A stretch of DNA of 48,043 nt, taken from Lentisphaerae bacterium GWF2_49_21. GTDB lineage: Bacteria; Verrucomicrobiota; Lentisphaeria; Victivallales; GWF2-50-93. The stretch lies in assembly GCA_001804805.1 (NCBI GenBank), contig MHBH01000089.1, positions 1 through 48,043 of the forward strand, in the 5' to 3' direction. Each line of letters begins with the position of its first letter. The first letter of the stretch is position 1. A program made the position numbers and the translations under genes. Of this stretch, positions 1-48,043 are shown piece by piece. The notes beneath the pieces are model-generated. The model ran no database searches. It was not told the origin of the DNA and was given only the letters and a program-made list of their open reading frames with translations.

Positions 1-2
1 TC

Positions 3-560
3 GACGGTTCGGACATCCGAGATCTGACAAAGGCTGAAACGATATGCCAGCGGCAGATTCCGGAGATAATAAAGTTCCTGCAGGACTATGTTCCGGGCTA
101 TGAAAAATGCTACCTGATAGCCGCGGCCACAAATGTCGGCGTCAGGGAAACCCGTCATTTCAAGGGACTTTACACCATGAATGAAACCGACATTGTCGAG
201 GCCAAGGTCTTCGACGACTGGATAGCCACGAGGAACTTCTTCAACTTTGACATACACAACATCGAAGGAGCCGGTCTCGATGCCAATGGAGCCCAACACA
301 AGTTCAAGGCGCGCGGAGACTATACAATTCCATATCGTTGCTGTGTTCCGGAGAAGATCGACGGACTTCTGCTTTCCGGACGTAACATATCAGGAACACA
401 CAAGGCTCATTCCAATTTCAGGGTGATGTCCATCTGCCTGAACATAGGACATGGTACCGGGGTCGCCGCAGCACTTGCAGCAAAGAAAAATATCCAGCCG
501 CGCAAGGTTGATGCCAGGGAAGTCCAGGAAATCCTCAAGAAACAGGGAATGCTGGTCTGA
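3..560 (+). CDS. FAD-dependent oxidoreductase, C-terminal part (5' truncated by window edge)
   Basis: The reading frame is open from base 3 with no start codon and ends at TGA 558-560, so only about 185 C-terminal residues are present. The segment contains a GVRETRHFKG motif followed by a D-IVEAKVFDDWIA stretch, then an IPYRCCVP region and LLLSGRNISGTHKAHSNFRVM, close to the C-terminus. This is the layout of the FAD_oxidored family (PF12831), where the SGR-N/S segment contacts FAD. These enzymes are common next to glycan and sulfatase genes in Planctomycetes and Lentisphaerae; the substrate is unknown. The Rossmann GxGxxG part lies outside the window. It is followed by CapA 55 bp downstream, but that gene has its own promoter, so an operon is not required. 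Confidence 0.85.
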   Translation, partial: DGSDIRDLTKAETICQRQIPEIIKFLQDYVPGYEKCYLIAAATNVGVRETRHFKGLYTMNETDIVEAKVFDDWIATRNFFNFDIHNIEGAGLDANGAQHKFKARGDYTIPYRCCVPEKIDGLLLSGRNISGTHKAHSNFRVMSICLNIGHGTGVAAALAAKKNIQPRKVDAREVQEILKKQGMLV

Positions 561-578
561 AAGCCACTATTCCTTATA

Positions 579-606
579 TTGATTCTAAACCGAGTCAGAT
601 TATTAT
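579..606 (+). promoter_or_regulatory. Sigma70-type promoter of capA-like gene, leaderless type
   Basis: TTGATT (579-584), 16-bp spacer ending in TCAGAT, then TATTAT (601-606). Only 9 nt (ACAGGTATC) separate the -10 box from the ATG at 616, so transcription should begin at or within about 3 nt of the start codon. Same architecture as the promoters at 2300-2328, 3966-3994, 19030-19058 and 44522-44550. Confidence 0.6.
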
Positions 607-615
607 ACAGGTATC

Positions 616-1830
616 ATGAATTCAAAATCTGGATCTTCAGTAAAGCTCTCGTTTGCTGGTGACATAATGTGCATAGGCAAACAGCTTGAAGCCTGTACTG
701 TCGGGCGGGTCCATGATTTCACCTCATTGTTTGCGGACACAAAGGAGCTTTTTTCCTCCAGCGACTATGTTGTCGGGAATTTTGAAACACCGGTCGCAGG
801 TGAATCGTCAGGTTACACCTCTGAACGTTACCGTTTCAACAATCCGGAGGCTTTTGCGGAAGCGGTGAGAGATGCCGGATTCGATCTTGTATCAACCGCC
901 AACAACCACTGCATGGACCGTAATGCCGCAGGTCTCTTTGCTACGCTTGACACATTGGACCGTATAAATATTGATCATATAGGGACTTACAGGAGCCGTG
1001 AGGAACGGGATGGATGCTTCATGCGGGAAATAAACGGCGTAAAGGTTGGGTTCCTGGCATATACTTACGGTACAAACGCCTTTGCACACCACATGTATCT
1101 TGAAGACGGGCAGTTGTTTGCCGTAAATCTCTTCCAGCCTCAGGAATGCAGACCCGGCTCAATCCACCTTCTCGATCCCATTGATCGGATCGCCCAACAA
1201 GTCGATGAACTCTACCTTCCGGGAAATCCGGTATTTGAAAAGGAGATCAGGCCATATCATGATCAACTGAAAAGAGATGTTCAGGCCCTAAATAAAAATG
1301 GTGCTGATTTCATTGTTTTGATCATGCACAGCGGGGGTCAATACAATAAAATTCCCGACCCGTATACGCTCAAACTGGTCGACATGATAGTCGAAATGGG
1401 CGGTGTCGACGCCATAATAGGACATCATCCCCACATCATACTTCCTTGTATAATAAAAAAGAATATTCCGGTTGCATTTTCCATCGGCAATTTTATCGGG
1501 ATGCCGAACACAGCTCCGGACTGGGCAGCCGACTATGTCGATTATTCTGTAGTAGCACACCTGCATCTTCGGATGAACAGACCTGGGAGCATGCTGGAAA
1601 AATTGACTTTTTCCATTACAAAATCGGTGCTCCGTCCCAATGGTGTCGCCACAGTGGTGCCCTTATGTGATTTGATCCGTGAAACCTCCGATCCGGTACT
1701 GAAGTCCAAGCTGCTTGAGGATAATTGCAGGATGGTTAACCTGTTCCGTGGTTCCTCCGGCAGCGAAGTCCCTTTCTGCGAGGAATATGAATTCCATCTT
1801 TATAAATCTCAAGACGCAGATCAGGAATGA
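616..1830 (+). CDS. CapA-like (PGA_cap) metallophosphatase-fold protein
   Basis: A 404-aa protein of the bacterial capsule synthesis CapA family (PF09587). Visible family motifs are LSFAGDIMCIG near residue 12, NFETPV near 55, STANNHCMD near 95, VLIMHSGGQY near 235 and IIGHHPHIILP near 270, followed by SIGNFIG. These Asp/Asn/His clusters form the calcineurin-like metal site. CapA of Bacillus takes part in poly-gamma-glutamate export, but no capB/capC partner is present here and there is no signal peptide, so the role is open (cell-surface polymer or polyphosphate/phosphoester-related). The start at 616 is set by the leaderless promoter directly upstream; there is no Shine-Dalgarno sequence at normal spacing. 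The last 10 bp overlap the 3' end of the convergent membrane-protein gene. Confidence 0.85.
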   Translation: MNSKSGSSVKLSFAGDIMCIGKQLEACTVGRVHDFTSLFADTKELFSSSDYVVGNFETPVAGESSGYTSERYRFNNPEAFAEAVRDAGFDLVSTANNHCMDRNAAGLFATLDTLDRINIDHIGTYRSREERDGCFMREINGVKVGFLAYTYGTNAFAHHMYLEDGQLFAVNLFQPQECRPGSIHLLDPIDRIAQQVDELYLPGNPVFEKEIRPYHDQLKRDVQALNKNGADFIVLIMHSGGQYNKIPDPYTLKLVDMIVEMGGVDAIIGHHPHIILPCIIKKNIPVAFSIGNFIGMPNTAPDWAADYVDYSVVAHLHLRMNRPGSMLEKLTFSITKSVLRPNGVATVVPLCDLIRETSDPVLKSKLLEDNCRMVNLFRGSSGSEVPFCEEYEFHLYKSQDADQE

Positions 1831-2291
1831 AGGAAGAAAGCAATTACGCTGGCAACATAGAAGACAAGGCCGGTTACAAGAAAAAACATCTCTGCCTCAT
1901 AAAGCTTTGTCTTGCGGTTCCGATAGGTGATTATTTCGGTCAATGTCTCCACTGGCGTCGGTGCGCGGAACTGCGTGGCCCAGCGGATGCCCAGGGTTCC
2001 GATGAGAGTGAGCACCATGGAGATGAGAACCAGAAGAATGCCAGCGGTCATGCTGAGACGGCTGAAGGCGCTGCTCTCGGCGATCTTCGGCCCGGAAAAA
2101 CCGGTAATTGTGAGGGCTACGGTACCGAGTGTGAGAAGCAGCTGGCTGCGCCCCTGGATCACACCGAACTGCTGGGTCAGCAGGTCCAGGCACTTGGCCA
2201 TGTTCCCTTCGTAGATGCGCAGCAGTTCCGCAGCCTCCTCAGTTGCGGAGAACTGTTTGCTGTCACTGGCTGATTCTAAATTTGAAGTCAT
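1821..2291 (-). CDS. Small membrane protein of unknown function (about 3 TM)
   Basis: A 156-aa protein I do not recognise. Residues 1-45 are polar and predicted helical (EEAAELLRIYEGNMAKCLDLL). Hydrophobic segments lie at about 50-68, 79-102 and 134-154. The C-terminus sits at the membrane edge (VASVIAFFLHS). It has no signal peptide and no recognised domain; the polar-helix plus three-TM arrangement resembles small scaffold or sensor-associated membrane proteins, without firm assignment. The gene is monocistronic, preceded by the recurrent leaderless promoter, and converges on capA with a 10-bp overlap of the 3' ends. The ATG lies 8 nt after the -10 box. Confidence 0.7.
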   Translation of the reverse strand: MTSNLESASDSKQFSATEEAAELLRIYEGNMAKCLDLLTQQFGVIQGRSQLLLTLGTVALTITGFSGPKIAESSAFSRLSMTAGILLVLISMVLTLIGTLGIRWATQFRAPTPVETLTEIITYRNRKTKLYEAEMFFLVTGLVFYVASVIAFFLHS

Positions 2292-2299
2292 GATGCCGT

Positions 2300-2328
2300 A
2301 AGATAGTCTGGAATAACTAGGGAATCAA
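2300..2328 (-). promoter_or_regulatory. Leaderless-type promoter of the 156-aa membrane protein
   Basis: On the minus strand: TTGATT (2323-2328), 17-bp spacer ending TCCAGAC, TATCTT (2300-2305), then 8 nt to the ATG at 2291. The 8-nt gap, against 9 nt in sister promoters, puts the element in a different frame relative to the gene. This argues that conservation is at the DNA level and not coding. Confidence 0.65.
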
Positions 2329-2396
2329 GAGCCTTGGACCAGTCTGCTCAACTGATTTATTTGCATTGTTGCGCCTCAGCCTGGTCGGGTTACCCT

Positions 2397-3956
2397 TTAT
2401 TTCACATCCGGGGGCCACAACTTCGTTGGACAATCGGCAAAGGTAGGTTTCCAGCCCGTCGTCCCCGGCAGGTAATAAACGGTTACTTGTCGTGCATTGT
2501 TAAACAAATGGAAACCAAAACTGGGGGCGTTGCCACGGAAATAGACTCCTATTAACTTATCGCATCCGTCAAATGCCTCAAGTTCAATTTTGGTAACGCT
2601 AGCTGGGATCGTAATACTGGTCAGGCCTTTGCAGTCCCTGAACGCAACGATCCCGATGCTTGTGACGCTGTTGCCTATTGTGACGCCGGTCAGGCTACTG
2701 CAGGATTCGAACGCAGATTCTCCGATGCTTGTGACGCTGGCCGGGATAGTGTAGCTGCCGGTTTTGCCACTCGGACATTGGATGAGAGTAGTCTGACTCT
2801 TGTTGAATAAAACCCCATCCAAACTGCTATAGGAGGAATTGGCCGCATCCACTGTTATCCCGGTCAGGCTGATACAGTGAGAGAACGCCTTGCCCCCTAT
2901 GCTGGTGACGCTCTTGGGGATAGTGACACTGGTCAGGCCGGTGCAGGATGCGAACGCATAGTATCCGATATTGGTGACGCTGGCCGGTATATTGTAGCTG
3001 CCGGCCTTGCCACTCGGACATTGGATGAGCGTGGTCTGACTCTTGTTGAATAGAACCCCATCCAAACTGCTGCAGGAGGAATTGGCCGCATCCACTGTTA
3101 TCGCAGTCAAACCAGCGCAGCAAGTGAAAGCAGGCTCCCTGATGTTGGTGCTGGCAGGGATAGCTATGTCGGTCAGCTTGGTGCAGTAATAGAAGGCATG
3201 TTTTTCGATGCTTGTGACACTGGCCGGAATAGTGTAGCTACCGGCTTTGCCTGGAGGATATTGGATGAGCGTGGTCTGACTCTTGTTGAATAAAACCCCA
3301 TCTAAACTGCTATAGGAGGAATTGGACGCATCCACTGTTATCACGGTCAGCTTGGTGCAGTAATAGAACGTAGAGTCCCCGATACTGGTGACGCTCTTGG
3401 GGATAGTGACACTGGTTAGGTCGGTGCAGTAACGGAACGCATCGGCTCCGATGTTGGTGACGCTGTTGCCTATTGTGACACTGGTCAACTCGGTGCAGTG
3501 ATAGAATGAATAGACCCCGATGCTAGTGACGCTGTCGGGGATCTTTACACTGGTCAGACCACAGTAATAGAATGCATTATCTCCGATGCTGGTGAGGCTG
3601 TTGGGGAGATTCACACTGGTCAGGCCGGTACAGAAAGCGAATGCCGTGTCTCCGATGCTGGTGACGCTGTCGGGAATAGTGATGTCGGTCAGCTTCTTGC
3701 GGCGAGAGAACGCAGAAGTGCCGATACTGGTGACCGGCTTACCATTGATCATTCCGGGAATGGTCACCGCACCGCCTGAACCGTTATAGTCATAGCCGGT
3801 AATGGTGATGGTGGCACCATTATCAGTATATGTAAAATCTCCATATTCTTCCGCTGTTGCTGATACCGCAATAAGAAACATGACCGATGTAAACAATCTA
3901 AGCAGGATTGAACGACTTATGATTTTCCGGACAGCTGATAGGAATTTTGATTTCAT
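2397..3956 (-). CDS. BspA-like leucine-rich-repeat secreted protein
   Basis: A 519-aa protein with an N-terminal signal peptide (LLRLFTSVMFLIAVSATAEE), then many about 23-residue repeats of the LRR_5/BspA type (PF13306), consensus LTSVTIPxSVTSIGxxAFxxC. Three inserts of the form ITVDAxNSSxSSLDGVLFNKS interrupt the repeats. The C-terminus (YLPGTTGWKPTFADCP...) is typical of such proteins in Lentisphaerae/Verrucomicrobia. BspA-like proteins are surface or secreted adhesion/protein-interaction modules; no enzymatic role is expected. I place the start at MKSKFL (3956). A longer frame to 3986 only reads through the promoter. The gene is monocistronic with its own leaderless-type promoter. Confidence 0.85.
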   Translation of the reverse strand: MKSKFLSAVRKIISRSILLRLFTSVMFLIAVSATAEEYGDFTYTDNGATITITGYDYNGSGGAVTIPGMINGKPVTSIGTSAFSRRKKLTDITIPDSVTSIGDTAFAFCTGLTSVNLPNSLTSIGDNAFYYCGLTSVKIPDSVTSIGVYSFYHCTELTSVTIGNSVTNIGADAFRYCTDLTSVTIPKSVTSIGDSTFYYCTKLTVITVDASNSSYSSLDGVLFNKSQTTLIQYPPGKAGSYTIPASVTSIEKHAFYYCTKLTDIAIPASTNIREPAFTCCAGLTAITVDAANSSCSSLDGVLFNKSQTTLIQCPSGKAGSYNIPASVTNIGYYAFASCTGLTSVTIPKSVTSIGGKAFSHCISLTGITVDAANSSYSSLDGVLFNKSQTTLIQCPSGKTGSYTIPASVTSIGESAFESCSSLTGVTIGNSVTSIGIVAFRDCKGLTSITIPASVTKIELEAFDGCDKLIGVYFRGNAPSFGFHLFNNARQVTVYYLPGTTGWKPTFADCPTKLWPPDVK

Positions 3957-3965
3957 GATGCGTTT

Positions 3966-3994
3966 AAGATAGTCTGGAAATGGCAAGGAATCAA
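3966..3994 (-). promoter_or_regulatory. Leaderless-type promoter of the BspA-like gene
   Basis: Minus strand: TTGATT (3989-3994), 17-bp spacer ending TCCAGAC, TATCTT (3966-3971), 9 nt to the ATG at 3956. No Shine-Dalgarno sequence fits in the gap. Sister of the elements at 579, 2300, 19030 and 44522. Confidence 0.65.
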
Positions 3995-4044
3995 TGTTTG
4001 AATGACATCTTCAAGTGGGAGCTTGTGAATCTTCTTTAATCAAG

Positions 4045-4060
4045 ACAAACTGAAGTTTGT
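4045..4060. repeat. Short perfect palindrome (ACAAACT-GA-AGTTTGT)
   Basis: 7-bp arms around a 2-nt centre in the 178-bp gap between the BspA-like gene and purB, flanked by TACTCCAAC. It resembles in layout the other intergenic palindromes here (31073, 44676 and others): GC- or A-rich arms around a 2-3 nt loop. Confidence 0.6.
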
Positions 4061-4117
4061 ACTCCAACAGGATTTATTCACTGCCCAAAGGTTTCTGTAT
4101 TTTTACAATCAGCCCAG

Positions 4118-4134
4118 CTCAGTGCTCTCTGTGG
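4118..4134 (-). repeat. Stop-adjacent CCACAGA-type repeat after purB
   Basis: Immediately after the TGA of purB the minus strand reads CCACAGAGAGCACTGAG. This is one good and one degenerate unit of the CCACAGA-NN-ACACAGA repeat also found after the genes ending at 12515, 38306 and 39293. Confidence 0.5.
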
Positions 4135-5592
4135 TCAGACAGATATCTTGCTCTTCTTCTTTTCGCCTTCGGCAAGTTCGGTCTTGTATTTTTTCAGGAC
4201 CGGTTCGACGTATTCCTTTAGGAAATCATTGACCTGTTCCGGGGCACGGCCGACGAATTTCCTCGGATCCATCAGCTTGTCGATATTCTTTGCGATCTTC
4301 GCAAAAAGCGGATCCTTCCTGATCCGTTCCAGGAGGTCGTTGGCTTCGCCCATTTCCTTGACTCTTCTTCCGGCTTCCATTGAATGTGTACGGATCGCCT
4401 CGTGGAGCTCCTGTCGGTCCCCGCCGGCCTTCACTGCTGCCATCAGAATATTTTCAGTCGCCATGAATGGAAGTTCGCTTCTGACACGGTTTTCAATGAC
4501 CTTCGGCCAGACCTGGATGCCTTCTGCGACATTCGCAAGGACAGAAAGTATGACATCAGTAGCGAGGAAAGCTTCCGCAAGTACTATTCTGCGGTTGGCT
4601 GAATCATCAAGCGTTCTTTCGAACCACTGGGACGCGTGTGTGTTCGCCGGATTTGCAGGCAGGGAAATCACATATCTTGCAAGAGAGCATATCCTTTCGC
4701 AGCGCATCGGGTTGCGCTTGTATGCCATTGCGCTCGAACCGACCTGTTTCGACTCGAACGGCTCCTCTATCTCCTTGAGGTTCGCAAGCAGGCGGATATC
4801 TCCGGCAAATTTGTATGCAGTCTGTGCGATTCCGGAAAGAGAGGACAGCACAAAATAATCGACTTTTCTTGTATAAGTCTGACCGCTTACGGCAACGGAT
4901 TTTTCAAAACCCATCTCCTTTGTGACAAGTTCGTCGAGTCTCCTGACCTTGGCATGGTCACCGTTGAAAAGTTCGAGGAAACTCGCCTGTGTACCGGTCG
5001 TGCCTTTAACTCCCCTGAACGGAAGTTTCTCAAGCTCGTGCTCGAGACGTTCAAGATCAAAAAGCATGTCCTGGATATACAGGGTGAAACGCTTGCCAAC
5101 AGTAGTCAGCTGAGCCGGCTGGTAATGCGTGTAACCGAGAGTCGGCATTTCCTTGTACTGGTCCGCGATTTTTGCGAACTTCGCAATTGCGACGAGAAGC
5201 GCGCGGCGGATGATCTTCAGTCCATCCCGCATCTGGATAAGTTCGGTGTTGTCGGTGACATAACAGCTTGTCGCGCCGAGATGGATTATGGGTTTCGCCT
5301 TCGGGCAGAGTTCTCCGAAGACATGGATATGGCTCATGACATCGTGGCGGAGCTCTTTTTCCTTCGCGGCGGCAAGTTCGAAATCTATGTCGTCAAGGTG
5401 GGCGGCCATCTGCTCCAACTGTTCGTCTGTTATGTCGAGACCGAGTTTTTTTTCATTTTTGGCGAGGACAAGCCAGAGGCGGCGCCAGGTGGAATGTTTT
5501 TTCTGGGCGGACCAGTTATAGCTCATTTCCCTGCTGGCATAGCGTGAAGTTAATGGATTTTCATAGATTTGGCAGTTCACATTTTCACCCAT
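4135..5592 (-). CDS. purB: Adenylosuccinate lyase
   Basis: A 485-aa member of the fumarase/aspartase superfamily. It catalyses two steps of purine synthesis: SAICAR to AICAR plus fumarate, and adenylosuccinate to AMP plus fumarate. The signature loop [15 protein letters not shown] lies around residues 285-298, and the [12 protein letters not shown] segment near 105 and [11 protein letters not shown] near 155 carry the conserved active-site His and Thr. Length and motifs fit the eukaryote-like PurB clade. The C-terminus is Lys-rich ([11 protein letters not shown]). It stands alone, divergent from the VOC/his genes, with no clear Shine-Dalgarno sequence before the ATG at 5592. The stop codon is followed directly by a CCACAGA-type repeat. 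Confidence 0.95.
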
Positions 5593-5692
5593 ATAAATTT
5601 TTCTAAAAACAAGTGTTGCCTAAAAAAAACGATTTTCGGTTTAATTTTTCAATATTCCCTGTAAGTTATGCTCCAAGGAAAAATTTATTATT

Positions 5693-6079
5693 ATGATTGA
5701 CAGCGACACAAAACAAAATAGCCTTTACGGCGTGATAATCAAGGTTGAGAACATCGATGTATGCAGGTCTTTTTACAGGGATGTCCTTGAGCTTGGCGCG
5801 CCCGTGATCGACAGCAATTTCTGGATCGAATTCAAACTCCAGGACAATGTCTCGCTAGTGCTTGAACAGGCCGCCGAAGGCGAAAAGCTTCCTCCCGGAC
5901 GCGACAGGATATCGTGGCTCTACCGTATTGAAGCAATTGACGATATGCTGGCAAAGCTGAAGGAGCACGGGCACCAGCCTCATGCGGAGGATGAAAGGCT
6001 TGGCTACAAGGTCTACCAGTTCCTCGATCCCGAAGGCAACCCCTTCTATCTTTACTCGGCCAAGGAAGACAAGAAATAA
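5693..6079 (+). CDS. VOC (glyoxalase/bleomycin-resistance) family protein
   Basis: A 128-aa single-domain protein with the beta-alpha-beta-beta-beta layout of the vicinal oxygen chelate fold. It opens with a GVIIKVENIDVCRSFYRDVLELG strand-helix near residues 13-35 and closes with YQFLDPEGNPFYLY near 110-123, carrying the usual terminal Glu/Pro-x-GN segment. VOC proteins bind a metal or act as small-molecule binding proteins; substrate cannot be told. A Shine-Dalgarno-like AAGGA lies about 14 nt before the ATG, longer than usual. It is 56 bp upstream of hisH on the same strand. Confidence 0.8.
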   Translation: MIDSDTKQNSLYGVIIKVENIDVCRSFYRDVLELGAPVIDSNFWIEFKLQDNVSLVLEQAAEGEKLPPGRDRISWLYRIEAIDDMLAKLKEHGHQPHAEDERLGYKVYQFLDPEGNPFYLYSAKEDKK

Positions 6080-6135
6080 AATTTTTCGGACGAAAAATTT
6101 TATAATTTACAGACCAATAACCTTCAGAGTTTACA

Positions 6136-6744
6136 ATGATAGCAATCATAAATTATGGAATGGGCAACCTTTCAAGCGTATTCAAGGCGCTTAAGAAGCT
6201 CGGTGCAGAAGCAGTGATAAGCGAGGACGCCAAGGCTATTTCAAAGGCCGAGGCGGTCATACTTCCCGGTGTCGGTAATTTCGGCGACGGAATGAAACAT
6301 CTTCAATCGACCGGACTGGACAAGTCAGTTAAGGATTCGATATCCGAAGGAAAGCCCTTCCTCGGGATATGTCTTGGGATGCAGCTCCTCATGGAGGAGA
6401 GCGAAGAGGCTCCCGGAACTCCCGGACTTGGCATATTTAAAGGAAAAGTCGTCCGTTTCAAGAAAAGCTCATTGAAAGTTCCGCACATGGGATGGAACGA
6501 TTTGACGATAAAGAGGAAGAATCCGAATTTAAAAGGGATCAAGGACGGTACTTTCTTCTACTTCGTGCACTCATACTATGTAAAGCCAGAAGATCCGGAT
6601 ATTTCGATAGCAACATGCAATTACGGCGTGGATTTCACCGCATGCATGGGCAAGGCCAATATTTTCTCCACCCAGTTCCATCCTGAAAAAAGCCAGGATG
6701 CTGGACTTATGATATTGGAAAACTGGATTCGCGGAGTAGAGTGA
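6136..6744 (+). CDS. hisH: Imidazole glycerol phosphate synthase, glutaminase subunit
   Basis: A 202-aa class I glutamine amidotransferase of histidine biosynthesis, supplying ammonia to HisF for conversion of PRFAR to imidazole-glycerol phosphate and AICAR. The nucleophile elbow GICLGMQLL contains Cys79; the His and Glu of the triad are in QFHPEKS (His182, Glu184). The N-terminal MIAIINYGMGNLSSV is typical. Its partner hisF is not in this window, but hisA follows 18 bp downstream, so the two are probably cotranscribed. Confidence 0.95.
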   Translation: MIAIINYGMGNLSSVFKALKKLGAEAVISEDAKAISKAEAVILPGVGNFGDGMKHLQSTGLDKSVKDSISEGKPFLGICLGMQLLMEESEEAPGTPGLGIFKGKVVRFKKSSLKVPHMGWNDLTIKRKNPNLKGIKDGTFFYFVHSYYVKPEDPDISIATCNYGVDFTACMGKANIFSTQFHPEKSQDAGLMILENWIRGVE

Positions 6745-6762
6745 AGGTAATAGGGGAGCATT

Positions 6763-7518
6763 ATGACGGATATCAAAGACAGGACATTATTCACCGTTTT
6801 TCCTGCAATAGACATCAGGGACGGCAAGTGCGTAAGACTCATCCAGGGCAACTACGAAAAGCAGATCACATATTCCGACAGCCCGTCCTCACAGGCTGCT
6901 CTCTGGGAAAAACAAGGGGCGAGGTTCTTGCATCTTGTTGATCTTGACGGCGCCAAAGAAGGACATCCTGTCAATCTGAAAACCGTCGAAACCATAACTA
7001 ATGCCATCAAAATCCCATGTCAGCTTGGTGGTGGAATCAGATCTATCGAGGACGCCAAACTTGCTTTCAAGGCAGGAGTTGAAAGGATTATTATAGGAAC
7101 TGCGGCATGCGAAAATCCTAATTTCGTAGAGGATCTGGTCCAGAAATTCTCCCATGAAAAAATAGTCATCGGAATCGATGCCAAGAACGGCAAGGCCTCT
7201 GTCAGAGGCTGGATGAAGGATACGGATCTAAAGGCCACGGATCTGGCTGCGGAATTCGCAAGAAAAGGCATCAACAGGTTCATCTATACGGACATTGCAA
7301 CCGATGGAATGCTTTCCGGTCCTAACTACAGCGCCATAAGCGAATTCAGCGATGCCGTACCAGGAACCAAGGTTATCGCCTCCGGAGGAGTGGCGTCAGT
7401 CAACGACGTGATAAAGCTTCTCAACATAGCAAAGAAAAACATCGAAGGCGTAATCATCGGGAAAGCGCTTTATGATGGAAAACTGGCTCTTTCAGATCTC
7501 CTGAAACTTTTCAGATGA
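6763..7518 (+). CDS. hisA: Phosphoribosylformimino-5-aminoimidazole carboxamide ribotide isomerase
   Basis: A 251-aa TIM-barrel isomerase converting ProFAR to PRFAR in histidine synthesis. FPAIDIRDGKCVRLIQG near residues 13-29 holds the first catalytic Asp (Asp17). IGIDAKNGK near 137-145 holds the second (Asp139). Phosphate-binding turns are visible at LGGGIRS (about 88-94) and ASGGVAS. The insert YEKQITYSDSP favours HisA over HisF. A GGGGAG Shine-Dalgarno sequence precedes the ATG. It converges on the esterase gene with a 7-bp gap. Confidence 0.95.
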   Translation: MTDIKDRTLFTVFPAIDIRDGKCVRLIQGNYEKQITYSDSPSSQAALWEKQGARFLHLVDLDGAKEGHPVNLKTVETITNAIKIPCQLGGGIRSIEDAKLAFKAGVERIIIGTAACENPNFVEDLVQKFSHEKIVIGIDAKNGKASVRGWMKDTDLKATDLAAEFARKGINRFIYTDIATDGMLSGPNYSAISEFSDAVPGTKVIASGGVASVNDVIKLLNIAKKNIEGVIIGKALYDGKLALSDLLKLFR

Positions 7519-7525
7519 CAGTTTC

Positions 7526-8368
7526 CTATTTCCCTCTCTTCTCCAGCCATGTTCTCAGAAAGTCCAATATTTCCTCGTCCATTCCCTTATAGCACGCTCC
7601 ATGGTCCCCGTTCTCAATGTAATGAACCTTGTGCTCAACATTATTTTTCCTGAGCGCTTTTTCAAGCGACCTGCTGTGCTGGACAGGCACCGTAGTGTCT
7701 GCTGTTCCATGGATTATGAATATAGGCGGACTGTCCTTCGACACATATGAGACCGGAGAAGCTGATTCCATCTGCTCCTTCGTGAAAATACTGCCTGGGC
7801 TTCCATTCTTCTCCTTGCCGTCGTATTTATGCCCAAGGAAAAGATATGCAAGTTCGTGGGCTTCGTGCCTTATTTTTTTCAGGAGGAAGAAATCCGCCGG
7901 TCCGGCCCTGTCGACGATCGCAGAGACCTTTGTTGACATCCTTCTCACAGGATCCTTGGATGCCGGGTCTGCCTGGTCGGGATGAAGTCCGACCCATAGC
8001 GAAAGATGCCCTCCTGCGGAATGTCCTTCCAGGGCAATCCTGTCAGGATCGATGTTCCATTCCTTCGCCTTGCTCTTCACGAACTGCAGCGCATATGTAC
8101 AGTCGTCCACCTGTGCCGGATATGTCGCCTCCGTAGTCAGCCTGTAATCTATGGTCACCCAGGAAATACCTCCGGCGATTAATTCCAGAAGCATAGGGCT
8201 TGTAGAATTCTTGCTTCCGGCCTTCCATCCGCCGCCATGAATGGACATGACGACCGGACCCGGTTTGTCAGACTTAACAATTGCAGCATCCAGGCATATC
8301 TCCCTGCCGTTGATCTTCCTGTACGGCACATCTATTAGGAATGTCACATTTTTTTTGTTTTTTTGCAT
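7526..8368 (-). CDS. Alpha/beta hydrolase esterase (BD-FAE/HSL-like)
   Basis: A 280-aa alpha/beta hydrolase. The oxyanion-hole motif HGGG is at residues 44-47, the nucleophile elbow GHSAGG has Ser117, an Asp is in HGTADTTVPV (about 220) and the acid/base His is in NGDHGA (His256). The layout fits the BD-FAE/acetyl-xylan-esterase group (PF20434), enzymes that remove acyl groups from plant-type polysaccharides or act on small esters. There is no signal peptide, so it is likely cytoplasmic. The AGGAA Shine-Dalgarno sequence is well placed. It starts 19 bp after the upstream secreted-protein gene, probably one operon driven from about 10119. Confidence 0.88.
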   Translation of the reverse strand: MQKNKKNVTFLIDVPYRKINGREICLDAAIVKSDKPGPVVMSIHGGGWKAGSKNSTSPMLLELIAGGISWVTIDYRLTTEATYPAQVDDCTYALQFVKSKAKEWNIDPDRIALEGHSAGGHLSLWVGLHPDQADPASKDPVRRMSTKVSAIVDRAGPADFFLLKKIRHEAHELAYLFLGHKYDGKEKNGSPGSIFTKEQMESASPVSYVSKDSPPIFIIHGTADTTVPVQHSRSLEKALRKNNVEHKVHYIENGDHGACYKGMDEEILDFLRTWLEKRGK

Positions 8369-8387
8369 ATGGATTTTTCCTGTTTTG

Positions 8388-10061
8388 TTATTTCAAATAA
8401 TCCGGCGTGTCTTCCCCAAGCGTCATCATAGTTGATACTCCATATCGGTTGAATCTGGGAAGCTTGATCATCTTCACCTTTGCAGGATCCGGCACCTGCC
8501 AGTATGAACGAAGCTCTTCCGGAGTCCCTGGTACGCTGACATATGAGATATCATCGATCACAATCATGCCGTGACCCGTGCCGTAGGGGGCAAGGATGCC
8601 AATAGCTGAAATATTCTCCGGGGAAAGAGGAAACTGCTTGAGCTGCATCTCCTTGCAGGCTCCTTGTCCATAGACGCATACGAAATCGGCAAACGGCACT
8701 ATGGCAGTAGACCAGTCGCCTGCGGCCATATGCCTTCTTGCAAAATAAAATCCGAACGAGCCAGCCTGGCGGATGTCCGGCACATTGATGCATTTGACCT
8801 TGTCGGTGGTGAGCAGATAGTCATATTTCGCCCCAGGCCCCTTGTATCCGCTTTCCTTGAAAGCCTGTTTAAGCTCATCTGTGGCCTCGATGTCATGCCA
8901 TGGGAAATCAGTTCCCTTGGGAGAAACAAATACGATAAAATCAACAGCATGCGCTTTTTTGCCTTCAGACTCAAAACTGTATATCGTACCCTTAGAAACT
9001 GCCGGATAATCCGGCTTCAGCGTGAACTTGAATGCATTGGCCTTGACATCGCCCTGCGTCTTGACGGTCACGATCTGTCCTTCCTCGGCCCACATGCATT
9101 CCGCCTGCAGCGCCTTGCGGCCATCCATTCCCGCCACCAGGCTGTAGCGCGGTGCCGGATAATGTGTGTCCTCCTGCTGGATGAACGGAGATGATTTCTT
9201 TATGTAGTCGGCCATGGGGCGGGCGTTCGGGTCGGCCTTGCGTCGGTATCCGAACTCGAAAGGCTTGGTGATGGAGTATCCATGTGCGACCGAAAGGACA
9301 TTCTCAACGTCCTTCTCAGTCTTAAAGGACGCTATGGTTGAAATGTCCTTCACGTCCTTGGCTGCAAACTTCGGGAAATCCCTGCCTTCACCCTTCGCGA
9401 CCAGTTCGACCTGGTCGATGAACAGCTCGGTCTCAGTTTCCGGATGCAGCTTTTCAGGCAGGGTGAAGATATAGAGATAGATCGGTTCCTGCACCCAGCG
9501 GGTATAGTAGATGACAGGCAGCTCAACCGTGAAGTTCGCTCTCCTGTAGTTCCGTACAAGAGGCTGGTTGAGGGAGAACTCGACCGTCTGCCAGGTGTCT
9601 CCATTAACAGGCTCGATCAGCTTCGGATCGCAGAAGACGTCCGAATTCCCGATCTGGCTGACAGGTCCTCCGACAGCTATTATTGCGCGGCCGGACACAA
9701 TCTTCACCTTGAGGCGGATTGCATCGGCTTCAGGAGGCAGATAGGGACAGGACAATGACGATATTTGCACGTTTTCCAAAGTCGCGTTCTGCTTGCCGTC
9801 CCAGCCCTTCCATTTCCAGTCGAAGCCCTTGGGCACGGTGACATGAAGGCAGCCTTTCCCCATGTCTGTCTTGTCCGACGCCTCTATCTTGATCGCCGTA
9901 GGCTGGTTGCTCCTCATGCTGCCGCCCGATTCGAAATCCTGCAGTACCCTGATGATCTTCGCGGCAGTCTTGCCAGGAGGATTCGGGATGTTTTCCACTG
10001 CTCTGGCACAGGCAGATCCGGCAAGGCAGATTATCATGAACAGAAATACGTTCTTCTTCAT
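8388..10061 (-). CDS. Secreted protein of unknown function, likely glycan-related
   Basis: A 557-aa protein with an N-terminal signal peptide (MKKNVFLFMIICLAGSACARA), cleaved probably after ACARA; the Cys context is not a canonical lipobox. The rest is beta-rich: segments such as VRNYRRANFTVELPVIYYTRW and ELFIDQVELVAKGEG resemble carbohydrate-binding-module-like jelly rolls. A similar layout recurs near the C-terminus (MIVIDDISYVSV). No catalytic motif was recognised. I prefer the second ATG (10061), which has GGAG 8 nt upstream, over the ATG at 10067. It is the first gene of a two-gene unit with the esterase. Confidence 0.75.
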   Translation of the reverse strand: MKKNVFLFMIICLAGSACARAVENIPNPPGKTAAKIIRVLQDFESGGSMRSNQPTAIKIEASDKTDMGKGCLHVTVPKGFDWKWKGWDGKQNATLENVQISSLSCPYLPPEADAIRLKVKIVSGRAIIAVGGPVSQIGNSDVFCDPKLIEPVNGDTWQTVEFSLNQPLVRNYRRANFTVELPVIYYTRWVQEPIYLYIFTLPEKLHPETETELFIDQVELVAKGEGRDFPKFAAKDVKDISTIASFKTEKDVENVLSVAHGYSITKPFEFGYRRKADPNARPMADYIKKSSPFIQQEDTHYPAPRYSLVAGMDGRKALQAECMWAEEGQIVTVKTQGDVKANAFKFTLKPDYPAVSKGTIYSFESEGKKAHAVDFIVFVSPKGTDFPWHDIEATDELKQAFKESGYKGPGAKYDYLLTTDKVKCINVPDIRQAGSFGFYFARRHMAAGDWSTAIVPFADFVCVYGQGACKEMQLKQFPLSPENISAIGILAPYGTGHGMIVIDDISYVSVPGTPEELRSYWQVPDPAKVKMIKLPRFNRYGVSTMMTLGEDTPDYLK

Positions 10062-10091
10062 GTCCATATCTCCAATCTCTTATTATGTCTT

Positions 10092-10119
10092 ATTATATAT
10101 CCGCGTTGAAATATTTCAA
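10092..10119 (-). promoter_or_regulatory. Sigma70-type promoter of the secreted protein/esterase unit
   Basis: Minus strand TTGAAA (10114-10119), 16-bp spacer, TATAAT (10092-10097). The transcript would have a leader of about 25 nt containing GGAG before the ATG at 10061. It lies just after the AraC gene stop, so this unit can be expressed independently of the regulator. Confidence 0.65.
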
Positions 10120-10127
10120 GTGATAAC

Positions 10128-10946
10128 TCAAACAGATTTTTCTTTCCGGCCCCGATAGTGCGTCGGGGCCTTGCCGGTGCGGTCCTTGAACTGCTTGCTG
10201 AACGCATAGACGCTGGGATAGCCGAGCAGTTCTGAGATCTGGCTGATGTTGTGGGTGGATGACTGCAATAGACCGCGTGCCGCCTCGACACGGCAGTCAA
10301 TGATGTATTCTCCCGGCGTCATGCCCTTGTGGCGCTTGAAGACGCGGATGAAATGATCCACGCACATTGACGCCTTCGAAGCCAGCTGGGGAATTCGGAA
10401 CTTGCGTCCGGGATTTTCCCGGATGTTCCGGCATGCCTTGTCAATTATTTCAGCATGTTCAAGATCTATCCCCTGCAAAGTCCGGATGCGCTGGTCCTGG
10501 CGGTCCACTTCGTTAAGCGCCGCTTGGAGCCATTGGATAGTTTGTTCACCGTCCGGTTCGGCCTGAAACGATTCAATCAGACGGTCCATCAGGGATTCAA
10601 AGAATACGGTTTCTGTAAGGAAACGGTGCCTTTGCGGAATTCGCACTTTTTCCGGAGACAGACGTCTGCCTTTGGCGTCGAAGTAGTCGTAACAGCACCA
10701 TGACACCACCGCGGGATCCTCCTTGACAGCCTTGCCAAGATGTTCTTCCCAGGAACGGAGGAGGAAACAGTCTCCACGGTTCAACTCAAGCGGTCCTTCG
10801 GCAGTTTTTAAAAGTCCGCGTCCTTTGACTATGTACCAGAGATTGTAACCGAGACGGATGTCGCCGGACTGCATACGGCTGTCCCAGTGCCAGTTCGCTC
10901 CGCAGAACGTCTTATGCGCGGTCCGGATGACGATGCGAGAATTCAT
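10128..10946 (-). CDS. AraC-family transcriptional regulator
   Basis: A 272-aa regulator. The N-terminal half is a cupin-like sensor (IRLGYNLWYIVKGRGLLKT...LELNRGDCFLLR, residues about 30-65). The C-terminal 100 residues hold two HTH units: IPQLASKASMCVDHFIRVFKRHKGMTP and ISQISELLGYPSVYAFSKQFKDRTG, the AraC/XylS signature (PF12833). It probably responds to a sugar or aromatic effector and controls the divergent UroD-like gene and/or the downstream secreted protein. I place the start at MNSRIV (10946). The longer frame to 11039 runs through a direct-repeat region (CACTTGGAAACT twice). Confidence 0.88.
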   Translation of the reverse strand: MNSRIVIRTAHKTFCGANWHWDSRMQSGDIRLGYNLWYIVKGRGLLKTAEGPLELNRGDCFLLRSWEEHLGKAVKEDPAVVSWCCYDYFDAKGRRLSPEKVRIPQRHRFLTETVFFESLMDRLIESFQAEPDGEQTIQWLQAALNEVDRQDQRIRTLQGIDLEHAEIIDKACRNIRENPGRKFRIPQLASKASMCVDHFIRVFKRHKGMTPGEYIIDCRVEAARGLLQSSTHNISQISELLGYPSVYAFSKQFKDRTGKAPTHYRGRKEKSV

Positions 10947-11285
10947 ATTCAAGTTTCCAAGTGTCAGAGTATCCGAGTTTCCAAGTGCCCGAGATATAAA
11001 ACAAGTGATAGGAATCTCAAAACTCGGCCACGTGGTCACTTGGACACTTTTTCTTACCCGCTCTTCCTAATAAGTCGATAAAGTATATTAAAATATCGAA
11101 AAAGGAAATACTAATTCCAATAATTACCAGTAGAATTGCAACCATTTACTTGAGCAATCATATCGTAATATGATAAAGATTAGGTAGGGATGGGCTTTAG
11201 CCTGTCCCATGAATTTAGGATGGTACATGCTAAAGCACGTACCTACTTGTTTGGAAAATTTCCAACTAACTGCGAGGAGAGCAAA
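10947..11285. promoter_or_regulatory. Divergent AraC/UroD intergenic region with repeats and inverted repeats
   Basis: 339 bp without a gene. It holds a direct repeat AGTTTCCAAGTG at about 10951-10962 and 10977-10988, and a GGCCACGTGG palindrome near 11027. Two inverted repeats that could be operators follow: TCGATA/TATCGA at 11075-11080 and 11094-11099, and ATCATAT-CGTA-ATATGAT at 11157-11174. A REP-like element lies at 11184-11246, and the GAGGAG Shine-Dalgarno sequence of the UroD-like gene is at 11275-11280. Confidence 0.5.
11184..11246. repeat. REP-like element, copy A (GTAGGGAYGGGCTTTAGCC family)
   Basis: An imperfect palindrome beginning GTAGGGATGGGCTTTAGCC and ending GCACGTACCTAC. 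It is built from two hairpins: GGGATGGGCTTTAGCCTGTCCC, and a GGTACATGCTAAAGC...GTACC half. Related copies are at 12347-12445, 24806-24909 and 41763-41825. A reading frame across it (11190 on) is repeat, not protein. Confidence 0.75.
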
Positions 11286-12350
11286 ATGAAAGAAATGACC
11301 ACCTTTGAACGTATGAAACTCATGTATGAGCACCGCGAAGCCGACTGCGTACCCGTTACGGATTCGCCATGGAAGGCGACTGTCGACCGCTGGCACAGGG
11401 AGGGAATGCCTGCGGACATCGGATATGACGAGTTCTTCAAGCTGGACAAGTTTGCCAGCATCGGTGCAGATAACAGTCCGCGTTATCCGGTAAAAATCCT
11501 TGAGGAGAACGAAGAATCAGTCACCCGCACCACTGCCTGGGGACAGACCATCAAGGATTGGAAGAGCCACGGTGGCGTTCCCGAATTCCTGGACTGCAAA
11601 ATTGTCACTCCAGACGCATGGCGTGAAGCAAAGGAGAGGATGACGCCCACCCGCGACCGGATCAACTGGGATCATCTGGCGAAGAACTATCCGAAATGGC
11701 GCAAGGATGGATGCTGGATAAGCGCCGGATTCTGGTTCGGATTCGATATCACTCATTCCTGGATCACAGGCACTGAGACGCTTCTGATGGCGATGATTAC
11801 CGATCCGGAATGGGTGATGGACATGTTCAATCACCAGTTGGAGGTCGACATCGCACTTTTTGAAATGGTATGGGATGCAGGATACAAGTTCGACGCCATC
11901 CGCTGGCCCGACGACATGGGCTACAAATACAAGCAGTTCTTCTCATTGGATACATACCGAGAGATACTCAAGCCCTATCACCAACGCGCCATTGAATGGG
12001 CACATGCAAAAGGGATTAAGGCGGAACTGCATTCCTGCGGAGACATCCGTCCTCTGGTACCCGATCTTGTCGGTATGGGTCTTGATGCCCTGAATCCGCT
12101 TGAAGTGAAGGCCGGCATGGATCCGTTAGCACTCAAGGCGGAATATGGCGACAAACTGGTCCTGCATGGCGGTCTGAACGCGCTTCTCTACAATGAGCCG
12201 GAGAAACTGTGGACTGAAATGCGCCGTGTAATCCCTGCGCTAAAAAAGAACGGCGGATTAGTGATCAGCAGCGATCATTCCGTACCGGACTGCGTATCGC
12301 TGGAAATGTTCCGCGAATTCGTCCGGCTATCAAGAGAGTTGGGAAAGTAG
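11286..12350 (+). CDS. Uroporphyrinogen decarboxylase-like (URO-D superfamily) methyltransferase homologue
   Basis: A 354-aa TIM-barrel protein of the URO-D family (PF01208). It is not a heme-pathway HemE: it keeps the MtaA/MtbA-type metal site, with His249-x-Cys251 in AELHSCGD and Cys336 in HSVPDCVSLEMF. This is the HxC...C pattern that binds zinc in corrinoid:CoM methyltransferases. Such homologues are abundant in Lentisphaerae near sugar and sulfatase genes; their substrate is mostly unknown. The ATG at 11286 has GAGGAG 5 nt upstream. The gene is divergent from an AraC regulator and its TAG stop is part of REP copy B. Confidence 0.85.
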   Translation: MKEMTTFERMKLMYEHREADCVPVTDSPWKATVDRWHREGMPADIGYDEFFKLDKFASIGADNSPRYPVKILEENEESVTRTTAWGQTIKDWKSHGGVPEFLDCKIVTPDAWREAKERMTPTRDRINWDHLAKNYPKWRKDGCWISAGFWFGFDITHSWITGTETLLMAMITDPEWVMDMFNHQLEVDIALFEMVWDAGYKFDAIRWPDDMGYKYKQFFSLDTYREILKPYHQRAIEWAHAKGIKAELHSCGDIRPLVPDLVGMGLDALNPLEVKAGMDPLALKAEYGDKLVLHGGLNALLYNEPEKLWTEMRRVIPALKKNGGLVISSDHSVPDCVSLEMFREFVRLSRELGK

Positions 12351-12445
12351 GGACGGGCTTCCCGTGTCCGCCATAGCTTCTTTGCGACGGCGGAAGCATG
12401 TACCATTTGGATATAAGAATGGGACAGGCTAAAGCCCGTCCCTAC
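12347..12445. repeat. REP-like element, copy B (long form)
   Basis: Starts with GTAGGGACGGGCTT, overlapping the TAG stop of the UroD-like gene, and ends AAGCCCGTCCCTAC. It contains an extra hairpin TCCGCC (12367-12372)/GGCGGA (12389-12394) around CATAGCTTCTTTGCGAC. The second half is the canonical GGGACAGGCTAAAGCCCGTCCC hairpin. Confidence 0.8.
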
Positions 12446-12487
12446 TTTAAGACCATGCAACAAACTGCACTATATACAGATTTTATT

Positions 12488-12512
12488 TCTGTGTAATCTG
12501 TGTGTTCTGTGG
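12488..12512 (-). repeat. Stop-adjacent CCACAGA-type repeat after GH94 gene
   Basis: Two nt after the TGA of the phosphorylase gene the minus strand reads CCACAGA-AC-ACACAGA-TT-ACACAGA, three units with a 9-bp period. Confidence 0.7.
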
Positions 12513-12514
12513 TC

Positions 12515-14773
12515 TCAATACTCCACGTATTTCGAAGGCACATCTTTTCCGTTTACCTTCACGGAGTAGTCTTTTCCCTTGCGGGTGATTTCGATGTTGT
12601 ATTTCCTGCCTCTTATCAGCCTTTGGATGCTGGCGTTCTTCCAGCCTGAGGGCAGGCAAGGATCAATGTGGAAACCGTCGAAGTCGGGTTTGATCCCGAG
12701 GAAATATTCTACTACCGCTCGGAACATCCAGCCTGCAGTACCAGTGATCCATCCGCTGATGGATTCGCCGGCACGCGCGTTGTCCGGGCCAAGATACTGA
12801 TTTGTGAATGCATAAGGCTCCGAACCGGAAACCGAGGAAGGATGCTTCGAACTGTCAGGCATCACCTTTAAGAAGCTGACAAGTGCCTTGTCCGCGCGTT
12901 TCGCGTGCAGGTCGGCGACGATCTTGAACGAAGTACCATGGCAGTAAGGTGTGCCGTTCTCATACATGCCGGGAAGAAGCATGGAGACACGGCCCACATT
13001 CTTGTCCTTTTTCGTGAATGACGGCTTCAGTGTAAGAGAGCCATGTTCGCTTTCAAGGATATTGTCTATCGCCTTCAGGCATTTCTTATATCGATCTCCC
13101 TTGGCTAGATCTGAAAGTATCGCCCAAGTCTGTGAGTTGAGGAATATCTTCCCCTCTTTGTTCTTGTGAGAGCCGACAGGATTTCCGAAATCGCTGTATC
13201 CGGCTAGATACCAGTTTCCGTCCCAGCCATATTTCTGTATCGCCTTCTCGATCTTCTCACGGCGCTTGATCATTTCGCTGAGGAGATTCTTGTCATCGCT
13301 TTTTTTCTTCTTGAGGAAATCTATGAATACGTTCATCGCATAGAAGAGTCCGATGGAAGTCCAGACGCTTTCGCCGATCCCGTCCTTGCCCATCCAGTTG
13401 AGTGAGTCGTTCCAGTCGCCGCAGTGCGCTTTGACCAGCCCATGTTTGCCGGTGTCATTACTGAGATGGCGAAGAGAGAGCACCACACGATCATATACAC
13501 TTGCAGTTCCTTTGTCCAGGAACTTAACTTTCTCCTTGAGAATGCCGTAGTCTCCAGTCTCCTTCAGATATGCTATGACAGTCAATACTATCCATACCGG
13601 CCCGTCGGAGTAATGGTGAAGCTGGAGAGGCATCCATCCACGGATACCGTGTCCATCGGCGCACTGGTGCTGAAGGGTCTCGATGATCTTCGCACGGGCA
13701 AGCTTGGGGTTGAATACCGCCATTCCCCAGGCATCCTGCAAGGTATCGCGGAAACCACGCGCACCATCGCGTCCGAACTCAGCACAGAGCTGTGTCTGCT
13801 GTTTCGACCAGATATTGGTCATGACATTCATGCGTTCGTTCGGCGTCTTGATCATCACTTTTTTAATCATCTCATCCTTGGAACGCATGAGCTTCTCAAA
13901 GGACTTTTTCCTGTATCCGGAAGAAATGACCTTCCTGATGATCCTGGATTTTTCAGCTACCGAGCCGAAAAGACCCATAAGGACAGTAATCTTCTTTTCC
14001 TGTCCTCCGGAGAGGCTGGCTTCGATCGACATTGATCCTGCGAGATCTTCGCACCAGGGCTCCTTGCATGCCATCTTCTCACTTATGACGGCATCAGGGG
14101 CTCCGATGTGGCCGTATGGTCCGAGGAACTGGCGTCTCGATCCACACCAGCTTTTGACTTTCCCGTCGGTGGCTACGAACGCATTGTAGCGCTCATGCGG
14201 ACATTCGTCAGATAGATTGTAGCTCAGAACAGCATTGCAGCCCTTGTCGTATGTGGATCTGAGATATGAGTATATGCTTCCGAAAATAGGATATCCGAGA
14301 AGCTTCCATTCAACATAGGGAATGAGGCTGAGATTGCGCTTTTTCCTGGAATTGTTCCTTATCGAGAACTCCCAAATTTCTACTGGTTCGTCGGGAGCAA
14401 GGAAGACTTTGCTGTTTATAATGATGTCGGAATATGTGATCTCATATTTGGAATATCCGAGACCTACTGTCGCCTGGTATTTGGCACCTTTCACCTTTGT
14501 CGGGAACCATCCGGTGTTCCAGAATTTTCCGCTGCCGTTGTCACGGACATAGAAGTAGCGCCGTCCGTCATTGATGGCATCTACCCTGCCTCTAAGATCA
14601 TTATAGAGCATGGTGCGGTCATTGAATATCCCCTCTCCACTCCCGAACTGGTTCATGCCGGTTATGAGGTTGTCGTTCCAGAGGAAGTTGATCTGGGAGC
14701 GCGGAGGAATTGCCGCATCAGTGATAACATATTCGCGCCCGTCCGGTGAAAAATGTCCAAATGATTTCTTCAT
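12515..14773 (-). CDS. Glycoside phosphorylase-like protein (GH94, cellobiose/chitobiose phosphorylase type)
   Basis: A 752-aa protein. The N-terminal about 270 residues are a beta-sandwich domain (QINFLWNDNLITGMNQFGSGEG...YFYVRDNGSG). Then comes an (alpha/alpha)6 barrel with GRDGARGFRDTLQDAWGM, GIRGWMPLQLHHYSDGPVW and AHCGDWNDSLNW. Asp453 or Asp456 of DWND should be the general acid, as in GH94 phosphorylases. These cleave beta-linked disaccharides with phosphate, giving a sugar-1-phosphate. There is no signal peptide, so it acts inside the cell. The exact sugar cannot be told. AAGGGA precedes the ATG. It lies 72 bp after the TPR gene on the same strand, at the far end of the MoxR cluster. 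Confidence 0.88.
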   Translation of the reverse strand: MKKSFGHFSPDGREYVITDAAIPPRSQINFLWNDNLITGMNQFGSGEGIFNDRTMLYNDLRGRVDAINDGRRYFYVRDNGSGKFWNTGWFPTKVKGAKYQATVGLGYSKYEITYSDIIINSKVFLAPDEPVEIWEFSIRNNSRKKRNLSLIPYVEWKLLGYPIFGSIYSYLRSTYDKGCNAVLSYNLSDECPHERYNAFVATDGKVKSWCGSRRQFLGPYGHIGAPDAVISEKMACKEPWCEDLAGSMSIEASLSGGQEKKITVLMGLFGSVAEKSRIIRKVISSGYRKKSFEKLMRSKDEMIKKVMIKTPNERMNVMTNIWSKQQTQLCAEFGRDGARGFRDTLQDAWGMAVFNPKLARAKIIETLQHQCADGHGIRGWMPLQLHHYSDGPVWIVLTVIAYLKETGDYGILKEKVKFLDKGTASVYDRVVLSLRHLSNDTGKHGLVKAHCGDWNDSLNWMGKDGIGESVWTSIGLFYAMNVFIDFLKKKKSDDKNLLSEMIKRREKIEKAIQKYGWDGNWYLAGYSDFGNPVGSHKNKEGKIFLNSQTWAILSDLAKGDRYKKCLKAIDNILESEHGSLTLKPSFTKKDKNVGRVSMLLPGMYENGTPYCHGTSFKIVADLHAKRADKALVSFLKVMPDSSKHPSSVSGSEPYAFTNQYLGPDNARAGESISGWITGTAGWMFRAVVEYFLGIKPDFDGFHIDPCLPSGWKNASIQRLIRGRKYNIEITRKGKDYSVKVNGKDVPSKYVEY

Positions 14774-14845
14774 GAATTATCCCTTGTTAATTTTGGAATA
14801 TTTTCTCTCTTTGTAAGTAATGCGTCAGGCTTTATTTCTATTTGA

Positions 14846-16924
14846 TTACTTCTTCTTTTCCTTCGGTTTTTCCGGCGGCTTCTGTTTTTCCGGTGGCTTT
14901 TCCTGCGGTTTCGGCTGGGGTTTGGGTTTGGCCTTAGGCTTTGGTTTCGGAGGAGGATTGAGCATCTTGAGCGTCTTCTGCCACTGCATATTGCACCTAG
15001 TCACTGTTTTAGGATCGACGAGGTTCTCCAAGCCGGGTGATTTCGCCTCCAGATCCTTCCAAAGGGACTGAACTGCTCCCAGATCATATTTTCCAGCCCT
15101 GGCCGCCAGCTGAAGACCGTTGAAAAGAGCGTCCTCCGCATCGTCCTTCTCAAAACTCGAGAGCTTGGTCATGTACCATTGCCTCATCTCAGGTCCATCC
15201 CAGTCGAGCAATGCCTCGTGGATGCGTTCAATTGACACGATGACATCCCTGCGGTCGCGCCCCTTTGTCAGCTGATCCGATGCGAGCGAATTCAGGAATC
15301 CAAGCACTTCCCGCAAGTTCTTCAGATCAGCGTCGGATAAACCTGCCATGCCTCCATTACCTGAACTGAGCTTGAGTTCGGCCCCGAGAAGTACAGCGAA
15401 AGGATCCTTGATGTCATCCTCGGTCCCGGCTTTGCAGTCAAGTCCGTTTGGTCCATGGCTTGCAAATCTGTAGAAATCCTCCATGTCGGCGTCATATCCG
15501 CGGACGGAATGGGCGCCAATCCTTATCATGTCCAGGGCCGCCTGTCCGAAATCATCGCATGAAGCCCTTCTTGCTCCGTCGATGTAGTATTGCAGGGCTT
15601 TCCGCGGATGTCCTGTATATATCTGCATTATTCCCCTGTGCCGTGATGCAGCCGCATTGTCCCCGCATGTTGCTGTAGTTTTAGCAAATGATTTTTCCCT
15701 TTCGGGATATGACGGATAATTGATTCCTGCCAGAGGATTCTTGGGATCATCTTGCGTACCGGCCTGTTTATCTTCCCCATAGGGTCCCTGGTCCTGATAA
15801 TCCGTGAACTGCATGGCCCTGGTATCGTTTCCATCCAACTGTTTGAAGAGATCGGCAACGACCCTGCATGAGTGCTCCCTCTTCCACTGATCATCGGAGG
15901 CGTCGAACATGATCTTGGCGGCGCCAAGAGCCTCATTGAACTTCTTCTCCCTCGTAAACGCATCGACTATCATCTGCTGGGAGGAATACCAGTTGTTAGA
16001 AACTTCCGGGTAATTGGCGATCACTTTCTCGCACTGCCTGATGATTTCATCTGAAGAAGCTTTCTTTTCAACAAGGCAGTCCGCAATCATCTTGCACCAG
16101 TTCTGGCGCTGGTCCGTCGGATGGTTGTCGATTATCTTCTCCATCTCAGAACAGTATTTTATGGTTTCATCAAGCTTGCCGGTCCTCCTGATGGCGTTCG
16201 CATATCTCATTCGAATACCGTAGTGCTCCCACTGATTCCTCACTTTCAGATACTTGTCCTCCCTCAGTTTTGTCAGGAATTCGAGCTCCTTTTCGGGTTT
16301 CTTGGACTGTGCCGCCGCATCCATGCCAATCATCAGGGCTTCGGCATAGAGCTTGTCGTTCCCTTCGATCTGGCTCATCGCCTTCTCTGCCTCATCAAGG
16401 CTTCCCGAAAAATTCTTCTTCCTCGTGTAATAACCGGCAAGCTTGACCCTTACTTCGGCGCTGTTGTTCTTCAGTTCGGGGAATTCCTTGATGAACAATG
16501 ATGCGTTTTCAATTGCCTTGTCGAACTGCTGCGCGCTTGCGTGCATGTTTATCAGTGCAACAAGGGACGCCTGCCTCACTTCAGGACTGCCCGGCACGGA
16601 CTCGCATATTTTCGCGGCTGCCGCAATTGCATCAGGCTGGCGCTTGTTGCGAGCATACATGTCGAAGATGATGTTGAACGCATTTATCTTCTGCTTGACG
16701 CTTGCAGCCTTGCCTGCGATTATCGCATTCAGTTTGGTTGCAACTTCGTTTATCTTGGCATTGTTGCGGGATTCCGAAGCCATCTTCGCAATCTCCTGAT
16801 CTATCTTTTCCGGTGACTGTGCGGAGGCCGGGGGGGAAATAAATGAGAACATGGCAAAAAGAAGGCCAGCCAGCAAATAATGCCGGAGTATTAAAAATAT
16901 TTTATCCGATAAAATATTTTTCAT
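14846..16924 (-). CDS. Secreted TPR-like repeat protein with Lys/Pro-rich tail
   Basis: A 692-aa protein with a signal peptide (LLAGLLFAMFSFISPPASAQ). The body is all-helical, with TPR-like units such as AEVRVKLAGYYTRKKNFSGSLDEAEKAM near residues 155-180 and FNEALGAAKIMFDASDDQWKRE near 335-360. The last about 35 residues are only Lys, Pro, Glu, Gln and Ala (KPKPKAKPKPQPKP...). TPR proteins are binding scaffolds; the cationic tail could bind peptidoglycan, LPS or a partner. Its ATG overlaps the TGA of the VPS10-like gene (ATGA), so translation is probably coupled. The first codons form a perfect 14-bp hairpin. No enzyme motif was seen. Confidence 0.8.
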   Translation of the reverse strand: MKNILSDKIFLILRHYLLAGLLFAMFSFISPPASAQSPEKIDQEIAKMASESRNNAKINEVATKLNAIIAGKAASVKQKINAFNIIFDMYARNKRQPDAIAAAAKICESVPGSPEVRQASLVALINMHASAQQFDKAIENASLFIKEFPELKNNSAEVRVKLAGYYTRKKNFSGSLDEAEKAMSQIEGNDKLYAEALMIGMDAAAQSKKPEKELEFLTKLREDKYLKVRNQWEHYGIRMRYANAIRRTGKLDETIKYCSEMEKIIDNHPTDQRQNWCKMIADCLVEKKASSDEIIRQCEKVIANYPEVSNNWYSSQQMIVDAFTREKKFNEALGAAKIMFDASDDQWKREHSCRVVADLFKQLDGNDTRAMQFTDYQDQGPYGEDKQAGTQDDPKNPLAGINYPSYPEREKSFAKTTATCGDNAAASRHRGIMQIYTGHPRKALQYYIDGARRASCDDFGQAALDMIRIGAHSVRGYDADMEDFYRFASHGPNGLDCKAGTEDDIKDPFAVLLGAELKLSSGNGGMAGLSDADLKNLREVLGFLNSLASDQLTKGRDRRDVIVSIERIHEALLDWDGPEMRQWYMTKLSSFEKDDAEDALFNGLQLAARAGKYDLGAVQSLWKDLEAKSPGLENLVDPKTVTRCNMQWQKTLKMLNPPPKPKPKAKPKPQPKPQEKPPEKQKPPEKPKEKKK
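16893..16921 (-). promoter_or_regulatory. Perfect hairpin at the start of the TPR gene
   Basis: AAAAATATTTTATC (16893-16906), one base, then its exact complement GATAAAATATTTTT (16908-16921). In the mRNA the hairpin begins within the second codon and covers codons 2-11 after the ATGA coupling site, so it can affect initiation or mRNA decay at this operon junction. Confidence 0.6.
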
Positions 16925-19020
16925 CTTCTCTTCCTCTTCTTGACTCCTGATGTCTTGAGATTGCCGATCTCGTTTTGATTCACATGGAATGTTATCTCGC
17001 TTATCCAGTAAGTTATCGGAGCCGTACAGTTGCCTGAGAAAATCAGAGCTCCCAGTTCTGTCGACCTGAAATCCGGAGAGTTGCTCAGGATCGCCGACAA
17101 TGAAATTACCACCCTCTGCCAGCCGGATCCCACCATCCCGCTTTCGATATATGCCGGATCTGCTATTCCTTCAGCTTCAGTAGTCGCCGGATCCATATAC
17201 ATCGGACTGTCGCGCATCTGTATAAGGACGTCATCCGGACTGTCAAGGCTGCTCTTTATCCAGAATGATATCGCATAATAGCCGGTTATATCCGACAACC
17301 CCCCTCCTCCTATAGTCGCCTGCCATGCCCCTGGCTTGATTTCGAGCTTGAAGCACTGCTCTGGAATTGCATGGGCTTCTCCTGCGGGAACAGTCGTTAT
17401 GGCAGAAACATTGCCTTCTGTCTGGAAATTCATATTGTTTCGGGTCCTGTAGAATTCGAACGCCTCAGGCATGGAATAGATGTCAATAGGTGCTACTGCG
17501 GCATAACGTGATCCTTCGGTTCCGTCTGCAGTTATGGTAAGTCCTATCTGCCCGGGCCAGCGCTTGGGCCCTATCTTTTCATCATTCCTCAGCCGCCATG
17601 GATCAAGCCTGAATGTCGTACCATAAATTCCATCATCTGCTTTTCCGTCCTCATGCTTTCCGTCGTCAAACATCAGTGTCTTCTGGCTCCCGCCAATCAT
17701 CCTGAGATCTATCGTTACCGACTTGGCCTTCCCGCCCTGCGAGGAAACCTGTGCCGTAACAGAATACTGCCCGGCGGTCATCGCATCCTTCATGCCGTCA
17801 ATGTCCTTTTTTAAAACTGCAGATGCGGTGGCCGCCGATCGGGACTGATGGAATTTGGAAATGTTCTGTTTAAGGGTGGTCATCCGCGTCCTATACATGG
17901 TTCCGGCGTATTCAAAGACCGAAGGAGTTGTCCTGACGGATGAGATAGTGAGTCCTGATGCTTTTTGACGGCCGACATAGAGGTTGTTGTTCGCCATCGC
18001 ATAGAAGACCGTACCGTTCGCATTTGCACGGACATGGGAACCTTCCTTGGTAAAATCACCTGTATAAAGTCCCGCGCCCTGGGCCGTCCAGGTCTTGAAC
18101 GCATCCATCGAGGCAATCATGCCCATCTTCTTCGGATCATAGGAATACATCAGCTGTTCATCAGCAGTGCGGCCCCAGGTTACGCCGACGGAAGTGAAAC
18201 CCACATCCTTCGGCCCGGCCCTGTACATGTCGCTTTTTGAAACAAATACTATCCCCTGGTCCAACGTTGAAAAGACGGGATTGTGCTTGAACAATGGAAG
18301 TGCGTTTCCGCTCGGAACAACATCCTTCATCGCCTCATACCAGTAGTCGTCGATTGAAATCCCGTAAAAGATGGACTTGATGTCCGGCGCATCCTTTTTC
18401 GAAGCCACTATGAATGCGTCATAACATCCGGGATCGCGGAACCGTATCGAACTCACATTATAATCTGTGGCAAAAGAACTCCAGGTCTCCCCCTTGTTGA
18501 CAGAACGTGAAATTCCAGGTGCCGCATCGCCATGCGCCGCCACCAGGGTATGGAAAAGCTGGTCTCCGGGAAATATATAGAACGCCGCAATGGAATCCGA
18601 CGCCATTCCTTTTGCAACTGATCCTATCTGCTTGAATGTCTTTCCGCAATCCTCGGTAAGCCAGACACCCTTGCCGTCAGTTCCTGCATAAAATGAATTT
18701 TCGCGGTCGGGTACGAAAGCCATGCATGTTATCCTTCCGATCTTCGCCAGATCAGCGGCAGGGATCTTTTTCCATTCCTCTCCTCCATTTTCAGAGATCA
18801 TAAGTCCATCGGCAACCGCAAGCAGGATCCTCTGCGTCATTGACGGATGAGGGAATACGGCGGTGACATGTCCTGAGACTTTTGTATCACGTGCCCAGAC
18901 CACGTTCAGATCCTGGAGAGGAGCTGCAACTGCTTCAGGTTCGATCTTTTTTTCTTCTGCCGTTGCAGTTCCACAGATAACTGCGAAGATCGCAATAGAT
19001 GATAGGAATTTTAATTTCAT
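16921..19020 (-). CDS. Secreted VPS10/BNR beta-propeller-like protein
   Basis: A 699-aa protein with a signal peptide (LSSIAIFAVICGTATAEE). Residues about 35-350 carry BNR/sortilin-like propeller repeats: LMISENGGEEWKKIP, GVWLTEDCGKTFKQIG and GISRSVNKGETWSSF, each with the Asp-box-like S/T-x-D/N-x-G-x-x-W/F. A middle domain has DDGKHEDGKADDGIYGTTFRLDP, an Ig-like element seen with choice-of-anchor proteins. The C-terminal about 170 residues form a beta-sandwich (YAISFWIKSSLDSPDDVLIQMRD) like a carbohydrate-binding module. It is probably an exported or surface binding protein. The start at 19020 is fixed by the leaderless promoter; the longer frame to 19113 is promoter read-through. It overlaps the TPR gene by ATGA. 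Confidence 0.82.
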   Translation of the reverse strand: MKLKFLSSIAIFAVICGTATAEEKKIEPEAVAAPLQDLNVVWARDTKVSGHVTAVFPHPSMTQRILLAVADGLMISENGGEEWKKIPAADLAKIGRITCMAFVPDRENSFYAGTDGKGVWLTEDCGKTFKQIGSVAKGMASDSIAAFYIFPGDQLFHTLVAAHGDAAPGISRSVNKGETWSSFATDYNVSSIRFRDPGCYDAFIVASKKDAPDIKSIFYGISIDDYWYEAMKDVVPSGNALPLFKHNPVFSTLDQGIVFVSKSDMYRAGPKDVGFTSVGVTWGRTADEQLMYSYDPKKMGMIASMDAFKTWTAQGAGLYTGDFTKEGSHVRANANGTVFYAMANNNLYVGRQKASGLTISSVRTTPSVFEYAGTMYRTRMTTLKQNISKFHQSRSAATASAVLKKDIDGMKDAMTAGQYSVTAQVSSQGGKAKSVTIDLRMIGGSQKTLMFDDGKHEDGKADDGIYGTTFRLDPWRLRNDEKIGPKRWPGQIGLTITADGTEGSRYAAVAPIDIYSMPEAFEFYRTRNNMNFQTEGNVSAITTVPAGEAHAIPEQCFKLEIKPGAWQATIGGGGLSDITGYYAISFWIKSSLDSPDDVLIQMRDSPMYMDPATTEAEGIADPAYIESGMVGSGWQRVVISLSAILSNSPDFRSTELGALIFSGNCTAPITYWISEITFHVNQNEIGNLKTSGVKKRKRR

Positions 19021-19029
19021 GATGGTGGT

Positions 19030-19058
19030 AAGATAGTCCGGAAGAATCGGGGAATCAA
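19030..19058 (-). promoter_or_regulatory. Leaderless-type promoter of the VPS10-like/TPR unit
   Basis: Minus strand TTGATT (19053-19058), 17-bp spacer ending TCCGGAC, TATCTT (19030-19035), 9 nt to the ATG at 19020. It makes the VPS10-like and TPR genes a separate transcription unit from the upstream MoxR cluster. Confidence 0.65.
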
Positions 19059-19117
19059 GGCTTGCAGATGGCTTCAGGCCTTTTTCCGGCTCCCATTTAT
19101 GGAGAGTTTTCATAAAA

Positions 19118-19252
19118 TTAAAGCAGATAGTTTTCCGGGATTTTCAGGGCTGAAGACAACCTTATGGCCACTTGTCTTGTGATCTTGCGCCGTCCTTTTT
19201 CATAATCGCTGATAACGCTTTGGGGCATGCCTGTCATTTCAGAGAGTTTCAT
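19118..19252 (-). CDS. Tiny XRE-type helix-turn-helix ORF (44 aa), possibly a truncated regulator
   Basis: A 44-codon ORF encoding KLSEMTGMPQSVISDYEKGRR followed by KITRQVAIRLSSALKI. This matches helices 2-4 of a Cro/C1-type HTH (SQSVISDYERGRR...). Helix 1, normally about 15-20 residues upstream, is absent, because a stop codon lies a few codons before the ATG. The ATG overlaps the TGA of the caspase-like gene (ATGA), so it could be made by coupled translation. It may be a real dwarf regulator or the remnant of a longer HTH gene left by rearrangement. Codon use looks ordinary. Confidence 0.45.
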   Translation of the reverse strand: MKLSEMTGMPQSVISDYEKGRRKITRQVAIRLSSALKIPENYLL

Positions 19253-20454
19253 TTGCCGATTTTTACAAAATCAATCAATTTCGAATGTCCAATCATTGTT
19301 CTTGCGGAAAGGTATCCTGTATCTTTTGGTGCAGCCGGACTTATCGGGGCGTATCCTTTCTTGTTTTCCTCTCCGGTGCTCAGGGCGCTGATACCTACGC
19401 TCTCCCCGCAGTCTTCAATAAGCGCATGCTCCAGGATGCCACGCCGGCCGTTCCAGAATTTCTTGGAGGCATCGACTTCCTCCTTTGCCCCTTCAGTTAT
19501 CATAGTCAGATTGAATACCGCATCCGGGGCCTCAGTCTTGCTCTTGGCCGACATCTTCTTGCCTTCAGGATCGTTCGGAAACACATAGAGCTTCTTGAAT
19601 ATCTCGCAGGATTCCCTGCCTTCAACCGCCCATTCCTCCCCGTCCGCCGTCTGACGTACTGTCCACAGTGCCGTCTGGCAGGTCGCCCAATTATAGGCTT
19701 CTAGCACAGTTACTCTTCCGTCACGCGATGCTCCTTCGCCGTCAGCCCTTCCAGACTCGATCCCGCGCAGGAAGAATTCCGCAAAAACTGGGGCATTCGA
19801 TTCCGGACCGTTTGTCGCCGTTACGTTTATACGGGCTTTTTCAGCGATTGCGCTCAGGAATCCACCGCTGGAAGTACTGAAATTAAGGATCAAAGGTCTC
19901 CTCGACTTCACTCCTGAAAGCGCCTGTTTCAGCTCGGTAGGGCGCAGATCCTTTACGGGAAGCGCAAAACTGGAATCAGGTTCCATGGAATATCCGTGCC
20001 CGACCATGAACAGGATGAACTGATCGTCAGGACTTCCCTTTTCTCCCATCTTGGAGATTGCTTTTACAACATCTTCAGATCCTTTTACGATTTGGACGGC
20101 ATCCTTGAAACTTGGATCTCCAGACAGAACCATAATGTTTTCAGCTGGAACTCCGGTCTTGGAGAGATAAGCCTTGAATCTTTTAATCCAGTCCTGATAT
20201 CTCGCTGAATACATCGGCGATCCGGGAGTTCCTCCGACAAGAACCGCATAGCAGCGGCCACTGCCGGTGTCAATCTTGACAGGCGCAGCAGGAGCAACAG
20301 ATACAGCAGGGGTGGCAGCCTTTGCGGGTGCGGCAGGAGCTGCAGGCGCTGGTATCGGCACAGCCGGTTTCGTATTTGGTTTCTTATCTGCTTCCTGGGC
20401 CGGTGCCGCCAACTGAACCATCAACAACATAAAAACTGTAAACATGATTTTCAT
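19249..20454 (-). CDS. Secreted caspase-like (C13/C14 fold) protein lacking the catalytic Cys
   Basis: A 401-aa protein. The signal peptide (IMFTVFMLLMVQLAAPAQ) is followed by an Ala/Pro-rich linker (about 28-60) and a caspase-hemoglobinase domain (about 66-260). RCYAVLVGG is strand 1, FILFMVGHG carries the dyad His (His153) and LILNFSTSSGGF sits where caspase-fold enzymes have D-x-C-x-SGG; the Cys position is Thr194. RDGRVTVLEAYNWA matches the conserved C-terminal helix of bacterial C13-like proteins. It is therefore probably a pseudo-protease with a binding or scaffold role in the periplasm. It sits between the DUF4159 pair and the VPS10/TPR genes. Confidence 0.78.
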   Translation of the reverse strand: MKIMFTVFMLLMVQLAAPAQEADKKPNTKPAVPIPAPAAPAAPAKAATPAVSVAPAAPVKIDTGSGRCYAVLVGGTPGSPMYSARYQDWIKRFKAYLSKTGVPAENIMVLSGDPSFKDAVQIVKGSEDVVKAISKMGEKGSPDDQFILFMVGHGYSMEPDSSFALPVKDLRPTELKQALSGVKSRRPLILNFSTSSGGFLSAIAEKARINVTATNGPESNAPVFAEFFLRGIESGRADGEGASRDGRVTVLEAYNWATCQTALWTVRQTADGEEWAVEGRESCEIFKKLYVFPNDPEGKKMSAKSKTEAPDAVFNLTMITEGAKEEVDASKKFWNGRRGILEHALIEDCGESVGISALSTGEENKKGYAPISPAAPKDTGYLSARTMIGHSKLIDFVKIGK

Positions 20455-20501
20455 TTTTTCTTCTTCTCCTACCTGAAATTTCCTTGATCTTCAAGAGTGT
20501 A

Positions 20502-20660
20502 AAACAGGCCTCTGGCCTGTTTCTTAATTAATGACAGGCGAGACGCCTGTCCTACATTCCTAAGGCAAAAAAGAACAAAGGCACAGGCGAGATGCCTGTC
20601 CTACATTCCTAAGGCAAAAAAGAACAAAGGCACAGGCGAGACGCCTGTCCTACATTCTTA
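20502..20660. repeat. Palindrome array: AAACAGGCC-TCT-GGCCTGTTT plus three 49-bp tandem units
   Basis: One 9-bp-arm hairpin at 20502-20522 is followed by ACAGGCG-AGA-CGCCTGT hairpins starting at 20534, 20583 and 20632. The exact 49-bp period includes the filler CCTACATTCCTAAGGC and an A-rich tract. The last unit runs into the TAA stop codon of the DUF4159 gene ending at 20658. The middle unit carries one arm mismatch (GATGCC). It fills the 203-bp gap between the caspase-like and DUF4159 genes. Confidence 0.85.
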
Positions 20661-21491
20661 GTGGCTCAGGAAATATATGATTATGTTTATTCCCATCTTG
20701 ATAGCTTCCATGTTCTTCTCAGGCGCCCAGAAACGGTTGCACCAGCCGCAATGGATGTCGCCAGGACTGCACCATGTCATTATCCTTCCCGTACCCGGCT
20801 CAAAAAGCCCATAAGCCCCGTTTGGAACACCCTGCATGTGAGGACATCCATTCGTAAAATCGTAGTATATGTGATAAATCTCATTATCGTATGGTATCTT
20901 CCTCATGGGATTGTCAGGGAAAAGCCTGTTCACCAGCTCCAAATATGCTTTGAAAAACCTGTCCTCTTTTCCTTTGTACACGCAGTCGTCGGCAAGGATG
21001 AATCCTCCGCGTTCCAGAAATTCCCGGACGTTCTTCTCCTCGTTCTCAGGAAGCTTGAAATGCCCTTCGGACGTCATGAACACAAATGGATTGCGAACCA
21101 TCTCGTCGAAATCCCCAAGCCTGACGACCTTCGGTTCCATCGACACGTTTATGTTGGTAAGTTCACGGAGCTTCCTCCTAAGGATGATGTCGCCGCCCAG
21201 CGATACATCCCAGCGGTCGGGAGTGTTGTCGGTGACAGTGAACTGCAGCCTGGGTAATATGAACTTGCCTGTTTCAACAGCTTCATCGGCAAAAGCTGAA
21301 GGCGTCCCTCCGATCAAACCGCTGAAAACAGTTCCACCGAGCAGCACGGCTGCGCCCTGGAGGAAGTTCCTCCTTGACACGCTGAGCTTCCTGATCTCCT
21401 CGATCCCACCGGCAATTTCGTCGGCATTGCGGCGGACCAGGAGATCCTTCTTCATGTGTATTATTTTGCCAGCATATTTCATATCAATCAT
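20658..21491 (-). CDS. Tat-exported DUF4159 protein, second tandem copy
   Basis: A 277-aa protein. The twin-arginine motif SRRNFLQG (Arg40-Arg41) is followed by a hydrophobic stretch (AAVLLGGTVFSGLIGG). The DUF4159 domain (PF13709) covers about residues 80-275, with LRELTNINVSMEPKVVRL, FVFMTSEGHF, REFLERGGFILADDC, RKIPYDNEIYHIYYDF and W-CSPGDIHCGW. DUF4159 resembles an N-terminally reduced GATase-like fold and accompanies MoxR/BatA modules; the function is unknown. It is 21 bp downstream of a close paralogue (21513-22334). The long 35-residue n-region before the RR is unusual and shared by both copies. Confidence 0.87.
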   Translation of the reverse strand: MIDMKYAGKIIHMKKDLLVRRNADEIAGGIEEIRKLSVSRRNFLQGAAVLLGGTVFSGLIGGTPSAFADEAVETGKFILPRLQFTVTDNTPDRWDVSLGGDIILRRKLRELTNINVSMEPKVVRLGDFDEMVRNPFVFMTSEGHFKLPENEEKNVREFLERGGFILADDCVYKGKEDRFFKAYLELVNRLFPDNPMRKIPYDNEIYHIYYDFTNGCPHMQGVPNGAYGLFEPGTGRIMTWCSPGDIHCGWCNRFWAPEKNMEAIKMGINIIIYFLSH

Positions 21492-21512
21492 TCGAATTTT
21501 GAGTTTTCTTCC

Positions 21513-22334
21513 TTAGTGACTTAAAAAGTAAATAATGATATTTATACCCATCTTGACCGAGGCCAGGTTCTTCTCAGGTCCAAACCATGCATTGACCCAT
21601 CCGCAATGAATGTCGCCAGGACTGTTCCACGTCATTATCCTTCCAGTACCCGGCTCGAAAAGGCCGTATGCTCCGTGAGGAACTCCCTGCATGTGTGGGC
21701 ATCCGCTTGTAAAATCATAGTATATATGGAAAATCTCGTTGTCGTATGGGATCTTCCTCATGGGATTGTCCGGAAACAGCCTGTTGATCAGCTCCATGTA
21801 TGTCTTGAAGAACCTGTCTTCTTTCCCATTGTATACGCAGTCATCGGCAAGTATGAATCCGCCTCGTTCCAGGAACTCGCGGACGTTCTTCTCCTCGTTG
21901 TCGGGAATCTTGAAATATCCCTCGGACGTCATGAACACGAACGGATTGCGCACCATCTCGTCGAAATCCCCGAGCCTGACCACCTTCGGTTCCATGGACA
22001 CGTTTATGTTTGTCAGTTCACGGAGCTTCTTCCTCAGATTGATGTCACCGCTTGGATGGACATCCCAGCGGTCGGGAGTGTTGTCGGAAACCGTGAACTG
22101 AAGACGGGGGAATACGAACTTGCCTGTTTCCACGGCCTCCTCGGCAAAAACCTTATTTCCTCCGATCAGACCGCCGAGGACAGTTCCACCGAGCAGCACG
22201 GCTGCGCCCTGGAGGAAGTTCCTCCTTGAAACACTGAGCCTCCTGATCTCTTCTATCCCGCCTGCAAGTTCATCGGCATTGCGACGGACCAGGAGATCCT
22301 TCTTCATGTGTATTATTTTACCGCCAGGTCTCAT
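21513..22334 (-). CDS. Tat-exported DUF4159 protein, first tandem copy
   Basis: A 273-aa paralogue of the next gene, with very high identity through most of the length. RR at residues 37-38 in SRRNFLQG, then the hydrophobic h-region and the DUF4159 domain with the same landmarks (FVFMTSEGYF, RGGFILADDCVYNG, MRKIPYDNEIFHIYYDF). It is predicted to fold in the cytoplasm and be exported by Tat, suggesting a cofactor or tight fold. GGAAG lies before the ATG at 22334. Main differences from the second copy are around residues 85-100 (VHPSGDINLRKK versus VSLGGDIILRRK) and in the last 35 residues. It follows the vWA/GATase-like gene in the cluster. Confidence 0.87.
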   Translation of the reverse strand: MRPGGKIIHMKKDLLVRRNADELAGGIEEIRRLSVSRRNFLQGAAVLLGGTVLGGLIGGNKVFAEEAVETGKFVFPRLQFTVSDNTPDRWDVHPSGDINLRKKLRELTNINVSMEPKVVRLGDFDEMVRNPFVFMTSEGYFKIPDNEEKNVREFLERGGFILADDCVYNGKEDRFFKTYMELINRLFPDNPMRKIPYDNEIFHIYYDFTSGCPHMQGVPHGAYGLFEPGTGRIMTWNSPGDIHCGWVNAWFGPEKNLASVKMGINIIIYFLSH

Positions 22335-22385
22335 ATTATTTCTTCCAGTTCACGAACTCTAATCAAAACATTTAATTTGAACACC

Positions 22386-22490
22386 CAATGTCCAACAAGG
22401 AATTTCCAATATCCAATGAAATACCGGATTCATCTGATACAGTTCACTTCGTAATTGGATATTCCTTGTTCATTATTGGATATTCAATTT
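22386..22490. repeat. Diverged inverted repeat (CCAACAAGGAATTTCCAATATCC / GGATATTCCTTGTT)
   Basis: In the 161-bp junction between the vWA/GATase-like and DUF4159 genes. The left block CAACAAGGAATTTCCAATA (about 22393-22411) and the right block TTGGATATTCCTTGTTCAT (22455-22473) are near-complements, followed by a further copy TTGGATATTC. Three short TTGGATATTC-like words recur in this segment. Confidence 0.6.
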
Positions 22491-22495
22491 TTGTA

Positions 22496-24784
22496 TTACG
22501 CCAGTCCTCCTCTTCTGCGGATTATCCATTCCGCGGACAGCAGAGCTATAAGCAGAATGAAAAGTACCGGCATGTCCCAGATCTCGTAATCCTTGGGCTG
22601 TATCCCTGCAGCAAGAGCGGTCTTGACATTTTTCGCCATCTCCTCGGCCGCCCCCTGGGCATCAGCCGCAGTATAATATTTTCCGCCTGTGACTTCAGCC
22701 ATTTCCCTGAGAGACTCTTCCTTAAGGCCGGCATTGCTGAACTCCTGATACGGCTCCGAAACCTTGAAGTCCGTCTCCACAGGCTCGACCTTCCATCCTT
22801 CGATCCTTACCTTCACCCTGTAGTCGCCAAGCTCGTCGACGCGGAAGGAACACTGATAGACGCCCTCCTGCGAAAGTATCCACTGCATCGGTATTTCCTG
22901 GGTGTTCTTGAGCGGATCCTCGACGGTCGCTATGACAGTCGCATCGTTGGCCGGTGAAAGATCCTGTTTCAATACTACTGCCCGCAATGACACCTGTGAT
23001 CCGTTCGTATATACATCCGCATCGCTTTCCACCGAGATCTGCTGTTTCGCCCCTACGGCGAGCCATCGTACAAGCTGTTTCCAGAACCTTTCATGGAATT
23101 CATCTGACGCCGGAACCGACACCCTCCAGTACCAGGAACCTCCGGAAGTGAATGAAGCTACGCGTCCTTCACCAAAGTTCTGTACAGCCAGAACCGGTTT
23201 GTTGTCCTTCTCGCGCCCAAGCAGGAGCTGGGCCCCGGTCTTAAGTCCGCGTACAGGTGATATTCCAATCAGTTCCGGCATCTTCTCCCATATCTTCTTG
23301 CTGATTTCCATGTCATCCGAAAGACGCATTACAGGATGAGTAAGCGATCCTTTGGCGACTGCCGCCTTGTATTGCTCATCGGAATAGTTCCCGTCGGCCC
23401 CTGTTATTTCCAGAGGAAGGAGTTTGGCTACAGGAGTGTTTGCATACTTGCCTGAACCAAATGAGTTGACTCCTCCCAGCATCAAAAGCCCTCCACCGCG
23501 TTTTTTCACGAAATCCTCGAGCATCGACATCTGTTCCGCAGAGAAATAAGAAGCTTCTATGTCTCCAAGAATGACAGCTTCAAAATGGAACAGCTGGTCA
23601 CGCGTGGTCGGGAATCCGTCAGAAAGATAATTCTCAGAAGCATCAGCACCTTGTATGTAGAAACGGTTCTTTGCAAGCCTGAGTATTCCAACCAGCCTGA
23701 AATCCCTGTCCCTGTACAATGCGCGGCGCAGGAAACGGTATTCAAGCCTCGGACTTCCTTCAATATAAAGGACAGGCAGGCGGTCATCGCGGATCTCAAT
23801 CAGGAACTCCCTGCTGTTGTTGTTGATTATCTTTTCAGCGGAATCTGGAGCGATGGAAACCTTGCAGGTCGCAGATCCCTCGAAGTCAGGAGTGAAATTC
23901 AATTTTACGCGCTTGATGTCCGTGTCCTTGTCGGGCTTGATTTCCTTTGACAGCAGGACTGTATCTCCCCTGGAAACCGAGACTTTGAACGGTTTGTCCT
24001 GGAAATCCGTGTAGCGCAGCGTGGCGAATATTTCTATTTCAGTATTGCGACGTACCCTCCGCGGAGCCGAAATCGCCGCCACTTCATAATCTTTTGAAGG
24101 ACGAGGATCCCCGATACCTATTATATTCAACGGTACACCGCGCCCCCTCAGCAATGCTGCAGCTTCTTCACCGCTGCCACCCAAGTTGCGGCATCCATCG
24201 GTCAGCATCAGCACAGACGCCAGCGGTGCGCCCTGGAGTTCGGAATCGAGATCGCGTATCGCCCGGAAAATGTTCGTCTGCTGCCTGTCATTCTTAACCT
24301 TGTCAAGAGCAACTACCCGCCTTAGATCCTTGTCGAAGGCGTAATTGTAGACCTTTGAGAATTCAGAAAGTTTTGCAATAAGTCCCTTGTCTGCCGCCCC
24401 CTTGCCGAAGAGTATCTTATTTGCCGCTTCAAACCTCTCTCCCTTTGTACCGCCCTCAAGCGTGGCATCCGGCAACGACATGGACCGCGAGGTGTCAAGA
24501 AGCACTGCGGTTATGACGGAATCACGGGTACGCTCGTTCCTGAGGGTTGGAACTGCAAGAATGAAGAATATAAGGACGATTGCAGACAGTCGCACTGCCA
24601 GCAGCACCTGCTTGCGCCTTTCGCTGACCTTCGAAGCAGTATTCCTGTACAGGTACCACGACAGCAGTGCGAACCCCAGCATCAGCACGAAAAGTATTTC
24701 GCCCGGGATCCGGGTTGAAAACACAAAATGGCTGTGCTGGAACGTATCCAGCGGATATTTGAACAATGTCTCAAAGATTTTCAA
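22496..24784 (-). CDS. Membrane vWA / GATase-like protein (TTG start)
   Basis: A 762-aa protein. Two N-terminal TM helices (about 22-40 and 53-72) precede a vWA domain with an intact MIDAS start DTSRS near residue 90 and LMLTDG near 190. Ig-like regions follow (FATLRYTDFQDKPFKVSVSRG). Then comes a GATase-like segment (FEAVILGDIEASYFS...KKRGGGLLMLGGVNSFGSG) without the amidotransferase Cys, then a further Ig-like part and a C-terminal TM (FILLIALLSAEWIIRRR). I place the start at TTG 24782-24784, which has GAGGAAAG 5 nt upstream; the ATG-initiated frame to 24865 lies in REP copy C. It belongs to the MoxR cluster and is probably a membrane partner in a vWA complex. Confidence 0.85.
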   Translation of the reverse strand: MKIFETLFKYPLDTFQHSHFVFSTRIPGEILFVLMLGFALLSWYLYRNTASKVSERRKQVLLAVRLSAIVLIFFILAVPTLRNERTRDSVITAVLLDTSRSMSLPDATLEGGTKGERFEAANKILFGKGAADKGLIAKLSEFSKVYNYAFDKDLRRVVALDKVKNDRQQTNIFRAIRDLDSELQGAPLASVLMLTDGCRNLGGSGEEAAALLRGRGVPLNIIGIGDPRPSKDYEVAAISAPRRVRRNTEIEIFATLRYTDFQDKPFKVSVSRGDTVLLSKEIKPDKDTDIKRVKLNFTPDFEGSATCKVSIAPDSAEKIINNNSREFLIEIRDDRLPVLYIEGSPRLEYRFLRRALYRDRDFRLVGILRLAKNRFYIQGADASENYLSDGFPTTRDQLFHFEAVILGDIEASYFSAEQMSMLEDFVKKRGGGLLMLGGVNSFGSGKYANTPVAKLLPLEITGADGNYSDEQYKAAVAKGSLTHPVMRLSDDMEISKKIWEKMPELIGISPVRGLKTGAQLLLGREKDNKPVLAVQNFGEGRVASFTSGGSWYWRVSVPASDEFHERFWKQLVRWLAVGAKQQISVESDADVYTNGSQVSLRAVVLKQDLSPANDATVIATVEDPLKNTQEIPMQWILSQEGVYQCSFRVDELGDYRVKVRIEGWKVEPVETDFKVSEPYQEFSNAGLKEESLREMAEVTGGKYYTAADAQGAAEEMAKNVKTALAAGIQPKDYEIWDMPVLFILLIALLSAEWIIRRRGGLA

Positions 24785-24805
24785 TTTTCTTTCCTCAGTA
24801 TTAAA

Positions 24806-24909
24806 GTAGGTACGTGCTTCCCGTGTCCACCATAGCTTCTTTGCGACGGCGGAAGCATGTACCATTCTTAATTCATTAATCCATGGGACAGGCTAAAGCC
24901 CGTCCCTAC
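24806..24909. repeat. REP-like element, copy C (long form)
   Basis: Starts GTAGGTACGTGCTTCCCG and ends AAGCCCGTCCCTAC. It has the extra hairpin TCCACC/GGCGGA around CATAGCTTCTTTGCGAC as in copy B, with one arm mismatch (A against C). It lies between the DUF4175 and vWA/GATase genes, immediately upstream of the latter's Shine-Dalgarno sequence. Confidence 0.8.
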
Positions 24910-24911
24910 TT

Positions 24912-27900
24912 TTACTTCACATCATCCTTCTGCGACAGGGACTCATAATACTTGTTCACAAGCGCCCTGTACTGGGGAGGGCATTCCTCGCGCTGTGCCG
25001 AGAACAGGCGCTGTCCGGTCATCTTCGCATCGTATTCCTCTTCCAGCTTGTTCTTGATGCGGGCGACGACTTCCTTCATCTCATCAAGCTTCTTTTCATC
25101 CTCTTCCAGTTTCTTCTGGAGATCGGGATCTTTTGTAATTTCTTTAAGTTTTTCGCGGTCTTCCTTCTTCCCGAACTCGCGGTTGTCCATGTGCTCCACC
25201 AGCTGTTTTGCGAGCGCCTTGGCCTTTTCGGCGGCCTCCTTGCGCTCCTGTGGGGTGAGTTCCTTCTTCTCTTCAGGTTTCGCAGCGTTCTTCTGTTCCG
25301 GCTTTGCTCCTGCCTTCTCCTCAGGTTTAGCTCCAGCTTTTTCCTGGCCCTTTTCAGCAGGCTTGGGCTGTGGTTTCTCCTCCGGCTTCGCCTCAGGTTT
25401 CTTGTCCAGTTTTGCAACTTCCTTCGCAAGCTTCTCCGCCTCATTCTTTGCGCGCTTAAGTTCAGCCTTCGGATCAGCGGCCATCGTATCGCTCGCATTC
25501 TTCAGGGATTCCATTACTTTTGCAAGAGCTTCCTCCGCCTTTTTCTGCTCGGGAACTGCTGTCTTCGGCCTGAACGCATTCAGTTCCACCATCGCATTCA
25601 CCATCTTCTGCGAAGGCTGGTTGCGCTGAAGGGCCTTTGCGGCCTCCTCGATCTTCTTCGCGGTTTCCGGCTTGAGTTCGGCTGCGGCAGTGGAACGCAT
25701 CTTTTCCAGTTCAGCGGCTACCGCATCTGTCTTCGCCTTTATTTCAACCTGGTCCAATACAAGTTTCTTCATTTCCTTTTCGTCCTTGGCATCCTTCTTC
25801 GCGGACTCAGGTTTCTCGGCGGCATTTTTCTCGGTTTCCTTGCGGACTTCCTGCTGGTTCGCAATAATACGGTTCAAGCTCGTGACAATATTTGCGAGCT
25901 CCTCCGCCTTCTTCTCCTGTTTTGTAGCTTCATTTGCAGCAGCCTCGGCTTTCGCCTGTTTCTGATCCTTGGTCTCAGGAGGCGATTCCGATTTAAAACT
26001 CTCGAATACGTCCTTCATCTCCTGGGATGTTGCTGCGGCCATGTCCTGCGCTTCAGGAGGCAGGGTGATCTCTGCGGTATCTTCAACTCCGAGCAGCTGG
26101 ATCTCGGCAAGGGCGAGACGCCATTCGGTGACCGTAGTCTGGGTATCACTCTTCTTGAGGGCTTCGTGCCCTCTCTTGATCATCTCCGCAATCTTCTTGC
26201 ATATCGCTATCTGCTCCTGGTTCTCCAAGTCCTTCGGTTCGGCGAACGAATACAGTTGCTTGGTGGCGGGATCGATCACGCTGTCTGCAAGCTCCTTGGC
26301 CTGGGTATTGAAGTCGTTCTCAGGAAGCAGGCTTTTCTGTGAGTGGAGATGCCAGGCGGCGTTAAGATAAGGTTCCAAATCCTTTGTAACCTGAAGCATC
26401 TGATGAACCGGAGGCGTTTCCATGTTCATCACGCTCCACATCTCAAAATATCCGACGGCAATCATTCCAAAATCGGAAACTCCGGACTGCCCCTTCCTGT
26501 CCTTGGACTCAATATAGAATGTAAGGACTTCTTCTCGGGCTACATCCGGCTTGAGATCCGCCAGACGGAACGCGTAGTTCACCGGCAGTACCTTCTTTGG
26601 AATTCCACCTTCCTTCGTCACAGGAATCAGGGATACTCTTTTCCCTTCGGACTTGTCGCCACCCCTGAAAAAGACCATGTCCACTGAATCCACCCCGAAA
26701 TCATCTTCGACTTTCGCGCGGATCAACAGTTCACCGAGAGGATTCATCGCGACTGTCCCCTTGGGCGACTTGATCTCAAGGACTGGCGGCAGATCCTTCA
26801 CCAATTCAAACTCAAGAGCCTCGGGAACTTCATAATCCTGCCCGTCAATATCCCTGACCTTAAGCTTTCCGGTCATGCTTTTCTTCACATCAAGAGTAGC
26901 TACTACTGTTGTATCACGGGTCTGGTCGGCGCTGAACTTATCCGTTTTCCCGGAGTCCCATGTCAGCGTCGCTCCGGTAATCTTCTTGTTGCCCAGTACC
27001 CGGACGGTGATTTTTGATCCCTCCACTGCGGAAACTATAACTGTTCCCAGTGTCTCCGCCACTTCAGGCATCCTGTAGATTTCCGGATAGCGCATCGTCA
27101 CCTCATATCCCTGGAGAGTAAACGGTTCGAATACGGTGATATTGTATGTCTTCGACTTATGCGCCCCAGATGAAACATAGAACATCGTACCCTCGTTTAT
27201 GTCCGGCATGAACACGCGATAACCGTGGAGCTTGTCCAGTTCCTCCATTGGAATAGTGCGCCAGGTGCCCTTGCCTGATTCCGCCGCGGGCATGAAATTG
27301 AAAATCACGGAGTCCTGCGGGGTCCTCGAAAGAATAGCCTCAAGAGTCAGAGATGAACCCTTTGGAATATTCGCGTCCGTGGTTGAAAGATTGAAATCAA
27401 TCGGCATTTTCGAGAGCTGTTCAATGGAAAGCGGAGGAGGAGGCGGAGGTGTGAACGTAAGAATCCTCAACGCCCTCTTGCCGAGCGTATCCGGAAACAC
27501 CACGCTTGTAACCACATATGAAACCAGCAGTATCAGCGCAACTATCCCGTATTTGCGGAGACGGGTGAGAGGAACAAAGGATTTTACATTATATCTCTCC
27601 GCGCGTGTGACTGCAGACTTTATGATGGCGTCAATAAGCTGGGACTGCTCCTCGGTCTTCCCTCCTCCTTTACCAAATTCCGCGGCGGACATAAGGGAGC
27701 CTTCGAACTCCTTGTTGTGCTCCTCGATGTACAGCGCGATCTTCTCGTCGGGAATCTTCCTGAAGAGCGGTTTCAGCACGTTACGGGCGAATATGATAAT
27801 GACAAGTATGATCGCTACTGCATAGGCGATCAGCCTGGGTACCGGACGGGATCCGTAGATCCAGTCCGCAAGCATGAGGACCGTGAAAATACCGGTCGAC

Positions 27901-27998
27901 TCGATAAGCACGATGGCCAGTCCGGAAATGGCGGCCATGCGCTTCCATGTGCGTCTCACCACGCCAAGCTTCAAAGACAGCTGCGAATAGTTTTCCAT
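24912..27998 (-). CDS. DUF4175-like membrane protein with long coiled-coil tail
   Basis: A 1028-aa protein. Two TM helices near residues 22-44 and 55-72 are followed by EKIALYIEEHNKEFEGSLMSA, typical of the DUF4175 family (PF13779), and a third TM about 150-170. Periplasmic Ig-like repeats follow (about 200-520). The C-terminal about 350 residues are Ala/Lys/Glu-rich coiled coil with degenerate Pro-Glu-Lys repeats (AKPEEKPQPKP, AGAKPEEK), then DPDLQKKLEEDEKKLDEMKE. The end, QREECPPQYRALVNKYYESLSQ, is characteristic. The ATG at 27998 is preferred over the GTG at 28007. It is likely a large structural subunit of the MoxR-vWA envelope complex. Confidence 0.83.
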   Translation of the reverse strand: MENYSQLSLKLGVVRRTWKRMAAISGLAIVLIESTGIFTVLMLADWIYGSRPVPRLIAYAVAIILVIIIFARNVLKPLFRKIPDEKIALYIEEHNKEFEGSLMSAAEFGKGGGKTEEQSQLIDAIIKSAVTRAERYNVKSFVPLTRLRKYGIVALILLVSYVVTSVVFPDTLGKRALRILTFTPPPPPPLSIEQLSKMPIDFNLSTTDANIPKGSSLTLEAILSRTPQDSVIFNFMPAAESGKGTWRTIPMEELDKLHGYRVFMPDINEGTMFYVSSGAHKSKTYNITVFEPFTLQGYEVTMRYPEIYRMPEVAETLGTVIVSAVEGSKITVRVLGNKKITGATLTWDSGKTDKFSADQTRDTTVVATLDVKKSMTGKLKVRDIDGQDYEVPEALEFELVKDLPPVLEIKSPKGTVAMNPLGELLIRAKVEDDFGVDSVDMVFFRGGDKSEGKRVSLIPVTKEGGIPKKVLPVNYAFRLADLKPDVAREEVLTFYIESKDRKGQSGVSDFGMIAVGYFEMWSVMNMETPPVHQMLQVTKDLEPYLNAAWHLHSQKSLLPENDFNTQAKELADSVIDPATKQLYSFAEPKDLENQEQIAICKKIAEMIKRGHEALKKSDTQTTVTEWRLALAEIQLLGVEDTAEITLPPEAQDMAAATSQEMKDVFESFKSESPPETKDQKQAKAEAAANEATKQEKKAEELANIVTSLNRIIANQQEVRKETEKNAAEKPESAKKDAKDEKEMKKLVLDQVEIKAKTDAVAAELEKMRSTAAAELKPETAKKIEEAAKALQRNQPSQKMVNAMVELNAFRPKTAVPEQKKAEEALAKVMESLKNASDTMAADPKAELKRAKNEAEKLAKEVAKLDKKPEAKPEEKPQPKPAEKGQEKAGAKPEEKAGAKPEQKNAAKPEEKKELTPQERKEAAEKAKALAKQLVEHMDNREFGKKEDREKLKEITKDPDLQKKLEEDEKKLDEMKEVVARIKNKLEEEYDAKMTGQRLFSAQREECPPQYRALVNKYYESLSQKDDVK

Positions 27999-28030
27999 AA
28001 TCCTCACCCTGCTTTCAGTATATTTTCAGG

Positions 28031-28120
28031 AACATCGAACATTCAACTTCGAACTTCCAACCTCGAACCAAATTCCAAAATTCGATGTTCAAAGGTCAAT
28101 GTTGGATGTTGAAAGTTCAT
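28031..28120. repeat. Inverted TTCGA/GTTC-rich repeat at a cluster junction
   Basis: Between the BatA-like and DUF4175 genes. Left words GAACATTCAACTTCGAACTTCC and right words GTCAATGTTGGATGTTGAAAG are approximate complements (CATTCAAC/GTTGGATGTTGAA), with a central AATTCCAAAATTCGA. Its style differs from the REP copies. Confidence 0.5.
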
Positions 28121-28127
28121 GTTTTCC

Positions 28128-30155
28128 TTAATGTCTTACCGTCTTGTTGCCCAGGAAAAGTTCACCCGCGAGAAGGACGGCAAGAGCCAGGATCAGATAT
28201 CTCCACAGGGCCATCTTGTCGATCCTCTCCTTCGCCTCCTTCGCGAGAACTTCATCGCCTGCGGCGTCGAGGTTTTCACCCTGGACTGGAACAACAGCCA
28301 TGGTAATCTCCTCCTGCTTCATTTCCGTGGGATCAGCCTCGCCGGGCATTACGTTCACGGAACAGCTGAATTTCTCCGTCCCTGTCTCCACCACGTAGAA
28401 ACCCGGCTGGGTGGCGATAACCGGACGGTCAGTTATTTTTCCTCCCTCGGGATCCGAAATCTTTTCATTAGCACTGAGTTTCAACTCGTCGCCGACAAAG
28501 TAGTCTGACTTTCTTTCCGACTTCATTGCTATATATCTGGCTATCTGGTGCATGATGCTGACGAACATCGGCCCCTTGTCTATGACAAGGTTGCTCCAGT
28601 CTCCGCTTATCGAGGATGTCATCATGATGGCGATTCCCTGTCCAATCTGCCTTTCAAGCACCGCCGGCCTGTCGTTCGAGAACCTGGCGCTCACCTTAGA
28701 AAGCTGAGAATCGGTCAGTTCCCAGAATTTGCTGAACCTGGGTCCGGACAGATCTCCATGATGAGGCTTCTGGAAAATTTCAAATATCGGATGCTCCCCG
28801 TTGACCTTGGTGAGAGAAAGCCCCTGCTCCTGTTCATCGGTCGCCGGAGCAGTCATTATCCTGCTCAGCTTTGCCGGACTGATTGCCGCAAATGCATTGT
28901 TGAACCTCTCGGCACCGACCTTGTCGCCCGGCAGATAGATGATTCCTCCTCCTCGCTGGAGCAGAACATTCAGGGCTGAACATATTTCCGCACCCGCCGA
29001 GTCAACATTGTTCAATATGACTATTCCGGATTCATTGATGTCCTTCGGCGTAAGGCTCTGCGAATTCAGCATCCTTATCCTGAAAGGGGAGTCGGCGCCG
29101 GGCGGCTGGAGGGCGATTGCTATGAACTTGGCAGTATTGTCTCCAGGCTGGGATATAAGAGTGATGGTTATGGTAGGATTCACCCTGGTATTGAAATAGT
29201 AGGCGCTTCCAAGCTGTTTTGCATCTTCCTGCGTGAGCCGGATGATTCCGAGATTGTCGCCGGTATTCGCGAAAGCCGTCCTGAAACGTACCGCCACCGC
29301 CTGGCGTGCAGGGATATTTATCTTCTCCGTCTCGACAACCTTGCCGTTCACAGAAAGCGAAACTTCTACGGCGCTGCGGGGATTGTCGGAGAAATTTGCG
29401 ACTTTCGCAGCCACGACGCGGGGGATCTTGTCGAGTACGATGTTATGAGGATAATCCCCTTCAGTTATTGCAATCCTGTCGCTCCTGAGCGCCGGAGCAA
29501 CCTTAATTATCGACATCTTGATGCCGGGAGCCAGTTTCCAGCCACCCTTGAACGACTGCCAGCCGGAACGCTGGAGATCACTTATGAGGATTATGCTCTT
29601 GTCAGAAGCTTCGACTCCTGACAGCATGGAATTGGCGGTCCTGAGCGCTTCGGCGATGTCGGTTCCTCCGTTGCCAGGGGCCAGCCTGGAAATCGCGTCA
29701 CGGATTCCGGCGAAATCCTTCGAAGGGCCCACGACCGAGGGTTTCCCGCTGAAACCTATGAGCACTGCGGCATCGGATCCTTCGGAAAGATCGCTCAGCG
29801 CATCTTCAGATTGTTTGCGTATTGATTTATCGGTTCCGGCCATTGATGCGGAAGCATCCACAACTATCGCCCTTGCCTTTTCTGCATTGAACCTTCCACC
29901 CTGGGCAGGCTTGTCCTTTGAGAACATTGGACGAGCAAACGCCAGAGCGATCAGTGCGCATGCGAGCATCCTGGACGCAAGCAGGAATGCTTCACGGATC
30001 TTCTTTTTGCGGAGGATGTTCTTCGATGTGCCGACAAAGAACCGTATCGTCGAGAAGGCTACCTTCTTGATCTGGTCGCGGGTGAGAAGATGTATGATAA
30101 GCGGCACAAGCACTACCGCAAGAGCTATGAGAAAATATGGTTTTAGAAAAGGCAT
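28128..30155 (-). CDS. BatA-like protein (N-terminal BatA domain plus vWA)
   Basis: A 675-aa protein. MPFLKPYFLIALAVVLVPLIIHLLTR is the first TM of the BatA/aerotolerance N-terminal domain (PF07584), with KKVAFSTIRFF then a second TM (LACALIALAFARP). A vWA domain starts at RAIVVDASASMAGT (MIDAS DASAS, near residue 95), with LISDLQRSGW near 190. Ig-like and GATase-like parts follow (about 340-520: SGIVILNNVDSAGAEICSALNVLLQRGGGIIYLPGD). A C-terminal TM (YLILALAVLLAGELFLG) ends it. The ATG overlaps the TAA of the DUF58 gene (TAATG), suggesting coupled translation. The domain set matches the next vWA gene, so the two look like ancient paralogues. Confidence 0.87.
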   Translation of the reverse strand: MPFLKPYFLIALAVVLVPLIIHLLTRDQIKKVAFSTIRFFVGTSKNILRKKKIREAFLLASRMLACALIALAFARPMFSKDKPAQGGRFNAEKARAIVVDASASMAGTDKSIRKQSEDALSDLSEGSDAAVLIGFSGKPSVVGPSKDFAGIRDAISRLAPGNGGTDIAEALRTANSMLSGVEASDKSIILISDLQRSGWQSFKGGWKLAPGIKMSIIKVAPALRSDRIAITEGDYPHNIVLDKIPRVVAAKVANFSDNPRSAVEVSLSVNGKVVETEKINIPARQAVAVRFRTAFANTGDNLGIIRLTQEDAKQLGSAYYFNTRVNPTITITLISQPGDNTAKFIAIALQPPGADSPFRIRMLNSQSLTPKDINESGIVILNNVDSAGAEICSALNVLLQRGGGIIYLPGDKVGAERFNNAFAAISPAKLSRIMTAPATDEQEQGLSLTKVNGEHPIFEIFQKPHHGDLSGPRFSKFWELTDSQLSKVSARFSNDRPAVLERQIGQGIAIMMTSSISGDWSNLVIDKGPMFVSIMHQIARYIAMKSERKSDYFVGDELKLSANEKISDPEGGKITDRPVIATQPGFYVVETGTEKFSCSVNVMPGEADPTEMKQEEITMAVVPVQGENLDAAGDEVLAKEAKERIDKMALWRYLILALAVLLAGELFLGNKTVRH

Positions 30156-31051
30156 TATACCAGCTTGCTCCTTCTGAACATGTATTCCGAAAGCGCGATA
30201 TCTAGAGGCTTGCGCGTATCAAACAGCTTGTATTCAGCCTTTATGTCGGCACAGCCTTTTTCATAATGGGTCAGGAAACGGCGCAGCTGTTCCTGGTAGA
30301 TCGGCCTCGCGCCTTCAGGCGAAACAAGGGCCTTCTCTCCTGTCTCCATGTCAGTGAATTCAGTCATCGTGTCGAACGGGAAGGTCAGTTCGGCGGGATC
30401 CAATATATGGAAGACAAGGATGTCATGTCCCTGGAACTTGAAATGCTGAAGCGCCGAAAGGACCTTGTCCGGATCGTCCATGAGATCACTGATGAGGAGG
30501 ACCATTCCGCGGCGCTTGATTCCTTCGGCGATCTCGTTGAGCGGGCCGGAGACATTGGTTTCGCCGCCCGGCTTGATGTTCTCAAGCTCAGTAAGCATGT
30601 GTGTAAGATGGCTCTGCCTGAGCCTCGGGGGAAGCATCGCGCGGATCTTGGAGTCGAACACCATAAGACCGGCTGCGTCCCGCTGGCGCATCATGAAATA
30701 TGCAAGGCAGGCGGCAATGCAGCTTCCATATTCGAGCTTGCTCATTCCTTCCGGATTCGACTTATACGCCATCGAAGCGGAAGCGTCAAGCAGTATGTGG
30801 CAGGCGAGGTTCGTCTCCTCCTCGAACTGCTTCACATAATAGCGGTCGCTCTTGCCGAAGACCTTCCAGTCGATGTGCTTGATGTCGTCGCCCGGCGCAT
30901 ACTGGCGGTACTCGGCGAACTCCACGGAAAATCCGCGGAACGGACTGCGATGGAGACCAAGTATGAAACCTTCGACAATAACCTTCGCCAGCAGCTGCAT
31001 GTTATTGATGTGGGCGAGGACATTAAAATCAAGATGTCGGCTCTTGCTCAT
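30155..31051 (-). CDS. DUF58 (vWA-like) protein
   Basis: A 298-aa cytosolic protein of the DUF58 family (PF01882). GLHRSPFRGFSVEFAEYRQYAPGDDIKHIDWKVFGKSDRYYVKQFEEETN (about 35-85) is the family hallmark. It is followed by an intact MIDAS motif ILLDASASM and VLLISDLMDD. DUF58 proteins are the standard partner of MoxR ATPases in the MoxR-vWA chaperone modules. It lies 50 bp after MoxR copy 2 and overlaps the BatA-like gene by one base. Confidence 0.92.
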   Translation of the reverse strand: MSKSRHLDFNVLAHINNMQLLAKVIVEGFILGLHRSPFRGFSVEFAEYRQYAPGDDIKHIDWKVFGKSDRYYVKQFEEETNLACHILLDASASMAYKSNPEGMSKLEYGSCIAACLAYFMMRQRDAAGLMVFDSKIRAMLPPRLRQSHLTHMLTELENIKPGGETNVSGPLNEIAEGIKRRGMVLLISDLMDDPDKVLSALQHFKFQGHDILVFHILDPAELTFPFDTMTEFTDMETGEKALVSPEGARPIYQEQLRRFLTHYEKGCADIKAEYKLFDTRKPLDIALSEYMFRRSKLV

Positions 31052-31072
31052 TTAACTTCCTTTAATGGAACT

Positions 31073-31088
31073 CCGACCTGGAGGTCGG
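31073..31088. repeat. Short palindrome CCGACCT-GG-AGGTCGG at a cluster junction
   Basis: 7-bp perfect arms around GG, bordered by GGAACT and CGCTCC. It lies in the 50-bp junction between the second MoxR gene and the DUF58 gene. Confidence 0.7.
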
Positions 31089-31101
31089 CGCTCCTTAAAT
31101 C

Positions 31102-32124
31102 TTATAATCCGCTTTTCGGCGTCGGTATGGCTTCCAGAAGCTTCTTAACTATGCTCTCGGAAGTTATCCCTTCGGATTCGGCCCTGAAGTTGGTCAGTAT
31201 CCTGTGTCTCAGCACCGGAAGTGCGACCGACTGCACGTCTTCTATCGAAACATGAGGACGTCCAGCGAGCACCGCACGCGCCTTCGCGCCAAGCACCAGA
31301 TAATGGGATGCACGTATTGAAGCGCCCCAGGATACATATTCCTTGATGAATTCGGGAACATCCTTCTCGCCTGGACGGCTCCTCGCTGCAAGTGAAACTG
31401 CATAACGTATGATCGGTTCGGCGACAGGTGTCTGACGGACAATGTCCTGACATGCGAGCAATTCTACTCCATCAAGGCACTTTTCAATCTCCTCCGACTG
31501 CGAGCTGGTTGTCGAGTTGACGACTGCAATCTCCTGGTCGCGCGGCAGATAATCTATTATAAGGCTGAACATGAACCTGTCCTGCTGGATCGCCGGAAGA
31601 GGATATGTCCCTTCCTGTTCGATCGGGTTCTGCGTCGCGAGCACGAAGAACGGCTCCTCGAGATGCAACGTGTTTCCACTGACCGTCACCTGATGCTCCT
31701 GCATCGCCTCTAGCAGCGCGGCCTGGGTCTTCGGCGGCGTGCGGTTGATCTCGTCGGCAAGGAGGATGTTCGTGAAAATAGGCCCGGGACGGAACTTCAA
31801 CGAACGGACATGGCTTGACTTGTCCTCCTCCAGGACTTCGCTCCCTGTAATGTCGGAAGGCATCAGGTCGGGAGTAAACTGCACGCGGCGGAACTTCAGG
31901 TCCATCGCCTTGCCAAGGCTCGATATGAGCAATGTCTTTGCAAGACCGGGAACACCGGTTATGAGGCAGTGCCCGCCTGCGAAAAATGTTGTGACGACAT
32001 CGTTGACGATCTGCTCCTGTCCCACAATCACCTTGCGGATCTCGTGCAGGATCTTGTCCTTGCTTGCGCCAATCCTGGCTATCGCCTCGACTCCACCCGT
32101 TATTTTGCTGTTTTCAGTTTGCAT
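31102..32124 (-). CDS. MoxR-type AAA+ ATPase, canonical copy
   Basis: A 340-aa AAA+ ATPase (AAA_3, PF07726). Walker A GVPGLAKT (57-64), Walker B LLADEINRTPPKTQAALLEAMQE (from about 121), sensor 1 ATQNPIEQEGTYPLP with Asn166, then the MoxR C-terminal lid. MoxR proteins remodel or insert cofactors into vWA-domain targets; here the targets would be the DUF58 and BatA-like proteins encoded downstream. It starts 11 bp after the stop of the first MoxR gene and is about 50-60% identical to it by eye. Confidence 0.93.
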   Translation of the reverse strand: MQTENSKITGGVEAIARIGASKDKILHEIRKVIVGQEQIVNDVVTTFFAGGHCLITGVPGLAKTLLISSLGKAMDLKFRRVQFTPDLMPSDITGSEVLEEDKSSHVRSLKFRPGPIFTNILLADEINRTPPKTQAALLEAMQEHQVTVSGNTLHLEEPFFVLATQNPIEQEGTYPLPAIQQDRFMFSLIIDYLPRDQEIAVVNSTTSSQSEEIEKCLDGVELLACQDIVRQTPVAEPIIRYAVSLAARSRPGEKDVPEFIKEYVSWGASIRASHYLVLGAKARAVLAGRPHVSIEDVQSVALPVLRHRILTNFRAESEGITSESIVKKLLEAIPTPKSGL

Positions 32125-32135
32125 GATGTGGATCT

Positions 32136-33155
32136 CTATCCTTTATGGGGTTTGGGTATTGCCTGAATGAGCTTATGGATGATATCCTCGACTGTGACGC
32201 GGTCGACTTCAGCCCTGAACGAGAGCCCTATCCTGTGGCGCAGCACCGGAATTATCGCATTCACCACGTCTTCGAGCTCAACGGTCGCCCGTCCATCCAT
32301 TGCGGCAATCGATTTTGACATGAGCGAGATGTTCTGGCTGGCTCGCAGTCCGGCACCCCAGCTCACATATTCCTTGATGAAGTCCGGACAGCCTTGCTTG
32401 ACCGGACGGCTTGACGCTACGAAATCGACGATATAGCCGCCGAGATTTTCAGGAAGAGCGACATCCCTGACAGCCTTGTTGAAAGTTATGAGATCATTTC
32501 CGGTTATCACCTTGTCCAGTTTGATCTTTGAAGCCCCGGTCGAATTGCGCACGACCGTCACTTCCTCGTCGTCCGGAAGATATTTCATCATAATGGCAAG
32601 CATGAAGCGGTCCTGCTGGGCTTCGGGAAGCGGATATGTTCCTTCCTGCTCCATGGAAATCTGTGTGGCAAGGACGTAGAAGGGTTTTGGAAGCGGATAG
32701 GTCTTGCCGCCGAGAGTCACCTGTTTTTCCTGCATGACTTCAAGGAGGGCGGCCTGCGTCTTCGGCGGAGTGCGGTTGATCTCGTCTGCTATCACCATGT
32801 TCGCGAAGACAGGACCCTGCACGAACTTGACGAACCTGTGTCCTGTGGTCTTGTCCTCCTCGAGGATCTCAGTTCCGCTGATGTCGGAAGGCATCAGGTC
32901 GGGAGTGAACTGGATACGCTTGCATTCCAGATCCATGACTTTTGCGATAGAGGAGATGAGGACTGTCTTTGCGGTTCCGGGCGGACCCTGGATCATCGAA
33001 TGTCCTCCGGCAAACATGCCTGCGAGCAGTTGGTCTATCGGTTCGGGCTGGCCGACGATGAGCTTCCTCAGCTCCCTGATTATGTCGTTCCTAGTATTCT
33101 TGATCTTGTCAAGAACGGCCTTGTGGCTTTCCGAGCCGCCATGGTTTTGTGTCAT
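32136..33155 (-). CDS. MoxR-type AAA+ ATPase, copy with altered sensor 1
   Basis: A 339-aa AAA+ ATPase with the same layout: Walker A GPPGTAKT (57-64), Walker B IADEINRTPPKTQ (122 on). At the sensor-1 position the canonical ATQNPIEQEGT is ATQISMEQEGT here, so Asn166 is replaced by Ile. Sensor-1 Asn helps position water for hydrolysis, so this subunit may bind ATP but hydrolyse it poorly. It is the first of the two MoxR genes and may form a mixed ring with the canonical copy. It lies 142 bp after the STN-like gene. Confidence 0.92.
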   Translation of the reverse strand: MTQNHGGSESHKAVLDKIKNTRNDIIRELRKLIVGQPEPIDQLLAGMFAGGHSMIQGPPGTAKTVLISSIAKVMDLECKRIQFTPDLMPSDISGTEILEEDKTTGHRFVKFVQGPVFANMVIADEINRTPPKTQAALLEVMQEKQVTLGGKTYPLPKPFYVLATQISMEQEGTYPLPEAQQDRFMLAIMMKYLPDDEEVTVVRNSTGASKIKLDKVITGNDLITFNKAVRDVALPENLGGYIVDFVASSRPVKQGCPDFIKEYVSWGAGLRASQNISLMSKSIAAMDGRATVELEDVVNAIIPVLRHRIGLSFRAEVDRVTVEDIIHKLIQAIPKPHKG

Positions 33156-33297
33156 TAGCCTTGTACTCCGTTTTTGAATTATGGGAACCTCTAAGAAACG
33201 AGAAGTCCCTTCAACTATGAAATGAGAAATAGAACGCTTGTGAGGAAAATTTCAATTTCCCGTGTGCTTAATTCCATTTATTTATATCGGCAGCTCC

Positions 33298-33795
33298 CTA
33301 CAGCTTGGTCTTGTCCTTGTCTTTCTTCTTCCCGCTGTCGGGCCTTGACAGTTTGACGCCCTCTGCGCTGGCCAAATAGGTGTATCCACCCTGCTTGCAC
33401 ACGACATTCAAAATCATTTCAAGGTTTACATTTTCCTTGGTGAATGTTATCGTGGCTTCTCCTCCGGAAAGCTGGTCATTTGCATCCATGCTGAAAGAAA
33501 TGCCCTTCTTCTCCGGATCATTGAGGACTGCAAGCTCGTTGAGCTGCTTTACAGCACTGACAACGCTGATCTTCTGGAAATCGGCCCTGGCCACGATGAT
33601 GGCCTGGAGCTTCTTGACCATTTCCGGGTTATTTGCCTCCTTCTTCTCTTCTTTCTTCTTCTCCTCCTTCTTCTGATCCTTTTTCTCGTTCTTGGTGATC
33701 TTGTCATTGCCGTTCTCGTCCTTCACCTGGACTCCGGCCGCCAGTGATAACGCAAACAGCAGGCCCAACAGACTTACCATCATTTTTTTCAACAT
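33298..33795 (-). CDS. Small secreted STN-like protein with charged linker
   Basis: A 165-aa protein with a signal peptide (MVSLLGLLFALSLAAGVQ), then an extremely Lys/Glu-rich linker (about 28-55). Next comes a domain resembling the secretin/TonB short N-terminal (STN) fold: ISVVSAVKQLNELA (helix), GISFSMDANDQLSGG (strand) and NVNLEMILNVVCKQGG, then a strand ending in VKLSRP. The C-terminus is Lys/Asp-rich. STN domains bind partner proteins at outer-membrane complexes; the assignment is by pattern only. GAGGGAGAAG lies just before the ATG. It is the first gene of the MoxR cluster. Confidence 0.65.
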   Translation of the reverse strand: MLKKMMVSLLGLLFALSLAAGVQVKDENGNDKITKNEKKDQKKEEKKKEEKKEANNPEMVKKLQAIIVARADFQKISVVSAVKQLNELAVLNDPEKKGISFSMDANDQLSGGEATITFTKENVNLEMILNVVCKQGGYTYLASAEGVKLSRPDSGKKKDKDKTKL

Positions 33796-33853
33796 GTCTT
33801 CTCCCTCCCTCTATTTTTCATTTTTTATCTGCATCATGTCTTTGCCATCACAG

Positions 33854-33878
33854 ATAAACGGAAAATCCGCCCGTTTAT
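33854..33878. promoter_or_regulatory. Hairpin ATAAACGG/CCGTTTAT between GntR and the MoxR cluster
   Basis: 8-bp perfect arms around a 9-nt loop in the 174-bp gap between the GntR-LacI gene end and the first gene of the MoxR cluster. No T-run follows on the minus strand, so it is not a clear intrinsic terminator. It could be a regulator site. Confidence 0.35.
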
Positions 33879-33969
33879 TGTGCCACCAGGATAAAAGCCT
33901 CCTTTCGAATCCTCACTCGGTACAGTGGAGACTTCCCTGCAATTGGAACCTCTTGCCCATGGACCTCGA

Positions 33970-35067
33970 CTAATTCACCTGCATGCTTCTTGTCGAACCC
34001 CTTATGACAAGGTTCGTAGGTATCTCGACCTTCCTGGGATTACGCATATCTTCCTGCCCGTTTATGATCGAGAACAGAAGATCGACGCAGGAACTGCCGG
34101 TCATTTCTGAATTTATGTCAACAGTACTTATGCCGGGATACACCTGCGAAGCTATCTGGCTGTTGCTGTATCCGAACACGCTGATGTCCTTCGGTACCCT
34201 GATCCCCTTCTCCTGGAAGCACATGATGACCTCGGCGGCAATCGCATCGTTATGGCACATGATCACCGTGGGCCTGTCCTTCAGGGAGGCAAAGTATTCG
34301 GCGCCGGCGCGTCCGGCCCCGGGCTTGGAATATTCGATTTCAAAAAGATATTTCTCATTCACCTTCATTTTCTTCTTCTTGAAGAATTCGTAATAGGCAT
34401 TGGTCCTGTTCTTTGTGGTCTTGTCCCTCTCGTGGATGTTCATGATCCTGGCCATCTTCCTGTGCCCGTTCTCATATAGGTATTCCATCATTCGCAATCC
34501 CGCCTTGTAGGAGTCGGAATAGACCTGGGGGAAGCATGCTTCACTCTCATAGTGGCCATAGATAATTATGGGGATGAACTTGCCGATCATCCGTATATCG
34601 TCGTACGTGGCCCTCACTGGCGTTATGATTCCGTCGACATTAAGCCTGATGTTCTTCCTGGAAATCTCCCCCTTGTCCGTGAAAGTCAGGTCGGAATTGG
34701 AAACTATGACGAAATATCCCTTCTCCGAGGCGGCCTGATCCACCCCCCCGAGAACCTCCGCATAATACGGGCTCTTGCTCAGGTTGATGCCCGGCAGCAG
34801 GGAAAATAGTATCTGGTTCCTCTTGTCCCTCCTCCTACCAGGCCTGGAAACGAAAGTCCCTTCTCCGGATACCCTGTAAAGAAGGCCTTCCTCGACGAGT
34901 TCACCAACAGCCTTCCTGACAGTCATATATGACATCTTGAATCTTTTCGCCAGCTCGAACTCTCCGGGAAGCCGGTCGTCAATCCTGCCTGAAAGTATGT
35001 CCGCCTTCAGCACTTCCTTCAGGCGCGAGTATTTCGGAAGATCTGGTTTTTTACCGGCTTTCTTCAT
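33970..35067 (-). CDS. GntR-LacI hybrid transcriptional regulator
   Basis: A 365-aa regulator. An N-terminal GntR winged helix (KYSRLKEVLKADILSGRID...LAKRFKMSYMTVRKAVGELVEEGLLYRVSGEGTFV, about 8-70) joins a LacI-type periplasmic-binding-like domain (ILFSLLPGINLSKSPYYAEVLGGVDQAASEKGYFVIVSNSD, then IMCHNDAIAAEVIMCFQEKG and SVFGYSNSQIASQVYPGISTV). AraR of Bacillus is the known model; such proteins sense a sugar and repress sugar genes. CAGGAG lies upstream of the ATG. It has its own promoter with a palindrome close to the transcription start, suggesting autoregulation. Target genes are not obvious. Confidence 0.9.
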   Translation of the reverse strand: MKKAGKKPDLPKYSRLKEVLKADILSGRIDDRLPGEFELAKRFKMSYMTVRKAVGELVEEGLLYRVSGEGTFVSRPGRRRDKRNQILFSLLPGINLSKSPYYAEVLGGVDQAASEKGYFVIVSNSDLTFTDKGEISRKNIRLNVDGIITPVRATYDDIRMIGKFIPIIIYGHYESEACFPQVYSDSYKAGLRMMEYLYENGHRKMARIMNIHERDKTTKNRTNAYYEFFKKKKMKVNEKYLFEIEYSKPGAGRAGAEYFASLKDRPTVIMCHNDAIAAEVIMCFQEKGIRVPKDISVFGYSNSQIASQVYPGISTVDINSEMTGSSCVDLLFSIINGQEDMRNPRKVEIPTNLVIRGSTRSMQVN

Positions 35068-35094
35068 TCAACAGTCTCTCCTGTGAAATTCAGT

Positions 35095-35140
35095 TCTATA
35101 TAGAGTTAATGAATTATATCGGAATCTGCCGGGATTTCAA
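35095..35140 (-). promoter_or_regulatory. Promoter and operator-like palindrome of the GntR-LacI gene
   Basis: Minus strand TTGAAA (35135-35140), 16-bp spacer, TATAAT (35113-35118). The 10-bp palindrome TCTATATAGA (35095-35104) falls just downstream, around the expected transcription start, a typical repressor position. Confidence 0.6.
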
Positions 35141-35203
35141 GTAGGGAAAACGATAACTGATATTATCTTGACTTTCCGGCTCCGGACATTCTATTCCCAT
35201 AAT

Positions 35204-35292
35204 AAAGAATCTCCTGACGGCCATCCTATCCCACCGCAGGCAACGGGGTAATGGATACACTCCATAGGCTCGCGGCGGGCCGGAGATTCTTT
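35204..35292 (+). ncRNA. Structured 5' leader candidate before the MBL-rhodanese gene
   Basis: AAAGAATCTCC (35204-35214) pairs perfectly with GGAGATTCTTT (35282-35292). GGCC (35219-35222) pairs with GGCC (35278-35281), leaving a 4-nt TGAC bulge. Inside, CCGC (35234-35237) can pair with GCGG (35272-35275), and ATGGA-TACAC-TCCAT (35251-35265) is a hairpin. CCTAT (35225-35229) can alternatively pair with ATAGG (35264-35268), which crosses the CCGC/GCGG helix. The closing stem ends 6 nt before AAAGGA, the Shine-Dalgarno sequence. It matches no riboswitch class that I recognise. Confidence 0.5.
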
Positions 35293-35308
35293 ATAACAAA
35301 AGGACATT

Positions 35309-36628
35309 ATGAAAACTATCAATTCCTTGAATGTGATCACCTTCAAACATCCACAGGGGTGCTGCGGATATCTTATCGCTGACAAGACAAGCAAGGAAGC
35401 TCTCGCACTGGATGTCCATCTCGATCTCGTCCATGACATGGCTGAACGTGTGAAGACCGAAGGATGGAAGCTCCGTTATGTAGTGGATACGCACACCCAC
35501 GCCGACCACCCCTCTGGTTCACGGGATATCGCATCGAAATTCAGCTGCACCCGGATTGCTCACGAAAAGGCCCAGCACGCAGGCGTTACCGCCCACCCCA
35601 AAAATGGCGGAAAAATTAATCTTGGCAGTCTCGAAATCACTTTCCGCCATGCGCCCGGCCACACCCCTGATCACATGGTTCTAATCGCCGACGGAGCGCT
35701 ATTCTCCGGAGACTCATTGTTCATCGGCGGTGTCGCACGCACGGACTTTCTGGGAGGGGATGCCGGTCTTCTTTTTGATACAATACATTCTCTTCTCACA
35801 GATCTGCCGGAAGATACTGTCCTGTTTCCAGGACATGACTACCAGAATAAGAACGAGAGCACACTCGGCAAGGAGAAAAAAGAAAATCCTTGGCTGCAAA
35901 TCCGAAATCGTGACGAATTCATACAAAAACTTACCGCAAATCCCCCTCCCAAACCAGCCAACATGGATCTTCTTCTTCTCCTGAACCGTGAGGGCGTTGA
36001 CATTCCGCCAACCTTGTCTGCAGATGAAGCTTCTCGTTTTGTGTCTGACGGTGGAGCTTCCAGCGTTATTGATGTAAGGACCGGAGCAGAGTTCGAGGGC
36101 GAACACATTCCCGGATCGCGCCTTATTCCACTCGACCAGATTGAACTCCGCGCCGATGAGGTGAGAGCTGCCGCCGCTCCGCGCCTTCTGCTCTGCCGAA
36201 GCGGAAACCGGGCATCAATGTCCAAAAAAACACTGGAAAAACTTCACGTTGCGGGTCTGTCCGTAATAGATGGAGGAATTATAGCATATGAAAAGTCTGG
36301 CGGTAAAACTGTAAAAGGCCGGGCGATCATTTCACTTGAAAGACAGGTTCGGATTGTGGCTGGCAGTATGGTTCTTACCGGGGTGCTTTTGGGATTTTTC
36401 ATCCATCCCGCCTTTTTGATTCTTTCCGGATTCGTTGGCGCCGGCCTGATCTTTGCCGGAATCACCGACTGGTGCGGAATGGGATTCCTGCTCATGAAAA
36501 TGCCATGGAACCAGTCGAGTGCGGCTGAAAACGCCCCTTCTGCAGGAGGAACCTGCGCAGCCAGCCTGCCGCCTTGTGCAGGAACATGCGCCGCCTCTCT
36601 TCCTCCCGAAAATAAGAAAACTTCCTGA
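35309..36628 (+). CDS. MBL-fold hydrolase / rhodanese / DUF2892 fusion protein
   Basis: A 439-aa three-domain protein. Residues 1-235: metallo-beta-lactamase fold with HTHADH (62-67), APGHTPDH, GDSLFIGGVARTDF and FPGHDY, of the ETHE1/persulfide-dioxygenase type. Residues 255-335: rhodanese domain with active-site loop CRSGNR (Cys296). Residues about 338-400: DUF2892/YgaP-like membrane hairpin (RIVAGSMVLTGVLLGFFIHPAFLILSGFVGAGLIFAGITDWCGMG). The tail has two copies of GTCAASLPP. It probably handles persulfides or other sulfane sulfur at the membrane. AAAGGA precedes the ATG, and a structured leader lies upstream. Confidence 0.9.
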   Translation: MKTINSLNVITFKHPQGCCGYLIADKTSKEALALDVHLDLVHDMAERVKTEGWKLRYVVDTHTHADHPSGSRDIASKFSCTRIAHEKAQHAGVTAHPKNGGKINLGSLEITFRHAPGHTPDHMVLIADGALFSGDSLFIGGVARTDFLGGDAGLLFDTIHSLLTDLPEDTVLFPGHDYQNKNESTLGKEKKENPWLQIRNRDEFIQKLTANPPPKPANMDLLLLLNREGVDIPPTLSADEASRFVSDGGASSVIDVRTGAEFEGEHIPGSRLIPLDQIELRADEVRAAAAPRLLLCRSGNRASMSKKTLEKLHVAGLSVIDGGIIAYEKSGGKTVKGRAIISLERQVRIVAGSMVLTGVLLGFFIHPAFLILSGFVGAGLIFAGITDWCGMGFLLMKMPWNQSSAAENAPSAGGTCAASLPPCAGTCAASLPPENKKTS

Positions 36629-36637
36629 AAAACTATA

Positions 36638-36738
36638 TCTCTCACAAAGCCACAAAGTCTCTAAGGTAAGATTTTAACCTTTGTGCCGCCGCCTGTCCTC
36701 CATAGTGCTTTGACGAAGGAGGATGCCTTTGTGCGAGA
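36638..36738. repeat. Short element with TCTCNCACAAAG terminal inverted repeats
   Basis: TCTCTCACAAAG (36638-36649) and CTTTGTGCGAGA (36727-36738) are inverted with one mismatch. Inside, TCCTCC (36696-36701)/GGAGGA (36718-36723) form a hairpin around CATAGTGCTTTGACGA. It fills the gap between the convergent MBL fusion and sulfatase genes. It is a small relative of the 235-bp element at 43572. Confidence 0.65.
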
Positions 36739-36746
36739 AAATAAAA

Positions 36747-38201
36747 TTAGAATTCCTGCGGATGCCTTTTCTTCAGCTCCGGTATCGCCCATCCTCTGTC
36801 TGTCTTCTTCAGGAACTCACAATATTCCTTGAGACGGCCTCTTGCATGGAACGGACCTCCCTCCTTCATCACCGTCCATAGTGGATCCGTGTCGTACTGC
36901 ATCGTCATCATCATCTCATCATGCCATTCGTTCAGATATGCAATTCCTTCCCTGACCTTCTCTGGTTCCTTCTCGGTCAGATCAATCTGCTCATGCGGAT
37001 CCTTCTTCAGGTTGAAAAGCATGTCCTTCGAGAAAAGATGGTATCCGTCATGGTATGTCCTCATATACAGCCAGTCTCCAAACCTCACGCCCCTCTGGCA
37101 GACATGTGCACACTGGCTTATCACAAGATATTCCCTGCCAGAATCCTTTCCTGTTTTCAGTACCTGCGCATAGCTCTGCCCATCCCAGCTCTTGCATCTT
37201 TCCCTGCCAAGCAGTTCGGCGAGAGTCGGATCCAGATCAAGATTATAGTGCAATCCCCTGTCAACCCCCTTCTTCATCCCCGGCCAGTGGACTATCATCG
37301 GTATCCGGCAGGTGATGCCATCTGCTGTCGCATGCTCGCCATATATTCCAAGCTCTCCCAAGTTCTCACCATGGTCTGAACTTATGATTATCACGAGATC
37401 ATCAAATACCCTTTTTTGTTTCAATGCCTTGAAAATTCTTCCGATATGTTCGTCCATATAGCGAATTCCGCAGTCATATCCGTCAATCATCCTCCGCAGA
37501 TCCTTCATGTCGCGGATTTCGCCCGGATGACGCGGATATTTCGGATTCGTCTTGTTGTCGTACATGGCGATTTCACGGGCGCAGTGAGGCCCTACCATGT
37601 TCATGTGTTTATTGACAACGTCCTCGGTCAGCCATTCAGGCAGAGGGTCGTCCTTGAACGGGTTCCCGAACTCCTCAGGCGCACGGTACGGCGTGTGCGG
37701 ATCCCAGTAGTTTACCTGCAGAAACCAGTTGTCCTGGTCAGCATTGCGCGTAATCCAGTCGAGAGCTGTCGGAGTTACCTCCTCGGCGGATTCCATTCCT
37801 CCGCTTCCAGTGTTGTGGACCTCGGAGAATCCCGCCAGGAAATAGTATGCGCTGTGCCGTTCGGCGAACGGGCTGATACTGACGGTCTTCAGTCCTGCCC
37901 TCCTTAACATCCCGGGTATGCTTTCCGCATCCAGCTTGTCCCTGAAACTCCTGGACCTCCCCTCGGGCCTGAAGTCCGCACATAGCCCACCGTGGTTGAC
38001 AACTCCCGTATGTATCCCGAATCTTCCGCTCATCATGGCCGTCCTGGAGGGAAGGCATGGCGCATCAGAACAGTAGTAGTTGTCGAACCTCATCCCCTGC
38101 TTCGCGATCGAATCTATGTTCGGCGAAGTGTTCCTGTGATAGCCGTAGCATCCGAGATGGTCCGGCCTCAATGTGTCCAGATCAAGATATAGAATCCTCA
38201 T
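36747..38201 (-). CDS. Sulfatase (Cys-type, S1 family)
   Basis: A 484-aa type I sulfatase (PF00884). DLDTLRPDHLGCYGY gives the first metal ligands, CLPSRTAMMSGRFG the CxPSR motif in which Cys49 is converted to formylglycine, and VIIISSDHGENLGELG the second metal site. It hydrolyses sulfate esters, probably of a glycan. There is no signal peptide, so a cytoplasmic location is likely. AAGGAGG lies 5 nt before the ATG. The gene follows the IclR gene by 104 bp and probably belongs to the island under IclR/AraC control. Confidence 0.93.
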   Translation of the reverse strand: MRILYLDLDTLRPDHLGCYGYHRNTSPNIDSIAKQGMRFDNYYCSDAPCLPSRTAMMSGRFGIHTGVVNHGGLCADFRPEGRSRSFRDKLDAESIPGMLRRAGLKTVSISPFAERHSAYYFLAGFSEVHNTGSGGMESAEEVTPTALDWITRNADQDNWFLQVNYWDPHTPYRAPEEFGNPFKDDPLPEWLTEDVVNKHMNMVGPHCAREIAMYDNKTNPKYPRHPGEIRDMKDLRRMIDGYDCGIRYMDEHIGRIFKALKQKRVFDDLVIIISSDHGENLGELGIYGEHATADGITCRIPMIVHWPGMKKGVDRGLHYNLDLDPTLAELLGRERCKSWDGQSYAQVLKTGKDSGREYLVISQCAHVCQRGVRFGDWLYMRTYHDGYHLFSKDMLFNLKKDPHEQIDLTEKEPEKVREGIAYLNEWHDEMMMTMQYDTDPLWTVMKEGGPFHARGRLKEYCEFLKKTDRGWAIPELKKRHPQEF

Positions 38202-38280
38202 TTTTCCCTCCTTATTTCAGCCACAGACTTTCACAAGACTTTATTCTGCGACTTATTTCTTAACTTTAATAATTACTTTT

Positions 38281-38305
38281 TCCGTGCCCTTCGTGTACTT
38301 CGTGG
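38281..38305 (-). repeat. Stop-adjacent CCACGAA-type repeat after the IclR gene
   Basis: Directly after the TAA the minus strand reads CCACGAA-GT-ACACGAA-GG-GCACGGA, three units with a 9-bp period. It is a variant of the CCACAGA family. Confidence 0.7.
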
Positions 38306-39040
38306 TTAAATCTCTTTTATTGCTTCTTTCAGCATCTTCGATATTCTCGGGATCTGCCTGTCGGCGTCCGGCCGGAAATTCTCCGCCAAGGCGACAACTC
38401 CAGCAAACTTGCCCTCATAAAACACCGGGACCGCATATCTCCTTACGCCGTTCGGATTGTACTCGACATCCATAGCAAATCCGTTCTCCCTGTCGTACTC
38501 CAGCATCTTTCCGCTGAGACTTTCTGAGATTCTTTTCCTCTCACCGCTCCTGTAGACCCAGTATTTTTTCCCGGCAGTGGAGAGTCTGAGATTGGAAATT
38601 GCGATCCTCGCAACAGCCTCTAACTCTCCGTCGAGGGGGCGTTCAAAACCTACCTTCGCCTTTACGTGTATGACTGCATCATCCGGTTCAGTCCTTTGAA
38701 CCAGGATCATCTTGTCGTGGTTCGGCAAATACCATTCGGCAGTACGGCAGGTCTTCTCCGCAAGGGAATCCAGCAGATCCTGGATTTTAATGGAAAGTTC
38801 CTTCCCTGCGCTGTCTATCCTTGTTATTGAGACTTTCGCGGAATATTCCTTGGATATGGGATCGCGGTCCGCCATTCCGAGAGATATCAGGGTGTCGAGG
38901 TAGCGCAGGACGGAAGCCTTGGGTTCTCCAAGATTCTTCGACAGGAGTTCCAGGTTCTGCGGACCGTTTTTAGACAGCCTTTCCAGTACCTGCATCCCCT
39001 TTTCGAGCGCCGGCGCCGGTGATTTTTTCTTTTGTTTCAT
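38306..39040 (-). CDS. IclR-family transcriptional regulator
   Basis: A 244-aa IclR-type regulator. N-terminal winged helix: ALEKGMQVLERLSKNGPQNLELLSKNLGEPKASVLRYLDTLISLGMADRD, residues about 10-60. C-terminal effector domain with DKMILVQRTEPDDAVIHVKAKVGFERPLDGELEAVARIAI and the late YAVPVFYEGKFAGVVALAE. It would repress or activate the adjacent sulfatase and GH36-like genes. A strong promoter and a 10-bp inverted repeat overlap its own start, which suggests autoregulation. An AraC regulator lies upstream, so the island appears to be under two controls. Confidence 0.9.
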   Translation of the reverse strand: MKQKKKSPAPALEKGMQVLERLSKNGPQNLELLSKNLGEPKASVLRYLDTLISLGMADRDPISKEYSAKVSITRIDSAGKELSIKIQDLLDSLAEKTCRTAEWYLPNHDKMILVQRTEPDDAVIHVKAKVGFERPLDGELEAVARIAISNLRLSTAGKKYWVYRSGERKRISESLSGKMLEYDRENGFAMDVEYNPNGVRRYAVPVFYEGKFAGVVALAENFRPDADRQIPRISKMLKEAIKEI

Positions 39041-39092
39041 ATATGATATTAGTTTTATATATGAAATATATCCCTCACGTAAATACTGTCAA
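39035..39092 (-). promoter_or_regulatory. IclR promoter with overlapping inverted-repeat operator
   Basis: Minus strand TTGACA (39087-39092), 16-bp spacer, TATATT (39065-39070). The inverted repeat TTTCATATAT (39035-39044) / ATATATGAAA (39057-39066) has 12 bp between arms; one arm touches the -10 box and the other covers the ATG. This is a classical self-repression layout. Confidence 0.65.
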
Positions 39093-39264
39093 GCTGGAAT
39101 TGTGGAAATGTTTAAAATCTGGAACATGCCTTACGGCATTAACTACTAACTTATTCCAGAAAACATTTAGAATTCGTTTGTAGTTAAGCCCGTGAGGGCT
39201 GTTCTTCTGTTCGGATTTTAACGGCTTAGATCTTGGATTGCTTGCCAAGAATACACAAGGAAAA

Positions 39265-39288
39265 CTCTGTGTCTTTGTGTCTCTGTGG
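39265..39288 (-). repeat. Stop-adjacent CCACAGA-type repeat after the GH36-like gene
   Basis: Four nt after the TAA the minus strand reads CCACAGA-G-ACACAAA-G-ACACAGAG, three units with an 8-bp period. Confidence 0.65.
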
Positions 39289-39292
39289 TGGA

Positions 39293-40861
39293 TTATTCCG
39301 TCCAGTTGAACTCCATGGTCTCGCCGTCGAGCTTCCATTTCGCCGGACAGCTCGTGTCCATCCAGTCGAGAGGCTCACCGGTCGGAAGCTGGACAGATGC
39401 CCTGCTGAAAGCCGCCTTAAGAGCTCTTTTCTGCCCTGCTCCAATGATTTCGCGTTTTGCTGAAACGAAAAGAGGAGATCCGCTCCTGGCGAGAAGATCG
39501 AGCCATTGGGAGTTGAGCCTCCATGGAATGTTTTCGGTGATTCCGACGCAGTCGGCGTCAAGCGCAAAAAAAGAACGGTTCTGGCAGGCCCTGAACGCAA
39601 GCGTGTTCACACCCATCTTCCTCGTGCGCGCCCATTCCCTGCCGCTCGTATCGTCCCCGATCCTCTGGATATGCGCATATCCTGTGATCAGATGCCCGAC
39701 AGTGTTGCATCCTATGATGACTGCGCCGTCCGCTGCATCGCTGACGGTTTTGTAGACATCCTTCAGTATCTCGGCGTTTGTCTTTGAACTGTCGTGGAAC
39801 GACCAGCCGTCTTCTGTAATGCTGTCACCCATCTGGAAACCCCAACTCCCGGTGACATCCCAAGTCGAGAAGTCATGCTTGATCAGTTCGTATCCCCATT
39901 TCCTGAAGAGACGAATGTCCCCTGCTATTCTTTCGAGGTTCTCCGGATCTGTCGGATCAAGAACTATCTCGTAAGGGTTGGAATGGCTTTTAAAACGCGT
40001 ACCTTTTACAAGCTTCACCCACGGCCTGTCTTCGGTAGTCAGGAGCGGACGGTACCAGATGCCCGGACGGCATCCCACCTTTTTAATCTTCGACGCGAGA
40101 TCCTTCATGTCGGGAAATTTCTTTCCACTAAGCGACCATGGTGCACCGCCGGTAACGCCAGTGAACTGCCAGCCACCGTCAATCACAGAGAATGGACGGT
40201 TCCTGGTGTTTTCCGAAATTTCCGAGCAGAACTCGGAATCATCCAGTATCCTCTTGGCGCTGCTCGTTCCGTATGAGTAATACCAGTCGTTGAATCCATA
40301 GACGGTCATTTTTGGGAGAAGCGCCTTCGTGCAGAGCTTTTTCATGAACTTGCAGCTTGCCTGATGCGGGGAATCCTCTTCCTCCCCCTCATAATGGACT
40401 ATTTCACAGGCGGTAAGTTTCCTTCCCTTGAGACAAACGCCTTTTCCTCCGGATCTTGTGTCTATGGTCAGAGAATATCCGTTCTGATCGGCATGCCAGC
40501 AGCAGAATGAAGAAGCTCCGGTTTTTACTCCAATCCCGCAGGTCTTATTTCCGTCAAAGAACATGAAATACCATGGCATCGGCCTGTCTGGGACTATCCC
40601 CCTCCATTCAAGTTCGCCATAACTTCTCTCCCAGGCATCGCCGAGGATCCTGGCACCTTCAGGCATCGTATGGCGGAATTTAATACAAATCCTGCTGATC
40701 CCCTTGTTTTTTTCATCGCATGAAATGAAGATTTTTGCTGAACTCTCCTTGTCATCTATTACGACCTTGCAGGAATTCCTTGTCCACGCCGAACCGCTTT
40801 TCTTCATGGAAAGCCAATTAGTAGCCTCCTCAATACAAATTTCTCTTATTTTGTCTATCAT
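39293..40861 (-). CDS. GH36-like (clan GH-D) alpha-galactosidase-type glycoside hydrolase
   Basis: A 522-aa protein. An N-terminal beta domain precedes a TIM barrel from about residue 180: PKMTVYGFNDWYYSYG, SVIDGGWQFTGVTGG, GCRPGIWYRPLLTTED, and YELIKHDFSTWDVTGS, where Asp330 is the expected nucleophile in the KxD pattern of GH36. VIIGCNTVGHLITGYAHIQRIGDDTSG follows, with the DD.S region near the acid/base. The C-terminus is beta-rich. There is no signal peptide, so it probably cleaves imported alpha-galactosides or sulfated derivatives. AAAGGA lies 8 nt before the ATG. It sits between the AraC and IclR genes. Confidence 0.82.
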   Translation of the reverse strand: MIDKIREICIEEATNWLSMKKSGSAWTRNSCKVVIDDKESSAKIFISCDEKNKGISRICIKFRHTMPEGARILGDAWERSYGELEWRGIVPDRPMPWYFMFFDGNKTCGIGVKTGASSFCCWHADQNGYSLTIDTRSGGKGVCLKGRKLTACEIVHYEGEEEDSPHQASCKFMKKLCTKALLPKMTVYGFNDWYYSYGTSSAKRILDDSEFCSEISENTRNRPFSVIDGGWQFTGVTGGAPWSLSGKKFPDMKDLASKIKKVGCRPGIWYRPLLTTEDRPWVKLVKGTRFKSHSNPYEIVLDPTDPENLERIAGDIRLFRKWGYELIKHDFSTWDVTGSWGFQMGDSITEDGWSFHDSSKTNAEILKDVYKTVSDAADGAVIIGCNTVGHLITGYAHIQRIGDDTSGREWARTRKMGVNTLAFRACQNRSFFALDADCVGITENIPWRLNSQWLDLLARSGSPLFVSAKREIIGAGQKRALKAAFSRASVQLPTGEPLDWMDTSCPAKWKLDGETMEFNWTE

Positions 40862-40918
40862 TGAACTATCCTTTTGTTTATAAATTTTCTTCCACCGATG
40901 ACGGTGGGAGAAAATTTA

Positions 40919-41737
40919 TCATGGCGCCGATTCCCTTTCACGGAACTTTACCGGCGACAAGCCGGTAATATCCCTGAACACCTTGGAAAAATAGAACTGG
41001 TTGCTGAATCCGCAAGCGGAAGCTATCTCCTTGACCTGCATATTTCCTGTCTGGAGCAGGTTCTGGGCGTGCTTTATCCGTTGGAGGTTTATGTAGTTGA
41101 CAGGACTCGTCCCGAAATATTTCGTGAAAAGATTTGTGAAATAGTTGGTCTGCAGATTCACCGAAGCTGAAAGATCCCCAATCATGATCTCCTTTGTGAT
41201 GTTCTTTTCGATGAATGAAAGCGCCGGAGCAAACCTCTGCAGGCACTTCAACTTCTCGCCCTGGGCTGAAAAATCCGCCTCCTTGAAAAGATGCAGGAGA
41301 AATGTCCGCATGATCACGTCGCGTTCCGCAACATCGGGAATCTCCTCTGACGCAAGATTGTCTATCATCTTCTTCCATTGGCCCTCAACTTGCTTTCTTT
41401 CCTGTTTTGGAATTTCAATCTCGTAAGGAAACCTGAAGAAATCAAAAAGCTCAAGACCTCCTAATATCCTCGCCTTGAAATGGACCCAGTAGAGATCCAT
41501 GCGATCTTCGCACCAGTAGCGCCCCTGTGAGTTCGCGGGAATCAGGTGCATGCTTCCGGGGAAAAGATCAAAAACCTTCCCGTGATGTTCGACATGCGCA
41601 CTTCCGGACTTGAGCCAATACAGGCGGCTGAATGGATCACTTATCAGGATCTTTCCCGCACCCGCCCACTTGGGACCGCACGGTGTCAACGCCCCAGCGA
41701 TCACATCCACCGAAAGAGATGCTATGATTGAATTCAT
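40919..41737 (-). CDS. AraC-family transcriptional regulator
   Basis: A 272-aa regulator with an N-terminal cupin (LYWLKSGSAHVEHHGKVFDLFPGSMHLIPANSQGRY, about 35-70) and a C-terminal double HTH: IGDLSASVNLQTNYFTNLFTKYFGTSPVNYI and VKEIASACGFSNQFYFSKVFRDITGLSPVKFR. I choose MNSIIA (41737), with AAAGG 8 nt upstream, because the longer frame to 41785 runs through REP copy D. It is divergent from a UroD-like gene, as the AraC gene at 10128-10946 also is, and 57 bp upstream of the GH36-like gene that it may control. Confidence 0.88.
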   Translation of the reverse strand: MNSIIASLSVDVIAGALTPCGPKWAGAGKILISDPFSRLYWLKSGSAHVEHHGKVFDLFPGSMHLIPANSQGRYWCEDRMDLYWVHFKARILGGLELFDFFRFPYEIEIPKQERKQVEGQWKKMIDNLASEEIPDVAERDVIMRTFLLHLFKEADFSAQGEKLKCLQRFAPALSFIEKNITKEIMIGDLSASVNLQTNYFTNLFTKYFGTSPVNYINLQRIKHAQNLLQTGNMQVKEIASACGFSNQFYFSKVFRDITGLSPVKFRERESAP

Positions 41738-41762
41738 GGAAATACCTTTGGGATTGAAGTAA

Positions 41763-41825
41763 GTACGGGCTTCAGCCTGTACCATCTTAATTCAAAGCAT
41801 GGGACAGGCTAAAGCCCGTCCCTAC
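41763..41825. repeat. REP-like element, copy D
   Basis: GTACGGGCTTCAGCCTGTACC at one end and GGGACAGGCTAAAGCCCGTCCCTAC at the other, back to back. It lies in the AraC/UroD divergent region, as copy A does in the other such pair. Confidence 0.75.
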
Positions 41826-41876
41826 TTTATCCTTCTTTCTTAGATTTTTATATGTTTATCATAATATTATACATAT

Positions 41877-41891
41877 GCAAGCTCTGCTTGC
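41877..41891. repeat. Short palindrome GCAAGC-TCT-GCTTGC upstream of the UroD-like gene
   Basis: 6-bp perfect arms around TCT, 29 nt before the ATG at 41921 in an otherwise AT-rich leader. It could be an operator or mRNA hairpin. Confidence 0.45.
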
Positions 41892-41920
41892 CAATGTAAA
41901 ATATTATAAAAGGAGGAACT

Positions 41921-42937
41921 ATGAGCAGACAAGTTGCACTCGACAATATATTTCTCAGGCCTACGGAAAGGTTCGCGCACACTGAATATTCCCTGGGATA
42001 TCATGAATCCTTGAAACAAAAGTTCCCTGGGAAATCTTTGGATGACGTTTTCGACATCGATTTCCTCTGGTGCGTCAATGACGGACCTATCGACTGGAAG
42101 AAAGCCGGACGCGCCACCGACATGGGGCATGCAGGATACGCCGCCGACGGCAGCGACCAGCGGAACTCGTCGGAATCCCCATTCCATGACGCCGAGGAAA
42201 TCTATGAATTTGATCCTGTCAGGGAATACGGACTCCCTTCACACAGGGAACTCGTCAGGCATTATCAGAACGTCTACGACAAGATGTGCGCAAACAGTCC
42301 GAACCAATTGTCCACAGGAGGCTATTACAAGACTGTTGTCTCTGGAGCAATCGAGTCATTCGGCTGGGAGATGCTTCTCGTAGCTGCCGCCGACAAGGTG
42401 AAGTTCGCAAAAGTCCTTGAAAGATTTGGCAGATACACGGCCCATTATGCCGCAGCCTGGGCTGAAACTTCTATTGACGCCTATATCCAGCATGATGACA
42501 TGGTCTGGACCGAAGGCCCGTTCATGGAACCGGAATTCTACCGGTCCGTCATTTTCCCTCTCTACAAGAAGATGTGGGAGCCTCTTAAAAAGAAGGGGAA
42601 GAAGATACTCTACTGTTCAGATGGCACATTCGACATGTTCATGAAGGACATTGCGGACTGCGGAGCTGACGGTTTCATCTTCGAGCCTACGAACAACCTT
42701 GATTACGTAGTTGAAAACTTCGGAAGCACCCATTGCATAGTCGGCAGCAAATGCGACTGCCGGACAATGGCGTTCAACACCTGGGAGGACGTGAAGAAAC
42801 AGATGGACGAGACAGCCGCCCTGGCCCGCAGATGCAAAGGATTTATCTGGGCGACCGGCAACCACATGCCCGCGAACGTGAGTGACGAGATCTGCATGAA
42901 GTACCTGGAGTACCTGCGCAAGATCTGGAAAAGATAA
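41921..42937 (+). CDS. URO-D superfamily protein with degenerate metal site
   Basis: A 338-aa protein recognised as UroD-like by the barrel pattern: FGWEMLLVAAADKVKFAKVLERFGRYTAHYA, AYIQHDDMVWTEGPFMEPEFYRSVIFPLYKKMWEPLKKKGKKILYCSDGTFDMFMKDIADCGADGF and, near the end, FIWATGNHMPANVSDEICMKYLEYL. Where the 11286-12350 homologue has His-x-Cys, this one has Leu230-Tyr-Cys232; the late Cys is Asn319. The zinc site of MtaA-type methyltransferases is thus incomplete. AGGAGG lies 5 nt before the ATG. Divergent from AraC, adjacent to a GH36-like gene. Confidence 0.82.
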   Translation: MSRQVALDNIFLRPTERFAHTEYSLGYHESLKQKFPGKSLDDVFDIDFLWCVNDGPIDWKKAGRATDMGHAGYAADGSDQRNSSESPFHDAEEIYEFDPVREYGLPSHRELVRHYQNVYDKMCANSPNQLSTGGYYKTVVSGAIESFGWEMLLVAAADKVKFAKVLERFGRYTAHYAAAWAETSIDAYIQHDDMVWTEGPFMEPEFYRSVIFPLYKKMWEPLKKKGKKILYCSDGTFDMFMKDIADCGADGFIFEPTNNLDYVVENFGSTHCIVGSKCDCRTMAFNTWEDVKKQMDETAALARRCKGFIWATGNHMPANVSDEICMKYLEYLRKIWKR

Positions 42938-43571
42938 TTGGACGGAGCGCTGGCATCCTGCCGGCAATTAGAGGTCTTCTGCCTGTAATTTATTTTCCTC
43001 TTTTCAATAGAAAGCTATAGACACGCTAAAGATGTGAACTCCAACGATTGAGACACCACCCTGTAGGAGTTCATCACGTGACCACGTTGACACGTGGAAC
43101 GTGACTCACGTGCCAACTTTAGTAGTGTCTTATCTTAGCTCCATTCGGGTTTGCTCCCTGACAGGTTCCAGAAACCATCGCCTTGAACAGATGACATTTC
43201 GTTCGTAGTAGCGCATGTTTGCGCGTTCTTTTGCTTTTCAGGATCCATGAATAATGCTAGAGCACGAGACCCTACTACATAATCCCATAATTCTCCAGCC
43301 ATATCCCCTTGAATTCCAACGTGTTCATACTACATTACCTTAAAGCGGGGCGGTTCACAGGCTAGGCAGATACCATTTCAAGCCATCATTCATGACTTGA
43401 TGTTTAGCCGCCGACTTGATACTAATAAACTGTTATGAGCAGAATCGTTAAATTAACAATTATAGAATATGAATACAAGATGAAAAAGGAAAGTAATCAT
43501 AACCAGACGCCTCCAGATAATCCGGCTCCGCCGTCTTCCTGAAGTTTTTACGTTAAAAACAAAGAAAATAT
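42938..43571. other. Gene-poor spacer
   Basis: 634 bp with no convincing gene. It contains a CACGTG-rich stretch (about 43075-43112: CACGTGACCACGTTGACACG and ACTCACGTGCC), a possible 55-codon minus-strand ORF (43135-43302) and a 36-codon plus-strand ORF from the ATG at 43436 with no Shine-Dalgarno sequence. No RNA gene was recognised. It is probably a decayed or repeat-built region. Confidence 0.5.
43135..43302 (-). CDS. Possible small ORF or gene remnant (55 aa)
   Basis: An open frame giving MAGELWDYVVGSRALALFMD and ending ...GFWNLSGSKPEWS. AAGGGG lies 2 nt before the ATG, too close for a normal Shine-Dalgarno sequence. The frame stays open 9 codons further upstream without an ATG. The composition looks protein-like but I recognise no family. 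It may be the C-terminal remnant of a decayed gene. Confidence 0.25.
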   Translation of the reverse strand: MAGELWDYVVGSRALALFMDPEKQKNAQTCATTNEMSSVQGDGFWNLSGSKPEWS

Positions 43572-43806
43572 TCTCGCACAAAGTCACAGAGGCACAAAGC
43601 AAGTAAATGGAGCAAAAGTTTTAGGAAAAGAGTCGGAGAAAGAACCCGTTTTCAAAAGGGTTTGTCTCAGCCCGAGCAGGAATGCGAAGGGAAAAATAAA
43701 CTTGATGACTTTCTTCGTGGGCTTCTGTTTTCTTCGTGGTGAGAATTCTTCCCGACTCCTCCGGGCCGGGATCTTCGACTTTGTGCCTCTGTGGCTTTGT
43801 GAGAGA
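43572..43806. mobile_element. MITE-like element with 28-bp terminal inverted repeats
   Basis: The left end (43572-43599, TCTCGCACAAAGTCACAGAG...) and right end (43779-43806) are complementary over 28 bp with two mismatches. Nested inside are GAGTCGG/CCGACTC and AACCC/GGGTT arms and a TTTCTTCGTGG repeat. It has no coding capacity. It lies 28 bp from the stop codon of the two-TM protein gene. No target-site duplication was verified. Confidence 0.55.
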
Positions 43807-43834
43807 AAAAAGAAATTAGAATTTTTAAGGTCCT

Positions 43835-44512
43835 CTATATTCCATCCCATACAGGTTTGCCAAGAAAGGTGGAAAGAGACTGGGCATCTTTGCGCAGCTT
43901 TTCTGAATTGCCATGGTCGATGACATTTATCCGGGAGCCGTCCTCCAGTACAAGATTGAGCTCGTAGCTGTAATAGGAAGACTTGTTTCCGCTGCAGTAT
44001 TCTGATACGAGCTGAAGCGCATGTATCTGATTCAGCTTCGTATAGTGCTTGAGTGTCTCGGGATTCAGCATCTTCTCCGGATTCTGCCAGCCTTTCCAGA
44101 AATGGCCCGCCCTTCTGTCGAAGACAATTGGCTTTGTCCCGAAATAGAGCATAATTCCGCCTATGATTGCAAAGATAGATCCTATCAGGATAGGTACAAT
44201 TGTTTCAGGATTTAATCCTAATTTACCTTCAGAATACATTGCGATTGGAACCGCAAGCATCACTCCTAGTCCGATAAAAAGAAAGATCAGATAGAAAAAT
44301 TTGGCTCCCCAGGATGAACGGAATTCCATCCTTTCCGGACCCATGGCGATCAGCCTGTGCGTGCAGAAGTTCGCTCCACCTCCCTTTGCCGGAGTCCAGC
44401 CTGTCTTGCCCGCCAGCGGATCGTTGAAAATACTGGGATCAAAAGATTTCCTTGCACCCGAAAGGCTCTTAAGGAATTCCTGTATGCCGTTGATAGAGAA
44501 ATTGAATTTCAT
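43835..44512 (-). CDS. Two-TM membrane protein of unknown function
   Basis: A 225-aa protein I cannot assign. An N-terminal soluble part (about 1-70, with DPLAGKTGWTPAKGGGANFCTHRL) is followed by two TM helices (about 71-93 and 103-124) and a C-terminal soluble domain, PIVFDRRAGHFWKGWQ...LNLVLEDGSRINVIDHG (about 128-225). Its strand pattern resembles small PH-like membrane-associated domains. The start is set at MKFNFS (44512) because the longer frame to 44614 reads through the promoter. It is monocistronic. Confidence 0.75.
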   Translation of the reverse strand: MKFNFSINGIQEFLKSLSGARKSFDPSIFNDPLAGKTGWTPAKGGGANFCTHRLIAMGPERMEFRSSWGAKFFYLIFLFIGLGVMLAVPIAMYSEGKLGLNPETIVPILIGSIFAIIGGIMLYFGTKPIVFDRRAGHFWKGWQNPEKMLNPETLKHYTKLNQIHALQLVSEYCSGNKSSYYSYELNLVLEDGSRINVIDHGNSEKLRKDAQSLSTFLGKPVWDGI

Positions 44513-44521
44513 AATGTAGGA

Positions 44522-44550
44522 AAAATAATCCGGAACTGGTGAATAATCAA
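44522..44550 (-). promoter_or_regulatory. Leaderless-type promoter of the two-TM protein gene
   Basis: Minus strand TTGATT (44545-44550), 17-bp spacer ending TCCGGAT, TATTTT (44522-44527), 9 nt to the ATG at 44512. Confidence 0.65.
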
Positions 44551-44647
44551 GGAGTTTGCCATTTTCCCCCATTTCAGGATTTTTACATAACGCCCCAATT
44601 ATAAGCCATGGCACAAAAACTACGTTGCTTATATGTCTTGTCTTTAC

Positions 44648-44770
44648 GTCAGGCGCTTTGGCCTGACCTTGGAATGCGGTGATTCATCACCGCTTTGTAT
44701 CGCAAAATTCATTTTGCGAAATTTAAACGAGAAATGAATTTCTCTGAACAAGGCGGGAATAAATTCCCGC
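44648..44770. repeat. Array of five perfect hairpins with 25-27 bp spacing
   Basis: In order: GTCAGGC-6 nt-GCCTGAC (44648-44667); GCGGTGAT-TC-ATCACCGC (44676-44693); TCGCAAAAT-TC-ATTTTGCGA (44700-44719); GAGAAAT-GA-ATTTCTC (44729-44744); GCGGGAAT-AA-ATTCCCGC (44753-44770). Centres are 27, 25, 27 and 25 bp apart. Arms are unrelated in sequence, but hairpins 2-5 all have AT-NN-AT centres. It fills the gap between the two-TM protein gene and a sulfatase gene; a 64-codon frame across it is not a gene. Confidence 0.85.
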
Positions 44771-44878
44771 ACTCCATGTGATTCGCTTCCCACTTCGCCC
44801 CTTGGGCTACTAGGGACAGGTCGCTCATCATAAAACAATTTTAATACGAATCATTTAATAATTTTCGATTCTTACCTA

Positions 44879-46372
44879 CTATTTCTTCCTCTGGGCCTCG
44901 GTTATCTCGAGACCTGTCGAATAATCAAGCTGGCGCGGTTCGTATTCCTCGTTCTCGCGCTGGCGTGTCATGCCGGTGTATGACCAGCTGGCATCCTTGG
45001 CATCCTTGCGCCACGGCCTGCGTTCCCAGTAGTAGCCTCTGAAGGGATCGCGTGTCCTGTTCATCCATTCGAGAAGCTTGTCATGGAGACCGTCCCTTAT
45101 CTTCGCATGCTCCTCGGAATTTATCAGATTCTTCATCTCGTAGGAATCTTCTTCAAGGTCATAGAGCTCATCGGAAGCCAGGAGGTTTATCACCAGCTTG
45201 TAGCGGCTGTCACGGCAGCAGCGGATTGGCTGGAATCCGCCGAACCCGTCATGGTCGACCTCATAGCGTCCGAATTCGATGAAGATTTCATCGTTGATAA
45301 ACACATCAGGATCTTCAAATGCCTCCAATACGGTGGTTCCTTCAAGAATGCTGGGTATTTCAACATCCATAAAGTCCATCATGGTCGGAACAATGTCTAT
45401 GTGTGATATGAGGCTCTCGGATGCGGACCCTTTGGAAGCAACTTCCGGACATTTCACGATGAGAGGAACATTCGTTATCTCCTCATACATCGCTGCTCCC
45501 TTGCCGCCTATGGAATGGGAATTCATCATGTCTCCATGGTCGGTCGTGTAGATCACAAGTGCATCGGGGGCGTTCTTCTCAATCGCCTCCATGACTCTTC
45601 CGATCTCGTAGTCGACATACGAATTGCATGCCAGGAAATAAGTATAGGCATCAAGCTTCAGCGAGTCCTTGTCACCCTTGCATGCGTCTCCAGACCAGGC
45701 CTTGTGGTGTTCCGGCTTGTCATCGAGCCTGTCCCAGATGTTCGGGCTCTTCGGGAACTCATAGCCCTTGTACATGTCGATAAAGCGTTTCGGGCAAAGG
45801 TAGGGATGATGCGGTTCGTCATAGGAGACGACAAGGAGGAAATCCTCATCAGTGTTCTTGCCGATGAAATCTATCGCCTTGTCAGAAACCCTGTGTCCGT
45901 AGAGGAAATCTTCAGAAAGATCCTCCTCATTGGTTTTCGGAAGCCTGGAGCGGACACGGTCCTTCTCGCTGAGTTCTTCAAGATAGCTGCGCATGTCGTA
46001 CCAGTAATTTTCATCCCAGCCTTCAGGGCATCTTCCGACTCCGAAATAGTCTCCTCCGTCAAGGTGCCATTTGCCGATGTATGCGCAATGGATTCCGTTG
46101 TCTGCGAATCTTTGTCCAATCGTCTTCACATTGTCACCAAGCGCCATGCTGTTGCCCCAGCTTCCGCTGGAATGCGGATAGATCCCTGTGAACAGTGCGG
46201 CACGCGCGGGCCCGCAGACCGGCTGGCAGCAGTATGCCTTCTCGAAACGGACGCCCTGCTCTGCGAGCTTGTCCAGGTTTGGCGTCTTCATATCCTTGTT
46301 TCCATAGCATCCCAGCATGTCCTTGCGCTGGGTGTCTGTCATGATCAAAACAACTTTTCTACCTGATCCCAT
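44879..46372 (-). CDS. Sulfatase (Cys-type)
   Basis: A 497-aa sulfatase (PF00884). VVLIMTDTQRKDMLGCYGN is the first metal motif, PVCGPARAALFTG the CxPxR formylglycine site and YTTDHGDMMNSHSIGGKGAAMYEE the second metal motif. The C-terminal WNxxREPF-like part is RDPFRGYYWERRPW. I choose MGSGRK (46372); an ATG at 46405 adds 11 residues unlike sulfatase N-termini. No signal peptide is seen. The gene is divergent from the sulfatase at 46534 with a 161-bp shared upstream region, so the two may be co-regulated. Confidence 0.92.
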   Translation of the reverse strand: MGSGRKVVLIMTDTQRKDMLGCYGNKDMKTPNLDKLAEQGVRFEKAYCCQPVCGPARAALFTGIYPHSSGSWGNSMALGDNVKTIGQRFADNGIHCAYIGKWHLDGGDYFGVGRCPEGWDENYWYDMRSYLEELSEKDRVRSRLPKTNEEDLSEDFLYGHRVSDKAIDFIGKNTDEDFLLVVSYDEPHHPYLCPKRFIDMYKGYEFPKSPNIWDRLDDKPEHHKAWSGDACKGDKDSLKLDAYTYFLACNSYVDYEIGRVMEAIEKNAPDALVIYTTDHGDMMNSHSIGGKGAAMYEEITNVPLIVKCPEVASKGSASESLISHIDIVPTMMDFMDVEIPSILEGTTVLEAFEDPDVFINDEIFIEFGRYEVDHDGFGGFQPIRCCRDSRYKLVINLLASDELYDLEEDSYEMKNLINSEEHAKIRDGLHDKLLEWMNRTRDPFRGYYWERRPWRKDAKDASWSYTGMTRQRENEEYEPRQLDYSTGLEITEAQRKK

Positions 46373-46533
46373 ATTTTTTTCCGTTTCAGTTAAAATTGAA
46401 TTCATTATTTGAAAGGATGAGAATTTATAATATCAAAGGAGATTTTCTACCTTGAAAGCAAAATATAATCAAGGGAACCTTTGAAATTTGACATATCCTG
46501 AATAAAATAGAAGAAGCAAAACGAAATTTAATT

Positions 46534-47991
46534 ATGAAACCAAACATCTTACTGATTTTCACGGACCAGCAGAGGGCCGATACCATAGGCGCTCTTGGAA
46601 ACAAGATCATCAGGACTCCGGCCCTAGACCGACTGTGCCGTGAAGGAACCGCCTTCACGAGCGCGTATTCCCCGAGCCCCGTATGCGTCCCGGGCAGATG
46701 CTCCTACCATTACGGACAGTATCCCTTCAACACGAAATGTTATGACAACGGATCACCTATGCCTTCAGACAAACCTTCATTCATGGATGTGCTCAAGGAC
46801 AACGGATACCTGACCTATGGAATCGGGAAATGCCATTTCACTCCCGATGGCAAGGCCATGCGCGGCTTCACAAAGAGGGAGACTCAAGAGGAGATTGTAA
46901 AAAGCCCCAAAGAGGATGATTATCTCAAATTCCTTTTCAATAATGGATATTCTCATATCATCGATCCTCATGGAATGCGCGGCGAGATGTACTACGTCCC
47001 CCAGCCATCCCAGATCTCGGCTAAATACCATCCGACCCAGTGGATTGGAGACAGATCGATCGAATTTCTAAAATCCCATGCGAAATCAAGGAATCCGTGG
47101 ATGCTTTTCAGCAGTTTCATCCATCCGCATCCGCCCTTCTCACCGCCCGCATCATGGTACAAGATGTACCGCGCCCCGCAGATGCCATTGCCGAAAGTGC
47201 CTGAAAACTGGCAGGATCTCATCGTATTCATCAACCGTTTCCAGAACAGGTATAAGTACCGCGACCGTGGAATCGACATCAATCTGCTCCGCTGCATGAA
47301 GGCTTTTTATTACTCGTGCATTTCGTTCATCGATTTCCAGATAGGACGCATGCTGGACGAACTCGAGAAGTCCGGCCAGATAGACAATACTCTGATCATC
47401 TTCACGTCCGACCACGGAGAACTCCTCGGCGACTACAATTCCTTCGGAAAACGCAGCATGCACGATTCCTGCGCCAGGATCCCTCTTATTGCGAGATATC
47501 CGGAACGATTCAGGAAAAACTCAAGATGCAGGACACCGGCAAGCCTTGTCGATGTATTTCCGACCATCCTGGAATCTGCCGGTATATCTTCCAGGACTTT
47601 CAATTCCGATGGCACAGACCTTGCCAAAGTACAGGAACTGAAGGACAGAAAGATATTCTCCCATTTCAACAATGCCGGGAACGGGCTGTATATGTCGCTC
47701 GACAGGAAATGGAAATATTTCTACAGCGCACCCGACGACAAGGAATTCCTCTTCGACAGAATCAACGATCCGGAGGAAACAAGAAATATCCTCCCAAAAA
47801 ACCGCAAGTCTGCCGCTGAAATGCGCGATTCTATTATCTGCGAACTTTGCAGATCTGGGGAAAAGGAATCCGTTGACAAAAACGGCTGGAAAAAATACCC
47901 TGTCAGGAAGATGCCGGAAGATCCTGATGCCGGACTTCTCATCCAGGATCATCCGTGGGCAGAAACATGTCAAGTCCTGATTTCGATTTGA
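46534..47991 (+). CDS. Sulfatase (Cys-type)
   Basis: A 485-aa sulfatase. NILLIFTDQQRADTIGALGN (first metal site), SPVCVPGRCSYHYGQYP (CxPxR, Cys51) and LIIFTSDHGELLGDYNSFGKRSMHDSCARIPLI (second metal site, with the usual late His). It belongs to a different subgroup from the two others by the VCVPGR and QYPF contexts. There is no signal peptide. No clear Shine-Dalgarno sequence precedes the ATG (CGAAATTTAATT). The stop codon lies within the window; the remaining 52 bp are AT-rich and hold nothing recognisable. Confidence 0.92.
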   Translation: MKPNILLIFTDQQRADTIGALGNKIIRTPALDRLCREGTAFTSAYSPSPVCVPGRCSYHYGQYPFNTKCYDNGSPMPSDKPSFMDVLKDNGYLTYGIGKCHFTPDGKAMRGFTKRETQEEIVKSPKEDDYLKFLFNNGYSHIIDPHGMRGEMYYVPQPSQISAKYHPTQWIGDRSIEFLKSHAKSRNPWMLFSSFIHPHPPFSPPASWYKMYRAPQMPLPKVPENWQDLIVFINRFQNRYKYRDRGIDINLLRCMKAFYYSCISFIDFQIGRMLDELEKSGQIDNTLIIFTSDHGELLGDYNSFGKRSMHDSCARIPLIARYPERFRKNSRCRTPASLVDVFPTILESAGISSRTFNSDGTDLAKVQELKDRKIFSHFNNAGNGLYMSLDRKWKYFYSAPDDKEFLFDRINDPEETRNILPKNRKSAAEMRDSIICELCRSGEKESVDKNGWKKYPVRKMPEDPDAGLLIQDHPWAETCQVLISI

Positions 47992-48043
47992 CACTTTAAA
48001 TTAAAATTACTTTGATTAGAACAATGATTTATTTCTTCAAACA

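Follow-up and report, generated by a model that had tools for sequence, protein, structure and literature searches.

Work on the recognition of REP repeats by RAYT proteins has concerned a few Proteobacteria, in which the GTAG tag plays the central part. In IS200/IS605 elements, a Y1 HUH protein is accompanied by subterminal hairpins and by a guide tetranucleotide next to the hairpin foot. Repeats of the REPIN/BIME type (PMC3116915, PMC6006769, PMC8266576) combine two inverted halves with conserved ends and a variable spacer, and each half carries one hairpin directly 3' of a short conserved tag, GT(A/G)G. TIRtrons or TIRYTs (PMC3733652) are RAYT-like genes flanked by repeats without GTAG, some of them double-palindromic, and the published TIRs share a GGGGWSAS motif. 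The host phylum studied here, Lentisphaerae, is not named in PMC6006769 or PMC3733652, the two REP papers in which we looked for it, and our literature search found no paper joining 'Lentisphaer' and 'tyrosine transposase'. Here, we describe a hairpin element from this phylum that is very probably a non-autonomous, RAYT-associated repeat, namely a REPIN or TIR element of elaborate design, and thus an unusual relative of REP repeats and not a wholly new structure.

The window, by which we mean the whole analysed stretch of 48,043 nucleotides from Lentisphaerae bacterium GWF2_49_21 (contig MHBH01000089.1), contains five consecutive inverted repeats exactly where the original prediction had placed them (Table 1). 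Their centres lie at 44657.5, 44684.5, 44709.5, 44736.5 and 44761.5, reproducing the claimed steps of 27, 25, 27 and 25 bp. The five-hairpin array is real and far above chance, as 130-bp stretches held at most two such repeats in 40 first-order Markov shuffles of the window, and its single-strand folding gave z = -5.3 on the plus strand and -5.2 on the minus strand, with no dinucleotide shuffle as good. The 2-nt centres within AT-NN-AT were found in the last four hairpins but not in the first, which has a 6-nt loop. The element exceeds the span first reported: hairpins A and D are bordered by boxes on their outer sides, and there is also a right outer hairpin with a conserved tail of ~70 bp. 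In the host genome, the GTCAGGC left outer hairpin recurs in 18 copies with exact arms and a TTGGANTGC box directly after it, and the enlarged form of the right outer hairpin occurs three times at ≤3 mismatches. The window copy is flanked by the 3' end of a sulfatase gene (44879-46405, minus strand, PF00884) and the start of a gene for an uncharacterised protein (43835-44614, minus strand) that had no Pfam match. A separate stretch of the window (43305-43434, 130 bp) is 92% identical to one beside element copy L002 and appears to be a second dispersed repeat near the window copy.

Table 1. Parts of the element in the window, in forward-strand positions
Feature	Position	Strand	Remark
T-rich conserved left end, ending TTTAC	44636..44647	+	26-copy flank alignment, consensus TT.T.TTTA.GTCAGGC; outer limit inexact
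Left outer hairpin GTCAGGC-GCTTTG-GCCTGAC, 7 bp, 6-nt loop; first of the five predicted	44648..44667	+	
Left box TTGGAAT (family consensus TTGGA(G/C)T)	44669..44675	+	
Hairpin A, GCGGTGAT-TC-ATCACCGC	44676..44693	.	
Hairpin B, TCGCAAAAT-TC-ATTTTGCGA	44700..44719	.	
Hairpin C, GAGAAAT-GA-ATTTCTC	44729..44744	.	
Hairpin D, GCGGGAAT-AA-ATTCCCGC	44753..44770	.	
Right box ACTCCA, inverted copy of left box	44771..44776	+	
Right outer hairpin GATTCGC...GCTCATC, loop enlarged here by second imperfect hairpin CCCACTTCGCCCCTTGGGCTACTAGGGACAGG	44780..44829	+	
A+T-rich conserved right tail, consensus ATAAA.CATT..AAT...	44830..44875	+	outer limit approximate

We aligned 17 full copies gap-free, reading each inward from both ends (with the box there taken as TGGA(G/C)T and hairpins A and B as 8-2-8). 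The core opens with the box TTGGA(G/C)T and hairpin A, and hairpin B follows after 7 nt. Beyond a middle of variable length come hairpin C, another 7 nt, hairpin D and A(G/C)TCCAA. The element is thus an inverted dimer whose two halves each consist of a TTGGA(G/C)T box and two hairpins 25 nt apart. Boxes and hairpins are inverted in 17 of 17 copies, as in a REPIN-type dimer with a foldable spacer, and the left box is able to pair with the right one, closing the structure with a stem (97% paired cells over the 17 copies). The two halves differ: in copies of the common type, CGCGAAAT or TCGCAAAAT is found in one half, and GACGGAAT or GAGAAAT in the other. Outside the boxes lie two outer hairpins, the left one usually GTCAGGC and the right one often GATTCGC..GCTCATC, and A+T-rich conserved tails, which bring the full element to ~250 bp with approximate ends. 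A simpler and commoner type has only hairpins A and D, with centres 60-105 nt apart.

Hairpin centres are 25 nt apart between A and B, and likewise between C and D, in every one of the 17 full copies, whereas the B-C distance takes values of 25, 27, 30, 31, 32, 35, 39 or 43. Hence, the regular 25-27 bp pitch proposed for the array holds inside each half but not across the whole, and because the pitch of the five hairpins varies, the placing of alternate centres on opposite faces of the duplex is not a family feature. The claim that spacing and not sequence is conserved stands between arrays of different arm type, as arms may differ completely while the 25-nt pitch within each half is kept (L027 and L091 compared with L001); it does not stand within one type, where up to 95% identity extends over 149-150 bp. 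The arms are not direct repeats, which rules out a CRISPR or tandem repeat in agreement with the original prediction, while its contrast with REP elements was not borne out, because the element is tied to a RAYT clade as REP elements are.

The arms covary strongly. Over 41 pairs in the 17 copies, 95.7% of cells were paired compared to 86.9% after shuffling, and two-sided changes occurred in 22 of the 41 pairs (9.4 in shuffled data), with 70 two-sided versus 7 one-sided cells, which are not independent events since some copies are close kin. Sliding the pair partners by 1-3 columns destroyed the signal. G-U or G-T steps were nearly absent, and the signal therefore points to DNA and not RNA. The loop dinucleotides are pyrimidine in hairpin A (17 of 17) and hairpin B (16 of 17; 33 of 34 together) and purine in C and D (34 of 34), so that both halves present pyrimidine loops when read from their own box towards the middle. 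This polarity fits a protein that reads folded single strands, whereas nothing in a duplex dyad would be expected to preserve it. The notion that 2-nt loops favour a DNA cruciform or protein-bound dyads over RNA hairpins is thus upheld as to DNA over RNA but not as to a symmetric duplex dyad. Most copies have GAGT at the hairpin A foot, and it stands at 31 of the 34 feet overall, with GACT at 2 and GAAT at 1, and the classical REP tag, GTAG or GTGG 0-2 nt 5' of the hairpin, was absent at all 34. The element is therefore not a textbook REP, GTAG being absent and GAGT standing in its place.

As the original prediction required, arrays were found again both in the same genome and in relatives. 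A 201-bp query of the element matched 46 places in the host assembly (G000; 5.9 Mb in 91 contigs), fragments included. Among 40 relatives, the element was present in every one of the three genomes from the genus of the host and in one of four from its family, while the rest of this order sample gave two marginal matches and essentially nothing else; the genomes with the element are lake and groundwater Lentisphaerae. A pattern scan of one genome per species found it in Lentisphaerae metagenome-assembled genomes (MAGs), notably GWF2_50_93 and several lake MAGs, together with a few scattered single matches in unrelated bacteria, approximately the number expected by chance on our own estimate. 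The copies are intergenic, with 0-4 of 63 inside an open reading frame (ORF) depending on the ORF cut-off. In G001, the sulfatase orthologue (78% identical) has no element beside it. The two neighbour genes of the window copy are not adjacent in five relatives, and because they lie apart there, the exact junction of an empty site could not be read. Between these species, moreover, intergenic DNA has diverged too far to yield such a junction. With element ends that are approximate, we saw no excision, exact-junction empty site or target duplication.

Several copies are decayed or interrupted (L004, L014, L020). In L004, L014 and L015, the loop of hairpin D is replaced by CAGTCTTCGC(T)AAGAAGCTACGCCCGACA, apparently through a small insertion into the hairpin tip. 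The assemblies are MAGs whose contigs break at repeats, and five ends or starts of G000 contigs (L223-L227; C31, C46, C79, C80 and C86) break within ~85 bp of the same sequence, GATTTGACAGGAACCTTAATGGGTGAC, which in at least three of them takes the place of the left outer hairpin immediately ahead of the TTGGAGT box. It looks as though a multicopy insertion sequence, missing from the assembly, targeted this hairpin. Furthermore, single-hairpin units of the form TTGGAGT-ACAAGCT-TC-AGCTTGT and their inverted partners, with the same box, stand alone at L007 (1850-1910), L027, L029, L053 and L055, and would constitute a further repeat family with a shared box.

We found a specific group of RAYT genes to be associated with the element. 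The host genome has 20 Y1 transposase matches; the gene at L047 lies between a box with GCGGCACccctGTGCCGC and GCGCAACagggGTTGCGC with an inverted box, and that at L046 lies between complete two-hairpin elements. Among homologues of the L047 protein fetched from relatives, we observed boxes on both sides within 450 bp in 10 of 10 full-length genes of the L047 clade, in five genomes, and in 0 of the 26 other, more distant Y1 genes in the tree (Fisher p ~4e-9 over 36 tree genes, relatedness ignored). In the tree, a single branch of moderate support (77/76) separates the flanked genes from the rest. At L180 and L188, the flanks carry diverged boxes (CCGGAGT, GCTGGAGT), which were first spotted by eye and then matched with a loosened pattern. 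L182 (G001; 191 aa) and L186 (G003; 181 aa) each lie between two four-hairpin arrays that are complete, or almost so, and in direct orientation; one array of the two at each locus has one damaged hairpin. Such four-hairpin flanking was seen in these sister species only, and L185, which groups with L182 and L186 at 92/96, is flanked by a related multi-hairpin type. The model NF047646, 'REP-associated tyrosine transposase', gave 86-87 bits for L182 and L186 (cut-off 80), with L047 exactly at the cut-off and L046 just below it, whereas the IS200 model NF033573 reached only 18.5-23.6 bits (cut-off 55), so that by curated model the encoded protein is not a TnpA of the IS200 type. The NHYH (HUH) and Tyr motifs are conserved in these proteins, and the sole solved relative that we found is TnpArep (4er8). 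Overall, the element is scattered in the intergenic DNA of one Lentisphaerae clade, and its copies enclose the genes of a specific clade of RAYTs, HUH proteins with a single catalytic tyrosine. The L182/L186/L185 subclade is not represented in the host assembly (best identity 47%), and the RAYT for the window's exact type is therefore missing or unassembled; for the window copy, the probable alternatives are mobilisation in trans by a paralogous RAYT, the status of a relic, or a RAYT of its own in an assembly gap.

The element was compared with three described systems. With REPIN/BIME repeats it shares the inverted halves, conserved ends and variable spacer, the compensatory changes, the intergenic scatter, the one RAYT clade flanked by repeats and the hairpin directly 3' of a short conserved tag; it differs in that this tag is GAGT and that each half has two hairpins at a fixed 25-nt pitch, with outer hairpins in addition. 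With IS200/IS605 it shares a Y1 HUH protein, subterminal hairpins and a tetranucleotide beside the foot, but the protein scores as a RAYT and only weakly as IS200, and the repeats far outnumber the gene. The element is closest to the TIRtrons of PMC3733652, with a more elaborate hairpin layout. As there, a RAYT-like gene is flanked by inverted, partly self-complementary non-GTAG repeats, which are also dispersed as a family in species that have no GTAG REPs; unlike there, the arrays on the two sides of L182 and of L186 stand in direct orientation, every one of them being a complete inverted dimer in its own right, and a four-hairpin design is not described in the text of that paper as far as it was accessible.

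From this anatomy and from RAYT/REP biology (PMC3116915, PMC8266576), we infer that the element may move, fold as a single strand in vivo and be bound by a RAYT. The hairpins would fold when the strand is single, for example on the lagging-strand template at a replication fork, and the RAYT would read the box, whose GAGT at the foot of the hairpin takes the position of GTAG, together with the pyrimidine loop of correctly oriented hairpins. Cutting and rejoining of the strand near the element ends would then allow copies to spread. The 25-nt pitch may place both hairpins of a half for one protein assembly, and the L182/L186/L185 subclade would serve the four-hairpin type. More tentatively, and with rather less than even confidence, we suggest that the element represents a distinct class of RAYT substrate, with two hairpins per half, a strict 25-nt pitch and free arms, in which the transposase reads shape, spacing, loop polarity and GAGT instead of stem sequence, perhaps with several proteins assembled on four to six hairpins.

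An RNA element, with hairpins kept because they act in the transcript of the upstream gene (through 3' end protection, attenuation or as a bidirectional terminator), would account for a strong bias of orientation and position. When copies are oriented by the GTCAGGC hairpin, the right-hand neighbour gene points its 3' end at the right end of the element in 29 of 34 cases, and among co-directional gene pairs the orientation is biased 22:3 (≥150 aa) or 15:2 (≥250 aa), counts that are approximate as they derive from simple ORF calls. REPs themselves, however, are known from downstream of genes (PMC3733652), and the placement bias therefore fits a mobile element too. An intrinsic terminator was rejected, as one hairpin matched the consensus where shuffles average 0.7, and no Rfam structured RNA family came near its gathering score. 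Moreover, G-U intermediates are scarce among the covarying cells, an RNA element would have no need of conserved boxes or of a RAYT association, and the copies adjoin unrelated genes, which together make this explanation improbable.

We consider it very improbable that the element is a duplex or cruciform array of phased dyads for a host DNA-binding protein, such as a nucleoid or replication organiser. The perfect palindromes, 2-nt centres and constant 25-bp pitch inside each half would suit such an array, but the arms vary between copies, so that a sequence-reading dimer is unlikely; the middle spacing is unphased (25 to 43), the strand polarity of the loops would not be kept by a symmetric duplex site, and RAYT is the only associated gene. 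The copies could also be neutral debris, the ends of long-dead insertion sequences whose perfect arms are kept solely by quasi-palindrome template switching in replication. Template switching is a known source of two-sided changes without selection, and the decayed copies L004, L014 and L020 and the absence of a close RAYT from the host agree with debris. Correction within hairpins, however, does not maintain boxes, the 25-nt pitch and loop polarity in 17 of 17 copies, nor does it put intact arrays around intact RAYT genes, and we give this account little weight.

The clade offers a natural collection of RAYTs whose presumed substrates have a different tag (GAGT), several hairpins and many covarying arm sequences, in which what a RAYT reads, be it tag, stem, loop or spacing, can be separated. 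Under the guide rule proposed for REPs (PMC8266576), GAGT would predict a different cleavage dinucleotide, one other than CT, and the conserved TTTAC at the left edge of the element is a candidate site.

Two more Y1 genes of the host genome stand among repeats of other kinds. One, at L042 (G000:C67, 1000-1950), is flanked on both sides by ACAGGCG-tct-CGCCTGT and ACAGGCC-N3-GGCCTGT, apparently forming a second, independent RAYT-REP pair. The other, at L048 (G000:C9, 1350-2220), lies between GTAGGTACGGCC...GGCTGTACC and GGTACAGGCT(G/A)AAGCCCGTACCTACTT repeats, which carry GTAG and look like classical REPs.
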